Of a DNA stretch of 64,000 bases, positions 1-64,000 are shown one piece after another. Position 1 is the stretch's first letter; every line of letters begins with the position of its first letter. The notes beneath the pieces were generated by a model. It did no database searches, had not been told where the DNA came from, and saw nothing but the letters and a program-made list of their open reading frames with translations. Source of the DNA: Austropuccinia psidii (Eukaryota; Basidiomycota; Pucciniomycetes; Pucciniales; Sphaerophragmiaceae). A program made the position numbers and the translations under genes. The stretch covers positions 45,098,185 to 45,162,184 of the forward strand of contig JALGQZ010000003.1 of NCBI GenBank assembly GCA_023105745.1, written 5' to 3'.

Positions 1-273
1 TTGATGGGGTTAAGTCTCTCCTTCTAGATTTTAGATGAGAGGTGAAAATTAAGGTTTATGCTCAGCAATAACTTTGAGCAGGAATAACTTTATTATTCTT
101 TGTTCTATGGTGATAGGACTTATATTTTAAGAAAGGGGTGAGTTTCCTCTTTCTTTTGATACCTTTTGAGCTTATTTGGATCAGCTCCATGTTTTGGTGG
201 TATCTTGGCTATACCATTGGTTTATGGTATTTTGGCTATCATGCTTGTGCTCTGGTTTTGAGTCACAGGCTGA
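1..273 (-). repeat. Ty3 family A LTR, terminal fragment
   Basis: This is the U3-side end of a family A LTR lying in minus orientation. It matches the last part of the complete copies at 42435-43849 and 26765-28160, including the terminal block ending in gagtcacaggctga. The piece is cut off by the window edge on the left and is fused directly on the right to a second, 5'-truncated copy of the same LTR. It has no coding potential. Confidence 0.85.
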
Positions 274-1307
274 AACTATGACTGTGACATGGTAAAATAA
301 GTTGAAAAGAGTTTATGATGAATATTAAGGGCTTTACTATGAAGAAATAGTAGTTGCAAGGTCTATTAAAAGCCCTGGATGCAGCTTTATCAATTGGTTC
401 AATATAATAAAAGACTAAAATAATTAAGCTATAATTATACCTGGTTTTTTTCCAAGAGTATAAATGTTTCGAAAGCGGCAAAACATAGGAATTCAAGAGA
501 GAGATAGGTATTCCTCTTTTGGGCAGAGAAAGGTCCCTGTTTATCCTGAAAATGGGTGAAAAGGACCTCTAGACCATTTCACAGAGGAGGTGAAGATTTT
601 TCACTTCAAAAGACCGTCTTGTGGTCTTCACAAGGCCTGTATAGCCTATAATGCGCTCAGATGGGGTTTTGAAACCACATCTGGGAATATTTCACCAATA
701 AAGGGTGAAAGGTTTCATCTGGGGACCACACATCCCTCTTATGACGTGTATGATGCATATAATTCTGTATAAAACCTCTATGGGACCCCAGTATTGAACA
801 AACTATGACTTAGTAAAGGATAAACAGGCTCCCTTGTCTTATTGACACCTCATATTAAGAGATATGGGAGAGTATCCCACAGTAAAGGTGTATTGGCCCA
901 GCTGTGGGCAATTAAGCTTAAAACTGCCATAAATATATCAGTTTTCACAATTTTGATCTCAAAGCTGGTTCATTTCTTAGCCCTGGATGAGGTCTACAAA
1001 ATGGGAACTCATTTGATATGGGTAGCATCAAATATGGAAAAGCTATACCATGTTTAATTCCCATCATCCAAATATGGGGTTTTCTCAAATATTGTATGAA
1101 GATTATTTTCTCCATAACTTTGGCTCTTGATGAGTTATGGGGAAATGGATGGCACCATAAGATAGCCCTGATTGTGCTTCTTAAAAAAGGACCTCACCTT
1201 AGGTATCTCACACTAAAGCTGTAGAAGTTAGATAGGAGGTGAATATTTTATTCACCCTCATTTTGCTTTAATTTGGACATAACCTCTGTTGTTTTGATGC
1301 TAGCTCA
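274..1307 (-). repeat. Ty3 family A LTR, partial second copy
   Basis: The sequence follows the family A LTR from about 50 bp inside its plus-strand left edge (the block aactatgactgtgacatgg) to the block gctagctca near 1307, where similarity to the other copies stops. Small open frames inside it are by-products of LTR sequence. Together with 1-273 it forms a head-to-tail LTR-LTR junction with no internal region between the two. Confidence 0.8.
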
Positions 1308-1735
1308 CACCAGGTGAGATCAGGCTTTAAGTGCCAGAATATGGCTTGGTGTTGGTCTGTGGTCAAGAACCAGAAATTCACCAAATTTTCAAGAAGAACT
1401 CAAGAGAATATCACTCACTTTTCATGAGGGAGTCAACCATAAGAGCTCTTCTTAGGTAAGTATTAGTACAGTCTTTTACCAGTCTCATTTATCAAGGGAA
1501 GATTTTATCTTTACAATACTTACTATACTTGAGCCCCATTCACTAAGAAGAACCACGAATTGTGGGAAATCAAAATATTCTTCCATTCCTGTGGAAGTAA
1601 TAGATCTGAAATCTAAATTCATTGAAAAAAACTCAATTTTATTGAGATAATTTAAATCCAAAAAAATCCACAAGAAACTCAATATTCTTTCAGGTAATTG
1701 GGAATACAACTGGAATTTTACTATTGTAATAGGAC
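1308..1735. other. AT-rich non-coding spacer
   Basis: The stretch separates the truncated LTR from the 230-bp tandem array. I see no coherent reading frame, RNA gene or repeat boundary in it. Confidence 0.5.
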
Positions 1736-3600
1736 TTAAGAAAAATACTTAGGTAATTTATAAACATTGTGTAGTAAATATGGAGGAATTTGGAGGAAAC
1801 ATGATGAGCCCTTGTGGAATTTAAATAAAATTAAAAAATCATGCTTGTTAAATTTTGAGAAAGTTCATTGATAATAGAGGGTTAATTTGAGGATTATTGA
1901 ATAGAAATGATTATTGATGGAGTTATATTAAATTGATCAAATGTTTTGTGGAATGAAAGGGGAGATTCATAATAATACTCAAAGAATCTATAAATATTGC
2001 ATAATAAATGTTGAGGGATATGGAGGCACAGTAAAAAGCCATTTCAGAATTTGAAGAAGATGCAATAATCATGCTAGTGGGAATATCTGAAAATTCAGTA
2101 ATAATGCAGCAGGAGTTTACGCAATATCTAATAAAAATGATGATTGAGGGATTGATAACACATTTAGAAACATTCTTTGCATAATTTGATGTAAAATTCA
2201 CAATAATACTTAGGGAATTCATAAATAGTGATAATAACTTTTGAGGAATGTTGAGGAAAAGTAAGTAGCCATTGCGGAATTTAAAACAAGGTCAATAATT
2301 ATTCTCTTAGAATTCCCAGGAAATTCATTAATAATTATTGGGAAATTTAAGGAAAATTCAATAGTAATGATAATTGAGGGATTTATATCAATTTGATAAT
2401 TCTTTTTGCATGATTAAAGGAAAAATGAATAATAACAACTAGGGAGATTATAAATATTGAATAATATTTCATGAGGAATTTTGCCCATAGTGGATAACAC
2501 TTGTGGAAATTTGAGTAGATTCAATAATAATGCTTATAGAGTTTCAGGCACATCAATCCATAATTCTTTGGAAAGGTGGGGAACATTAAAAATTGATAAT
2601 AACTGGGGGATTTGTATTTAATTGAACATTATTTTTTGAAAATTTAAGAAAAACTCAATAGTAATACCTAGGGAATTTATAAAGATTTAATAATGGTTAT
2701 TGAATAATTTGAGGTAAAGTGAATTCCAGTTGTGTAATTTAAATTAGACTCAATAATCATGCTTCCAGAACTTTGGAAAGATTTATTGGTAATTCTTGGG
2801 GAATTTGGGGAATATTAAATAGTAATAATAATTGGGTGATTTCTATCAATTTGAACAGTATTGTTGGGATAATTCAAGGAAAAATCAATAATAATACCTA
2901 GGAAGTTAATAAATATTGAATAATAGCTCTTCAGAAATTTCAGGTAGAGTGAATAACACATGTGGAATTTAGAGAATATTGAATAATAATGCTTTTAGAA
3001 TCTCAGGCACATTAATTAAAAATTCTTTGGAAGCTTAGGGAATATTCAATAGTAATAATAATTGATGGATTTTTATCAAATTGAACCCTATTTTATGAGG
3101 AAGCTAGAAAAGTCAATATTAATACCTAGGGAATTTATAAATATTGAATCATAGTTCTTGAGGAATTTTAAGTAAAGTGAATATGAGCTGTGAGCTTAAA
3201 AGAAGATTCAAAAATCATTCTTGAAGAACTGTGGGAACATTTATTGATAATACTTCAGGAATTTGAGGAATATTCAATAGTGATAATAATTGAGGTATTT
3301 ATATCAAGCTTAACAATATTTTTTCAGAATTTGTGACACAAACAATAATAATAACTAGGGAACCTATAAATAATAAATAGGAGTTCTTGGGAAATTGAAA
3401 TCAAAGTGCATATAACTTGTGGAATGCCATGGAATATTCAACAATGATTTCTGCAGAATTTGAGGAACCTCTAATAAGAATTACTTTGAAACTTAAGGAA
3501 TATTTAATATGAATAATAAATGAGGTATTTATATCAAATTGTAGAATATTTTTCATGGAATTGAAGGCAAAATATACATATTAAATATTAGGGAATATAA
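1736..3600. repeat. Tandem array of about 230-bp units, about 8 diverged copies
   Basis: A block resembling taattgagggatttatatca recurs at about 1916, 2146, 2376, 2605, 2834, 3064, 3292 and 3522, so successive copies are 228-230 bp apart. A second marker resembling tacctagggaatttataaat recurs with the same period from about 1745 to 3580. The units are AT-rich and clearly diverged, but the period is almost constant. No open frame runs through the array. It is satellite-like; a centromeric or other heterochromatic role is possible but not shown by this sequence. Confidence 0.85.
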
Positions 3601-3739
3601 ATCTATTTTATATTAGAATTAACACTAATTGTTAAAAATATTTCCATTTGCAAATTTAAAGTGTCAGAATTATTTTAGTGAATGATCTTAAGAAAAAAAT
3701 ACCAGAATATTGAAAAGATTTAATGTTTTTTGGCCATTT

Positions 3740-4852
3740 TGAAAGCTTGTACATTTCTTCCTGATTTATCAAAGATTTCTTTTGGAAGCTGCTGTGGGCT
3801 TGAATGTAATAAGAGCTTACCAACATTAAACAATTTTTTGCTGATTTGGAATGAGAATCAAAAATGAGTAATTATTGGATGATTTTGTAATTCAAATGAT
3901 GGTTTTGAGGTTTTATGTCCAGTTTCTGATTTGTTTCAAAGTACTTCCATTATTCCTGGCTGTTTTGAAAAATATATCTCAAGTTTCAAATCTTGAAAAT
4001 AAAGTCCATGGCCAGTCAGGGGGATTGTAGTGGGAACTGTATTAAAGTTGTCTCTTTTTATGAAAGAGAAAATTACATATTTCCATTCATTGAGATCATT
4101 TTCATCTACATGAACTCTATTATGGAACCCATTCTTGTTAATAGTGAAATTGGAGAAAGATTTGAATTCTTTTGAGATGGCCCACTGAATTTGACTAAAG
4201 TTGGAAAGGTTTGCTTCATTAATCAGTTGAAGATTATCTTTATGCACAATTTTAGATAAAGTTTTAATTCTGGATTGAATAAATTGGTCATATTTTTAAC
4301 CTTATCACATTCATGATTATCATCTTCAATTTCTTTGATGGTTAATCCAGGTTTGCTTGCATACACACCAGCAGATTTCCCTTCATCTGCAGCCTGTCTA
4401 AAACCAATACCTCTCATGATACCAGCCAAAAGATTCTTGTTTGTTGTGATTTTTTGTCTGATTTTGGAAAAATTATTAAAAGAGACAATAAGATCATTGA
4501 GAGTTTGAAAAAACAGGGTGGGATGATTGAAGCAGTGGACTTGATAAATTATTACTGGTAATTCAGATGGAATGGTAGAATTAATTGATAAGTAAGTATT
4601 ATTGTGAGGATTAATGGGAGGAAACTTAAACAAGTTTTGATTATCTCTTTTGGCTCTTATTGACAAGACTGAGAAATTCATAATCTTCTTGTGTGTTGGG
4701 CCTGATTTTATTAAGGCTTGTATTGAATTTTTAATTCATCTTATTTTTTCTCTTGTAGCTGAGGTATAAGATTTTTTAGTGGAAGAAGCTCTTGGAATTG
4801 AATCATTTTGATCTAACTCATGAAGGACTAAAATTGGCTTGGGTGTAGCCAT
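3740..4852 (-). pseudogene. TET/JBP-like 2OG-Fe(II) dioxygenase, decayed copy 1
   Basis: Read on the minus strand from an ATG at 4852, the frame runs through an in-frame TGA near 4745, then 4681-4223 and, after a frameshift near 4240, 4247-3936 and degraded sequence to about 3740. The segment 'GFHNRVHVDENDLNEW' near 4130-4080 carries the HxD iron-binding pair expected of the double-stranded beta-helix of 2OG-Fe(II) oxygenases. The preceding 'AGIMRGIGFRQAADEGKSAG' block and the whole order match, from memory, the TET/JBP-like oxygenase families amplified in rust genomes, which are proposed to oxidise 5-methylcytosine. The stop and frameshift make it inactive. It lies between a satellite array and an AT-rich spacer, apart from any intact transposase. 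The family call is firm; the substrate is inferred. Confidence 0.75.
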
Positions 4853-6044
4853 GCCATCATGAGTCAAGCTCAAAGGACCATTAAGGGAAGAGAAGGATTG
4901 GTTCTGATTTCAATTGTTTCTTATTGGAGCAGGAGGGTGGGTCTTAAAATAGAATTTCATTGTTTTTGGAAGAATTGGAAATGTGATGAAGAAATGATTT
5001 TTCAGCTTTTATTGATTCCTCCCCTAGAGACATACCAAAAGAATGAATCAAAATTTACAAAAATATTGGTTAGGAATAGAAGCAGTATGAGGGGAGAAAT
5101 ATTGAAATTGGATCATTAAAGAAAGATGGAATTGATTCAGAATTTATTACAAATTAATTCTTTGCTACTAGGATTGATATTGAAAATTTTAATGAAAAAG
5201 AAAACCCAAATGGATTTGTAATTGAATTCACGTCACTTTAGAGGCTAAGTAATTATATTCTTTAAGTTTTTATTATTATTACCATTTTGAGGAAAAATGA
5301 AAATATTCATAATGAATGAATAAAAAGCTGAAAATGGTTTCAGAAGTAATTATGGCGGGATTTTGGGCTATTAGTAATGTTGTTTTTAAAAAAAAAATTC
5401 AAAAGAAAAAGATAGTGAACACTGTTTTTTAAATAGAATTGAAAAAAGGCCAAAATAGTTTCAGAAATTATTCCAAATTGATTTTGGGGTAGTAAGAACT
5501 ATTCTTTGAAAAAAAAAATGAAAATATTTTCATTTTTTAATTTTTTGAATTATTGATATTTGAAAGAAGAATTCAAAATATTAAAATTAAATCAATAATG
5601 AAACGGAATAAAAAAACAAAAATTGTTTCAAAAGTAATTCAGACTTGGTTTTGCAATAGTAGAAATGATTTTAGTGAAAAAGAACTCAAAAAGGAAAGAA
5701 ATGTTTTAGTTATTATGATTATAAATATTGCAAAAAATCATAAAAATTTAATTAAAGAGCATACAAAAGTGCCCTATTTCCTTGGGAAGCAATGTCAAAG
5801 CAATTCGGAAGTCTTCTGAGGTGGTCAGTGGCAATATAGATGATTTTAGAAGGGGTTTGGTCAGAATAATAGTAAACCTCAGAATGTTGAAAAGTAAATC
5901 TCAAAAAATTCTAACATGATTGATTCCACAAAACAAAATTCAACAAATTCTATAGTGTAATATCATAAAAAAGTATTATTTGATATTGATTTATCAGCAG
6001 TGAGAAGAAAAATAAATTACTAGGGATCTTGACTGAATGTTGAG
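4853..6044. other. AT-rich spacer with a degenerate internal repeat
   Basis: Homopolymer A and T runs dominate. A block resembling caaaatagtttcagaagtaatt followed by gattttggg-agtag-aat recurs at about 5331, 5453 and 5618, giving three diverged direct copies. A short plus-strand open frame (4859-5119, 86 codons) faces away from the oxygenase pseudogene. I do not recognise it and see no support for it as a gene. Confidence 0.5.
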
Positions 6045-7258
6045 TGTCAGGATGAGTCTATGAAGAGGTGATAATAGATGTATTTACAACCTAAACTATG
6101 ACTGTGACATGGTAAAATCTATTTTGAAAAGGTTTCATTGATGATAATAAAGGTTAATAATAAGATATTCAGGGATTTACTATTGGGAACTAGTGGTGGT
6201 GAGTGCTGTTGAAAGCCCTGGATGCAGCTTTACCAATTGGGCTATTATAATAAAGACTACAATAGTTAATATTAGAAGTATACCTTATTATTTTACAAGA
6301 GCATAATGGTTTTTGACAGTTGTACTACGTAGGAATCCAACAGCGGGATGAGGAAACATTTTCTGGGGGAGAAAAGGTCCCCTTTTATCCTAAAATTGGG
6401 TGAAAAAGGCTTCTAGACCTTTCCACATAGAGGAAGTTAAGAATTTTCACTTCCAAGGACTGGATTGTGGTTTTCACAAGGCCTGCATAGCCTTCATTGG
6501 GCTCAGATGTGGTTTTGAAACAACATCTGGGCGTTTTTCACCAATAGAGGGTGAAAGCTTTCATCTGGGGACCACATAGCCCTCTTCTGACATGTATGAT
6601 GCTTAGAATGCTGTACAGATCATGTAAAAGACCCCAGTATTGACCAAACTATGAAGTATTAAAGTATAAAAATTCTTCTTTGTCTGTTGGACACCTCATA
6701 GTCATAATTATGGGAGAATATCCCATAGTAAGGCTGTATTGGTCTAACTGTGGGATTTTGACTTTAAGACTGCCATAACTTTGTCAGTTTTTGGGATATC
6801 AATCTCAAAATTGGTTCATGATGTAGCCCTGGATGTGTTCTACATGGTGGTACCTCATTTAATATGGAAAAGGTATTCCATGTACAGGATGTTTTGTACA
6901 TATGTATGATTTGATCAAAATCTGTATGGAGCTTGTTTGCCCCATAAAGGTTTTTCTAGATGGGATTTGGGGAAATTTATGGCACCATCAGATAGCCATG
7001 ATTGTCATCTTTCCAAAAAGACCCCACTTTAGGTATTTCACACTAAAACTGTAGAAGCTAGATGAGAGGTGTATATTTTATTCACCCTTATTTGACCTTA
7101 TTTTGGTCATACCTCCTGTAGTTCTTGTACTAGCTCAATTTAGCTAGTACCATTGGATAGCCCTTACTTGAAGCTTTAACTTGAATACCCATTTGATGGG
7201 CTTAAGCCTCTTACTCTGGATTTCATATGAGAGCTGAAAAATAAGGTGTAAGGTTTAT

Positions 7259-9411
7259 CTATGAAACTCTTGCTAATAGTAACAATATCAAGAGTACTAT
7301 GACTGTCCTCAGTAGAAAAATATAATATAACAAAATATTATAACCACAAATTAAATATAATTATTAAAAAATAATTCTATTAAAAAAGTAAATTTAATTA
7401 TTATTATATAATATAATAATAAAAAAATATAATTATTTTATTATTGTTATAGTCACTGACAGTTATAACAATAAGAAGTGTAAAGCTCTTAATGAGACAA
7501 TTACAAGTGGAAAATATAAATATTTAACCACTTATAAATAATATAGCTATTATTTATAAAAATAAATTATAACACACACTGTGCAGATATAATTCTTATG
7601 GAAATATTATATATCAAAAAACTAATAATAGATAAAAAAATTATAGAATTTTAGAAAAAAACCTACTTATAATATATATTGAATAAAACAAGTCAAATGA
7701 AACAGTTATTATATTGAATACATATTATAAGTTAATAACACACCAAAAATCTATATTTTCAAAGATAAAAAAACTTTTTGTAATAAAAAATATGATTAAA
7801 GAGCTTTTAAGAGGAATTTGTGGATTTTGAAAGATATTTCAAAGACAATAATCTTATGAAATAAAATCTATTATTGGTGATTACAAAAATAATCTGAACT
7901 TGCTGATTTCAATTCTTTAATTTAAAGTTAATAAAGAATAAAATAACTTAAGAACTAACTTAATAATAAGATCATGTATTTAATACAGCTTTAAATGTTT
8001 AAATGTCTAATATGATTGGATCTCATTAAATTGATTGACAAAAACACTGATGAATAGACTATTTTTATGTCTGCGGAGCATCTCTCATTATTCATAATGG
8101 ATATAGAGGGCATGCTCAGGTCAAAAATGAAAAACCAGGCTATAAGATAAAGTTCTTAATTTAAGGTAACTTTTTTTTATTTCAATTTAAAGCTACTGGT
8201 GTTATTCTGAACTCCAAGTAACTTTAATCCTCATTTAAGTTAGTTCTTTGAGGTTTTCATATAAAAAAAAGTTATTTATATTGATGTTCATCAAATGAAC
8301 AACCAAAAAATAAAGTTTCAAGCAAAAATCTCTTAAAGTCAATTTTCAATTAATTTTTAAAGAAATCTCAATTTTATCCAAGTAGAATTAAAAGAGTAAT
8401 TTCCCAGGATTATTACCAATAAAACCTGTTTGTAAAGGATCCTATCATTTGATGTATACACAGATAACATTGAACAGTAAGCTGTGTGAAACTTTCAAGC
8501 AAATCCATTGAGATCTGGATTTTTGATGAATTTTTGAAGTTATTGCTAATATTCCACATAAAATAACAATACACACCAAACATTAACTTTTGATAAGATT
8601 TCAATGCTTGTAACTTTAAATTTTAAAAGTTATTTAAGCTTTGTAAGCTTAATTAAGCTTTGACAGCTCTTAAAACTTCAATTGCAAGCTTGCATATTGG
8701 GATTTACCCTTTGGAAGCTTGAAATTCCTGTCCAAATTGGATAAAAACAGTTTAAAATTTAAGGTTGGATCAAAGTCTGATCTTAAAGTTTAAGTAAGGT
8801 TGAAAATCCTCCAATAAAGGTGGAAAACCTTAATTGAATACTTGAAGATCCAAAAGGTTGGGTACCCCATCTCTATTTGGTCTTTTTCCTTTGTCCCACC
8901 TTTTTGCGTGGATTTTGCCCTTTTATTTATTTAAAGCCATAATATGGCCTTAAACACTTGTAAATTGAGCCCACGCAGGATTCAAATCCTGTATGGCAAA
9001 TCCTTAGCCAATTCAGTAAATATACACAACCCCTCAACTTTAACTAAAATTTTGATGAGTTTGCATAAACCTCATTCAACTTGAAATTTAAGCTTATGTA
9101 AGCTTGAATTTAACAATTTTTTCTTTTTCAAAAACCTTACACTAGTACTGTGAGATGCTTAAATCTTCCAATAACTTAGGAAATAAGTATTTTTGGGTAT
9201 AACACCCTATGGGTGTACCCTAGGTTACTTTTGGTGTAGAATCCAAAAATGACATAATAATTATAGCTTTGTTTACCAAAAAAAAGTTATACTTATTTCT
9301 TGTTATTTTTTATTTGAATTTCAACAGGAAAGTCTGTTCAAGACTAAATAATCTGTCTATTAAGTTATTTCCGGCCTTATGGGTATGTCATATATAGCTC
9401 ACAGGCTCACA
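7259..9411. mobile_element. 2.15-kb AT-rich insertion in the LTR with a 10-bp flanking duplication
   Basis: The segment is absent from the other family A LTRs and is bounded by TAAGGTTTAT at 7249-7258 and again at 9412-9421, a perfect 10-bp direct repeat that occurs once at this place in the other LTRs. The insert is extremely AT-rich near 7320-7700 and has many aagctt motifs near 8600-8700. I see no terminal inverted repeats and no coding region longer than about 60 codons. A 10-bp duplication would suit Mutator-like or target-primed (LINE/SINE-type) insertion, but the class is unresolved. Confidence 0.65.
8955..9025 (-). ncRNA. tRNA-like remnant with possible pol III A and B boxes
   Basis: On the minus strand the order is an A-box-like TTGGCTAAGG and, about 15 bases later, a B-box-like GGATTTGAATCC inside a short stem CAGG/CCTG, followed by TGGGCTC. 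The B box has one base more than the standard GGTTCRANTCC spacing, the A-B distance is short and the acceptor halves do not pair. It is therefore not a functional tRNA gene. It may be a decayed tRNA-derived SINE head inside the 2.15-kb insertion. Confidence 0.25.
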
Positions 9412-9657
9412 TAAGGTTTATGCTCATCAACAGCTCTGAGAAGGAATAAATTTGTTATTACTTGTCCTATGATGGTGGGACTTGTGTATCTGTAAAGTAG
9501 TGGGTTTCCTCTTCCTTTTGATACCTTTTGAGCTGATTTGGCTCAGCTCCATGTTTGGGTGGTATGTTGGCTTTACCATTGGCTTATGGCATTTGGCTGT
9601 CATGCTTGTGCTCTGGTTTTGAGTCACAGGCTGAAATACCCTCCCTCCAAAAAAGGC

Positions 9658-11231
9658 TCATAATTTATGAGACTGTTCATTCCTCCTAGGGGCCCTGAAT
9701 ATCCTCAGATGAAGGTTCCCATCTGGAATGGCATCCTCTGCCAACCATTTTTCTTTATCTACCGTCTGGTCTTTAGATCTGACCAAGTATTGCCTTTGGT
9801 CTTTACCATTCATTCTGATCTTCCTGGCCTTGATGATTTTCTTCACAGGGCTAGGGGAGTATTCCACTTCCACTATCTCTGGTGGAGTGGGATTTTTCTT
9901 CCTAGAGGGGAACTTATCCTCCTCTGTATGGAAGTATGGCTTAACCAAACTCACTGGGAATACTGTGTCTTTCCTAGAAAATTCCTCTGTGAGTTTGACC
10001 TCCACTGCATTTTCCCTATCAGCTTAATGATAGTGAAGGGCCCTACAAATGAGCCTCTCATCTTTTTAGGTCCCTTAATATTGTTGAAGTTGAGTGTGGA
10101 CACTAACACCTGGTCCCATTCTTTGAAGTAAGGCTCCATGTGGCATTTGTCCCACCTCTGCTTGTTGTATTCTTTTGCCTCAGCTATGCATCTAGCAGCA
10201 GTATCACAAGCCCTCTTCCACATATCATGGATATCTTTGGCTGTTGGGTGGATAGTAAGAAGATTTTTCTTCAGGTGATCCACAGGCAATAGGGGGTTCC
10301 ACCCTTTTTCTACCAGGGAGGGTGATTTCCATGTTGTAGAATTCTGACTGGTGTTGTAAGCCAGTTGGACTGCTGGTAGAAGTGTAACCCAGTAATGGGT
10401 AGATCCTTCATGGTCCTTATATTCCATGCCATATACACAGAACCTTCTAAGGATATTCTGCATGGCATGGATGATCCTCTCAGCTAGACCACCTGTCTGT
10501 GGATGGTAAGCTGTAGAAAATGCAAGCTTTGTACCTAGCATGTCATAGAGGTTGGTCCACAATGCAGATGTGAATTTTGGGTCCCTGTCACTAATGATGA
10601 TCTTTGGGACTCCACATGTGGATATGATGTTATTCCAAAATAACAAGGCTGTATCCATTGTTGTGTCTTCCTTATGACATGGTAGGCACCTCACCCTTTT
10701 TCTATACCTATCCACAATGACTAGGAAGGCATCAAAATTTTCTTTTCCTCCTGGGACAAGTCCTGTGACCCAGTCCATATTGATCGTTTGCCATGGGTGT
10801 TTGGGTTTTTCTATATGCTGAAGTAACCCATAGTTCTGCCCATGCTTCATGTTTGCCTTTTGGCATCTTTCACAAGTTTTGATGTATTCACTCAACTCTT
10901 GTTCCCATTCGGGCCACCAAGCTGTTCTTGCTACCCTTTCTTTGGTCCTGTCTTCACTCATGTGTCCCATATAGGGGCAGTCATGACATTGTTTCAGGAT
11001 CAGGGATACATGGTCCCTGTCTATCACTGTGAGTGCACTTGTGTGCTTTTCTCTACGATAGAGAACGCTATCTATAAGGAAAAACTTGTTGTCCTTATAG
11101 TCTCTTAACCAGGGTTCCTCTAACTGGGATTCCAGCTCTGGGCTCCTGTACTTTAGCTGGTGGAGCTGCAACAATAGGCTACACTGTTTGTGTTTGGCAT
11201 ACATATTCATTAATGCATTGAAAAAATTCAT
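9658..11231 (-). pseudogene. Family A integrase with chromodomain-like tail
   Basis: The minus-strand frame 11231-9951 holds the RNase H-integrase linker, the zinc-binding HHCC module (CHDC..GH, then CERC) and the catalytic core with the D, D and E positions in 'INMDWVTG', 'SDRDPKF' and 'GGLAERII'. A frameshift near 9970 moves the C-terminal GPY/F-type and chromodomain-like part ('GKDQRQYLVRSKDQT...KWLAEDAIP') into the frame 10005-9658. Integrase joins cDNA ends to genomic DNA; the C-terminal domain may bias target choice to marked chromatin. It ends about 20 bp before the polypurine tract. The frameshift makes it non-functional. Confidence 0.85.
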
Positions 11232-11426
11232 TATGAAATTCTGAGCAACTGATTCCTAATATGGGAGTTTCTGTCCCTTCTAGTTTGGTGTCTCCACCGT
11301 CTGGGGTACCACTTTCTGGTGCCCATTCAGAAAATCTGAAGTTTTTCTTCCCATCTATTTCTATAAAATGAATAGGAATCTTTGCTGTTACTTCAGGTTC
11401 ATAAGCTGGATTGCTTTTGACATTAT

Positions 11427-11831
11427 CTAATGGCCATCTGAATTGGTGTGGCTTTTCCCCTCCTTGTATATGATGGGCATATTGCCTCTATACTCTGGGA
11501 TGGCTTTTTGCCACCTCAGCATGTGTCTATTGGTAGTATTCATGTTCAGTAAGGACTTCAAGGATGTGCAGTCTGTGTATACTTCAAAGACTGCACCCTC
11601 CAAATAATAGTTGAGTTTCTCTAAAGACCAGACTAAGCATAGGCATTCAGTCTGGGCGGCCCCATACCTGGCTTCTGAATCTTTCAGTTGCCTAGAGATG
11701 TAGCATATAACTCCCTCTCTTGGTTCACCATCTACAATTTGTCTCTGGGGAAGGGCTTCCCCTAAGCCTTGGCTAAATGCTACATCTATGTATAACTTGA
11801 ATGGTAGTTCAAAGTAAGGTAAGATGAGCAC
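11427..11831 (-). pseudogene. Family A RNase H fragment
   Basis: The frame covers the Ty3 RNase H-like domain: the first catalytic aspartate region 'FKLYIDVAFSQGLG', the 'ARYGAAQTECLCLVWSLEK' helix with the glutamate, and 'VYTDCTSLKSLL' with the third aspartate. It would degrade the RNA strand during reverse transcription. The connection downstream to integrase (11232-11426) is in another frame, so the polyprotein is broken here. The domain order is correct between RT and integrase. Confidence 0.8.
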
Positions 11832-12800
11832 AGTTGCATCTGTGAGTTCATGTTTGATCCTCTCATATGCATCCCTTCATTCCTTGGTAATTTTGTAAGC
11901 TACATCTTTTGAAAATGACTTGTATATACTACTAGTTATGTGGGCAAAATTTCTGATGTGGTTTCTGTAGTGGCTAGCAAACCCAAGGAAAGATTGAATA
12001 TCTTTGATGTTTTTTGGTACTGGTTTCAGCAGTACTGCTGCTAATTTAATCTGGTCTATGGCTAGACTAATACCTGAGACTTTGTGTCCCAGTTCCAGTA
12101 ATTCTTGTTGGCCAAAATTGCACTTCTTAAGTGAAATTTTCAGATTGATGGGTGTTCATTTACTTAGTACTATTTCTATGTACTGCACATTGCCTTCCCA
12201 TGTATCTGAGTATATAATGATATGATAAATATATACTACCATCCAGCCTTCCAATATTTCTTCTTGAAATATTGTGTCCATCATCCTTTGGAAATGGGCT
12301 GGTGCATTTTTGATGCCAAATAGAATCCTGGTGTACTCATATATGCCCGTATGGAATATGATTCTGAGTAGTTTCATGTAGTTTGGTTAAACTACATTCT
12401 GGTGGAAGCCTTGCATACAATACATCTTGGTTATGTATTTGGATTTTGCCAGTTTGTCTAGGGAATTAGGTATCCTTCGTATAGGGTACCTATCAGCTTT
12501 TGTGTAGTTATTCAGAGCTCTGAAATTCCCCCACAACCTAGATTTGCCATCATGCCAGGTGATAAGGACAGGAGTGGGGATTTCCACTATTTCATTGTGT
12601 CCTATCTTCCTGTTGACATCCATGTGTAGGAGTTCATTGACATGTTTTTCAATTTCCTTCCTAGTTTCCATACTTGCTGGGTATGGACGTCTTCTCAGCA
12701 TGGGTGGATAGGGTCTTTCCACATCCAGATATAATTCTATATCATGGCCTCTGATTTTTCATAATGGCTCCTCACCAATGGAAAATTCTGAAATATTTTT
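11832..12800 (-). pseudogene. Family A reverse transcriptase fragments
   Basis: Two minus-strand frames, 12722-12387 and 12377-12156, carry consecutive RT blocks: 'VERPYPPML'-type N-terminal residues, 'ITWHDGKSRLWGNFRALNNY', 'GIKNAPAHFQRMMDTIF' and the active-site region. The catalytic motif expected as YxDD reads YIYH ('VVYIYHIIIYSD'), so both aspartates are lost. Stops and frameshifts separate the blocks, and the thumb region continues in poor frames to about 11850. This copy cannot encode an active polymerase. Confidence 0.82.
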
Positions 12801-12894
12801 CCTTAGCATCTTCAGGAAACTGAGTTTTTGTTTACTGGTAAGGGTAGTTCTGAATTGGCCCTCCCTGAATTCATTCAGTAATTCTTCTAGAGGG

Positions 12895-13257
12895 TCATGG
12901 GCACATATTTGGTATATGTAAAGTGAATATTTTTTTCCTTGTTTGTACCAATAGTAATGTTCCTGTTTGCACTATTTTAAATATCAGTACCATACACCCT
13001 CTGGTAGTCTGTTCCCAGTAAAAGCCTTGGATGTGGGCATCTTCAAGCACAAAAAACTCTGGATTAAGTCTGATGTTACCTTTCCTATGGGGTATAATTA
13101 TTTCTTTGATAGTTGTCCCAATTGATGTCATATTCTCTGATTCACTTTTGAAGTTCATTGCCTTGGTTGGCAAGAGCCGGTTTTCCCAATTTGGGAAGTG
13201 TTTATCCAGATAATTTCTGGCCACTATTAAGTAGTGTGCTTCACTGTCAATTATCAA
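12895..13257 (-). pseudogene. Family A aspartic protease fragment
   Basis: The frame begins with 'MIIDSEAHYLIVARNYLDKH', which aligns with the retroviral-type protease active site. The usual DSGA is changed to DSEA, replacing the conserved glycine. The rest of the beta-rich fold and the linker to RT follow in the same frame to 12895. It lies between the Gag zinc knuckle and RT, as in other Ty3 elements. Confidence 0.7.
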
Positions 13258-13377
13258 TGGGTGTTGAGCATTTTCAATACAAACAGTAATCTTTGTGGCT
13301 GTCCCATGTATATATGCTATTCATTAAGTTGGTGTAACTAGGAATGTTTGTGCATCTTGTGTGTGTTTACACAAGTT

Positions 13378-13701
13378 TTAATTTTCAGTGACCTGTGGCA
13401 TGCCTGCTTCTAACTGTGTGTCCTGAGTTTCCAGTGGTGTTTCCTCTTGGTATTCCACTAGAAGCTCTTCTCTTGGGTCTTGGTCCTCATCAGATTGTTC
13501 TATGATGGCATCACCCATAGAGTGTGATTCAGAATTTTCATTGGGGGATTCCTCCTCTGGGACTTTCTCAATGGAATAGACTTTCTTCTTTACATTTGAA
13601 CAGTTGTTAGCACAATGGTCTGCTGAACCGCAATTGTGACAAGAATTTTTCTTCTTAGTCACTTCTTCCACCCTTTCTCTGGGTTTGTCTTTGAGCTCCA
13701 C
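13378..13701 (-). pseudogene. Family A Gag C-terminus with CCHC zinc knuckle
   Basis: The frame contains 'CHNCGSADHCANNC', a CX2CX4HX4C knuckle that would bind element RNA, followed by an acidic linker rich in E, D and S ('EQSDEDQDPREE'). It sits immediately before the protease fragment. Intervening Gag sequence between 13702 and 14178 is broken by stops. Confidence 0.78.
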
Positions 13702-14178
13702 CCTGAAAGGTTGTATTTCTTTGAAACCACTGCTTTTATATGGGGAATATTTCCTTATATGCGTTATCTTCCTTACATCTTGTAAGGTATTTGCAATGTC
13801 ATCTAGAGTGCAATTTTTGTTGCATCTGAATTTTACTGAATGCTCTAGTTCTCCTGGAATTTGTGTCAGGAGTTTGTGATTCCTAATCTGAATATTTATT
13901 TGAGGATCAATGTCTTTAAGTCTTTAAATTTGTCTAAGACACCACTCATATGAATCTTTGTCCACAGAATATTTTTCATTTCCAAATGACATGGTCTTTT
14001 GCCATATAAAAGTACCATTGCTGTACTTTTGGATGATTTGACTCTTCTACCATGGCCAGTTCCTTCAGCCATGGAATTCTTTCATCTCTGTGTACCATAT
14101 ACTAGCATGTTCTTTGAATGCTTTATTGAGTCAAGCTTTAATCCAGTAGTCTAGTATGCTTGGTACATCAATGAAGAT

Positions 14179-15348
14179 TTAATCAATATAATCAATGAGC
14201 TCCATATGATCATACTCTCCTGTTTCAGAGAATTTGGGCCAGTTTGAGGCCTCTGGAAGCTGCTTCAAGGCTTCCTTCTCAGAATAAGACATATTATCTC
14301 CATCTTGGTATTGAGTTGGAGATCTTGCCTTACTCACCAATAAGGAATCTGGTTTGATATCTTCTTGGTGGTACTTATTCTCTAAACCATGGCTCTCTGG
14401 TTGGGGATTAATGTTTTTGTAGAAATTGAACAAGTTGTTTATGTATTGATCCAGACAATCCCTGTCCCTTTTGCAGTGATGTTGCTCTTCAAAGACTTGA
14501 TTCCATAAGAATTCTTCAGAGGCTTTTCTCAATTGAGCACAGCTCTCTTGGATGGCTTTAATTGTAGCCTCTTGTAAGATTGCATTTCTTTTCAACCTTT
14601 CATTTATCCTCTTGAGAGCATAAAATGATTCTTGGATTTGCAATGCAAATTGGGACATCTGTAACCACAGATTATCACTTTTTAAGTTACTCTCAGGTGT
14701 AACAACAATATGTTCTGTCTGAGTGGGGGTAATGTTTCTATTAGTGGGGCTAATGATTCTAGAAGTATTTACAACTATTTATAGATTCTGTGTACTTCTT
14801 TCACAAAGTCCAGCAGCTTCTGGAACATTGGGTCTGACTCACTCTTCCTTTGGTTGAAAGAGGTCTTGTTTTTGCCATTGCATCCTTGTCTTCTCCTGGA
14901 AACTACCTGGGATTGTGAAGAGTGGTGACTCTTGGTCACTGCTCTGTTAGTGCCTGAATGGTGTGAAGACACTGGAGAGCTGGTTTGGTCTACTCAATGT
15001 GAGCCTCAAGGAATCTGAGTATGCCCTGTCTGGGTCAGCTGTTCTTCTATAGCTTGGATAGTGGCTTGATTCTCACTTATCCTGGTTTCCCTCTCCTCCA
15101 GAAGTCTGAAATGTGTGGTAGGATTCCAACCTTTGGTGATTACCATAAGTTCTTTGAGGTCTATTGCTTTGAGACATATCTTCTGGCAACTTGCTCCAAG
15201 TTCTGCCCAGTGGGATGCTAGGTTGAACCTGTTGTTGTTCATGCTCCATTTAAAGAGGTCTTTGAGGAGTTGGTGGAGCTGAAGAACTTGATCCATATCC
15301 CTCCAGTCCTCTTGCTTAACGTTTCTGTTGAACTGGAAAGTGAATGGC
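14179..15348 (-). pseudogene. Family A Gag, part downstream of the B1 insertion
   Basis: Successive minus-strand frames 15296-15006, 14972-14775 and 14658-14179 hold Gag sequence: 'HQLLKDLFKWSMNNNRFNLA', a basic serine/histidine-rich region 'TKSHHSSQSQVVSRRRQG', a coiled-coil-prone helix 'QESFYALKRINERLKRN' and the capsid start 'KEALKQLPEASNWPKFSETG'. Stops and frameshifts separate them. The upstream part lies across the B1 insertion at 25643-26140, and the reading frame is open on both sides of the insertion point when one copy of the ATGGC duplication is counted. Confidence 0.8.
15344..15348. repeat. Target-site duplication of B1, left copy
   Basis: ATGGC directly precedes the LTR terminus TGTCACAGGG. 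The same five bases follow the other LTR at 25643-25647. Confidence 0.95.
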
Positions 15349-16113
15349 TGTCACAGGGGCTCTTCGAAGTGAAGAGGGCCTGGCACTCAGTAAACTGGGA
15401 CTCACTTATGGAGGGCTCAAAGATATGATAAGAATGGATACACTTGAGAGTGTTAAGAATGAATTACTAAAAGAATAAATATAAGAAAGCAGCAACAAAG
15501 AAATAAGAGTAAGAAAAAGAAGAGCCAACCACAAACAATTCCAAGTCCACTGTTTCAACCTGTCAGAATGGAAAGAGAAGGGTTAATAAGGATATGGCCA
15601 CCCAGCTCATACTGTACAGGCAAAGAAAGAAAAAAGGCAAAGACTAACTTAAGATTAAATAAATATAATACCCCAAAAATAAGGGTAAGAATATTCAGAT
15701 AATAATAAATCAACTAAATTAATTAACTGGGGAAAAGTCCCCAGGGGGGAGAAAGAGGGGCTGGTATATGTGAGAATCACCAGCCCTGATCCAGAGGAAG
15801 AATTTTCATGAGAATAATTGATGATTGAATTGAGTCTGGCCAATACAGGTCCTGTACGGCTGTACAGAACCTGTACAAGAGGTGTGGTGTATTTGAGTGA
15901 TCATACAGTTCCATATTGGTGTATTGAAACTTTATTTGGTGAATCCAACCTGTACAGGTGTTGACAGGCTGTATGGATGTATCAAGCTGTATGCATGTTT
16001 CAGAATGAAGATTGCTGAAACTGAATGCTGATGCAGATACTGGATTTGCTGATTTGGGGTGTTTGAGTGGGTGTATGAATGAATACCCTTACCCCTGATG
16101 GATGGTTGTTACA
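15349..16113 (-). repeat. B1 3' LTR, 765 bp
   Basis: On the plus strand the LTR starts TGTCACAGGGGCTCTTCGAA and ends GGATGGTTGTTACA. It is 17 bp longer than its partner because of a purine-rich stretch near 15630. It contains the same TATA-like CATATAC (minus, 15770-15764) and CTGGGGA/TCCCCAG hairpin (15727-15744) as the 5' LTR. Confidence 0.95.
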
Positions 16114-16126
16114 GTATCCCCCTCTT
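16114..16126 (-). promoter_or_regulatory. B1 polypurine tract
   Basis: The minus strand reads AAGAGGGGGATAC immediately before the 3' LTR terminus TGTAACAACC. This is the expected primer for plus-strand DNA synthesis. Confidence 0.85.
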
Positions 16127-17088
16127 GAAAACTGGTGGGCTCCTGAACACCATAATACCCTGCCACTGTTGAGTGGCATCTCAATATCCCCACATTTTTT
16201 CAAAAAAATTTCTTTTTTAATTTTCTTTCCTCTTGGCCATTATCCTGAAAATCCTTCATTACTTCTCCCCTGCCAAATTCAATTGATTCCCCCCTTTTTC
16301 CAAGCTTGAGTGAGTATTCCTTTCAGAATATGCCATTCTTTTCTTTTGATTCAATCAGCCATGCCTTGGGATGTGGCCTTGGGATATGTCCCAGAATAAA
16401 GGCCATCGAGCACTTGTGCTCAAAAATTGGTGCCCAATGAGTATATGACTTGTACTCATTGGCCTAGACTTAATCCAATGAATGAATGAAACTTTCCTCC
16501 AAGGGGTCTTGTCCCCATGATCCAAGGAATTGGCCTCAGGCAGCCCTCCAAGTGGTTTTTGGGCTGTGGCCTCCATCCTGAGTGATCTTGATGCAATTTG
16601 CTTTTTATGGCCTTTTTGGCCTTGCTGGGTGTTTTAGTGATTGGGGCATTTTTTTTTGATTTTTTTGGCCATAATAGGCCTTTTTGAGTCTTTGGGGTCC
16701 TACGGTCTGTGGGCCGTACGCCGCGGTCCGCGGTCCGTGGGGGCTATTGGAGGCCCCCAGGACCAAAATGGAGCCCCTGGGCCCAAATTTGCTGGGGACC
16801 CAGGGTGACCAAGGGGCCCAGAAATGGCCCATTCCCAAATTTCACCATATATGGCCTGGACCCATTGAAGGGGTCCAGGACCATCAAGATCTTGGCCTCC
16901 CCCAAAGTTGCAGGGGAGGCCCTGGGTGATGAGTTCAGCCCCAAAGGGGTGTGAACCTTCACCTTAGAGGCTTTGAGGTGGGGCATAATTGAGTTATGGC
17001 CCCATTTCCTTGAGTCAAATTTCTTTTTCTTGATGTGGAGTGGATTGATTCTGACGTCTTGAATCTTCTGCTTGCACATTCTTCAGTT
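16127..17088. other. B1 3' non-coding region, GGCC-rich and palindromic
   Basis: This interval lies between the polypurine tract and the antisense gene. From about 16560 to 16960 it becomes unusually GC-rich for the window, with many GGCC and GGCCC words, and a palindromic stretch ggccgtacgccgcggtccgcg near 16713. No open frame on either strand looks coding. It presumably holds the 3' UTR of the retroelement and the promoter of the plus-strand gene; no clear TATA box is visible for the latter. Confidence 0.5.
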
Positions 17089-18329
17089 ATGAGTTCCAAA
17101 CTGACTGAACTCACTGAATCTTCCCCTTCTGCACCGCCACCGTCTGTTCTTCATGGTTCTGGCGTCTTCAGTCGATTGTTTTCTCCCTCCATGGCGTCTT
17201 CTGGCCATTTTGACCCCTCCCAAACATATGATGGGTTCAGAGCAGTTGAAGTTCTTGATCCTGCCTGTACTGAGTGTTTGGCCAGGGGTAAGGATTGCTT
17301 TCAACATTACAATCCTCGATCGTCAAAATGCCATTTCTGCTTTATTGGGAAGAAGCCATGCCGCCGTACCAGATCAACTTTTTCCCAGGTCAGAAGGCAC
17401 TTATGGAGTAGGAAGGATGGGCGTTATGGGCAGGAATTCCCCATTCTTGGGGAACCTACCCCTGATGCCACTTCTGGATTTTCTCAATGTGAGTGATTTG
17501 CATTTCTTGGTTGAATTGATGCTGATATTTTGATGTAGTGACTGGTTCCAGGCAGAGGGATGTGGCCAGATGGACTAATGTTGGAGGGCCCATTCCAATT
17601 GGTGGTAGGCCCATACACTACAGCTCAGAAATCCCAATTTCAAGGACCAATGCTGATGGAGTGGTGAAAGTAGTGAAAAAACTAAGAAGAATTGTTGATT
17701 CCCCAACAGATCCAGATGCTGAAGGAAGTGATGAGTTGGATGGTGAAGAAGTTCAAGTTATTCCTCATTCAAGTGGCCATCCATCCAGCAATTCCTCTTC
17801 TCAACCTCTTGCCAACAACAGATTCCAAAGCCAAGTGATTCCCGGCACTCCAAGAACCTTCCAACCAATGCTTGCTTCCATTCCTACAACCCTTCCTCCT
17901 CCTTCACCAACTACTTCCCATACCACCAGGCCTGCCTTGAATCCAGCAGTAAGACCATCTCCAGTTCAACAGCCCAGAAACTCACCCATAAACACCTCCC
18001 GTCAACTCCAACCTGTGGCCAGCTCCAGCAGAAGAAGAGATGGATTGTCCCCTTTGCCGTTTCCTGCCGCTCAAGTATTTCAAAGAAGAGAACGTTGGCC
18101 TATCCGGGTTACCAGAGAAGATCCCAACGCGGCTAGTGAAAATCAAGATGCTGTGGCCAGATTGTTCAGGAGGGTTGATAGAAATAGCAGAGAGGTGATT
18201 ATGTATGCCAATGACAGGACTATTCCAGGTACTGCTGTTGAAGAAATGGCTGCAAAATTTGCCTGGTATGAAGATGAGTTGATAAATGATTTCCAGAGAA
18301 CTTTTGATGATTTGGGTAGAGATAACTAG
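17089..18329 (+). CDS. Antisense spliced gene in B1 with Zn2Cys6-spaced cysteine cluster
   Basis: Exon 1 (17089-17488) and exon 2 (17539-18329) flank a 50-bp GT-AG intron (17489-17538, GTGAGT...TGTAG); the join is in phase and gives 396 residues. Residues C60, C63, C70, C81, C84 and C91 follow CX2CX6CX10CX2CX6C, within the fungal Zn(II)2Cys6 zinc-cluster consensus. A basic tail (RRTRS...RRHLWSRKDGR) comes next. The middle (about 190-300) is rich in P, S and T and looks disordered. The C-terminus (about 315-396) is charged and probably helical, ending in GRDN. The frame has no stops, unlike the element's own gag-pol. The gene runs opposite to gag-pol, between the chromodomain and the 3' LTR. 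The protein resembles repeat-encoded hypothetical proteins of Austropuccinia, recalled rather than searched. DNA binding or element regulation is an inference. An upstream in-frame ATG at 17035 would add 18 residues. Confidence 0.8.
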
Positions 18330-19098
18330 ACTCCTTTTCCTTGTTTGTGTTTGGTTTTCCTTCTATCCCCACTCTTATAAATACTAAAAAATGAAAAAAA
18401 AAATGGAACCTCCCAATACATGATTTGGGGAGGGGATGCTGCTGCTTTAAAGAAAAAAAAGAAAGAAAATTATACAAGTAAAGAAAGAAAGAAAAATAAA
18501 AGAATAAGAGAAAATGAGAGTAAAGAAAGAAATAAAGAAAAATCCTGATGGTTGGTCCTTCTTGTGGTGAGTTGCTTGATTTTGGCCAATAAGTGTCTGA
18601 AAAAATGAAAACCAAGCATTTTGATGCTCACCGAGTGGCCAAGGTAATGTTTTACAAGAAGTAGAACCCTCAGGGATGCATACCAGGAGATGGAACTTAC
18701 TTTCATAACTTCAACTCCCCACCAAGCACCATAAAACTGAAAAGAATTGCCATAAATGGCTTCTGAGATGAATTGCCATAAATGACTTCTGAAATGAATT
18801 GCCGTAAATGACTTGAAGTAATGAATGTCTTGAATTATGATGATTGGCATAGAATGAAATGATAATAAAGAAAGCAATGAAAAATAAAGAAAGAAAACAT
18901 TGGGCCATATCTTGATAAGGTCCAAATGGAGGGTATTGATGTTGTATGCTTCCTGAACCTGTCCAAAGAAATGACAAGTGCTCACAAAGTGGCCAAGGTG
19001 ATGGTTACAACAACATATGGGTAGAATACCCCCTTAAAGGTGCATGCCAGGAGAGGAACTTACTTTCATAACTTCTTCTCCCCACCAAGCACCATAAA
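18330..19098. repeat. B1 region after the chromodomain: direct repeats and a purine tract
   Basis: No gene is seen. A plus-strand purine run (AAAG/GAAA words) fills about 18448-18540. Three 26-bp direct repeats of gaattgccataaatgacttc type lie at 18744-18821. A longer direct repeat pairs 18617-18738 with 18968-19100: both contain a 'gtggccaaggt(a/g)atg' block, then 'ggaacttactttcataactt' and 'ccccaccaagcaccataaa', about 350 bp apart. The second copy overlaps the 3' end of the chromodomain frame. This is likely UTR sequence of the sense or antisense transcript. Confidence 0.65.
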
Positions 19099-19296
19099 TC
19101 AAACTCTTGAGGTATTTGGACCAGGCTTGTCTGGATACAATGAATGGAAATCCTTGACAAGGTCTGGTGAGTTGGTAAGGTTGGAAGATGGTTCCCAAGT
19201 GGTTCTTTCTGGGTCTTCACTGAATCCTTTCCACTCTACAAGATACCATAATTTACCTCTTTTGAGTTTTGAGTCCAGAACCTGAGCCACTTCTCA
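19099..19296 (-). pseudogene. B1 chromodomain, cut off by an in-frame TGA
   Basis: The 64-codon frame reads 'AQVLDSKLKRGKLWYLVEWK' followed by 'GFSEDPERTTWEPSSNL', a typical chromodomain with its aromatic cage residues (W/Y in YLVEWKG, W in TWEP). It is in the same frame as pol and is separated from it only by the TGA at 19296-19294, probably a TGG-to-TGA transition. In chromoviruses this domain follows integrase and binds modified histone tails, directing insertion. Here it would not be translated with integrase unless the stop were read through. Confidence 0.85.
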
Positions 19297-22212
19297 TTCT
19301 TCTTGCTCTTCCACTAAGACTGGTGGTGGCGGCAATTGATGACGATTTGGGATAGTTGAATGCTTGACTGGTTCTAATAAGAACGCATGGAATACAGGGT
19401 GAACTGTCTTCCATTGCTGAGGCAACTTGAGGTGATATGCATGGCTGCCAATCTTCTTCAGAACTTCAAAGGGTCCCAACCATCTTTCTGATAACTTCTT
19501 GGTGGGTCTTGTTGTCTTGATGTTCTTGGAAGCTAGCCATACTTTGTCCCCAGGTTGGAAATCAGGTGGAATTGCCCTATTTCTATCTGCATACTTCTTG
19601 AATCTCCTTATTGCTGACTCTAATTCTTCTTTGACAACTTGCTGTACTGATTGGAGTTTTGTTGATAACTTTCCAGCAGGTGAGTCTTGAGAGATATGGA
19701 TTGAGTCAAAGCTGGGATTTCTTCCATAAATGGTGAAAAAGGGTGATTGCTTGGTTGATGAATGTTCTGCATTATTATACGCAAATTCAGCCAGAGGGAG
19801 CCAGGTGTGCCAGTCATCTTGATGATAGCTGACATACATCCGAAGGTACTGTTCTAGTATCTGATTTACCCTCTCTGTCTGTCCATCTGTTTCAGGGTGA
19901 AATGCAGTTGAAAGATCTCTTGATATCTTGAGCTGCTGACATAACTGGGTCCAGAATGATGAAACAAATAAGGAACCTCTATCACTAACAATACTTACTG
20001 GAAGACCATGTTTGGAAAATACATGACTAATGAATATTTGAGCTAAGTCCAGTGCAGTGATTGATCCATAAGTTGGAATGAATATTGCCATTTTTGAGAA
20101 TCTGTCTACAATTACTAAGATTGAGTCAAAGTTGTTTGACAGAGGCAATTGAGTGATGAAGTCCATTGATAAAGAATTCCAAGGACCAGATGGAATTTGA
20201 AGAGGCTTGAGTAATCCAAACTTCTTATGGTGGATGTTCTTGTTTCTTGAACATTGCTGACATGAGGACACATAGTCCTTGATGATTTGATTCATGCCAG
20301 CCCAAAAAAAATCCCTCTTGATGAGCTTGAGGGTCTTCTCCTGGCCAGGATGGCCAGCCAATGGTGAATCATGACGCCTTTGAAGAATGTCCAATTGAAC
20401 TTCATGATTGCTTGGAATATCTACTCTATCTTTGAACAATAATAATCTTGCTTGAGGTTCAAGAGAATAGTCTGGGACTGATTCTCCTCTTGCTAATTTC
20501 TTGAGGATCTCCTTATAGTCTTTGTCTTGCCATACTTGTCTTTGAATCTGATCAACTAAATCTGAAAACATTTCAGCTTTTATGGAAAAGAATCTTGACT
20601 CTTGAATTTCATTTTGCTTGAGAACTTGATGAAAGTTTTGAGGATTCTTGCTGATGAAATCCACCCCCCTCTCTGGGTACACGTCGTCCCGACGTGACAA
20701 GGCATCTGGTAAAGTGGCCAGCCTGCCTGGGCGGTAAGTGATAACAAAGTGAAATTCAGACAAAAATTCAGCCCAACGGGCTTGACGACAAGTAAGGACT
20801 TTAGAGGACATAAAATATTGGAGAGAACAATGGTCTGTCAAGACCTCAAAGGAATCAGAAAGAGAAAGGAGAAAGGCTCTCCAGCGCTTGAGAGCCCAAA
20901 CTATGCCAAGGAGTTCCTTGTCATGAATTTCATAGTTGAGCTCAGCTGGTAAGAGCTTGCGACTATCAAATGCAATGGGATGCTTTCCCGAGTCATTCAC
21001 CTGACTCAGTACAGCACCCAAGGCATAATCAGAGGCATCAGTCTCTACAATAGTTGGAAGAGAAGGATTAAAGTGAGATAAGATAGGAGCAGAGGTGAAA
21101 GCTTCTTTGAGTGCTTGAAACTGACTAAGAGCTTCCTCATTGAAGATGAAAGGAGAATCTTTTTTGAGAAGGGAAGTGAGAGAAGTGATTTTTTTGGAAT
21201 AATTTTTAATGAAACGACGATAAAAATTGGCAAAGCCAAGAAAAGATTGAAGAGCCTTGATGTTTTTGGGCTGAGGCCAATTGAGGACTTGCTGAACTTT
21301 TGAAGAATCCATCTTGAGGCCATCACTTGAAACAACATAGCCCAAGTATTCCACACTTGAGGCATGGAATACACACTTGGAGGCTTTGGCAAACAGATTA
21401 TTGTCCCTCAGTCTTTGGAGGACAGAGGCCACATGTTTGACATGTTCCTCCTCAGAACTGGAAAAGACCATAATATCATCTAAATAAACCACAACAAACA
21501 CATCCAAAAAATCTGCAAAGATATCATTTACTAGATTTTGGAAAGAAGCAGGAGCATTGGTCAAACCAAATGGCATGACCAAATACTCATAACTGCCATA
21601 TTTGGTTCTAAAGGCAGTTAAGTGCTCATCCCCCTCTTTGATTCTCAGAAGGTTATATGCACCACGCAAATCTATCTTGGAGAAGATAGTGGAACCGTTG
21701 AATACGGTAAGAAGCTGGTTCATAGGAGGAACAGGGTATCTGTTCTTCCTAGTGACAGCATTGAGTTTGCGGTAGTCAACACACAAACGAAGACCTCCAT
21801 CCTTTTGCTTGACAAAAAGGACAGGTGCTCCTGTTGAAGAGGAGCTTGGTCTAATGAAACCTTTCTCTAAATTCTCTGAAATGTAGGCCCGCAGTGTTTC
21901 TGACTCTTGATTTGATAATGAGTAGATAACACCAATTGGAGGTAGAAGACCCTCCAATTCGATATGGTGATCACAGGTGCGGTGTGGAGGAAGTTTCTCT
22001 GCTTTCACCTTGGAGAATACATCCAAATAATGGTGATAAGCAGGAGGGACAACCTTCAACACAGTTTCAATTTCTTCTGGCTCTTCCTCCTCATCCCACT
22101 GCTCCTCCAGGGATGCATGAAAAGACAAGGGAGGAAGGTCCATATCCCCTTGAAAGAGATGAAGTGAAGATATGGCAACATCTTCTCCAACATCCTTTAT
22201 CTCTTTGAAGAC
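19294..22212 (-). CDS. pol: B1 Pol: RT, RNase H and integrase, long open frame
   Basis: The minus-strand frame is open for about 970 codons from just after a TAA at 22215-22213 to a TGA at 19296-19294. Counting from the first ATG (22143), RT covers about residues 80-260 with an intact YLDD (220-223). RNase H follows (about 350-470: 'TIVETDASDYALGA', 'YEIHDKELLGIVWALKRWRA', 'TDHCSLQYF'), then integrase with its HHCC zinc module ('RHDSPLAGHPG', 'CQQCSRNK'). The catalytic D, D, E are in 'LSMDFITQLP', 'VSDRGSLF' and 'DGQTERVNQ'. The C-terminal GPY/F module ('RWLGPFEVLKKIGSHAYHL') is complete. Catalytic residues look intact, so this is a recently inactivated polyprotein. ATG 22143 is only the first Met, not a natural start. 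Confidence 0.93.
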   Translation of the reverse strand, partial: VFKEIKDVGEDVAISSLHLFQGDMDLPPLSFHASLEEQWDEEEEPEEIETVLKVVPPAYHHYLDVFSKVKAEKLPPHRTCDHHIELEGLLPPIGVIYSLSNQESETLRAYISENLEKGFIRPSSSSTGAPVLFVKQKDGGLRLCVDYRKLNAVTRKNRYPVPPMNQLLTVFNGSTIFSKIDLRGAYNLLRIKEGDEHLTAFRTKYGSYEYLVMPFGLTNAPASFQNLVNDIFADFLDVFVVVYLDDIMVFSSSEEEHVKHVASVLQRLRDNNLFAKASKCVFHASSVEYLGYVVSSDGLKMDSSKVQQVLNWPQPKNIKALQSFLGFANFYRRFIKNYSKKITSLTSLLKKDSPFIFNEEALSQFQALKEAFTSAPILSHFNPSLPTIVETDASDYALGAVLSQVNDSGKHPIAFDSRKLLPAELNYEIHDKELLGIVWALKRWRAFLLSLSDSFEVLTDHCSLQYFMSSKVLTCRQARWAEFLSEFHFVITYRPGRLATLPDALSRRDDVYPERGVDFISKNPQNFHQVLKQNEIQESRFFSIKAEMFSDLVDQIQRQVWQDKDYKEILKKLARGESVPDYSLEPQARLLLFKDRVDIPSNHEVQLDILQRRHDSPLAGHPGQEKTLKLIKRDFFWAGMNQIIKDYVSSCQQCSRNKNIHHKKFGLLKPLQIPSGPWNSLSMDFITQLPLSNNFDSILVIVDRFSKMAIFIPTYGSITALDLAQIFISHVFSKHGLPVSIVSDRGSLFVSSFWTQLCQQLKISRDLSTAFHPETDGQTERVNQILEQYLRMYVSYHQDDWHTWLPLAEFAYNNAEHSSTKQSPFFTIYGRNPSFDSIHISQDSPAGKLSTKLQSVQQVVKEELESAIRRFKKYADRNRAIPPDFQPGDKVWLASKNIKTTRPTKKLSERWLGPFEVLKKIGSHAYHLKLPQQWKTVHPVFHAFLLEPVKHSTIPNRHQLPPPPVLVEEQEE

Positions 22213-22800
22213 TTAATCTCTCAATGGAAGTAATGACTGAGAGGGAATAATGGAAGTGATATGGACAGAAGAAGGAAGGGAAGGTGTCTTAAGTTCACCA
22301 ACCAGAGCAACACTGTTGACAGCAGTGGCAAAGTCATTACTAGTAGGAGGAATAATACCACTAGAATCCTTACGACTAGAATCATAGGTGATCAATCCAT
22401 TTTTCCAATCAATAATGGGATTAAAATGGTAAAGGAAATCATAGCCCAATATCAGGTCTTCTCCCTTGGGTGAATCTATGATAAAGAAGTCCCATTCAAA
22501 GCTTGGGAAGGAAGGCAAGTCAACTACCCACTTGGTATAATGGGTGATGAACAAGGCAGGGGATTCATTAGAATCCAAAATGAAAAGAGGAATCTTTTCA
22601 GGGAGCTCTGACAGAGTCAATGAGTACTCGAGAACAGAATTCTTTGCAATAAAAGAGTTTGTAGCACCAGAATCAATGAGAATACTATAAAAAGAATCAG
22701 AGACAGAAGAGAAAATGAGAAATTTTAAAGATTTCTTGACACTAGTATTCAGAGTGCACAATTGTGCTCTTGAAGGAAATAAGTGAGAACCATTGAACAC
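22213..22800 (-). CDS. B1 protease segment, ends at an in-frame TAA
   Basis: The 195-codon frame includes the retropepsin active site 'ILIDSGATNSFIAKNSV' near residues 40-57 and the second conserved block 'GEDLILGYDFLYHFNPIIDW'. It would cleave the Gag-Pol polyprotein. The TAA at 22215-22213 is in the same frame as the RT frame downstream, so one nonsense change separates protease from RT. Upstream it runs out of frame with Gag, with the CCHC knuckle between. Confidence 0.85.
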   Translation of the reverse strand: MFNGSHLFPSRAQLCTLNTSVKKSLKFLIFSSVSDSFYSILIDSGATNSFIAKNSVLEYSLTLSELPEKIPLFILDSNESPALFITHYTKWVVDLPSFPSFEWDFFIIDSPKGEDLILGYDFLYHFNPIIDWKNGLITYDSSRKDSSGIIPPTSNDFATAVNSVALVGELKTPSLPSSVHITSIIPSQSLLPLRD

Positions 22801-24175
22801 ATCATGATTCCCACTCAGGCTTTTCCCTGCTTGCTAGGGAAGCCTCTTGATGATGACCCAGGCTTGTTCTGAAGTCTCTTGAAGCATTTTTCAATTGGGT
22901 GCTTTCCACCACAATAAGTACACAACCCCTCTTTAATCCTCCTCTCCTTTTCAGAACCGATTAACTTATTGTCCTTATTGAGGAGAGCAGCATGGGGCTT
23001 GTCCTTTGAAGATTGGAATTGCTTGCCCTTCTTGTTCTTCTTCTGGTGAGGCCTCTTTGAAGATGAGTTTTGAGAGGCCTAGACTGATTGGATCCAATGA
23101 CTGGAGGCTTCTTCTCTTGATTGCCACCCTTTTCTTTTTGCCTCTCATGATATCTTGTGTCTAATTCTAAGGTGACATCCATAAGTTCTTGAAGAGTATC
23201 AAAAGTTCCAGGGTGAGAAGCCAACTGATCCAATAATCTTGATGCCAATCCTCTTCTGTAAACATGGATATAAGCTCTTTCCCCCCAATCTCCAATTCTT
23301 GACATTAAGCTTCTGAAATCTGCAATGTACAAGGAAACATGACCACTTTCCTTCATCCTCAAATTGTTCAACTCTTGTTCAGCTTTCCTGACTTCATTGG
23401 GGTCACCAAACAGAGTGAATAATTGAGATTCAAACAATGGCCAATTATTGAGGAGGTAGGAAGGGTCTTCATTGGAAATATTTGAGAGGTAAGGTTCAAT
23501 CCACTTGCCAGCTCTACCAGTGAGAAAAGAAGTTGAGTACAAAACCTTCTTCCTGTCAGAGAAGAAGTTTGCTGGATCATTATGGAAAATTAGTTGACAG
23601 GATTGGATAAATCCTCTCAACTTATGAGCTTGAGTACCATCAAAAGAATCAGGTGCCTTCATGGATGGAGTCTTGAAAGCAGGGGCTTTGGAATTGTCCC
23701 TGGGAGCAACTGCTTGAGTGAGTTGCCCCATGAATTGAGTCATCTGCTCCATCATCTTGAGGAGACTTGGATCAGTTTGAGAGACAAGAGGTTGACTAGA
23801 AAGGGCTAGATTAGAACCCTGAGGCACCTCTGGAGCATTTGCCAAGGCATCTGCCACTTCAGTTTCCCCAGAATCTTCCTCTTCCACAGACTCTTCCCCC
23901 TCTTCATCTTCAACTTCCCCTTGTCTTGCTCTTGCACCTTCAGACATGCCAGGGTAGCCACCCAAAAGTCCAGAGAAAGATCTTGATCTTCTAGATTTCA
24001 TTCCACCTCTTCTTGAGGGTGCTGCTCCTTCCATTGGTGGTCCTCTGTCTAAATTTACACTCAGTTGATGAACTGATGGTGTGCGGTCAAGAGGAGCCCT
24101 TGCTGTAGGAGTGAGAACAGCTTGAATTCTTTGGGATCTAGTATTTTTGGCTGGGGGACTATGCTGAACTGGCAT
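22801..24175 (-). pseudogene. gag: B1 Gag with a C-terminal frameshift before the CCHC knuckle
   Basis: The ATG at 24175 starts 'MPVQHSPPAKNTRSQRIQ'. Residues 95-130 are acidic (EDEEGEESVEEED). The Gag capsid-type domain lies about 165-345: 'KAPDSFDGTQAHKLRGFIQS', 'SFLTGRAGKWIEPYLSN' and 'YIADFRSLMSRIGDWGERA'. The open frame ends at 22961 after a frameshift near 23075, where a lysine-rich tract continues in another frame. The zinc knuckle CTYCGGKHPIEKC (CX2CX3HX4C) is readable near 22925-22885, before the protease. Gag would form the particle and bind RNA. It is otherwise free of stops for about 370 codons. Confidence 0.85.
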
Positions 24176-24894
24176 TTTGAAATAATGAAATAAAACTTGA
24201 TGGTATTAAGGACAATCAAAACTTGGCCAAATCAATCACAATAAAATCTTGATGAATCTTGAGGAATCAATTCAAATCTTGAGGAATCAAATTCAATCAA
24301 CAGTCAAATAAATTCAATCAATAAACAATCAATTCAAATCAAATATCAATAATCTTGAGGAAATCAATAATCAATCAATATTCAATCAATAATCAATCAA
24401 TAAATGTCTTCAATATGAAATCAAGTCTTGAGGAATCAATCAATCAGTTCAAATCTTCAGAAATCAATTCAATATCTTGATGAGTCAAATCAAATCAATA
24501 ATCAAAATTGATTCTTGAGGATAAATCAATATCTTGAGAGTTCAAAGTCAATAAATCCAATAAATCCTGAATCAATAACCCAAATGAATCCCAATGAATA
24601 ATCCAATCAATTAAACCAATCAATAATTCCTAGATAAAACCTGAATAAGAACACAGAAAAGATTTTGATTGATAAAAAATAAAAATGAAGTGATGAAATG
24701 GTCAGCAATGATTAAGAAAAGAAAAAGAATCAATTTTCATAAGAATGAAATGAGTGAGATGAAAAATTGATAAGAGAGAAAAATCATGATCATTAAGAAT
24801 CATAAAGTCATGAAGAGATCATAATTTGATGAATAAAAAGAAATGAATATAAATGAATGAAAAGAAAGAATCAAATATGAGTTAATTAATTTAA
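24176..24894 (-). other. B1 5' leader, AATCAA/CTTGAGGAATCAA-rich
   Basis: The untranslated leader between the 5' LTR and gag is dominated on the plus strand by irregular repeats of aatcaa, ttcaatcaa and cttgaggaatcaat from about 24240 to 24620, then becomes purine-rich. The B2 element has a leader of similar style at 50375-51022. No gene is visible. Confidence 0.6.
24881..24893 (-). promoter_or_regulatory. Putative self-priming primer binding site of B1
   Basis: The minus-strand 13-mer TAAATTAATTAAC begins one base after the end of the 5' LTR. It is perfectly complementary to GTTAATTAATTTA in the LTR (minus, 25256-25244), which lies about 40 bp downstream of a TATA-like CATATAC and so near the expected 5' end of the RNA. 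No tRNA-type TGG primer site is seen at the LTR edge. The arrangement is that of Tf1/sushi self-priming. The motif is AT-rich; the B2 covariation at 51023-51035 strengthens the call. Confidence 0.6.
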
Positions 24895-25642
24895 TGTCAC
24901 AGGGGCTCTTCGAAGTGAAGAGGGCCTGGAACTCAGTAAACTGGGACTCACTTATGGAGGGCTCAAAGATATGATAAGAATGGATACACTTGAGAGTGTT
25001 AAGAATGAATTACTAAAAGAATAAATATAAGAAAGAAGCAACAAAGAAATAAGAGTAAGAAAAAGAAGAGCCAACCACAAACAAGTCCAAGTCCACTGTT
25101 TCAACCTGTCAGAATGGAAAGAGAAGGGTTAATAAGGATATGGCCACCCAACTCATACTGTACAGGCAAAGAATAACTTAAGATTAAATGAATATAATAC
25201 CCCAAAAATAAGGGTAAGAATATTCAGATAATAATAAATCAACTAAATTAATTAACTGGGGAAAAGTCCCCAGGGGGGAGAAAGAGGGGCTGGTATATGT
25301 GAGAATCACCCGCCCTGATCCAGAGGAAGAATTTTCATGAAAATAATTGATGATTGAATTGAGTCTGGCCAATACAGGTCCTGTACGGCTGTACAGAACC
25401 TGTACAAGAGGTGTGGTGTATTTGAGTGATCATACAGTTCCATATTGGTGTATTGAAACTGTATTGGGTGAATCCAACCTGTACAGGTGTTGACAGGCTG
25501 TATGGATGTACCAAGCTGTATGCATGTTTCAGAATGAAGATTGCTGAAACTGAATGCTGATGCAGATACTGGATTTGCTGATTTGGGGTGTTTGAGTGGG
25601 TGTATGAATGAATACCCTTACCCCTGATGGATGGTTGTTACA
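24895..25642 (-). repeat. B1 5' LTR, 748 bp
   Basis: The plus strand starts TGTCACAGGGGCTCTTCGAA and ends GGTTGTTACA. By eye it is about 98.7% identical to 15349-16113 in aligned positions. It carries the presumed promoter: CATATAC at 25299-25293 (minus), the CTGGGGA/TCCCCAG inverted repeat next to 25256, then the start of R. Confidence 0.95.
25293..25299 (-). promoter_or_regulatory. TATA-like element of the B1 5' LTR
   Basis: The minus strand reads CATATAC about 40 bp before the self-complementary 13-mer (25256) proposed as RNA start. The same block CATATA(C/G), followed by the same hairpin, is kept in the B2 LTR (51461-51468), and CATATAC is also found in the B3 solo LTR near 46651. Confidence 0.5.
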
Positions 25643-25647
25643 ATGGC
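25643..25647. repeat. Target-site duplication of B1, right copy
   Basis: ATGGC directly follows the LTR terminus GTTGTTACA and matches 15344-15348 exactly. Confidence 0.95.
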
Positions 25648-26140
25648 AGAGTTGGTATGATTTCCCTTAATGTCTTGCCATCCACCACTGTGTCCAAGGT
25701 GTCCTCTTCCAGGTCTTCTGGTTCTGGACAAGCCTTCTCTATCCTCTGGCTGGTTCCTTGGGATGCCAAGGTCTCTGAGGTGTACAGGTGACATATCAGT
25801 GTTTGCAAGCAGTCAACAACTCAATGTTCTTAGGGTATTTACCTTTGAATGTGCCTTGTACAAATTTATTGTCTACTGCGTTGGATATGCCTTTAGAGGT
25901 TACAACTGGGTTAGTTATTGTAATTTTCCCTGTAAAGGTTATTAAGGTTGGTTTACCTTGTATTGATGCAGAGCTTTGTGGTTTTCTACTCCTCTGGGTA
26001 GCAATGGGTGTCCACCTTTTAGCTGTGATAAGGCCTTCACTGTGCCTCTTTCCTTTCCCTTTGCTTTCCTCTGGTTCTGAGGGTGTCACTGGTGTGTTGG
26101 CCTGTGACTGGGCTTCAATTGGTATGAAATTTTCTTCCAC
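25648..26140 (-). pseudogene. Family A Gag N-terminal part, upstream of the B1 insertion
   Basis: The ATG at 26140 opens a 114-codon frame with a basic region ('EESKGKGKRHSEGLITAKRW') and a threonine/isoleucine-rich stretch. Stops near 25796 and a frame change follow, after which Gag sequence ('TVVDGKTLREIIPTLPF') runs into the B1 insertion point at 25647. It continues on the other side at 15343 in an open frame ('TFQFNRNVKQEDWRDMDQ'). This shows that B1 landed inside gag. Confidence 0.75.
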
Positions 26141-26764
26141 TGAATCAAACAGGAAAAAGAGGGCTTATTGTCAGTTAATACTTATTCAAATGCTGTTTGC
26201 ATATCTGAGAATGGCCTCTGGGCAATATACTCCTATATTATACCCTGGTATTATGATGTTGTAATTGAAATTATCAATCACATGCCTAAATTCCTGGTTT
26301 ATGTATTTCGGTGGTACTATTTGTATACCAGTATCTCACAGATTAACTTGTAACTAACAAGTATAATCTTAGTTGGTTCTGTAATGGGCAATTGAAATTA
26401 TCAATATTCCTAACAACACCTCTGATACTATTATTTCAAGTAAAAAAGGTGTTATTTTCAATTAAAAAAAATAATATTCATGGCTCTAAGTGTTTTAATA
26501 TGAAAAACAGGCCCGAATTTAGTTTGGCGGTGATTAAGCTATAATCAACCATGTAAAAAATAGTAATAATGAAAACAAAACGCAGTGGTATATAATTATA
26601 TACCACTAAAAATAAATAACAAAAGATATGTATTATATTTTTCTAAATATTTTATGCATAAAAAATGAAACACTGATGTCAGAAATAAAAATTTGGAAGA
26701 AAAAACTCACTTTGTGCATAAAAATAGTCCCAAAGCTCAAAAAAACACAGCCAGGGCCCCAAAA
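26141..26764 (-). other. Family A 5' leader
   Basis: The AT-rich untranslated region lies between the 5' LTR and gag. The bases next to the LTR on the minus strand read TTTTGGGGCCCTGGCTGTG. A TGG occurs nine bases in, but I cannot assign a priming tRNA, and I see no convincing 5' self-complement in the family A LTR. Confidence 0.5.
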
Positions 26765-28160
26765 TGTCAGGGTGAGTCTATGATAGAGTTATAAAAAGAG
26801 TATATACAGCTCTAACTGTGACTGTGACATGGATAAAAATTGATAAAAAGAGTTTCCAAGGGTATATAAAGGGCTTTACTGAATAGTTTTAGTGATGGCA
26901 AGGGCTGTTGAGATCCCTTGGTGCAATAGTTATCTGTTGCATTACAATAATAACTACTACTATAATTAAGATGAGAAGTATTCCTCATTTCTTTCCAAGA
27001 GTATAGCTTTGTTGACAGTTTTCCTATGTAGGAATTCAAGAGCAGGATGGGGATTCCTCTTTTGTGCAGAGTAGGAGCCCTTTTTATCCTGAAATTGGGT
27101 GGAAAGGTCCTCTGGACCACTTCACATGGAGGAAGTGAAGATTTCTCACTTCAGAGTACTGGCTTGTGGTTTTCACAAGGCATTTATACTATGTATTGGG
27201 CTCAGATGTGGTTTTGAAGCCACAGCTGGGCAGCTTTCCCCAATACAGGTTGAACCTTTTCATCTGGGGACCACACAGCCCTCTTCTGACGTGTATGGCA
27301 TGTAGAATGCTGTGCAGAACCTGTATGGGATGCCAGTATTGAATAAACTATGAGCTATTTAATTATAAGGAAGCTTCTTTGTATGTTTGACACCTCATAA
27401 TCATAGTTATGGGAAAGTATCCCACAGTAAAGGTGTATTGGCCAAACAGTGGTATTTTGACCTTAAACTTGCTAAGACTTTGTCAGTTTTCAAGATATTG
27501 AGCTCAGGTTTAGTGCATTATATAGCTCTGGATGAGATCTACACAATGGTACCTCACTTGGTAGGGCTAACATTAAATATGGAAAAGTTATGCCATGTTC
27601 AATTTTTGTCATTCAGGTAATTGATTTTTTCAAAATCTGTATGTAACATATTTGTCCCATAACTTTTTTCTGGATGGGATATGGGGAAATAGATGAAACC
27701 ATCAGATAGCCCTGATTGCTCCCTTTTCAAAATAACCCCACTTTAAGTATCTCACACTAAAACTGTAAAGGTTAGATGAGAGGTGAATATTTGATTCACC
27801 CTTATTTGACCTTATTTTGGCCATACCTTTTGTAGTTTTGGTGCTAGCTCAGTTTGGCTAGTACCATTGGGCCACTCTAACTTAGAGCTTCAATTTGAAT
27901 ACCCATTTGCTCTGGATTTCAGATGAGAGGTTCAAATGAAGGTTTATGCTCAGCAAATTCTTTGAACAGGAATAAATTTGTTATTCTTTCTCCTATGGTG
28001 ATGGGACTTGTGTATTTGGAAACAAGTGAGTTTCCTCTTTCTTTTTATACCTATGATCTGGTTTGGCACATTTTCACGTTTTAGCAGTATTTTGCTCTAC
28101 AATTAGTGTATGGTGTTTTGATATCATGCTTGTGCTCTAGTTTTGAGTGACAGGCTGACA
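26765..28160 (-). repeat. Family A 5' LTR, 1396 bp
   Basis: The plus strand starts TGTCAGGGTGAGTCTATGAT and ends GAGTGACAGGCTGACA. It is colinear with the solo LTR at 42435-43849 and with the reverse complement of 48288-49686. It directly abuts a copia fragment at 28161. Confidence 0.9.
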
Positions 28161-28790
28161 ATAAACCACATCAACCTACTTAACTCTATTTCAAACTCCC
28201 AGAATATTAAAGTTTCAAATAGAACATTCAATATTAAACTCAGAGCTTCAGGCATTGGTGGAGTAAAAATCCTGTGCCAGAACAAAGGAAATGTTGTGGA
28301 CAATTTCTTGTATGTTCCAAAACTCACATGGAGTCTACTTTGACTACTAGAACTATTCAAAAACAAACCTGTTTCTCACCAACTCAAAAAACACATTCAC
28401 ATTGGAAACAAATAGAGAACAACTTCTAACAGGAAAAATCTCAAATCACCTTATGTACATTTAGTATACCATCCCTACTGCAATAATCACATTCAACAAA
28501 AAAGAAATTTGGCACAAGATATATGGACACCCAGGAGATGCTTTTCTGAATATAATGGGATTACCAAGCGTAAACAATCAATGCAAACTCTGAAATATCA
28601 ACAAAGCTCACTGTTTGGAATTTCAAGGAAATTCCAATAAAGTCAAAGTACCACCGGAATTTCCACACATTGACCTAGTGGGAAAAAGAAACTCTCAATC
28701 AGTATCTGGTTGTAGGTACTTCCTCATAATCATTGATCAAGAAACCTCTTTTAAAACAGTCAATTTGCTAAAGTATGTTTCTTAATCTGT
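28161..28790 (+). pseudogene. Copia-type Pol fragment (protease end to integrase start)
   Basis: The plus strand encodes 'NHINLLNSISNSQNIKVSNR', then 'NKGNVVDNFLYVPKLTWSLL', the typical copia block between protease and the GAG-pre-integrase domain. After a stop it continues in broken frames with 'KKEIWHKIYGHPGD'-like and 'HIDLVGKRNSQS'-like integrase residues to about 28790. It starts exactly at the end of the family A LTR, so its 5' part is missing. Confidence 0.6.
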
Positions 28791-29171
28791 ACATTATTGA
28801 TTTTTATCATAATAGTTCTTTGAAAGAAGTAAAGCTAAAAATAGAATTTTGAAGAGTAGATAAAAGTTTCCTCTAAGACAAAATACACATGATTTGAACT
28901 AACACTCTCCAGTAGTCGTAATTCCTTTTTTTTCTTTTTTTCCCCCTCCCTTTATTTTAATTAAGGGAGCCTTTTTATAATCCTTGTCACAGGTTTTTGT
29001 GTGAGCATTGTTTACATTTCTAGGCAATGTCAAAAAGCTTTTAGCTACTCATATTTTGTAAGATTTTGGTTCAGAGTAAGTTTATGGACCATTCCATTCT
29101 GCCTACAGAGGGTACTTTTTTTGGGGTATGATTGACTAACCTAAGGTCATTATGGTTTTATTTTTGACAAC
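28791..29171 (-). repeat. Probable 3' LTR remnant of copia-1
   Basis: On the minus strand the RNase H end is followed by a polypurine tract GGAGTGAGGGGGT (plus 29171-29183) and then TGTCAAAAATAAAACC, the likely LTR start at 29171. The far end of the LTR is not recognisable, and no matching 5' LTR is found near 33800. Treat the left boundary as arbitrary. Confidence 0.4.
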
Positions 29172-29219
29172 CCCCTCACTCCTAGCCCAAAAACCCCTAA
29201 GGTAGTTAAGGAACACTGA

Positions 29220-29463
29220 ATAGTGGCTCTTGTTACTGACTTAGTAAGAAAATCAGCTAGCATGTCTAATTTCAGAGCATATTGAAGCTTAATGAAGCTT
29301 TACTGAACAGCTTCCTTGACGAAGCGAAGCTTTATATCCATTTGATTCATTCTCTTCTTATTAAGGTTCCAATTCACATTATCAGAACTAATGCAGCTCT
29401 GATTGTCTTCCCAGACTGCTGTAGCATTGTCAAACTGATAAATTTCTGTTTCTTGGCACCATT
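29220..29463 (-). pseudogene. Copia-1 RNase H, C-terminal half
   Basis: The minus strand reads 'FDNATAVWEDNQSCISSDNV', then 'NKKRMNQMDIKLRFVKEAVQ', a stop, and 'LKLDMLADFLTKSVTRATI', the usual copia RNase H end (HIDI.F.F.RE, ADI.TK). It directly adjoins the GATAA duplication at the edge of the nested element, and the other half lies at 31141-31330. Confidence 0.7.
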
Positions 29464-29468
29464 GATAA

Positions 29469-29738
29469 TGTTAAGAATACAATGACAAAGCAATGATAAA
29501 ATTGACAATAATTTTATACTAATTTATTTTATTTTATCATAAATTTATATATATATATATATTCATATATAATACACAACAAAATACTGTCTCTTTATAT
29601 AAGAAAAATACAATATCTGTGAACAATAAGATTGATACTAGAGTACTTCAAAACAAAAGGATAAAATTTTAACAAATTAATAGCATATAAGAGTATAAAG
29701 GGTGAAAATCACCATTTCGACAGTGCACACCTTCAACA
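29469..29738 (-). repeat. 3' LTR of the gag-only element
   Basis: The sequence begins TGTTAAGAATACAATGAC and ends CACACCTTCAACA on the plus strand. It is preceded by GATAA and followed by the polypurine tract complement tgccccctcac. Confidence 0.88.
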
Positions 29739-29870
29739 TGCCCCCTCACTGCTGAGGCGGTGAAAGTTAGAAAGCAATTGATTGCTCATCCTCATCGACT
29801 TGAGCAATGAGGTTAGCTGGTTTCTTCTCCAGATACTTTTTCCAAAAGTATTCTTCCAGGTGGCTTTTTT

Positions 29871-30530
29871 TTAACAATAATTACAATACCTCTTATTCCT
29901 TTGGCTGTAAAATGCAGTTGTGGCTTCACGATGGCCTTCATTTAGTCTAAATTGTACATGGTCTTTCTCTAACTTCTCGAGTATGAAATCTAGGCCTTGA
30001 TTTTGAAACCCATGTGACATCGTGTGAAGAAAGGAATAAAGTTCAGGTGGCAACTTGCTTAAAGCCATGATGATAAGCACCAGTTCTTCTAGTTTGAAAC
30101 CTACAAGCTGCATTTTTCTTACAGCAGTTTGAATTTCTTGAACAAAATCAGGAGTTTGTGAGAATTTTACTTGACTGAAGTTGTTAAATGCCAAATTTTG
30201 GCTGGATATATCATTCAAAATGTATTTTTCTTTCAAAATCTTCCAGAGAATCTGTCCATCTTGTTTTTGGTTTGAGTTGAGCATGCTAGAAACAAATGAT
30301 AGATTATTCTCATTTAGATAGCAAATGATGAGATTGTATGCCTTTCGATCAAGTCTTTCTTGTATTTGTTGTGATTGCTTATCTATGCCTAGGATGAAAT
30401 CTAGTGCACCAATATTATCCAGCTCTGACTCCATCATTATAACCCAAGTGAAGCAGTTTTCTGAATTAAATAATAGACAATTGAGTACATTATTTGATGA
30501 AATATTAACCAGTATGATATTCTCCCCCAA
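29871..30530 (-). CDS. gag: Copia-type Gag of the gag-only element
   Basis: The 219-codon frame has no stops. It contains a UBN2-like Gag core: 'SENCFTWVIMMESELDNIGA' near residue 25-45, 'QIQERLDRKAYNLIICYLNE', 'GQILWKILKEKYILNDISSQ', 'ELVLIIMALSKLPPELYSFL' and 'LEKLEKDHVQF'. It ends KRYCNYC, the first CX2C of a zinc knuckle, with the rest lost to a stop; lysine- and serine-rich codons follow out of frame. The ATG lies within the first unit of the 32-bp repeat array. It would assemble particles and bind RNA, perhaps in trans with an autonomous relative. Confidence 0.75.
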   Translation of the reverse strand: MGENIILVNISSNNVLNCLLFNSENCFTWVIMMESELDNIGALDFILGIDKQSQQIQERLDRKAYNLIICYLNENNLSFVSSMLNSNQKQDGQILWKILKEKYILNDISSQNLAFNNFSQVKFSQTPDFVQEIQTAVRKMQLVGFKLEELVLIIMALSKLPPELYSFLHTMSHGFQNQGLDFILEKLEKDHVQFRLNEGHREATTAFYSQRNKRYCNYC

Positions 30531-30674
30531 ATATGTAAAGTAGGAGATAACCAGTAGGATTTCCTCCCCTAAAATAAGACAACCAGTAGGATTTGCTCCC
30601 CTGCAATAAGATAACCAGTAGGAGTTGCTCCCCTGAAATAAGATGACCAGTAGGATTACCTCCCCTGTAATAAG
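30507..30674. repeat. 32-bp tandem repeat, about five copies
   Basis: Units of the form ataaccagtaggatttgctc plus ccctgcaataag follow one another at about 30547, 30579, 30611 and 30643 with a 32-bp period; a more diverged unit precedes them near 30510. They lie in the leader of the gag-only element and reach the gag start codon. Confidence 0.85.
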
Positions 30675-30873
30675 ATGATGAATAATAAAATGAATGTATG
30701 CTGTGATAAAGCCATTAAGTTTTTCCTCAGGGTTCTAGTAGCAAACACGAGTGTGATAAAATATGAAGTATTGGGATACAGCCAGTAGAACATTGTCTCT
30801 GGGTTAAAACAACTGAGATGGGTAAGATAAGACAGAAATGGTTCCAATTGCTGAGCAATTGGTACTGATAATT

Positions 30874-31140
30874 TGTTAAGGATACGATGACAAAGCGGCG
30901 ATAACAATGATGATTGTTTTCTACTAATTCAATTTATTTTATTTTAAACTTATATATATATATTTATATATAAAACACAATGAAAGACTGTCTCTTTATA
31001 TAATAAAGAGTACAATAGCTATGAATAATAAGATTGATACTAGATTACTTTAAAGCAAAAGCATAAAAGTATAACAAATTAATAGCAGATAAAATTATAA
31101 AGGGTGAGAAGCACCGTTTCAACAGTGCACACCTCCAACA
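30874..31140 (-). repeat. 5' LTR of the gag-only element
   Basis: The plus strand starts TGTTAAGGATACGATGAC and ends CACACCTCCAACA. The duplication GATAA follows immediately. No certain primer binding site is visible beside it; the minus strand reads AATTATCAGTACCAATTGC. Confidence 0.88.
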
Positions 31141-31330
31141 GATAAAACCACAGAAGTTCTGGGGTTAAATCACATAGAGATTTGTATTCAGATTTGGCTT
31201 TTGATATTAAGACCGATATTCCTTTCATTTTTCTCCATAAAATAAGACAGCCGTGCAGTTGAGCAAGGAAACCAATGGTTGAATGTTGTGTTTCATGAAA
31301 ATTACCATGTGAAATCCTGTGTGGTGGAGA
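31141..31330 (-). pseudogene. Copia-1 RNase H, N-terminal half
   Basis: The minus strand encodes 'GSLAQLHGCLILWRKMKGIS' and 'SEYKSLCDLTPELLWF', matching the copia RNase H core (SS.AEYKAL.....E..WL). It runs up to the nested element and continues, with open frame, at 29463. Confidence 0.65.
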
Positions 31331-31540
31331 TATGTGAGAACATATGATTGTAAAATTGAAGTTTAGAAACTGTCCCCCATTTTTTGGTTACCAAATTCAG
31401 TTCCTAAAAATTATCCATATAACAAGCTTATAATCTGTAAGAAGTGTTATTAGATGATCCGTATAAAAAAGGAAGTGATGTTGGTTTAGAGTTATGCCTT
31501 CCTGTAATAGGTTTACTTTGATTCCCAAGATTAAGTCTGC

Positions 31541-32284
31541 CTAACCTAGATTTTTGATTTGGAATTCTTTGTAAATTTTCTCTTTGAAGCACTGTAGGTC
31601 TTGGAAGAAAATTTCCATGTCATCAACGGTGATATATATCCACATTTGATATGGTGTTTTCCTATAAAATACACATGGTTCTAGTTTGCAGACAAGGAAA
31701 CCTATATTTTGTATCCATGTTTGAAGACGAGTGTACCATGCTAACAGGGCCACTTTGAGGATATATATTGCCTTCTTCAGGAAAATGCATTTTTTTGGCA
31801 ACTAATGTTCGAGCCCTATGGGATACTAGGTAAAAGGTTTTCTCAAGGGGTGCATTTAAGAATATCTGGTTTAAATCTAATTCATTAGCACATACATGGG
31901 AAATTAGCACACTCAGGGTGTTTAGTCGGCTCATACGAGCATATGTTTTTTCAAAGTCTATGCCAGGAGTTTTTGTAAATGCTTTTGCACAATGATTTTG
32001 TTTAGGTAGTCTCTTTTTAGCCTGAAGACCCATGTCGTTCCTATGATTTTCAACTCCTTTCTGAATTCTAAAGCTCCTATAAGTTCAAGTTTTTCATCTT
32101 TCTTCAGTTCTTCTTCCATTTCCAAAGTCCAATACACCTTATCATTATATTTCAAGGCACTTTGGTATGTAGCAGGTGCATCATTTCCTACACTTCCATA
32201 AGATTCTGCCCTTCTTTTATATAGTAGTATATGCAGGGAATCAACATTAGAAGTGATAAGACTGGTATGACGTGGACCGATCAC
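31541..32284 (-). pseudogene. Copia-1 reverse transcriptase fragments
   Basis: Overlapping frames 32284-31958, 32033-31662 and 31801-31541 hold copia RT: 'EMEEELKKDEKLELIGAL', 'KIIGTTWVFRLKRDYLNKII', 'GIDFEKTYARMSRLNTLSVL', 'DLNQIFLNAPLEKTFYLVS' and 'YITVDDMEIFFQDLQCFKEK'. The catalytic YVDDM-type motif survives as TVDDM. Two frameshifts and the lost D in the first motif (LNQIF for MDV.TAFL) mark it as dead. Confidence 0.75.
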
Positions 32285-32759
32285 TTTTATTCTAGTTTAC
32301 TTCATGTTGTCACTGGCCTGTTGATGGTTGATCATTTCTTCTTCCATTGACTTGGTGTTATTCCTTGTTTGCTGGTTAGTAGTCTCACACTTTTATCCCA
32401 GGTCTTCATTTAGATTTATCTCTAAAGGAATATATTCACCTTTTTTGGATGATGAACCATTTATTTCTACTGTATTGACATAAATTTCATCCCAATACTG
32501 TCCTGTTGGCAATTTTTGAATGGCCCACAACTATATACTCTTTCCACCTAAGACAAAAAGAGAGATTTTTTTATTAAATTTTGCATTCCTCAGAACAATG
32601 ACTTGTAGGTCAGATAGGCATAGTAGTTGATAAGAAGTGTTATAATTTTCAACTCTTAGAAGGACACCTTCTTGGCCGCATGGGAAAAGTTTCCAGCTTC
32701 ATTGGTTTCTTAAGTTATAGATCACTGAATTACACCCAAATATTCTCAGCGTATTCAGT
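32285..32759 (-). other. Copia-1 integrase-RT linker, degraded
   Basis: The variable linker expected between copia integrase and RT is present but broken by stops. On the minus strand near 32530-32700 it still reads 'LGGKSIQLWAIQKLP', the usual copia 'G...' block before the disordered linker. I see no independent gene. Confidence 0.45.
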
Positions 32760-33083
32760 CTAGGAGGGTTTTTGCTCCAGAGCTGATAGGGTTTTTTTTT
32801 CTCTAGATGTAGTGGGTGACATGTTTGAAAAAAAGACATATGTATTAATTGCTTTGTCCCAATATTGGTTTTGCAAGTTAGCAGTACGCATTAAGCATCT
32901 GGACTTTTCAATATCGGTGAAATTGAACATTCCCGCATAGCAATTGTGTTCAGGAGTCTCACGAGGTGAGAATAAGTGGGAAAACCCACAGTTTTCAGAT
33001 AATTTTTTAAATTCTTCATTGAGAAACTCACCTCCGCAATCTGAGGTTAGTTTCATTATCTTTTTATCTTGTTGATTTTGCAT
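32760..33083 (-). pseudogene. Copia-1 integrase C-terminal part of the core
   Basis: The 107-codon frame reads 'KIMKLTSDCGGEFLNEEFKK', 'CGFSHLFSPRETPEHNCYAG' and 'TANLQNQYWDKAINTYVFFS'. The second catalytic D is in TSDCGGEF. The position of the catalytic E (usually P..NG.AER) is altered to PEHNCYAGMFN, so the acidic residue is lost. An 89-bp tandem duplication lies just upstream. Confidence 0.72.
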
Positions 33084-33214
33084 TTAGTTTTTAGAAATGA
33101 AAAATTGATCAAAAATTCAGAAAACCAATCTGAGGTTAGTTTCTTTATCTTTTTATCCTGTTGATTTTGAATTTAGTTTTTAGAAATGAAAAATTGATCA
33201 AAAATTCAGATTTC
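33041..33214. repeat. 89-bp tandem duplication in copia-1 integrase
   Basis: The block ctgaggttagtttc...ttgatcaaaaattcaga occurs at 33041 and again from 33130, with few differences. It duplicates integrase coding sequence and shifts the frame. Confidence 0.85.
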
Positions 33215-33790
33215 CTTTTTAAAAACTTCATTATTCTGGAGGATGTTAATTGATCAACTATACTAAGCAGGTATTTGAACCCAAATATTGAAGGTGGGGT
33301 GATTTATCCTACTATGTCAATGTGAATGGAGTCCAAAGAATCGTTCTCTGGGGTGAAGTGGTGATTGAAGGCTAAACAATGAGCTTTATTTGTTTCAAAT
33401 ATCAAACGTGGGACTTCTGTATCTGAAAGGCCTAGAATATTAAGAACTCCTTGTCCAGAATGTCCTAGTCTACTGTTTCAAGGCAGACTCCTCCTTGCAG
33501 TGGTGAGTAGCATTGTTGGTAGGTCATAGTTGATATTCATCAGCCAATTGATTCTTTCTCCATTGAGAAAAATCTTCCCATTACGAATGGGGAAGAAGGT
33601 GTTTTCTGGTCAATCCACAATGAGCCTGTTTTTAAACAATTCCAGAATTCTCACAAGATTGCATTTTAAATTTGGGACAAAAAGACAGTTTTCTAATTTC
33701 AAAGTCTTCTCATTGAATCTCAATTCTAATTCACCTATTCCAAGAGCTTTTAATGTAAGAGTTCAAAATGAAGGTGGATTTAATCAATAG
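33215..33790 (-). pseudogene. Copia-1 protease end, GAG-pre-integrase and integrase start
   Basis: Minus-strand frames with stops show 'ENCLFVPNLKCNLVRILELF', then 'NSRLGHSGQGVLNILGLSDT' (the H of the zinc module in RLGH), 'HIDIVG' and 'YLLSIVDQLTSSRIMKFLK' (start of the catalytic core). The canonical second C-X2-C pair of the zinc module is not clear. Order and spacing fit copia. Confidence 0.6.
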
Positions 33791-33809
33791 AATAAATAAA
33801 AATTAAAAG

Positions 33810-34301
33810 ATAATAATAATTTGATATACCTTAAGGTGGACAGCAGCTGTAATAAAATGAGCTTAGTGAATGGTTCTAATAGGAATCAAGATGATAAGAT
33901 CTTTGGGTTAAATGTTCATATTTTAGTAACTAAAACAAAAAATAATAAGATGCATGACCTAGTAATTCTTCTTTTGAGGAAGTCCAAATGCTTTACAAAA
34001 AGCATAATTCCAGGGAGAAAAAGAAATTATTTATTATAAGAATAATGATATAATACAGTAAAAGTGAGGAACTGAATTCAAAGCTTGAGTTCTCTGAGAA
34101 GAAAGGAGTTAAGTGTCAAATATTCCACTCCTCTAATAGCCAACATCATGATAACACATTTTATAATTGATGGCTTTATGGTCAAAGGTTTCTCTTTGTC
34201 TAAGACCACATGTAATAATAAACTGCCACAAGAACTTAGTTCTCCAGCCAACATAATTTAAATGTGTTTTTCATCATTAATCATTTGTGTCAATTTCAAC
34301 A
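33810..34301 (-). repeat. Probable 3' LTR of copia-2
   Basis: On the minus strand a polypurine tract AGAGAAAGGGAGGC precedes TGTTGAAATTGACACAAATG, which marks an LTR start at 34301. The left limit is not defined, because no second copy is in the window. Confidence 0.45.
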
Positions 34302-35800
34302 GCCTCCCTTTCTCTTAAAGAAAGAACATGCAGAGAATCAAAAAACCTCCTGTGAGCAGGCTAGCCGACTTACTTAATCATGAAATCTGAAAGCACACCA
34401 CTCGTCAGAATATAGATGATGTGTATTTTCTTCTGTGTAATGTCCTCTCTAATGAAGTGAAGTTGAATCTCAACATTCTTTATATTCCAATTATTGGAAT
34501 TTCTTCCACTGTTTGTTGTGTTTATACATGCTTCATTGTTGTTAAAAACATCTATTTGAGCAAAAATAAGACCAAGGCCAAATTCCTTAACAAATTTCCT
34601 GAGCCAGAGTAATTTGGTGGTGGGGTCTGTAAGGGCCTTGTACTGTGCCTCTGAAGTAGACAAGGAAACAGGGGTTTTTTCCTGGTCTTCCAAATTACTA
34701 ATCAATAATTTAAAGTGATTATTAAACCAGTTAATGACCTCCTGGATTGATGATAGTTCCCCCAGTCAGCATTGGAGTAGGATTGAATGCCTGCTCTCCC
34801 TTTTCTTGGGTACATGAGACTGTGATGAGCTGCACCCCTTAGGTATAGTAAGACATGTAGAAATGCCTTCCAGGTTTTGATACCAGGAGCTTCAAAGGAC
34901 TTTTATAGAGAGCTTACCACAAAGGATAAATTGGGTCTTGTTGCTGTGCTGAGATAGCACTATGATAATTCATATTCAAGCTTTTGAAAGCCTCCTGCTG
35001 ATATAATGATGGTTCTTCCAGATGGACGCCTGGCAACATTGTAGTAACAAAAGGTCAGAAGTTCTCCATAAAGCACACAGAAAGCAGGGAATTGATGTAA
35101 TTAGCTTGAGAAAGCATATGTCCCTCAGGGACTTGAACTATTCCTATGCCTAACATAAATTCTGCATCACCCATGTCCTTTAAATAAAATTCAGCCTGCA
35201 ATTGACTTTTGAAAGAATCCACATCCTTTTTAAAAACTTAAATATTATTTAAATGGAAGGATGACCAAACTGGAGAGCCTGTTGTACAATAAAAGATGCA
35301 TGGATTGTGTATGGAATCAGTGAAGGCTTCACTGAACAGCCAGGAATTTAACCTATTGTACCAAGAAAGTGAAGCTTGTTTGAGGCCATAATTTTCCCTT
35401 TTGAGCTTCAGACAATTCTTCCTTTTGTCAAAACTCAAACCCTGAGAAATTCCAAGATAGAGGTCTTCCTTTAACTAAGAATTTAGAAATTCACTTAAAA
35501 TGCCAAGTTTCTGGAATTTCAGACCATTAGCCACTGATAATGCGATGGGGGTCCTCAGAGAGTGCATTCTTCCAGTTTGTGAAAAGCTCTTGGAGTAGTC
35601 TTTGCCAAAGTTTTGTGCAAAAACTTGGATACACAGTTCACCAGGGTAAATTTTGCATCAATTTCTGGAAATTGACTTCATGTTGCACCACTATCAGTAT
35701 AAAATATTGCTTCAGTCACATTATAGTCACTGGATTCATTGGGTTGTGTCACATCTGCTTCAAGATGATTTCAATTGTCAAATATTTCACATGAGTATGT
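34302..35800 (-). pseudogene. Copia-2 RT and RNase H fragments
   Basis: The frame 34705-34370 is a copia RNase H C-terminus: 'EKTPVSLSTSEAQYKALTDP', 'TKLLWLRKFVKEFGL', 'FNNNEACINTTNSG', 'NVEIQLHFIREDITQKKIHI', 'SGVLSDFMIK'. The frame 35438-35238 holds RT: 'RENYGLKQASLSWYNRLNSW' and 'NPCIFYCTTGSP'. Between and beyond them are further RT pieces with stops (for example the 'DMGDAEFMLGIGIVQVPEGH' block near 35180-35115 on the minus strand). The element is distinct from copia-1, since RNase H is present in both. Confidence 0.65.
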
Positions 35801-35869
35801 CACTCGAAGAAAAAACCCATATCAACACCATTTGCAATCTTTGGGTAATAGCACCTCATGATGTAAGCC

Positions 35870-36990
35870 AGCATTTTGGCATGCTGATGCTCCCGCACTG
35901 CTGGCTGATCATCTCCCCCTTACCATTACTACTCTCATGCATGCGTTGGCATCCACACCACCTTCTAATAATCTCTGCCAGGTGCCCCTGCTGACACTTA
36001 TGAACAGATGGGCTTCCACACCACTGCCTCTGTATCTTGGCCATCAGCTATACTTACCTTTCCACCCCCCTCATCATCTCTGCAATGTACCATTCTTGGG
36101 CTCCCACACTGCCCTCTCATGTTCTTAATTTATCATCCTCATTCTCACATAACAATTGGCTTCCACACCAATTCCTGATAATTTTCCCAATTTACCATCT
36201 TTGCACTCATGCAGACATATCCTTCTACATCTGCACAGTTTACCATTCTTACGCTTAAACACTTCTGCCTCATCATCTCCACACCTTACCATTGCTATGC
36301 TTGCGCAATGATTGGCTTCCACACTGAGAGCTGTTAATTTCCTCAATCAACCATTCTTATACTCATGTACACATATGCTTCCGCATCTTCCCCATTTACC
36401 ATCCTTAAGCTTTCACACTGCAGCCTCATCATCTCCACACTCTACCATTATTACACTCCTGCACTGAAATCTCATGCTCATAATTCATCCTCCCCATGCT
36501 CAGGAAACAATTCCCACACCAATGCCTGATCATTTTCCCATTTGACAATTCAGATGGTAAACACAGGCATATTCTTCTGCATCTTCCCCATTTACCATTC
36601 TTACACTTCTTCACTGCTGCCTCATCATCTCCACATCTTACAATGCTTACGCTCCCACACTGCCATCTCATGCTCCCAATTGATAATCCTTACAATAACT
36701 CAATGATTTGCTTCTGCACCAATGCCTGATAATTTCCCCAATTGACCATTATTAACCTGACACACACATATGCTTCTGTATCTGCCCCATTTACCATATT
36801 TATTCTTTGGCACCATTGCCTTATCATCTCCACAGCTTACCATGCTTACCCTCCCACACTGCCATCTCATGCTCCCAATTGCCTATCCATACACTGAGGA
36901 AATTATTGGCTTCCACACTGAGGGCTATTCATTTCCCCAATTGACCATATTTACGCTCATGGAACCATTTTCCTACACATCATTTCCAAT
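35870..36990. repeat. Degenerate minisatellite with ~40-46-bp units and a ~200-bp higher order
   Basis: Short pyrimidine-rich units recur throughout: 'catcatctccacacc', 'ttaccattcttacgctc', 'cacactgccatctcatgctc'. Neighbouring units are about 40-46 bp apart. A block resembling catatgcttctgcatcttcc followed by ccatttaccat recurs at about 36205, 36370, 36565 and 36765, so a composite unit of roughly 165-200 bp is also present. The open frames on both strands reflect the low stop density of the repeat, not genes. Confidence 0.8.
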
Positions 36991-37700
36991 GGACATTGAT
37001 ATAAAACTCCATAATGATAATTCACAGTGTTGAGATTTTGCCACACAAGTTTTTCATTTCCGCATCCTACTGTCTCACCAAATCATCCCCAATTTCCAAT
37101 GACCATAGGTCTTCTTCACTTTGATATGAGCAACATTCCATCATAGTAATCATTCAAATGGAACACTTTACTTAGTCCTTACCTCAGGGGGGTTTGATAG
37201 TTCAAAAATTGAGTTTAGTAGGTTTGTCACTAGTCAATTTTATTCAATTTCTCACAGGGAAGTGATCTTGTTTGAATGAGATGAAATAATTCAGAACACA
37301 TCACCTCCTTGAGATTCCCAACAAATAATGATTCTCTCATGCACTAAAAGGTCAACAGAGATTGATGGTATGTTCCAAGGCTGTTGATGGGCAGGTTTGT
37401 TTTAGCAAGATTGTGGTTATATTATTATTTTTATCTAGAAAATTCACTCAATATTGAACTGATTTTAAATTAAATTAAACTTCTTTCAAAATTTACAAAA
37501 CTTTCAAATATTGATATCACCTAAAAAAGAATTAATCATTAATAGCTTTAATTTAATTTACTTTCACCACTTGAGGAACTTCTGCCTTGTTTTGGAATTT
37601 TTTTGTTTTTATTCTACAATTTTCAATCAATTTATCAATCAGCCTTTAACCATATATTTCCTCAATAGACTACCTCCACTATGACCCAGCCAATTCCCCC
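36991..37700. other. AT-rich spacer
   Basis: I see no gene, RNA or defined repeat boundary. The composition is like that of the AT-rich flanks elsewhere in the window. Confidence 0.45.
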
Positions 37701-40500
37701 AAGCCTGGGAAATTCAACAGAATTTAATGAACTACAAACCTCCGCTCCAGAGAGTGGAAGTTAAATCTCTGATATGGTAAGTAGTGATAATTAGGAATTG
37801 GAGTAGAGATCCTGGCACATGAAAAGAATCAAGATCCACTACTTCTTCAAGAATGTGAGAATACTTTCATCTTGAATATTTGCAATATCTCAAAACCTGA
37901 TAGTTCTTTAATAGCATTTATTTCAGATCAGCCCCAGAGCTCTCAAAAAAATTTGAAAAGCTATGAGAAGTAAAAAACATTTGAAGCTTGGGCACCAACA
38001 GAAGACTCAGGGAAAGATAACATAATTTTCAGTGGGGAGGTTGAAATTTTATCCAAGGAAATATTTGTCTCAAAAATCACATCAACAATCCCCAGGCTGG
38101 CAAAAATTCAAGATAATAGTGAAATTCTTGAGTATGTATGTCAAAAGATTGGTGAATTAATGAGCCTTCTTGAGATGGATTTTAAGCATTATTCTATTAC
38201 TAATTGCATATCAATTTGATAAAAACACTTGCTTAAAAGATATGGATAGGTATGAAGGTGGGAGAATCTCTACCTGGAGGATCTCAAGTCGTGATTGGAG
38301 CTCCAGGAAAAGGTTTAGGAAAAGACGAAATATAAATGAAAACATAAAAAACAAAAAATTCTGTACCTTTGAAGCCACAAAATATTCTCTTGATCAAGGT
38401 GATGATGCTATCAATCTTGAATTCAACCATGATGGAGATATTTTGAATTATCATTCCAATATTACTCAATAATCATGGAAAAGAGGGATTTATATTATCA
38501 ATGGTATTTACAAACATTTGTGGGAAAGTTTACCAAAAAATGATTCTGCTACACTCTTTCCTGTGGGTATTAATGTGATCAGTAACCAGGGGCTTAGAAT
38601 ATCAGCCTGGCTTGAGGAGCTTGAGATTTCAGGTGATTTCTATCTTTGTGAATGATACATGATGATTTGGCTGTTGACTCATGTGGTATACATTGCAATG
38701 CATAGGGTTTGTTTTTTTAAGGAAAGAGAAACAAAAGCATGTTTTAGTAACAACATTTTGAATCTCCCATTCATGAAGGAATCAGCAAAACCTCCATATA
38801 ATCTTCCAAAATCTGAACACTCCTTCTTCAAAATGATTCAGAGCCTTCCCTGCCCCTCCAATCCAATAAAAAAAGCTTAGGCAAATGTTATGCTTGAATC
38901 CATTATTTTAGTCTCATACAATGTGATTGCACCCAAAAAATATGTGGTGCCATCAACCAATTCCAATGATCCTTTGAGACTCAGAAAAGAAGCATTTGAA
39001 TTCCTTGGCTCCTACCTGAGTAAATTGAAGCAATGTGTAACACAACTTAGTGCTAAAGGTGGCGGGGCTGACAATGAGATATGGACAAAGCCCCAAAAGA
39101 GCTGGTAGGAACTAATGGATACAGTTATCCACTTGATGATTGTGTACAACATGGTACGTGCACATACAAAGGTTGAAGTCTATGGCATGAAAGGCAAACT
39201 CACAAGTTTGAAAACAAAAATGAGGCCATCAAAGATCTTTTGACATTTAACAAGAATCTTGGAATAAATTTAATTAACTATGGTATATTAGCTGCATTCT
39301 GTGAGGAAGGTGTTTGTTGTTTGATGGTATGCTCAGATGACTGGAGGAGAAGCTCAGTTAAAGGGACCTTATGACCCATTGACATTTACAAAAGACTGTC
39401 AGAGAGTAGAAATCTTGTAGTGCCAGTGTGGCTACATACTAACAATTATGTGTGTAATTTACTGAATAAGTTTTTATTCTCATCTGAGTCTTTGAACCCC
39501 AGTGTACCTCTCAGATTTAAATTTTCACAATTCTTGGTATTAGAATTTGGTGATTCCTGGGTGGAGAAGCGGGGTTTTGGTTCAAATGAGGAGATCATAT
39601 TGACTGTATCCAGGATTTACCCGCTTTAGATTAGATTTGTATCAGATATATTGTACTTCAATTTTAGAAAGTGATTTATGAGTTTGAAAATTGCTGCTAC
39701 CCATCCTACTCCGGTTCTCTTAGAATTGATTTCAAGAATAAGGAAAATCTGTACACCATAGAAGATCCTCAATATGACACAAAATCAGTTGAGCAGTTGT
39801 ACCCACAAATTCCGCAAACAGGGTCATTGCGGGAAGTAGATATTTTCACGTCTAACTCATAATGGGTCAAATAAGCTCATTTCTTTTCAAAAGTAATACT
39901 TGAAATAGTGTGGGACAAGTGGGATCAGTCATCTGCAGCAGGGTGAGCTAAGAAATGTCTATGGAGTGCATGTCTCACTTGTGCTTTCTCGGGAAATTGT
40001 ATATGGCTGGATTCAAAACTCATTTTATGGGAGCAGAAATTATCAAATTGAATAATGCAGTATTCATTTCAGTATATTTGGTTCAGGTACTTGAGATTGC
40101 CAATTTGCAAAAGTCTCATGTAATCATTTATTTTCAACGGGCAAAAACAAACCATCAGAAGGCAAAATTCATAATCCGCACAACATTCACTAATCTTTTG
40201 GTTTCATTTCCTTTTCCTGTGCAAGCATGCCATTCACAGAAAAAGGGAAGGAGTGTAAAAGGGAACTTGCAGAAAAACATTGGGGGAGGAAGGGAAGTGA
40301 GCTTCTCAGTTATTTTCAAGGTATATATAAATATATTCATGACCCTGCATTCATCTGGCACCCTCATTGAGCCCCATGGAGGAACATTGGCCTTAGTAGG
40401 TTTAGGTCAAGCCAATGCCATGTGGGCTCCAACAGGGAATGCATGGATGTGTGCTGGAAAAAGCTCATTGGGAATGGGAACGGCTCATTAATTGAGTCCA
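37701..40500 (+). pseudogene. Degenerate plus-strand coding region, family not recognised
   Basis: Stretches that look like decayed protein sequence occur on the plus strand: 'DDAINLEFNHDGDILNYHSN' (38400-38465), then 'SLPKNDSATLFPVGINVISN' and 'GLRISAWLEELEISGDFYL' (38526-38650), 'PLRLRKEAFEFLGSYLSKLK' (38970-39030) and 'KRGFGSNEEIILTVSRIYPL' (39570-39629). Each is broken by stops or frame changes. All are on the same strand as the oxygenase pseudogene at 40690-41660 and could belong to the same ancient unit, but I cannot name the family. Confidence 0.35.
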
Positions 40501-40689
40501 TTCAGGATCAAAAAGGGCTTTCTTCAAAGGTTAGTAAGCAGTATCTAATATCCTGTCTGATTTGACACCAAGTGATCCCTAAACCACTTGTCAATAGTGG
40601 TACATCCCAAAAGGCAAATGAGGCCAAACCCATCTGAAGGAATAGTTTTTTTTCATCCGGTCAACCAAAAGCACAAATATCAATGGTAG

Positions 40690-41660
40690 TATTAGCAAAA
40701 ATAACAACCAGTGAAATTTGGAGGATTGTGGATTTGACTCACATCACACACATTCCCTTTGGCCACATAGCTATTTTCTCTTCAACCAGATTACTAATTA
40801 TCCTTTTCTAATTCAGGTAATTCACAAGAATGAGTGAGGTTAAGGTCAATCAAGGGGATGAATTGTCACAATTCTTCTTTTGAAAAAGAAGTTTCACACA
40901 GCCAATATCAACAAATGGTGCATCACGCAAGGGATATATGTTGGTTAGTGGGTGGCACAAATGCAGCACAAAGAATGAACAATTTGTAATTCACAGAAGT
41001 CTTGGAAAAGATGAAGAGGCAAAGGGAGAATGATGGAACCAGAGTGAAACTCTGAGCTTTCTGGGTAGAATTCTAGGTCAATCCTTACAACATGCTGGGG
41101 ATAAACTATTTTAAAAGACTCAAACTTGCTACAAGTCATTAGGGGTCCCCTCCTTTGATCAAATCAACTATCAGGCCAAGATTTTCACAAATGAGGGGGA
41201 GTTTGAGTTTTCTTCTGCTCTGACTTTCACCATGAACAGATTCAAAAGTTCAACTCATATTGATAAGGATTAATCATTGTATTCTTTGGGATGGTGCTTT
41301 CAATCTGATAAGCGGGCCGGACAAATTAAAAAAGATGTGTAAAAGTGTTGTACTGTGGAGAAATTTATTTTCCCAAATAAGCATTTTTTGGATTGATCTA
41401 TCCAAATTTCACCACCTCATTTGGGAAGTTTGGGCCAGTAGTACATTCAGTCATTATTCTGATCCAGTACAGGACAACAGAAGAACAACCCTAGTGGGGA
41501 TGTCCAGTGAATGCTCAAGGAAGGTAGAAACATTTATGCAGAAAAAAGGCATGGCTACTACGAAATTGGTAAGGGCGCTGGCTATCACATCAGAAATGGT
41601 AATAAAATCTCATCCCAATTTAAATAATGAGGGGATTTGGATGTGTGCTGGTATTAAAGG
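40690..41660 (+). pseudogene. TET/JBP-like 2OG-Fe(II) dioxygenase, decayed copy 2
   Basis: The plus-strand pieces in order are 'SGWHKCSTKNEQFVIHRSLG' (40950-41010), 'KSLGVPSFDQINYQAKIFTN' (41137-41196), 'ALTFTMNRFKSSTHIDKD' (41217-41269) and, after stops and a frameshift near 41380, 'VWASSTFSHYSDPVQDNRRT' (41430-41490) and 'GYYEIGKGAGYHIRNGN'. The HxD pair is H(41255)-I-D(41261), the distal His is in SHYSDP and an arginine follows, the usual 2OG-Fe(II) ligand set. The match is to the TET/JBP-like oxygenases abundant in rust genomes, recalled from memory. TAA at 41270 and later stops inactivate it. It differs in sequence from copy 1, so two lineages are represented. Confidence 0.72.
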
Positions 41661-41969
41661 GTGATTGGACAATAATTGTGTGGTACTGTGAAGTACAATA
41701 TACACCAGGATTCAATGGTTTGTAATTGAGGAGATAGGGTGGCTCAAATGAACTTGGGTGTAAATTTTTTATTTGAAGTGGCATGCCACCATACATGGTA
41801 ATATAATAAGGTTATAAACACAATTCTCAATTGTTTTCAGTAATTGTACCAGTGGGCCATCCTGTAAAAGGGAAATTACCTCCCATTCCTTTTGTATGCC
41901 TCATTGTCACACAACAGGGCATGGAAGTCCTGCTGAGGTTTGGGGTCATATGCATGTACTGTATCCCTA

Positions 41970-42391
41970 CACTTCATATGAATATCCAGGAACCTTGCAC
42001 CTCACATGCCAATTCTCCCGGTTTTCCAGGAACCCTGAACTTCACATGCAAATTCTCCTGCATGTCCAGGAACCCTGTGCTTCAAATGGCAATTCTCCTG
42101 CATATCCAAGAGCCCTGCACTTCACACACAAATCCTTACACACTTTCACGATCCTCAAACGTCACACACAAATTCTTATACATGTTTATAATACGTGCAA
42201 TTTTCACACAAATCCTTACACATTTCTAATATACCTGTACATTACACCCAAATCCTTACGCTCATTCAAGATGGTGGCCCTTCACATGAAAGTCCTTACA
42301 CATTTTTAGTATACCTGTGCATCACAGGAAAATACTTACACTTTTCCAGTTTCCTGGCCCTTCACACCCAAGTCCTTATGTATGCAAGATT
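41970..42391. repeat. 40-bp minisatellite, about ten copies
   Basis: Units of exactly 40 bp can be laid end to end from about 41970: each contains a cttcacacacaaatccttac-like core followed by a variable half such as acatttctaatatacctgtg. The ccaggaacc marker recurs at 41986, 42026, 42066 and (changed) 42106. Later units lose it but keep the period to about 42390. Open frames across it in all three plus frames are a consequence of the repeat. Confidence 0.9.
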
Positions 42392-42429
42392 AATTGTGTG
42401 TGACCTTGGTACGGGCAATGACTCACACA

Positions 42430-42434
42430 TCTCA
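42430..42434. repeat. Target-site duplication of solo LTR A, left
   Basis: TCTCA precedes the LTR and recurs at 43850-43854. Confidence 0.9.
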
Positions 42435-43849
42435 TGTCAGGCTGAGTCTATGATAAAGGTGTATAATTGTATTTACAAGCTTTACCTATGACTTTGACAT
42501 GGTGAAAATGGTAAATAAAGTGTTTATTGAGGATAATAAGGGCTTTACTATAATAATATAGTGGTGGTGAGCACTGTTGAAAGCCCTGGGTGCAGTCTTA
42601 CTGGTTGGATTACTATAATAAGAGCTACAATACTTAAATATAAAGTATAACCTGATTATTTCCAAAAGGTATAACTGTTTTTGACAGCTGTACTATGTAG
42701 TAATTCAGGAGCAGGATGGAGATTCCTTTTCTGGAAGTTAAAAGGCCTCCTTTTATCCTGAAATGGGGTGAAAAGGCTGCTAGACCTTTTCACGTAGAGG
42801 AAGAAAAGATTTTTCACTCTCAAGGACAGGCTTGTGACTCAAAAAAGGACTGTATAGCCTTTATTGAGATCAGATGTGGCTTTGAAACCACCTCTGGGCA
42901 GTTTTCACCAATACAGGGTGAAAGCTTTCATCTGGGGACCACACAGCCTGATTCTGACGTGTATGACGCATAGAATGCTGTACAGAACCTGTATGGGACC
43001 CCAGTATTGAATGAACTATGAGGTATTGAAGTAAAAACAAGCTTTTTTTTCTGTTTCACACCTCATAATCATGGTTATGGGATATTATCCCATGGTAAGG
43101 CTGTATTGGCCAAACTGTGGGATTTTGACCTTAAAACAGCCATAACATTGTCATTTTTTGAGATATCAACCTCAAAATTGATTCAGTGTGTAGCCCTGTA
43201 TTTTTTCTACACAATAGTACCTCATTTGATATGATTATTATTAAATATGGAAAAGTCATTCTATGGACAAGATTTTTGTACATATGTGTGTTTTAGGCAA
43301 AAATCTGTATTGGGCCTGTTTGCCTTATAACTTTTGTTCTAGATGAGATATGGGTAAATTAATGGAACCATGAGATAGCCCTGATTGTGCTATTTCCAAA
43401 AAGACCCCACTTTAGGTATCGCACACTAAAGCTGTAGAAGTTAGATGATAGGTGAATATTTTATTCACCCTTATTTGGCCTGAATTTAGCCATAACTTCT
43501 GTAATACTGCTTCTAGCTCAGTTTGGCTGGTCCCATTGGATAGCCCTGACTTAGAGCTTCATTCTGAATACCCAGTTGATGTGTTTAAGCCTCTTACTTT
43601 TTATTTCAGATCAGAGGTAAAAATTAAGGTTTATGCTCAGCAACAACTTTGAGCAGGAATAGCTTTGTTATTCTTTGTCCTATGATTATGAGCCTTGTAT
43701 ATTTGATAAGGGGTGAGTTTCCTATTTTTTTTGATACCTTTTGAGCTGATTTGGCTCATCTCCATGTTTTGGTGGTATCTTGGCTAAACCATTGATTTAT
43801 GGTATTTGGCTGTCATGCTTATGCTCTGGTTTTGAGTCACAGGCTGACA
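42435..43849 (-). mobile_element. Solo LTR of Ty3 family A, 1415 bp
   Basis: The plus strand starts TGTCAGGCTGAGTCTATGAT and ends GAGTCACAGGCTGACA, with no internal region on either side. Perfect 5-bp TCTCA duplications flank it. It represents recombination between the two LTRs of a former element and gives the cleanest reference copy of this LTR in the window. Confidence 0.93.
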
Positions 43850-43854
43850 TCTCA

Positions 43855-44211
43855 GGTGGAATGCTCATATGAAGGAAACCCCAGGTTTTTTACAGTGAAG
43901 ATCTCAAATCATATACTCCCATGGATGAAAAAAATGCAGAAGGAGTCAATAATTGCTATTTGGGGAATTTCTGCAAAAGAGGTTCCCACAAATAAATACT
44001 TAGTCATGAATTTGGTGGGTCTCTTGCAAAAATTATGCTCAAGAAAAAGGCAATTTGCACCCTTGAGGAAAATATAAAAAGTAACAAAAACAAAGAAGGT
44101 AAAATACATTAAGTATTTTGTTCTTTTATTAGAACTATTTTCATTAAATGAGTGTATTACAAGAGAAAAAATTGAAGATATTGTGAAAAAAAAATATATT
44201 TATGTTTATTT
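43855..44211. other. Spacer without recognised gene
   Basis: AT-rich sequence between the solo LTR and the decayed repeat-family gene. A plus-strand frame crossing the LTR edge (43799-44077) begins inside the LTR and is not credible as a gene. Confidence 0.45.
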
Positions 44212-45410
44212 TTGAAGAAATCAAGAAACTGTTTTGGTGATTTCCTTCTGCATAAGCCTCAAATGCTTCTCCAAGGAGGTAGTTTAGTTCCTGAAGGAAT
44301 TCCTGGTGAATCTCATTTTGATGATCTGCGTCCACAAAGGGAATCACATGGACCAATTGGGAATGCTCCAAAAAGATTTGGTTGAGAAATTTGTGGACCA
44401 TTTTTCAAGGAATCATGAGGGTTTGTTGCAAGTTGGTGAATTCCTGCAGCACCTCAGTGTAGGTTTGAGGGGTGCCTTAGGATGGGGCAAGGAGGGTGTT
44501 TGGTTCTCCAAGGCAAAAGGGGGGATCTGACTGGTGTATTGTCAATGATGATGATCAAGTGGGGAGTGCCCAGAAGAGCTGAGGATGTTTAAAAGACGAG
44601 TTAAGAAATGCTGTAAATGGAAGTTTAAGTGTAAAATAAGACTTACAAAAGGGTTCATCCATTGATTTTATTAGAGAAATCCCAAGTTCAGGCTCACAAA
44701 TCAAATTTTTCTCAGTCTGTGGTACTTGAGAAGCTGGGAATTCACTTGTGCCTGGAATAGATGAGGTGGGGCAAACAGTTGGCTCATTGGCTTGGGAGGG
44801 TTCTAAAATACAAGAAAAGGTCAGTTCAAATTGCATTGATAAAAGAAGTCTTCTTATCACAGAATAAGTCCTCCAACCATTGCATGCCACTCGGGCCTGG
44901 AGTGGGTTGCCGTGAAGTTTGCTTGCAAGGCATATTGGGAATGGTGGACTCTTGTCAAGGGGGAGTCGGTGGGTTTTGTTCTATGGGTACTAAAGAAGAG
45001 TCAGTATTATTTGTTATAGAAAAAATAATCAAGGATAAGAAATAAACCCTACTTCGGCATTTCAATCCCATAGGTGAAAAGATATGGTTATGGTCAGCCC
45101 AAGTTCAATTGTCCTCTCACCATTGTCATCCTTCATTGGATATATCATGACTTTGCTCCAGTCAAAGAGCTAAGTGACAATCAGACGGTTTCCTGGAAGG
45201 TGGGGTGGACGAATTGATCCCCAAGGGAGCTAGTATAATTGTGGCTAAAGGTTCCTCTTGGCCTGTTTGGGGTCCCAGGGTCCATTTGCACTGAGGAATG
45301 CTTTTGTCATCCTCAACTACTAAGGAGTCCTCATGTTGGAACTCCTCTGGGTGTGTGGTGGGAAGGGGTGTGCAATGAGAAAATGATTTGTGTGTGCTTG
45401 TTGGCAAGAA
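44212..45410 (-). pseudogene. Decayed rust-specific repeat-family gene (unknown function)
   Basis: On the minus strand several blocks follow in order: 'STPPSRKPSDCHLAL' (frame 45407-45162), 'MPCKQTSRQPTPGPSGMQWL' (from 44933), an intron-like stretch ending TTTTAG at 44803, 'EPSQANEPTVCPTSSIPG' and 'ISLIKSMDEPF' (44802-44640), 'IIIDNTPV' (near 44550) and a C-terminal helix 'VHVIPFVDADHQNEIHQEFL' plus 'QELNYLLGEAFEAYAEGN' (44345-44240). I recall the same order in a large family of hypothetical Austropuccinia proteins; no function is known to me. Frame changes and stops between the blocks make this copy a pseudogene. It is P/S/T-rich with a conserved acidic C-terminus. Confidence 0.5.
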
Positions 45411-45602
45411 TTATGGGAATTGGTTGTTGTGGAAGAGTGGATTCAGGGGATACCCCATTTAAGGCACAAAGTGCACAACATCTAAAAAAAGTGAAATCAT
45501 ATTAGAATCTGAATGGTGAGTAAAAGTTCAAGTGAAAATTCATACACACAATAAATAATAGATTGAAAACAGAATTAGAATAATAAAGTGCAAGTGGGAG
45601 GG

Positions 45603-47059
45603 TGTCACAACCATGGCAATTCACCCTCTTGGACCTTAATATGGCATATCCATGCCATATCCAATTTATGGCAATTTGGCCATATCCATAATCATTGGCA
45701 AAATTGGCCATTTCATCTTTTTTGGACTTTTGTGGTCATTTCACTATCTGGGAGCAGCTTGGCCCCTTCATCATCATCAGGCCTTTCCTGGTCAGGTTCT
45801 GCTTTTGGGCAGTCTTTTGTATTCTCCAGTCAACAGGGAAAATACAGCCCAAAAGGCTGTATTTGGCCTTTTAAGATTTAAACATAGATTTGGGAATTTT
45901 GCTGTATTTGCCATTTTAGGCCATTTTTCCATGCAATATGGGAAATATTCCCAAATGTCCATATTAGGCCATTTCAGGCTTAATTGCAATATTTGTGCAT
46001 TTTGCGCACTTTTCACAAATACAGTTTTAAAGATGTATTAGCTGTATTTGGCAAAAACATCCAAAAACCACTTTGTCACCTCTTAAGCCACCAAAACCCA
46101 TTTTGCACTCTTATGCTCCTGGTTCCTCACAAAAGACCTTCGGCCATTTTCACCCTCCAATAACCAAAAGTGCCATAAATGGTGTTATACACTATTATGC
46201 ATCTTTTTTCACCAGCACTCCAATGGCACCAATATCAAATGTTTTTTAACATTCCATCATGTCATCCAGAGGATTCATCAATGCTCAAGGACAAGTGTCA
46301 ATCTCAAAAACCAATGACGCCATCAAGAAATCATTGGTGATTCTCATTCACAGTATTTCTCCAGGGGAATACTCGCAGTTCATTCTCCAGGTATATTCAA
46401 GGGGCAGTTCCAAAAACATTTTCCAAGGGTCAGTGCTCCATCAATCCACCTTGGCAACCACATTAATTCAATAAAGCCTGGATTCATCAAGACCTGTATT
46501 TTCAATCATACAGCATGGGAATTTCATTCAACCTAGTTCATTTTCCAATTTGGTAGGGTATACACTTCATAAAGCAGTTAAAACAGCTTCAAGGATTCAA
46601 TACAGAACCGCTGTCAGCCTGAAGGAGTCAACCTCTCAAAATTTCACATATACCAGCCTCCTTTGTCTCTGAGGGTTTTTCTCCCAGCTCATTGATATGC
46701 TTTGATTTTATTTTATCTTGATTTTCTTTTCATTCTGTTAATTGAATACTGATACTGTCAAGTCAGTCATTTAGCACCTCTTTCCTTTCTTTCTTCACCT
46801 GTCAATGGATACTTTGTGGTAATATCATTATTCATTTTGGAAGGTTGAAACAGTGATTGAGGACTTACTTGGTTGGCTCTTTGGTAAATTTACTTCTCAT
46901 TTCTCTTATTGCACCTGATCTTTGTACTTGCATCTTTCTTAGAGAAATTGGTTTCTTTTGTTTTATTTCATTTTATTTATCATTTTGGAGTTTTCCAAGT
47001 GAGTTACCTGATTGTTGAATGCCAGGCCACTCTTGTTTTCCACTAGAGCCCCTGTGACA
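45603..47059 (+). mobile_element. Solo LTR of Ty3 family B3, 1457 bp
   Basis: The plus strand starts TGTCACAACCATGGCAATTC and ends CTAGAGCCCCTGTGACA, matching in reverse orientation the ends of the B2 LTR (51037-52667). The flanks GAGGG (45598-45602) and GAGGA (47060-47064) agree at four of five positions, an aged target duplication. A CATATACCAGCC block near 46650 corresponds to the promoter block of B1. The first third is rich in GGCCAT words. No internal retroelement sequence adjoins it. Confidence 0.82.
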
Positions 47060-47209
47060 GAGGAGTTGGAGGCTCTGAAATCAGTTAATGAAAAAGCATT
47101 TTAGAATGAAAAGCGGGAAATGAGAGAATAGAAAGCTTTAAATTAAGAAGATGACACACAAAGTAGATAAAAGCGGGGGTCTGGATGAATGATTGGCAAA
47201 ATAATATTT
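47060..47209. other. Junction sequence before the truncated family A element
   Basis: The 150 bp are purine-rich and do not match the expected family A integrase sequence upstream of 47210. They may be a filler or older host sequence. Confidence 0.4.
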
Positions 47210-48263
47210 TATAGGTTCAGCAAGAGTGTGATGTGCCTACCATGTCACAAGGAGGAGACAGGAATGGATACTGCCTTGATATCTTGGAATAACATATTAT
47301 CCACCTGTGGATTCCCTAGAATTATCATTAGTGATAGGGACCCAAAATTTACATCAGAATTGTGGACCAACTTGTATGACATTCTTGGTACTAAACTTGC
47401 ACTCTCCACAGATTACCGCCCACAGAAAGATGGTTTAGCTGAAAGGATGATCCTAACCATGGAGGATAACCTTAGGAGGTTCTGTGCATATGGCGTGGAA
47501 TACAAGGACCATTAAGGATACACCCATGACTGGGCTACCCTTCTACCAGAAGTCCAGCTGGCTTATAATACTATTCAGTATTCTACCACAGCAAAATCAC
47601 CTTGACTGGTAGAAAAAGGGTGGAACCCCCTATTGCCTGTGGATCACTTGAAGAGGAATCTTCTAAATATCCACCCCACAGCCAAGGACTTCCATGATAT
47701 GTGGAAGAAGGCTTTTGACACAGCTTCTAAATGCTCAAATGAGGCAAAATAATACAACAAACAGAGGTGGGACAAATTACACATGGAACCTGACTTTAAA
47801 GAAGGGGACCAAGTGCTAGTGTCTACACTTAACTTCAACAATCTTAAGGGAGCAAAGAAAATGAGAGACTCATTTTTAGGGCCCTTAACTATCATTAAGC
47901 TCATAGGGAAAAATGCAATGGAGGTGGAACTCACAGAGGAATTACCTAGGAAACACCCTGTATTCCCAGTCAGTTTGGTTAAGCCATACTTCCAGATAGA
48001 GGAGGACAGGTTCCCCTCCAGGAATAAAAAATTGCACTCCACCATAAATAGTGTAAGTGGAGGACTCTTCTGGTCCTGTGAAGGAAATTATCAAGGCCAG
48101 GAAGATCAGACTGAATGGTAAAGGCCAAAGGCAATACTTGGTCAGATTTAAGGACCAGACAGCAGATAAAGACAAATGGTTCGCAGAGGATGCCATACCA
48201 TATGGGAACCTTCATTCAAGGAGATTCAGGACCTTTAGGAGGACTGAAAAGTCTCATCAATGA
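47210..48263 (+). pseudogene. Family A integrase C-terminal half and chromodomain-like tail (plus copy)
   Basis: The frame to 47515 holds '[20 protein letters not shown]' (second catalytic D) and '[20 protein letters not shown]' (catalytic E). A TAA at 47514 and further stops break it. The frame 47783-48121 carries the GPY/F-type module ('[20 protein letters not shown]'), and 48057-48263 the chromodomain-like end ('GQRQYLVRFKDQTADKDKWF'). The protein matches the minus-strand copy at 9658-11231 but retains different stops, so the two decayed independently. Confidence 0.82.
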
Positions 48264-48275
48264 TGATTATTTTTT

Positions 48276-48287
48276 GGAGGGAGGGTA
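48276..48287 (+). promoter_or_regulatory. Family A polypurine tract
   Basis: GGAGGGAGGGTA immediately precedes the LTR start TGTAAGCCTATGACTC. The same tract is found beside the 3' LTR of the minus copy at 9637-9648. Confidence 0.85.
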
Positions 48288-49686
48288 TGTAAGCCTATGA
48301 CTCAAAACCAGAGCACAAGCATGACAGCCAAATACCATAAACCAATGGTAAAGCCAAGATACCACCAAAATATGGAGCTGAGCCAAATCAGCTCAAAAAG
48401 TATTAAGAGAAAGAGGAAACACACCTCCTTCTAAATATACAAGTTACACCATCACAAGACAAAGAATAACAAAGTTATTCCTTTTCAAAGTTGTTTCTGA
48501 GCATAAACCTTAATTTTCACCTCTCATCTGAAATCCAGAGGAAGATGCTTAACCCTGTCAAATGGGTATTAAGAATAAAGCTCTAGGTAAGGACTATCCA
48601 ATGGTACTAGCCAAATTGAGCTAGCACCACAACTACAGAAGTTATGACAAAAATAAGGTCAAGTAAGGGTGAATAAAATATTCACCTCTCATCTAACTTC
48701 TACAATTTTGGTGTGGGATACCTAAAGTGGGGCTGTTTTGGAAAGTACACAATGAGGGCTGTCTGATGGTTCCATCCATTTCCCCATATATCATCTAAAA
48801 CAAAAGTATGGGGCAAACAAGTTCCATACAGATTTTAAGCAAATCACACATATGTACAAAAAATCTTGTACATAACATAACTCTTCCATATTTTATAATA
48901 GCCATACCAAATGAGGTAGAATTTTGTCTGACGCATCCAGGGATACAAAATGAACCAACTTTGAGCTTTATATCTCAAAAAATGACAATGTTATGGCAGT
49001 TTTAAAGTCAAACTCTCACAGTTAGACCAATACTGCCTTACTGTGGAATATTCTCTCATAACTATGATTATGAGGTTTCAAACAGACAAAGCAGCCTTTA
49101 TATACTTCAATACTGGGGTCTTGTACAGGTTCTGTACAGCATTCTACGCATCATAGACGTCAGAAGAGGGCTATGTCGTCCCGGGGTGAAAAGATTCACC
49201 CTGTATTGGTGAAAACTTCTCAGATGTGGTTTCAAAATCACATCTTAGCCCAATAAATGCTATACAGGCCTTTTGAAAGCCACAAGCCAGTCCTTGGAAG
49301 TAAAAAATAATCACTTCCTCTTGGTGGAAAGGTCTGGAGGCCTTTTTCACCCAATTTTAGGATAAAAAGGGACCTTTCCTAATCCTGCTCTTGAATTCCT
49401 ACGTAGTAAAACTGTCAAAAACAGTTCTAATCTTGAAGAATAATAAGGTATAATTATAATTTTAATTATTGTAGTCTTTATTATTGTAACCCAACAGGTA
49501 AAGCTACACCCAGGCCTTTCAACAGTTCTCACCACCACTAGTTCTCAATATCAAAGCCCTGAATATTCTTTTATAAACCCTTATTATCTTACATAAATCT
49601 TTTTATTATTATTTTCACCATGTCACAGTCATAGTTAAATCTTGTAAATAGTCATTAACAAGCTTCATTATAGACTCAGCCTGACA
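48288..49686 (+). repeat. Family A 3' LTR, plus orientation, 1399 bp
   Basis: It starts TGTAAGCCTATGACTCAAAA and ends TAGACTCAGCCTGACA, the reverse complement of the layout at 42435-43849. It is full length and uninterrupted. Confidence 0.9.
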
Positions 49687-50374
49687 GTAGCTTGGGTGTT
49701 GATTGGTAGGATTTAAAACACAAGGTTTGATCCATTTTTCAGCCCTGCCAATAAGAAATGAAGTGGCATAAAGACCTTTCTTTCTGTCTTGAGAGAAATT
49801 TGCCGTATTATTATTAAAGATTAATTTAAAATACTGAATAAAGCTTCTAACTTTGAAGGGCTGAGTTCCATAAACATATTCTGGTGCCTTCACAGATGGA
49901 GTCTTGAAAGCTGGTGGTCTTTTTTATTCAGAAGATGAAGCTGCTTGAAGATTTGCCATAATTTGAGTCATCTGCTGCATGATGGCCAATAAGTGTGGTT
50001 CAGACTGATGAGAGATAGGCTTATGAGACTGAGTTAGAGCTCGTCCTCCAGTACCTTGGGATGCCCCCACAGGAGTAGGAACACCTTCAGTACCATCAGA
50101 CCCTTCCTCTTCACCATCTTCACCAGGACCTTTGAAGCTGATCTTTGAGAGTCCTGGAAATCCGCCAAGTACTCCTGAGAAATAATTTGATCTTCTTTGC
50201 CCTCTTCCTTCCTTCCATATGGAGTCTTCTGTCTAATTGTGCCCTCAGTTGAGGAACTGCTTGGTTGCTGTCAAGAGGAGCTCTTGGAGTTGGAGTAAGA
50301 ACAGCTTGAATTCAGGACTGAGGTCTTGTCTGTCTTTCAGGAGGTGGATGCTAAACAGGCATAAATTAAAGAGT
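49687..50374 (-). pseudogene. B2 Gag, N-terminal part, decayed
   Basis: From an ATG near 50371 the minus strand reads 'MPV' then a stop, and continues in broken frames with sequence like B1 Gag ('IQAVLTPTPRAPLDSNQ'). The clearest frame (49893 to the LTR junction at 49687) reads 'MKAPEYVYGTQPFKVRSFIQ', 'YFKLIFNNNTANFSQDRKKG' and 'TSFLIGRAEKWIKPC', residue by residue alignable with B1 Gag near its residue 165. It is cut off at 49687 by the family A LTR. Confidence 0.78.
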
Positions 50375-51022
50375 AAAGTAAGAATAAATGAATAAAGAAT
50401 CAAAATTTGAATATGAGAAACTTGACGCAATTCAAGGAAAAACCTTGAATTCAAAATCCAAATCAACTCTTGAGGAAAAATCAATGAATCAAATGAAAAT
50501 ATTCAGGTACATCAATCAATCAATATGTCAATTCAATCAAATCAAAAATATTGTAGAAATCAATCAATCAAATGAATTCCTGAGGATAAATCAATTTATG
50601 TGAAAAATTCAGCAAAATCAAAATTCTTGAAGTCAAAGTCAATTTTATGTCAAATGAGTCAATAAAATAAAAATCAAGTGAGTTTTTCCTCAAATCAAAA
50701 TTCTTGAAGAATGAATCAAATTGAATCCTGATATGAAGAAGGTGTCTGAATAATCTTGATGACCAATTTGAAAATCAATCAAAAATTAAAATAAGACCTG
50801 AATTATGATTTGAAAAGAATTGATGATTAAAATAAAAAATTTAAGAGATAAAAAAAGTAAAAATGGTTCAGCTTTCAATTTTCAAGAACAAAGAATGAGT
50901 GAGAGAAAACTGAGAAGTGACAATAAATCATAAAATTCATAAGCATTAAAGAGTCACAATTTTGATGAAATGCATGAATTAAAATATAAAAAATGAATGA
51001 ATATAATGAAAATAGGATATGA
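50375..51022 (-). other. B2 5' leader
   Basis: AT-rich leader with irregular aatcaatcaa and cttgaggaaaaatcaa repeats, similar in style to that of B1 at 24176-24894. No gene. Confidence 0.6.
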
Positions 51023-51035
51023 GTTAATTAATATA
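51023..51035 (-). promoter_or_regulatory. Putative self-priming primer binding site of B2
   Basis: The minus-strand 13-mer TATATTAATTAAC starts one base from the LTR end, the same spacing as in B1. Its perfect complement GTTAATTAATATA lies in the LTR at 51424-51412 (minus). Compared with B1, one position differs, and it differs in both arms so that pairing is kept. Confidence 0.6.
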
Positions 51036-51036
51036 A

Positions 51037-52667
51037 TGTCACAGGGACTCTTGTTGAAAGACAAGAGTGGCCTGGCACTCAGGAATAAGGAACTCACTTG
51101 GAGGGCTTCAAAAGAATAAAGAAATAAAAAGTATTATATTTTGTTAAGGAAAAATAAGAGTAAATGCAAATATGAAAGAAGATGGAAGCCAATTTCCAAA
51201 GATAATAAAAGAAAGCCAAAGTCCAAAGAGCCAACCAAATGAATCCTCAATTCACTGTTTAAATCTGCCAGAAATACCAATGGAATTAGTAAGGGATATG
51301 AACACCAATATCCACTGACAGGCAAAGAAGAAAAGGTGAAAATTACTGACTTAATATTATTAGTATTTACTTTAACAAAGTAAAGTAAAATGAGGATGAA
51401 AATAAATCCAATATATTAATTAACTGGGGAAAAAGTCCCCAGGGAAGAAAAGATGGCCACTATATGTGAAAAGCTGAAGACTGATCCTGGATGGTTGATC
51501 ACCTGTGTGTATTGTCTGTTTTGGGGCAATACAGAGCTGGCCATCTTGAGAGTTTAACTGTATGACTGAATTCCCACAGTTGAATATGAATTGGCTCAAA
51601 GGGGCCAAGGCCATACATGTCTCTTGAATACAGCCTGTATGCACCAATCAAGTTGTCCAAGGAATAATGAAGTCCTTGATGCCTTGAAAACTGATTAAAT
51701 GATTGATAACCTCTTGAAACTACCCTTGGAATAATCTTGAAAACAAAATACAATCCAACTCCTGCAGGGCCTGGTGGTTGGGGTCCTTGAATGGTCTTCT
51801 GGTAGCTGCCAGGGATTGCAATACTGAATGACTAAAAAGTCTTCCTTTGAAATGGGTGATGGATCTTAGAAATTGAACTGGAAAGACATATTTGGGTCCT
51901 GAAAAAATAATCATTGGATTTCTGAGAAAAAATGGTGCATAATGGTATATTATACCATATATGCACCATGCCTGAATCCTTTGGTACAGGGTACATTGGT
52001 GAAGGAGATGCCTTACCCTTAATTGAGGGGAGGCCTTGCTAGACCTGAGCTGGTGGCCTCTGGGGGTTTCCAGAGGCCATTGGTTGGAGGTGAACAACCT
52101 GTGGTTCTTGGCCAATATGGGTCCTGGGGTCCTTGTGGCCATTTTGGTATTGATGAGATTAGGGGCCAAAATTCGGCTCAGGTGGGCCCACTTGTGGTTT
52201 GGGACCCACCTGTCCTTGGAGGCTGGTGGACTTCCCCTTGAACCCTTTTGGCCAAAAAGGGCCTAAGGATCCCACAGACCATGGTGTATGGACCGTGGGC
52301 TGTAGAGGCCATAGGGGTCCTAAATGGCCCAAAAAGGCCATTTAGGCCATAGACCCCATAATCAAAGGGGTTGGGCCAAAAGCCCTGGTTATGGCTAGAG
52401 GGGCCAGAAGCCTCTGGAAGACCAAATGGACCCCCCTGGCCTGGGGATTGGTGAGTAGGAAAATTGGCCAAAAGGGCCAATGGTTGCAGGATATGGCCCG
52501 AGGCCATAAGCGCCCAGTGAAAGAGGATATAGCCCAAAGACCATAAGACACCAAAATGGTCAAATTGGCCATAAAACTTGATGACATGGCCAATTGGTCA
52601 TAAAATAGGATTGGGCTAGATTTTCCATAAACACCCTTTGGGGAGGTGATTACACATGGTTGTGACA
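51037..52667 (-). repeat. B2 5' LTR, 1631 bp
   Basis: The plus strand starts TGTCACAGGGACTCTTGTTG and ends ACACATGGTTGTGACA. It shares with B1 the terminal block, the ttaattaactgggga hairpin region (51416-51442) and the TATA-like block (51461-51468). The U3 half (about 52020-52620) is GGCC-rich and GC-rich compared with the rest of the window. Open frames in this part on both strands overlap each other and are not credible genes. Confidence 0.85.
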
Positions 52668-53745
52668 CCACCCTTCTCGCAAACATATTTCCGGCTCCTT
52701 CTAGAGGGAGCTCTTCCCCATATTCCTTATGTAACAACACATTGTCACATCCACTCCTGCCTCTTGCCTTTTTCCCCTTACCTTCTCAGAATCTAACTAT
52801 TTCTTTTCATTCTTTCCATTGCTGTCTCCACTACACTCTCTTATTAATTAGTTATTTCATTCACTCTCATATAGATTCTAAAATTCATCATATTGACTGC
52901 TTCAGCTATTGTTTTAACCACTCCTTATTCCTTATGAAAATCTTCTTGTAATGACTTGACACAATATCAGATTTTTCCTTGTGTTTAGTGACATTCTATC
53001 TTAGTTATATTGTTTGGTTATTTGTTTTTCAGTGTTAAGGTATGAAATAATTTTGTGTTCTTATCAGCTTACTTCTTAAAACTGGTAATCTGATACACAC
53101 TTTCTTGTTTTAAATATTGATAGTTTCTGATGTGATTGCCCATTACCTTGGTTGAGATCACATTTTCCAACCTTCTTTTCCCTAGTATGTGTCATAATTA
53201 CGTAAAGATTTGAGTTCAGTAAGCCATTTGCCATCAAGTTCTTCCTCCTTGCTCTTGGATAATTTATATCCCGAGTGTATGTGATACTTGACTTACAGGA
53301 AATGTTTAATTAATTTAATCACAAAGGAATCATTTCTTAAGCTCAAGGTAGAAACATACTTGACTAGATGGATGATGTATTTTAGCCTATGGGGAGCTCC
53401 ATCAGCTGTTTTCTATCCAAATTTCCATGATACAATAAACTCTTTTTTGCCTTGATTGCTAGTGGTAAATATTTATTTCCTAAGTAGAATTTTTTAATCA
53501 GATGGAAATTTTACAAATGGGTGAGAGGATTTATTTGCAAAATACAGATGTGATCAAATCAGAAAGGAAAAGGTACCTATTAAAGGAGACTGAAATGAAT
53601 GACAAGTTGAGGAAAAATCCTTTTATAGAGGTTCCTCTGCTATTTTGACTTTCTCCACCTCTTCAATAAGCTAGTACTGGATTTAATTGAACTTAGAAGC
53701 GGAAATGATAACAAGAAATAAAACCCACTTCAAAATTAAGGAAAA
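52668..53745. other. AT-rich spacer
   Basis: The kilobase between the B2 LTR and copia-3 holds only short open frames. The longest (52646-52951, plus) begins inside the LTR. I recognise no gene or repeat. Confidence 0.5.
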
Positions 53746-54313
53746 TGAAAGAAAAAGACTACCTTAAGGATGCAGGACTAGTAAAACTCTTAAGACAGAA
53801 ACAGGAACAGGGAGAGACATGATTTAACCTTAAGGAGGCAGGACTAGTATTAGTATTAAGCCAACAACAGGAACAGGGAGAGACATGATTGAACCCAATA
53901 GCAATAGCAATGAAGATAAAAACAGGATGATGAACTTCAAACAAATAAAGTAAAAGAGAATTAAAAAGTAGCAACCTTAAGGAGGAAGGACTATTATTAG
54001 TCTTAAGCCAACAACAGGAATAGGGAGAGACATAATCAAACCTAATAGCAATAGCAATGAGGAAAGGCTAGTTATACATGGAGGGGTCTTTATATAGACT
54101 AGTAAGTCTATCCCATTAGTGGATTTATCTTGAAAGCTATGAGAAGTCATTTATGAAAGGCCATTATAGAATAGGTCATAAGAGATTAACAATAGCTTTG
54201 AGAAAATATTTCAAGGACTGAGGAAAGAAATAGGTATTTCAAGAGAAATAAAAATCTAATATTCTATTATGAAAGTAGAATTTAATATAAGATGAGCTTT
54301 TTTATTCTTCTAT
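53746..54313 (-). repeat. Copia-3 3' LTR with internal tandem units
   Basis: Colinear with 58293-58705 over the block ggggtctttatatagactag to gatgag. Inside it the unit ccttaaggaggcaggactag...acaggaacagggagagac occurs three times (about 53762, 53826, 53974), against two in the other LTR. On the minus strand it follows the polypurine tract TATGGGGGAATAG. The left end is placed at TGAAAGAAAAAGACTACC by alignment with the partner. Confidence 0.7.
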
Positions 54314-54933
54314 TCCCCCATAATTGTTAGTTTGGGATCAGATAAAATAGATTTTGAGATGAGGTATGGATTTGACTAGAGGCACATTCTTATTGAGAAA
54401 ATTGGCCATCATTTTTTCCATAGGAAGATATTTAACATGAAGTTGTTTTTGCTCTAATAAAGTTCTAATAAAATGAAGTCAAAAATCAATATTTCTTGTA
54501 CCATGATGATAAATGGGAGTGGATGTAATGGCTATGGCAATCTGGTTGTCAGAATGGAGTACACACAACTCTTTATTTGTTGATTCAAAAATTAACTTTT
54601 TAATCCAGGACAAGTATTGAGATGATTCATTTAATGCATTATATCCAGCTTTGGCCGAGGATAGTGCGACAACCTTTTGTTTATGTGCTCTCCATACTTG
54701 GGCACCATGGAAATAAATAAGAGAACCAGAGAAACATTTTTTTCAGTTCCCCCTACCCAGTCGGAATCAGTAAATCCATAGATTTGTGAGTCAGGGTGGA
54801 TTGTTAGGTTTCTTCCAAGGTTTAAGGTGAATTGTTGAGTCCCTGAAAAATATTTCAAAGTATGGATTACTGCTTTATAATGTTCATAATTTGGATTTTC
54901 CAAGAATTGAGATAAAAAGGAAGTAGCAAGCAA
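54314..54933 (-). pseudogene. Copia-3 RNase H
   Basis: The frame 54933-54631 reads 'NPNYEHYKAVIHTLKYFSGT' and 'QIYGFTDSDWVGGTEKNVSL', the canonical copia RNase H start with D in TDSDW. The later part (54630-54330) continues in degraded form with the SSAEAGYNAL-like and WLKLIFESTN-like stretches, ending at the polypurine tract. Confidence 0.72.
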
Positions 54934-54951
54934 TAGGTCTGGTTGAGTGCA

Positions 54952-55780
54952 TTACACTAGGTACTGGAGCAAACCTATCACTCTTCTGAAGTTTAAGGGA
55001 GGTGACTCTTCAGATTCTCCTTCTACGTTCTTCAATTCTTTGTATTTACTAGGTGAGGGAGCAGATGGTGGTAAAGCTTGATTGATGTTCAGCTCATTGA
55101 GGATTTGAGGGACAAACATATCTTGGATTAATGATATATAGTCCTTTTTTTTACTGATTCTAATTCCTAAGGCATATTTCACTTGTCCTAAATCTTTCAT
55201 TTCAAAGAAGGTTTTGATATCATTTTTGAATCTTTCATTCCAAGTTCCTCAAAAGATAAGGTAATCTACATGAACAAAGAGCAGGAAAGGTTTCTTTCTG
55301 TCTTGTGAGTAAAACAGGCACCAATTGGTGAAGCAAGGAGTTAGATATATATCAATTTGAGTATGTTTGAGGACTTTGTGCCAGAAGAAAGGCCTTTGTT
55401 TCAGCCCATGGAGAGACTTGTTGAGTAGATATACATCTGTTTTTGGATATTGAAAATAGCACGGTTGTTAAAGAATGTGTAGGATTTCTTCTGGTTTCCC
55501 ATTTAAAAAAGTGCATCAAACATCCATTTGTTCAATGATATATTGGTGAATGTGGCATAGTTTAAGTAATTTTAAAAGGGATCATAGTCTTCCTGTTGGT
55601 GATAATACCTCTGAATAGGTAATTCCTTCTTTTTGATTAATTACCCTTATGCATAAAATTTCCTTGAATTTGGAAATATTTCCATCTTCATCAGTCTTTT
55701 GCTTGAACACCCATATTGTGCTTAACAGTTTGATGTTCTGATCTGGAATAACTGGAGACCAAACATTGTGCGTGGTCATT
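54952..55780 (-). pseudogene. Copia-3 reverse transcriptase
   Basis: The frame 55779-55582 starts RT ('LLSTIWVFKQKTDEDGNISK', 'QKEGITYSEVLSPTGRL'). Degraded frames cover the palm region (55580-55230, with 'FLLFVHVDYLI' in place of the YVDD block), and 55200-54952 holds the C-terminal 'MKDLGQVKYALGIRISKKKD' and 'RRVIGLLQYLV'. Reverse transcription could not be supported. Confidence 0.75.
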
Positions 55781-56557
55781 TTGGTTGATTCTACTTTGAT
55801 AGCATTCTTCCATAATTCACTATTTACTCCATTAATGGCTTCTTGATATGACTTCAGATTAAGGGGGGAGGTGGTCTGCTAGATTTGCATGATGTACTTG
55901 TTTTCTTTAGTGAGTAATGACATTGCAAGGATTTCCAACATCTACCATAATTTCATTTTGGAGAATTGATTTTTTTTCAGGTACCCATGAATATCCCTTG
56001 AAGGTTGGCTGTTGGGCTTGAATGACATAATGGTCTTCTATTATAGAATCCTGTATACTTTTGTGACTTTGTTTGTCTTCTAGGGGAATGTTTTTTTCAA
56101 CTGGATCATTTTTGGTGATATTATTCTTAATTGGGAGAGTTTCTGTTTCATTAAAGACTAAGATGAAAGAGTGATGATCAGCTGAGGTAACTCATTTTTT
56201 TAGAAGAAGAAATTATGCTGGTGGAAATTTAATGTGGTGAGTAGTTTTAATGTTACCTGTCCCTGAGTCCATAACCCAATAAGATTGATATGTCTTTCCA
56301 TACCCCAAGAAGATACCTTGACTACCAGCCTCATCAAATTTTACATTTAATCTTTGTTTGAGAATGATAGCTAAACATCCAAAAGGTTGAAGATATTTGA
56401 GATATGGTTCTCTATTGAATGACCTTTTAAAAGGGAAGGCAAAGCTTAGGTATTAGAAGCTCCATCACAGAGGGAGGAATCTAATCCTGAGTCTTTGAGA
56501 AGACACCTGGTTTTGTTTATAGTTTTTTTATTACCTCTTTCAGAAAAAGGTTTTTAT
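55781..56557 (-). other. Copia-3 integrase C-terminus and linker, degraded
   Basis: The minus strand keeps short readable blocks (for example 'GYGKTYQSYWVMDSGTG' near 56255-56310) typical of the copia region between integrase and RT. Stops are frequent, so no gene is called. Confidence 0.5.
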
Positions 56558-56962
56558 TCAGGGATGTATGGAGCTGTTAGTTAAATGAGAAATTTCATTT
56601 TCTTCAACCAACTCTTTAATTTCTGTATTGAAAACCTCAGCACCATTGGCTGAAACAATGTTGGTGACTTTGAGTTTTGATTTTTGTTCAATTTTAAGTA
56701 TGTGTTTTTCAAGTATTTCTTTGGTTTCTGCTTTTGTGATTAAGAAAAAGATCCACGCAAAGTGTGAGAATCCATCAAGGATTTTAAAGATATAACATGT
56801 ACCTGAGACTGATGGAGGAGAAATTGGTTCACATAGATCCATGTGGAGGAATTCCAGTTTTTGAGTAGCTTGAGGAAAACTTCCGGAAAAAGGTAGCTTG
56901 GTCATCTTGCAGGCAGAACACATAATGCACTGTAGTTGAGGGATTTTTTGATTTGGGTGCAT
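56558..56962 (-). pseudogene. Copia-3 integrase core
   Basis: The 134-codon frame contains the zinc-module cysteines ('CIMCSACKMTKLPF') and the core 'LEFLHMDLCEPISPPSVSGT', 'YIFKILDGFSHFAWIFFLIT', 'SANGAEVFNTEIKELVEENE'. The first catalytic D is in HMDL; the second, normally in SDNG.EF, is lost (SANGAEVF). Confidence 0.75.
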
Positions 56963-56971
56963 TTTCCTAAA

Positions 56972-57457
56972 TTACTCAAGGAAGGGATGACAAGAAGCTT
57001 GGTGAAGGGTGACAATATTTTTTTGAATAGTTGACATGGCTAGTGCTTTGGGAGAATAATATAGAGTAAGATTTCCCAATTCTATTGACCCAGTTACAAC
57101 TTGCTTCATTTCTTGATCAACAACTTCAAACTCGTCCATGTTGAGTAGTTTAATGACATGGTGAGTTTTAAGAAAAGTAGCCATACTGATGAGATTTGTT
57201 GCAAGAGAGGGAATATAGAGAGTGTTGGAGAAGGTAAGGATAAAATTTTTAAATTCGAGTTGGATCGTACCATATCCTAAGGATTCAATAACTGAACCGT
57301 TGGCGAGTTCAATTTCTGGCTTCTTCATTTCAATGGATTGAAATTATTCTAGGTCATTTACCATTGAGGTAATGGCACCAGAGTCCAGAACAAAAGAAGT
57401 GTTATTAGATGAGTTATTGCTTGCTAGAAGAGCTTTAATTGGTTTGTCATTTTTGGG
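56972..57457 (-). pseudogene. Copia-3 protease and GAG-pre-integrase region
   Basis: Minus frames show 'SNNTSFVLDSGAITSMVNDL' (active site DSGA, about 57410-57350), a stop, then 57328-56972 with 'ANGSVIESLGYGTIQLEF', 'NTLYIPSLATNLISMATFLK' and 'TLHQASCHPFLE', where the RLGH of the zinc module has changed to QASCHP. Confidence 0.75.
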
Positions 57458-58213
57458 TCATTTTTCAGGATGTAGCTTCCAACAATCTTCTTCCAAGTAC
57501 TGAGCTAACGGATTGTGATGGATGTTGGTACATCTATTAATCGTTTTGTTTTTATCTTGATTTTTTTTCCTTTGGGCCGCCAGAACTTTTTCCGTTTCAA
57601 TTTCATCTTTAGTTTGTACAATGTAAGTATGGAGTTCTTCAATTGTATGTTTCAAAGATGGGGTAACTTTTTTGCTTTCACATCTTTTAAGCCATAATTC
57701 ACCAATAGTCTTATAGTCTTCAGGGAAGTTTCTAATTGTCCACATGGCAACCACAGAGTCTAAGTGAGTGGATAGTTTTACTGTTCTTTTGTCTATTATG
57801 CTGCAGAGTTGCCGAGTGTTTTCATGTAGTTTGTTTAAAACTTCTTCTAACCTATTCTTTTGTAGGCGAGTTGAAAGAATTCTTTTCAGGTACATAGTTT
57901 GATTTCGTATTGTTTTGGGTTGATAATACTTGTCAATACTTGTCTAGAGGATTGTTGGATCATTATTTGCTGCGGAGGAAGACTTAGCAGCAATTTTGAT
58001 GATGCAGTTTATACAGATAATTTCAAATTCTAAGTCTCTTCTTTCAGGATCCAGTTTATCTCTATCAGCAGCTATTTTGGTGCTTTCTGTTCCAGTAGCA
58101 AGAGCATAGAGTCTCTTGAAAGTAAGGATTGATTTCATTCTGAGCTTCCAATCGAGAAAGTTGCTACCAGACAGTTTGTACTTCTCAGCTAGTTCTATAC
58201 TGTATTCAACCAT
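57458..58213 (-). pseudogene. Copia-3 Gag
   Basis: From the ATG at 58213 the first frame (to 57944) reads 'KYKLSGSNFLDWKLRMKSIL' and the second (57895-57458) 'NRLEEVLNKLHENTRQLCSI', 'DSVVAMWTIRNFPEDYKTIG', 'TPSLKHTIEELHTYIVQTKD' and the atypical zinc-binding end 'RCTNIHHNPLAQYLEEDCWK' plus LHPEK. A stop and frame change separate the halves. This Gag type (C..G.HNP..H.E..CW.LHPE) is familiar from rust copia elements. Confidence 0.8.
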
Positions 58214-58292
58214 CTTGAAAGGATAGAATGATGTTTACTAACTATATCTTTTTATAAATGTGTCCTTCATTTAGAGAACCTGTCTCATAATC

Positions 58293-58705
58293 TGTAAGAA
58301 AAAGAACACCTTAAGGACACAGGACTAGTATCAGTCTTAAGTTGACGACAGGAACAGGGAGAGACACGATTGAACCTTAAGGACGGAGGACTAGTATTAG
58401 TCTTAAGCTGACGACAGGAACAGGGAGAGACACGATCGAACCTAATAGCAATAGCAATGAGGATAGGCTATTTACACAAGGAGGGGTCTTTATATAGACT
58501 AGTACAGCTATCCCATTAGTGGATTTATCTCGCAAGCTATGAGAAGTCATATATGAAAGGCTATTGCAGAATAGGTCGTAAGAGATGAACAATAGCTTTC
58601 AGAAAATATTTTAAAGACTAAAGAAAGAAATAGGGATATCAAGAGAAGTGAAAATCTAATATTATATTATGAAAGTAGCATTTAATATAAGATGAGTTTT
58701 TTATC
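58293..58705 (-). repeat. Copia-3 5' LTR
   Basis: The plus strand starts TGTAAGAAAAAGAACACC and matches 53746-54313 but has two rather than three copies of the ccttaagga...gggagagaca(t/c) unit (58311, 58375). The minus strand next to it reads GATTATGAGACAGG; its TTATGAG is complementary to the invariant initiator-tRNA anticodon loop CUCAUAA. A half-tRNA(iMet) primer as in Drosophila copia is therefore possible, although only seven bases match. Confidence 0.7.
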
Positions 58706-59049
58706 CTTTTTAAAAATTTCAATTCCCGTTCATATCAATTGGTGCACGAAATTGTACGTTAGATGTTTAGGGACATCTTTCATGTAGTGGGTGAATATAG
58801 TTCGGAACTTGAGCTTTATTCGGTGCAGGTACAATCTTAAGTAGCAAATTTGACATGAGTGTTGTACATTAGCTTTCAGTTGATTGTGGTTTGGTCTAGA
58901 ATTAATAATTTCGGAACTTACCAAGTATCTTTGCATTAAAGCCTGTTAACATGTAGAGTGGACACACGTAGCGTTTCTTTGTATTAATTACCTGGTGCTC
59001 TGTGGAGTAATAACCTCGTTCGACAACTGCACAATGTGGTTCGCAAAAA
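58706..59049. other. Sequence between copia-3 and the secreted-protein candidate
   Basis: Composition is less AT-biased than in the transposon regions. On the minus strand an alternative frame (59105-58902) reads 'NNFCEPHCAVVERGYYSTEH' and could represent further exons of the neighbouring gene: GT/AG pairs exist at about 58989-58941 (minus GTAATT...AACAG). I cannot decide, so it is left as unassigned. Confidence 0.4.
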
Positions 59050-59621
59050 TTATTCATGATAAATAAACGAGCGCAGTTTAACATGAGTATATCCAAACCA
59101 TTCACTCAGATGCTGATTAGGACCACCTGAAGCAGAAAGGTCATAGGGGTGAAGAGCTATGGGAGGAAAACCAGTTTTTGTTCGGATATCTTCAGGCTGA
59201 CATCCTTGCAAGACATATTGATCGACGGCTTTCTCAGGAGCCCAAGTCAGTCTCTATGACTTAGGGGTAGTAAACCTTTGTGAGGTTCCAAAATTTTGCA
59301 TGATGAAATAAGACACACGCAGCTTTTGGGTGCCAAAAAAACACTTGTCGAGGTCACACGTCACCCAGCCAGCGTACGACCAATGGCAGTCTGTAGAAGC
59401 AAAAGCCATCAGCTCAACAATATCCCAATGAGTGACCTCTGAAGCTGAATGGGAGTGTTTGAAAAAGGGTTTCATGAGGTAGACGTACATAGTTTGCCCT
59501 TGGCTCTGTCCATTTGGAATCCATTGTTACACTGTTTCTGGACCGTTTTGGATTGACATGGAATCGTAAGAAACGCAAAAGCAGCGATCAGAAGTAGAAA
59601 GCTCAAGGATGTTAGATGCAT
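59050..59621 (-). CDS. Candidate small secreted cysteine-containing protein, three exons
   Basis: The model has exon 1 59621-59489, intron 59488-59445 (GTACGT...TTCAG, 44 bp), exon 2 59444-59317, intron 59316-59254 (GTGTCT...CATAG, 63 bp) and exon 3 59253-59050, giving 154 residues. Residues 1-24 form a clear signal peptide (MHLTSLSFLLLIAAFAFLTI then PCQS). The mature part has cysteines at 31, 64, 74, 79 and 105 and a tyrosine/tryptophan-rich middle ('DCHWSYAGWVTCDLDKC'). A TATATATAAG box lies about 90 bp upstream. No transposon domain is seen. Such proteins are typical candidate effectors of rusts, but I recognise no family. If intron 2 is retained, translation stops at 59254 after 107 residues; the exon-3 frame is open on the far side of that TAG. 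It could be a pseudogene. Confidence 0.42.
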
Positions 59622-59708
59622 CGTGTCTAGGTAGGTTGCTAAATTCTGGCAATTGGAATAGCCTGGAGTGACCGACTGGATTGCAAATTTCCTTGTCCAC
59701 CAAATCAG

Positions 59709-59718
59709 CTTATATATA
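59709..59718 (-). promoter_or_regulatory. TATA box upstream of the secreted-protein candidate
   Basis: The minus strand reads TATATATAAG about 90 bp before the ATG at 59621, a good match and placement for a polymerase II TATA element. Confidence 0.5.
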
Positions 59719-59739
59719 TGATGAGTGTCCCTCACTAAA

Positions 59740-60439
59740 AACTCATTGTATTGCTTTCAAGCTGGCTCGTAGAAGTTTCCCACCTCAATTTATTCTCCGA
59801 GGAAAGCAGCAGCAGCGAGAGAGCTTATAGAGGAGTCATACAAGCAGTACCATAACTGAGAACATTTACTACAGTCTATAGTTTTGCAAATGGATGATGG
59901 GTAGTCTCACCAACCAAGTTCCCATTCGCCAAAGGTATCTTCTGTATAAAAGACTTGATGAAAAATAATGTACAGTACGGATTTGTTGGAAACCATAGGC
60001 GTGCTCCGTATTTGTACAGTGTACATCACGACGACAGATTACCCACTTACAGAGACTCACGCATAATCCTCATTCCAATGTCAAACATCATCAAAGGGGT
60101 ACTAAGGGCCTTACTGCCACCTAAGGGTGGGCCCCGTGGGAATACCTTGCCATTGAGTCCATACCGGTACCGGACTATCCGGAGAATTTTTTTTTTTTTG
60201 TTCTTCCTCCTGGACCGTATTCCAGAACCGCCCAGAATGTTCACTCGGGCAGGGAGTGCGGGGAGTTAAGTGCCCCAGGATTTTTCTCTCACTCCGTCTC
60301 AACTTCCCTCCCTCTCAATTTACTTTTTTATGACAATGTTTTTCTTTCTCTGTCCTTCCTATTTCTCAACGTTTCTACCTTTTTTATTGTAATAATTTTT
60401 TTTTTTAAAAAAAAAACCTTTCCAAATCCAACACCAACA
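59740..60439. other. Mixed-composition intergenic region before the hAT gene
   Basis: The region is more GC-balanced than the window average. It includes a perfect interrupted palindrome ccacctaagggtgg at 60117-60130, T runs near 60190 and 60390, and a direct match (cttactgccacc) to a site past the hAT gene at 62809-62820. No credible gene is visible. Confidence 0.45.
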
Positions 60440-62600
60440 ATGTCATCCATAGTACATTCGATTCAATCAACACCAGTTGATTCACCAAACCCATCACTAC
60501 CATCACTCAGTGAACCCCCAATCAATGCAAAGCGGTCTTGGGTATGGCTTTATTTCTCCAAAATTGACAACAAACATGTTGAATGTCAAGTTAATAGTCA
60601 AAGTGGATCACATTGCAAGAAAATTCTCAAGCATGATCAAACAGGCAGCACCAAATCTATGAGCGATCATCTCTGGGCATTACATCAATTGATCAACCCA
60701 AAGACTACTAACCTCGACAAGACGGTCACATTGGACAAGTATGTCCAGCATCAGAATCCAAAAAAGGTAATCCTTTTACTCTAGATCTGTTTTGGTACAT
60801 GATTGTAACTGACTTTTGGTTTTCTGAGCAGAGTCTTTCGGCAGAGACGTTAAAAACAGCCCTAATCTATTGCATTTGCGATTGCGATCTCCCCATGTTG
60901 GTATCCAAATCAACTTCTTTTCAAGCTCTCCTGGAGCTCTGCAACCCATCGGTACTGAACATTTTAGTATGGCGAAAGGCCCTCACAGCCCATCTTCCAA
61001 ATGTTTATTTTTTTCACCAAGAGAAACTCCGCGCACTCATTTCTGACAGTGGAAAACAACTCTCTTTCACCACCGATACCTGGACAAGTCCAAACATTAA
61101 AGCCTTTATGGCTATCACTGGCCATTTTATGGACAAAGAATTCAACCTTGTCTCTGTCCTCTTAGGTTTGACGGAGATTGAAGGTATATTTTTTTTCTGT
61201 GAAAGCCATTTTTGTCTCTATTAAATTGCTTTTTTTTAGGTAATTATTCGGGTCAGTCATTGGCCTACCAATTCCTTACTACTCTCAAGCAGTATGACCT
61301 TGAAGACTCAATCATTGCAATAACAACTGATAATGCCTCGGTCAATCAACAAATGGCCCAAGAGTTACAAGACTCAACCAAGTCATTTGCAGCCAAAACA
61401 CAGCTTATTGGCTGCATGGCTCATACACTTCATTTATCAGCCCAAGATGGACTAAAAGCCCTTGCCAAGGGTCCGTCAACTCATGAAGATCAAGATATTG
61501 TAAATGTGGGACCAATGTCAATATCAACTCTAATCAACCCACCAGACGGCCTGCGATTAAATTATAACTCGATCATCTCTTGTATCTCCCGCCTGGCATC
61601 ATACTTGTGCCAGAGCCCTCAGCGACGTGAAAAGTTCATATCAATGGTCAATATTTTTTATGAAGCACAGAAAGTAAATACGCTACTCACCAATGTCATC
61701 ACCTGATGGAACTCAACATATGATATGCTTGAACGTGCATACTCACTCAAGGATGCCTACGATCAATTTTGTACCCCCAAAAACATGGAAGCTTATTGTA
61801 TTTCATCCCTTGAGTTGGAGAAAGTTAAGGTGATGATTGATTTCTTACTCCACCTCTGTCATATGTGGAACAAAATACCCCACCATCAATTACTCTTTAC
61901 CTTTATATATTTCCCTCATTAAACATATCAATGAGGTGAGTTTTTTTTCCAAAAATTTATTTTCCCAATATTGACAATTTATATTTAGGCTTGTGAGAAA
62001 TATGATGTGCACCAAATTGAGCCAGCTGCCACAGCAATGACTGAAAAGCTCACCAAATACCTGCAACTGTTACTAACAAAAAAACCAGCAATTTGTGCTT
62101 CGATCCTTGATCCTCAATTCAAATTACAATTTTTCTATTTGTATGACACCACACTAGCAAAATTTGAAACTTCAGCATCCCAACTCGCTGGAATCTTTCA
62201 AAGTGAAGCCACCAAGGAATTCAAAGGAGTAAGCCCAATGCCACATCTAGGAGAGCAAGAACAAAGAGGGTTCTTTGATGACATATATTTGTCATCATCA
62301 GGGGAGGGATCATCTTTAGGGTTGGAAATTCAACAATTCTTTTCAGAACCACCTGAACCTAAATCAACCAATGTGTTACAATTCTGGAAGTCTCGAGCAA
62401 CAGTCTTCCCTACTCTTGCCTCAATGGCCTGTAAGTACCTCTCAATCCCTGCTACAAGTGCGCCATCCAAAAGAGTTTTCTCTGGGGGAAGGAAGATTAT
62501 TACCTATCAACGTGTTTCTCTCTCCTCAATGCATGTGGAACAAATTGCATGTGTCAAGAATTGGGCTCGCATCTTTGGTCATACCTATTACAATCAATAA
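60440..62600 (+). pseudogene. hAT-superfamily transposase with BED-type zinc finger, four exons, nonsense and frameshift
   Basis: Exons are 60440-60766, 60832-61183, 61240-61935 and 61989-62600, with introns of 65, 56 and 53 bp (GTAATC...GCAG, GTATAT...TTAG, GTGAGT...TTAG) that join in phase. Exon 1 has a BED-like CX..C..H..H finger ('VECQVNS..SHCKK' to 'DHLWALH'). The catalytic core shows 'SFTTDTWTS', 'AITTDNASVNQQMAQEL' and 'GCMAHTLHLSAQDGLK' (the hAT C-H helix). Exon 4 carries the hAT dimerisation region 'VFPTLASMACKYLSIPATSA' plus 'PSKRVFSGG'. A TGA at 61704-61706, probably from CGA, and a frameshift near 61860-61900 inactivate it. It would excise and reinsert its own DNA. I could not define terminal inverted repeats or the 8-bp duplication. 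Confidence 0.88.
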
Positions 62601-64000
62601 GTATGACTTTTTTTTTTGTGTAATTATAGCTATATGCAATATTTTTGTTGCACAAGAAATTCAGATTGAAAGATTTTCCCCGTTCAATCTCCTGTTGGCA
62701 TGAGACATCATACCGTCCCCCTCCTGTTGAGAGATCCCCCCCTGTCCACCGTAATGTAAGGGTTCTCTGGCAGGGATTTGTCTATTTACAGGGTTTGGGG
62801 CCCAGGCTTACTGCCACCCGTGAAAAAAACCCACCAGGTGAGAATCCCGCGCTCCTTGACGCAAATAAATTTCTGAAATCCAAAACTCCGCATGGCTGAA
62901 ATTGCAAATAAAGCCTGCCAGATTTTCTGGTTTCTCATGAAAATACGGGAATTACTTACCCCAGTGGCTGTCCGGATGGTCAGCTTATTCCTTTAGCCTT
63001 GCCCCTTCGGGGTCTTGCCAGATAGCCTTAGAAAATGGTGCTTTCTCATGGGGCTCTTGCTACCCAAGTCAAAATTTCATTTTTGACAAAAAAACACCCA
63101 TTTCCAACAAAGTGTGAATCTCCTTATTTATTCAAAAATTCTATATTACTTTTTATTGAAAACATACCATAAATAGCCGCGGGATAATTCCAAATACGTC
63201 TGCCTTATTTCTCAAATAGGGGGGCTTAGTCATTGACTTATTTGGCCCTGGGAAATCACCAAATCCAGATGACTGATTTTGAAATCAGGCATGCCAGTTA
63301 TTCAGAACTCCCAGGGGCATACGAGCCTACGGGTTCCCCCCTTAAAATGTTTTCTGGGCTGGAATCCACAAGGATAACAACACAAAAAGACCCATATCCT
63401 TGATATATGTTATTTATTCTTTTTGAACACTCTTCTTCAGGCACCTTCTTTCAAAATGATCATTTTCCATTTCTATTCCTCAATCACTCACTGGTTAAAC
63501 ACATTTCTAAATTCCTAAGAAATCCAAGCAAAACCAGTGCCTTCACCAACACTTCCAGAAAATAGAATCCATTCATGAGGACTTGTCACTTACTTGGCTG
63601 GAATTGGTCTTGGTCCTGGAGGTGCCAACAATAAGTTTGATCCTTGGTGAGGGTTGCCCAATCACTTCCCTCTCATTGGAATGGCTAATGTGTGATGGGG
63701 AAAGTGTAACTAGGATTATCACCATGGTATTAAATAATTGGTAAATGATTGAGCTTTTTTCTTTCATTTGGAAGGTGGATGTGTTCATAATTTGTTTTAG
63801 GTATTTGAAATATTGTGGTCCACAGCTTATACATGAAGAATACAACTTGAGGAACTTGCTGCCGATGAGAGAGGTGGACTTAAAGCAGGTTGTCAGGGCA
63901 AATAACCAGGGTCTCTTACATCCCTTAAACTGGATCAAGGACAAATTGGCTTTCCAAAACATTAGTAAATTTCCTCAAATTGACATATGCCTGCAATTAG
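62601..64000. other. Downstream region, mostly without recognised genes
   Basis: The first 300 bp probably include the 3' end of the hAT unit. A minus-strand frame at 63962-63573 (129 codons) ends in 'NEREVIGQPSPRIKLIVGTS', which reads like decayed protein, but I do not recognise it. The remainder shows no RNA gene or repeat that I can support. Confidence 0.4.

Follow-up and report, generated by a model that had tools for sequence, protein, structure and literature searches.

What does a gene that runs against gag and pol do for the retrotransposon that carries it, and does it belong to the element at all? The question is raised by a stretch of 64,000 nucleotides from the myrtle rust fungus Austropuccinia psidii (contig JALGQZ010000003.1; hereafter the window), in which a sequence-only reading placed a two-exon plus-strand gene in a Ty3 element, opposite to gag-pol and in the interval from the chromodomain to the 3' LTR; coordinates, strand, intron and product all agree with that placement. 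The gene is genuine, borne by the element and under purifying selection, and it has an open frame, a conserved intron pattern and a constant place in the element (in the window copy, its close copies and one diverged element). The preferred reading, with a probability of roughly 0.6, is that of an antisense accessory gene (aORF-3R type) which belongs to a Ty3 chromovirus lineage and whose product regulates the element, probably binding zinc and probably working in the nucleus.

Host element and antisense gene

The assembly that holds the window comprises 1.015 Gb in 84 contigs, and the A. psidii genome has been reported to consist of ~90% transposable elements, mostly Ty3/gypsy (PMC8063080, PMC12774611). 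The element in question lies on the minus strand at 15349-25642, flanked by a 5-bp target duplication, ATGGC, which is found in the sequence at 15344-15348 and 25643-25647. LTR alignment gives a 5' LTR of 748 bp (24895-25642) and a 3' LTR of 765 bp (15349-16113), both on the minus strand, with 10 mismatches over 748 aligned positions and 17 gap positions. Between them, on the same strand, follow gag with the Ty3 capsid (22961-24205), an aspartic protease frame (22213-22833), a stretch for RT, RNase H, integrase and SH3_Tf2-1 (19294-22212), and a chromodomain called by eye (about 19096-19290). With a Ty3-type gag, the RT-RNaseH-IN order, the chromodomain seen by eye, LTRs and a 5-bp target duplication, the element is a Ty3 chromovirus, and its lineage is massively expanded and very abundant in this fungus. 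As claimed earlier, gag-pol of the window copy is damaged by two stops and a frameshift: the in-frame stop that ends the protease frame before RT is missing from all 17 other copies having that stretch, a second pol stop, seen in the window copy at 19291-19293, precedes the chromodomain, and gag, set against 16 of 18 copies, is short by one base. By eye, two further elements can be discerned in the window, namely a strongly decayed second retroelement with integrase and protease-like frames that adjoins the first (9658-15350, minus strand), and hAT transposase-like fragments with a BED-type zinc finger start and a hAT dimerisation-like end (60125-62600, plus strand).

The antisense gene occupies the plus strand. 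Exon 1 (17089-17488), for which relatives were found, encodes residues 1-133 plus one base; the intron of 50 bp (17489-17538) has a GTGAGT donor, a branch-like CTGAT and a TAG acceptor; exon 2 (17539-18329) encodes an acidic stretch, a Pro/Ser-rich middle and a C-terminal helical pair, the helices being predicted on the relative P0004. Removal of the intron yields a product of 396 aa. In the window copy the frame is antisense to gag-pol and sits between pol and the 3' LTR, as in the aORF-3R type. The LTR is separated from the antisense start codon by 975 bp, which would leave room for a putative promoter of its own, and the last ~190 of these align at 63-77% with the corresponding part of a diverged element.

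Copies of the gene were gathered in two sets. Twenty close copies were fetched, drawn from the gene's 40 best matches; all 40 scored matches (window included), the best 40 of 3376 first-look candidates, are 98-100% identical over the full length. A protein search against the genome, in which 118 of 9232 candidates were scored, supplied twelve further relatives, and 10 of the 12 were chosen since neither exon match had a flagged stop. Five of them are clearly diverged (L033, L039, L042, L043 and L044; exon DNA identity 75-89%). Many members of the family thus have the gene in conserved form, close copies and diverged loci alike.

The intron is a conserved feature of this family. By position, the GTGAGT donor is present in 19 of the 20 close copies, the exception being L029, in which a one-base deletion in exon 1 shifts the position and the donor is also different. 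It recurs in 10 of the 12 further relatives, with L038 having GTGAGA and L033 being without the 5' part of the intron. The branch-like CTGAT and a TAG or CAG acceptor are each found in 11 of the 12, L043 having lost both branch site and acceptor, and 9 of the 12 carry a one-base insertion inside the intron. Among public A. psidii proteins, 44 of the 120 listed matches contain the joined exon boundary under a strict motif, and 2 of the 120 run into the intron. This conserved pattern suggests that the gene is spliced once. Because the intron persists over rounds of retrotransposition, it would not be spliced from the genomic RNA, as expected of a gene on the opposite strand.

The cysteine cluster and the encoded protein

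Six cysteines at residues 60, 63, 70, 81, 84 and 91 (codons 60-91; 17266-17361, plus strand) are spaced CX2CX6CX10CX2CX6C, exactly as first read, and the protein has no other cysteine. The fungal Zn(II)2Cys6 domain (PF00172) has the spacing consensus CX2CX6CX5-12CX2CX6-8C. The sequence-only reading noted a fit to this consensus, and assignment of the cluster to the class is supported only in part: its spacing agrees with the consensus and its cysteines appear to be ancestral, but profile and alignment searches fail to place the protein in the family. By a hand count of placements, six cysteines within a span of 32 residues would show such spacing by chance about once in 10,000. Among the listed database relatives, cysteine prevails at every one of the six sites (72-87% of ungapped rows), losses are scattered over copies, and P0117, which is among the most diverged relatives, keeps all six. 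Within the cluster, His73 (78 of 94) and His82 (85 of 95) show roughly the same degree of conservation as the cysteines, so that a ribbon, a mixed Cys/His site or other ligand sets are possible. The cysteine(-histidine) cluster is probably zinc-binding.

A true Zn(II)2Cys6 binuclear-cluster protein, that is, a Gal4-type transcription factor encoded by the element and binding its LTR or an internal promoter, would account for the spacing, the cysteines being majority residues throughout, and the acidic stretch downstream of the cluster. An unfiltered HMM of six yeast domains (Gal4, Lac9, Ppr1, Put3, Hap1 and Leu3; five of the six sequences entered by hand) is also weakly positive, with a best E of 0.0044 and 0.051 for the window protein among the 68 sequences searched. 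Nevertheless, PF00172 is matched by none of 55 members at E<=10 (Pfam with HMMER's filters). The hhalign comparison with the six yeast domains is weak and out of register, pairing the first half of the cluster with the second half of Gal4, and its score is equalled by 4 of 60 nulls that preserve the cysteine columns and, when every column is permuted, by 1 of 60. The AlphaFold models, for which P0004 and exon 1 served as inputs, show the cysteine region at low confidence (block pLDDT about 34-57) and without the second, metal-binding helix, and the two conserved histidines open the way to other ligand sets. The yeast regulators share the cysteine spacing of the present protein but differ in that they are not element-encoded and in their loop residues, besides the missing profile match. 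A Gal4-type factor is therefore a doubtful reading. Equally tentative, and unlikely, is its extension, in which the lineage would encode on its opposite strand a zinc-cluster transcription factor that binds the promoters of the element and times its expression, forming a self-contained two-strand regulatory circuit; if true, its carrier would be a lineage of retrotransposons that contributed to the growth of a fungal genome to the gigabase scale.

Searches for other domains were similarly unproductive. Pfam, applied to the whole protein, 55 relatives and four cysteine fragments, returned no zinc-cluster family; the names that did come up were weak, and none was shared by more than 5 of 55 members (for example, a metallothionein model at E 0.079). 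A PDB sequence search gave no match at E<=10, and Foldseek on the P0004 model gave three matches at E<=10, of which none reached E<=0.001. The C-terminus of P0004 is modelled as two helices (block pLDDT about 57-78). That neither Pfam nor AlphaFold offers a domain match or a confident fold counts against the accessory-regulator reading preferred here.

According to that reading, the gene would be driven by a promoter of its own, with transcription running opposite to gag-pol, and the transcript would be spliced once to give a 396-aa protein with an N-terminal Cys(-His) cluster, a presumably disordered middle that is acidic and Pro/Ser-rich, and a C-terminal helix pair. The protein would most likely act in the nucleus on the DNA, RNA or chromatin of the element itself, regulating either element expression or a nuclear replication step. 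The analogy to known antisense genes, the candidate metal site and the acidic, disordered-looking middle together point to a nuclear regulator.

Origin of the gene and selection on its frame

Two protein searches bear on where the gene came from. All matches listed (120 of 706 and 120 of 822, many common to both, the second list including its own query) are A. psidii hypothetical proteins of the same family, and an IMG/VR scan gave no relative of the antisense protein. At least 159 proteins of the A. psidii MF-1 database (P0002-P0160, "hypothetical protein O181_...") belong to the family. Many of the 120 listed proteins examined are without one cysteine, most often replaced by phenylalanine, and, having lost it, these look like decaying copies annotated as genes. 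Caution is thus called for, as many A. psidii "hypothetical proteins" are members of a transposon gene family. The sequence-only reading had also offered capture of a host gene, which selection then kept. An intron on the gene's own strand is what a captured gene region would have, but no domain matches, and the 240 listed rows hold no relative beyond the family or A. psidii. We consider capture improbable, with the proviso that a host source could be hidden given that 120 of 706 and 120 of 822 matches were listed.

The intactness of the frame in the window copy, which had been taken as a mark of selection beside a broken gag-pol, does not serve as one, because the frame is broken in 6 of the 20 close copies. 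The other 14 are free of stops and length changes; by the same measure 8 of 18 copies with a nearly full-length pol keep the pol frame. In the five diverged relatives, 19 exon indels were counted, every one a multiple of three, these not being independent events and one of them, in L033, being the end of a deletion that extends into the intron; three near copies carry exon indels of +1, -11 and -35. Since copies were chosen by the antisense gene itself or for the lack of flagged stops, the counts of intact frames and of three-base indels are biased upwards. dN/dS is less touched by the choice of loci.

Selection was measured on shared variants, defined as those present in at least two of 21 sequences (the window and the 20 close copies). 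In the antisense frame, 15 of these are synonymous, 11 are non-synonymous and 1 is a stop, where the same base changes would lead one to expect 7.6, 18.6 and 0.9, respectively (binomial P 0.002 on synonymous and non-synonymous variants). The resulting dN/dS is ~0.30, with the other five frames at 0.75-2.03, and it falls among the values obtained in the same way for gag (0.21), pol (0.19) and protease (0.39). The frame is thus not a product of chance. For singletons, most of which probably postdate insertion, the ratio is 0.62 in the antisense gene and 0.53 in pol.

Diverged relatives tell the same story at a greater distance. Between the window and the five diverged relatives, dN/dS is 0.25-0.34 at a dS of 0.38-0.54. 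The six lineages form 15 pairs, 12 of them at 0.25-0.39, and the near copy L035 contributes six more at 0.23-0.33, giving 18 of 21 pairs at 0.23-0.39. The remaining three, among L033, L043 and L044, which are partly decayed and stop-bearing, give 0.51-0.70; that the three closest diverged copies do so counts against the accessory-gene reading. Constraint is strongest over residues 50-115, which include the cysteine cluster (0.19, ten pairs of five lineages), followed by residues 291-396 (0.21), and is weakest in the Pro/Ser-rich stretch of residues 201-290 (0.51).

These tests also bear on whether the antisense RNA itself is functional, by pairing with the genomic RNA or feeding small-RNA silencing, the protein frame being incidental. 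Retroelement antisense transcripts can act so, as discussed in PMC7264820, but the constraint is frame-specific. In six pairs, the coding frame is the lowest at 0.25-0.34, four other frames lie at 0.97-1.74, and one reverse frame, whose third positions coincide with those of the coding frame, lies at 0.31-0.49. Together with exon indels in multiples of three, this makes an RNA-only function very improbable. A decaying chance open frame without function, to which the six broken copies might point, is hardly credible as it is contradicted by both the dN/dS tests and the indels.

The association with the element is retained in a diverged element, L045, in which an LTR piece is followed by the antisense gene and then by pol and protease on the other strand. 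The fetched stretch holds a single LTR piece, no gag was matched within it, and pol is split into pieces. Relative to the window copy, amino acid identity is 70-77% for the antisense gene and 84% for pol, and dN/dS is 0.26 and 0.25, respectively, with protease and chromodomain at 0.54-0.56. The dS of L045 is uneven, being 0.56 in the antisense gene, 0.33 in pol and ~0.14 in protease and chromodomain.

A second unevenness concerns the window copy and the copy L028, which share a pol segment (about 20149-20948) that is 99% alike between them and from which seven other copies in the comparison diverge by 7-13%; part of their LTRs is also closer to each other than to these seven, and most other bins are 94-99% alike among the compared copies. 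Judging from the uneven dS along L045 and the pol and LTR parts common to the window copy and L028, these are probably mosaic elements whose parts have recombined.

Two copies of a non-coding repeat of ~115 nt lie on the minus strand in the interval from pol to the antisense gene (18979-19098, at the end of the chromodomain frame, and 18625-18735), and a search of 22 sequences found the repeat at 44 places (39 distinct). The first ~60 nt of the repeat, which hardly vary among most copies or in L045, include a possible stem, GGGGAG ... CUCC, around a GAAGUUAUGAAAGUAAGUUC hairpin. As the dS of the neighbouring coding sequence is also low, this near-identity does not in itself indicate special constraint. 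Rfam gave no match at E<=1 on the element, repeats included, and the repeat folds no better than shuffles (z -0.08 and 0.04).

Comparison with known antisense genes

Extra genes on the antisense strand had been described at the outset as known from a few plant retrotransposons, which is correct for plants but too narrow. In Boty-like elements of Botrytis cinerea, an antisense gene, brtn, has been found (Zhao et al. 2011 as cited in PMC7264820 and PMC8365987). Like the present gene, brtn is an extra gene antisense to gag-pol in a fungal element; unlike the present element, Boty resides in an ascomycete, and the likeness is one of description. The available passages on brtn in these two papers mention neither a cysteine cluster nor an intron.

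In plants, gene23 of maize Grande, the corresponding gene of rice RIRE2 and ORF4 of Silene Retand are antisense, lie between pol and the 3' LTR, and are present in most copies of their families (PMC7264820, PMC11963269). The product of Grande gene23 is nuclear and the gene has its own promoter (PMC7264820), and TRP28 of Retand, a non-chromovirus, is predicted to be DNA-binding (PMC11963269). These genes share with the present one the antisense position between pol and the 3' LTR, but they belong to plant elements and carry other domains (TRP28, SMC); no word on zinc or introns was found in the available text of PMC11963269.

Outside these elements, HTLV-1 HBZ differs from the present gene in place and host. 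HBZ is a bZIP protein. It is named in PMC11963269 as an antisense, nuclear product of a retroelement, and its likeness to the present gene lies in being antisense and retroelement-borne, to which a nuclear location may be added if the present product indeed acts there.

Among the listed titles and abstract openings of open-licence papers, no report was found of an antisense gene in an element of a rust or another basidiomycete, or of one linked to Zn2Cys6, and words beginning with "antisense" are absent from the main texts of PMC12210899 on rust genomes and PMC8063080 on the A. psidii genome. Antisense accessory genes are already known in plants and in the ascomycete element Boty; for a rust chromovirus, no earlier report of such a gene that is spliced and has a conserved cysteine cluster came up in these listings. 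PMC7264820 gives the function of antisense accessory genes in LTR retrotransposons as unknown; the present gene, with its measurable selection, its single conserved cysteine cluster and its large family, makes the function of an antisense retrotransposon protein directly testable.
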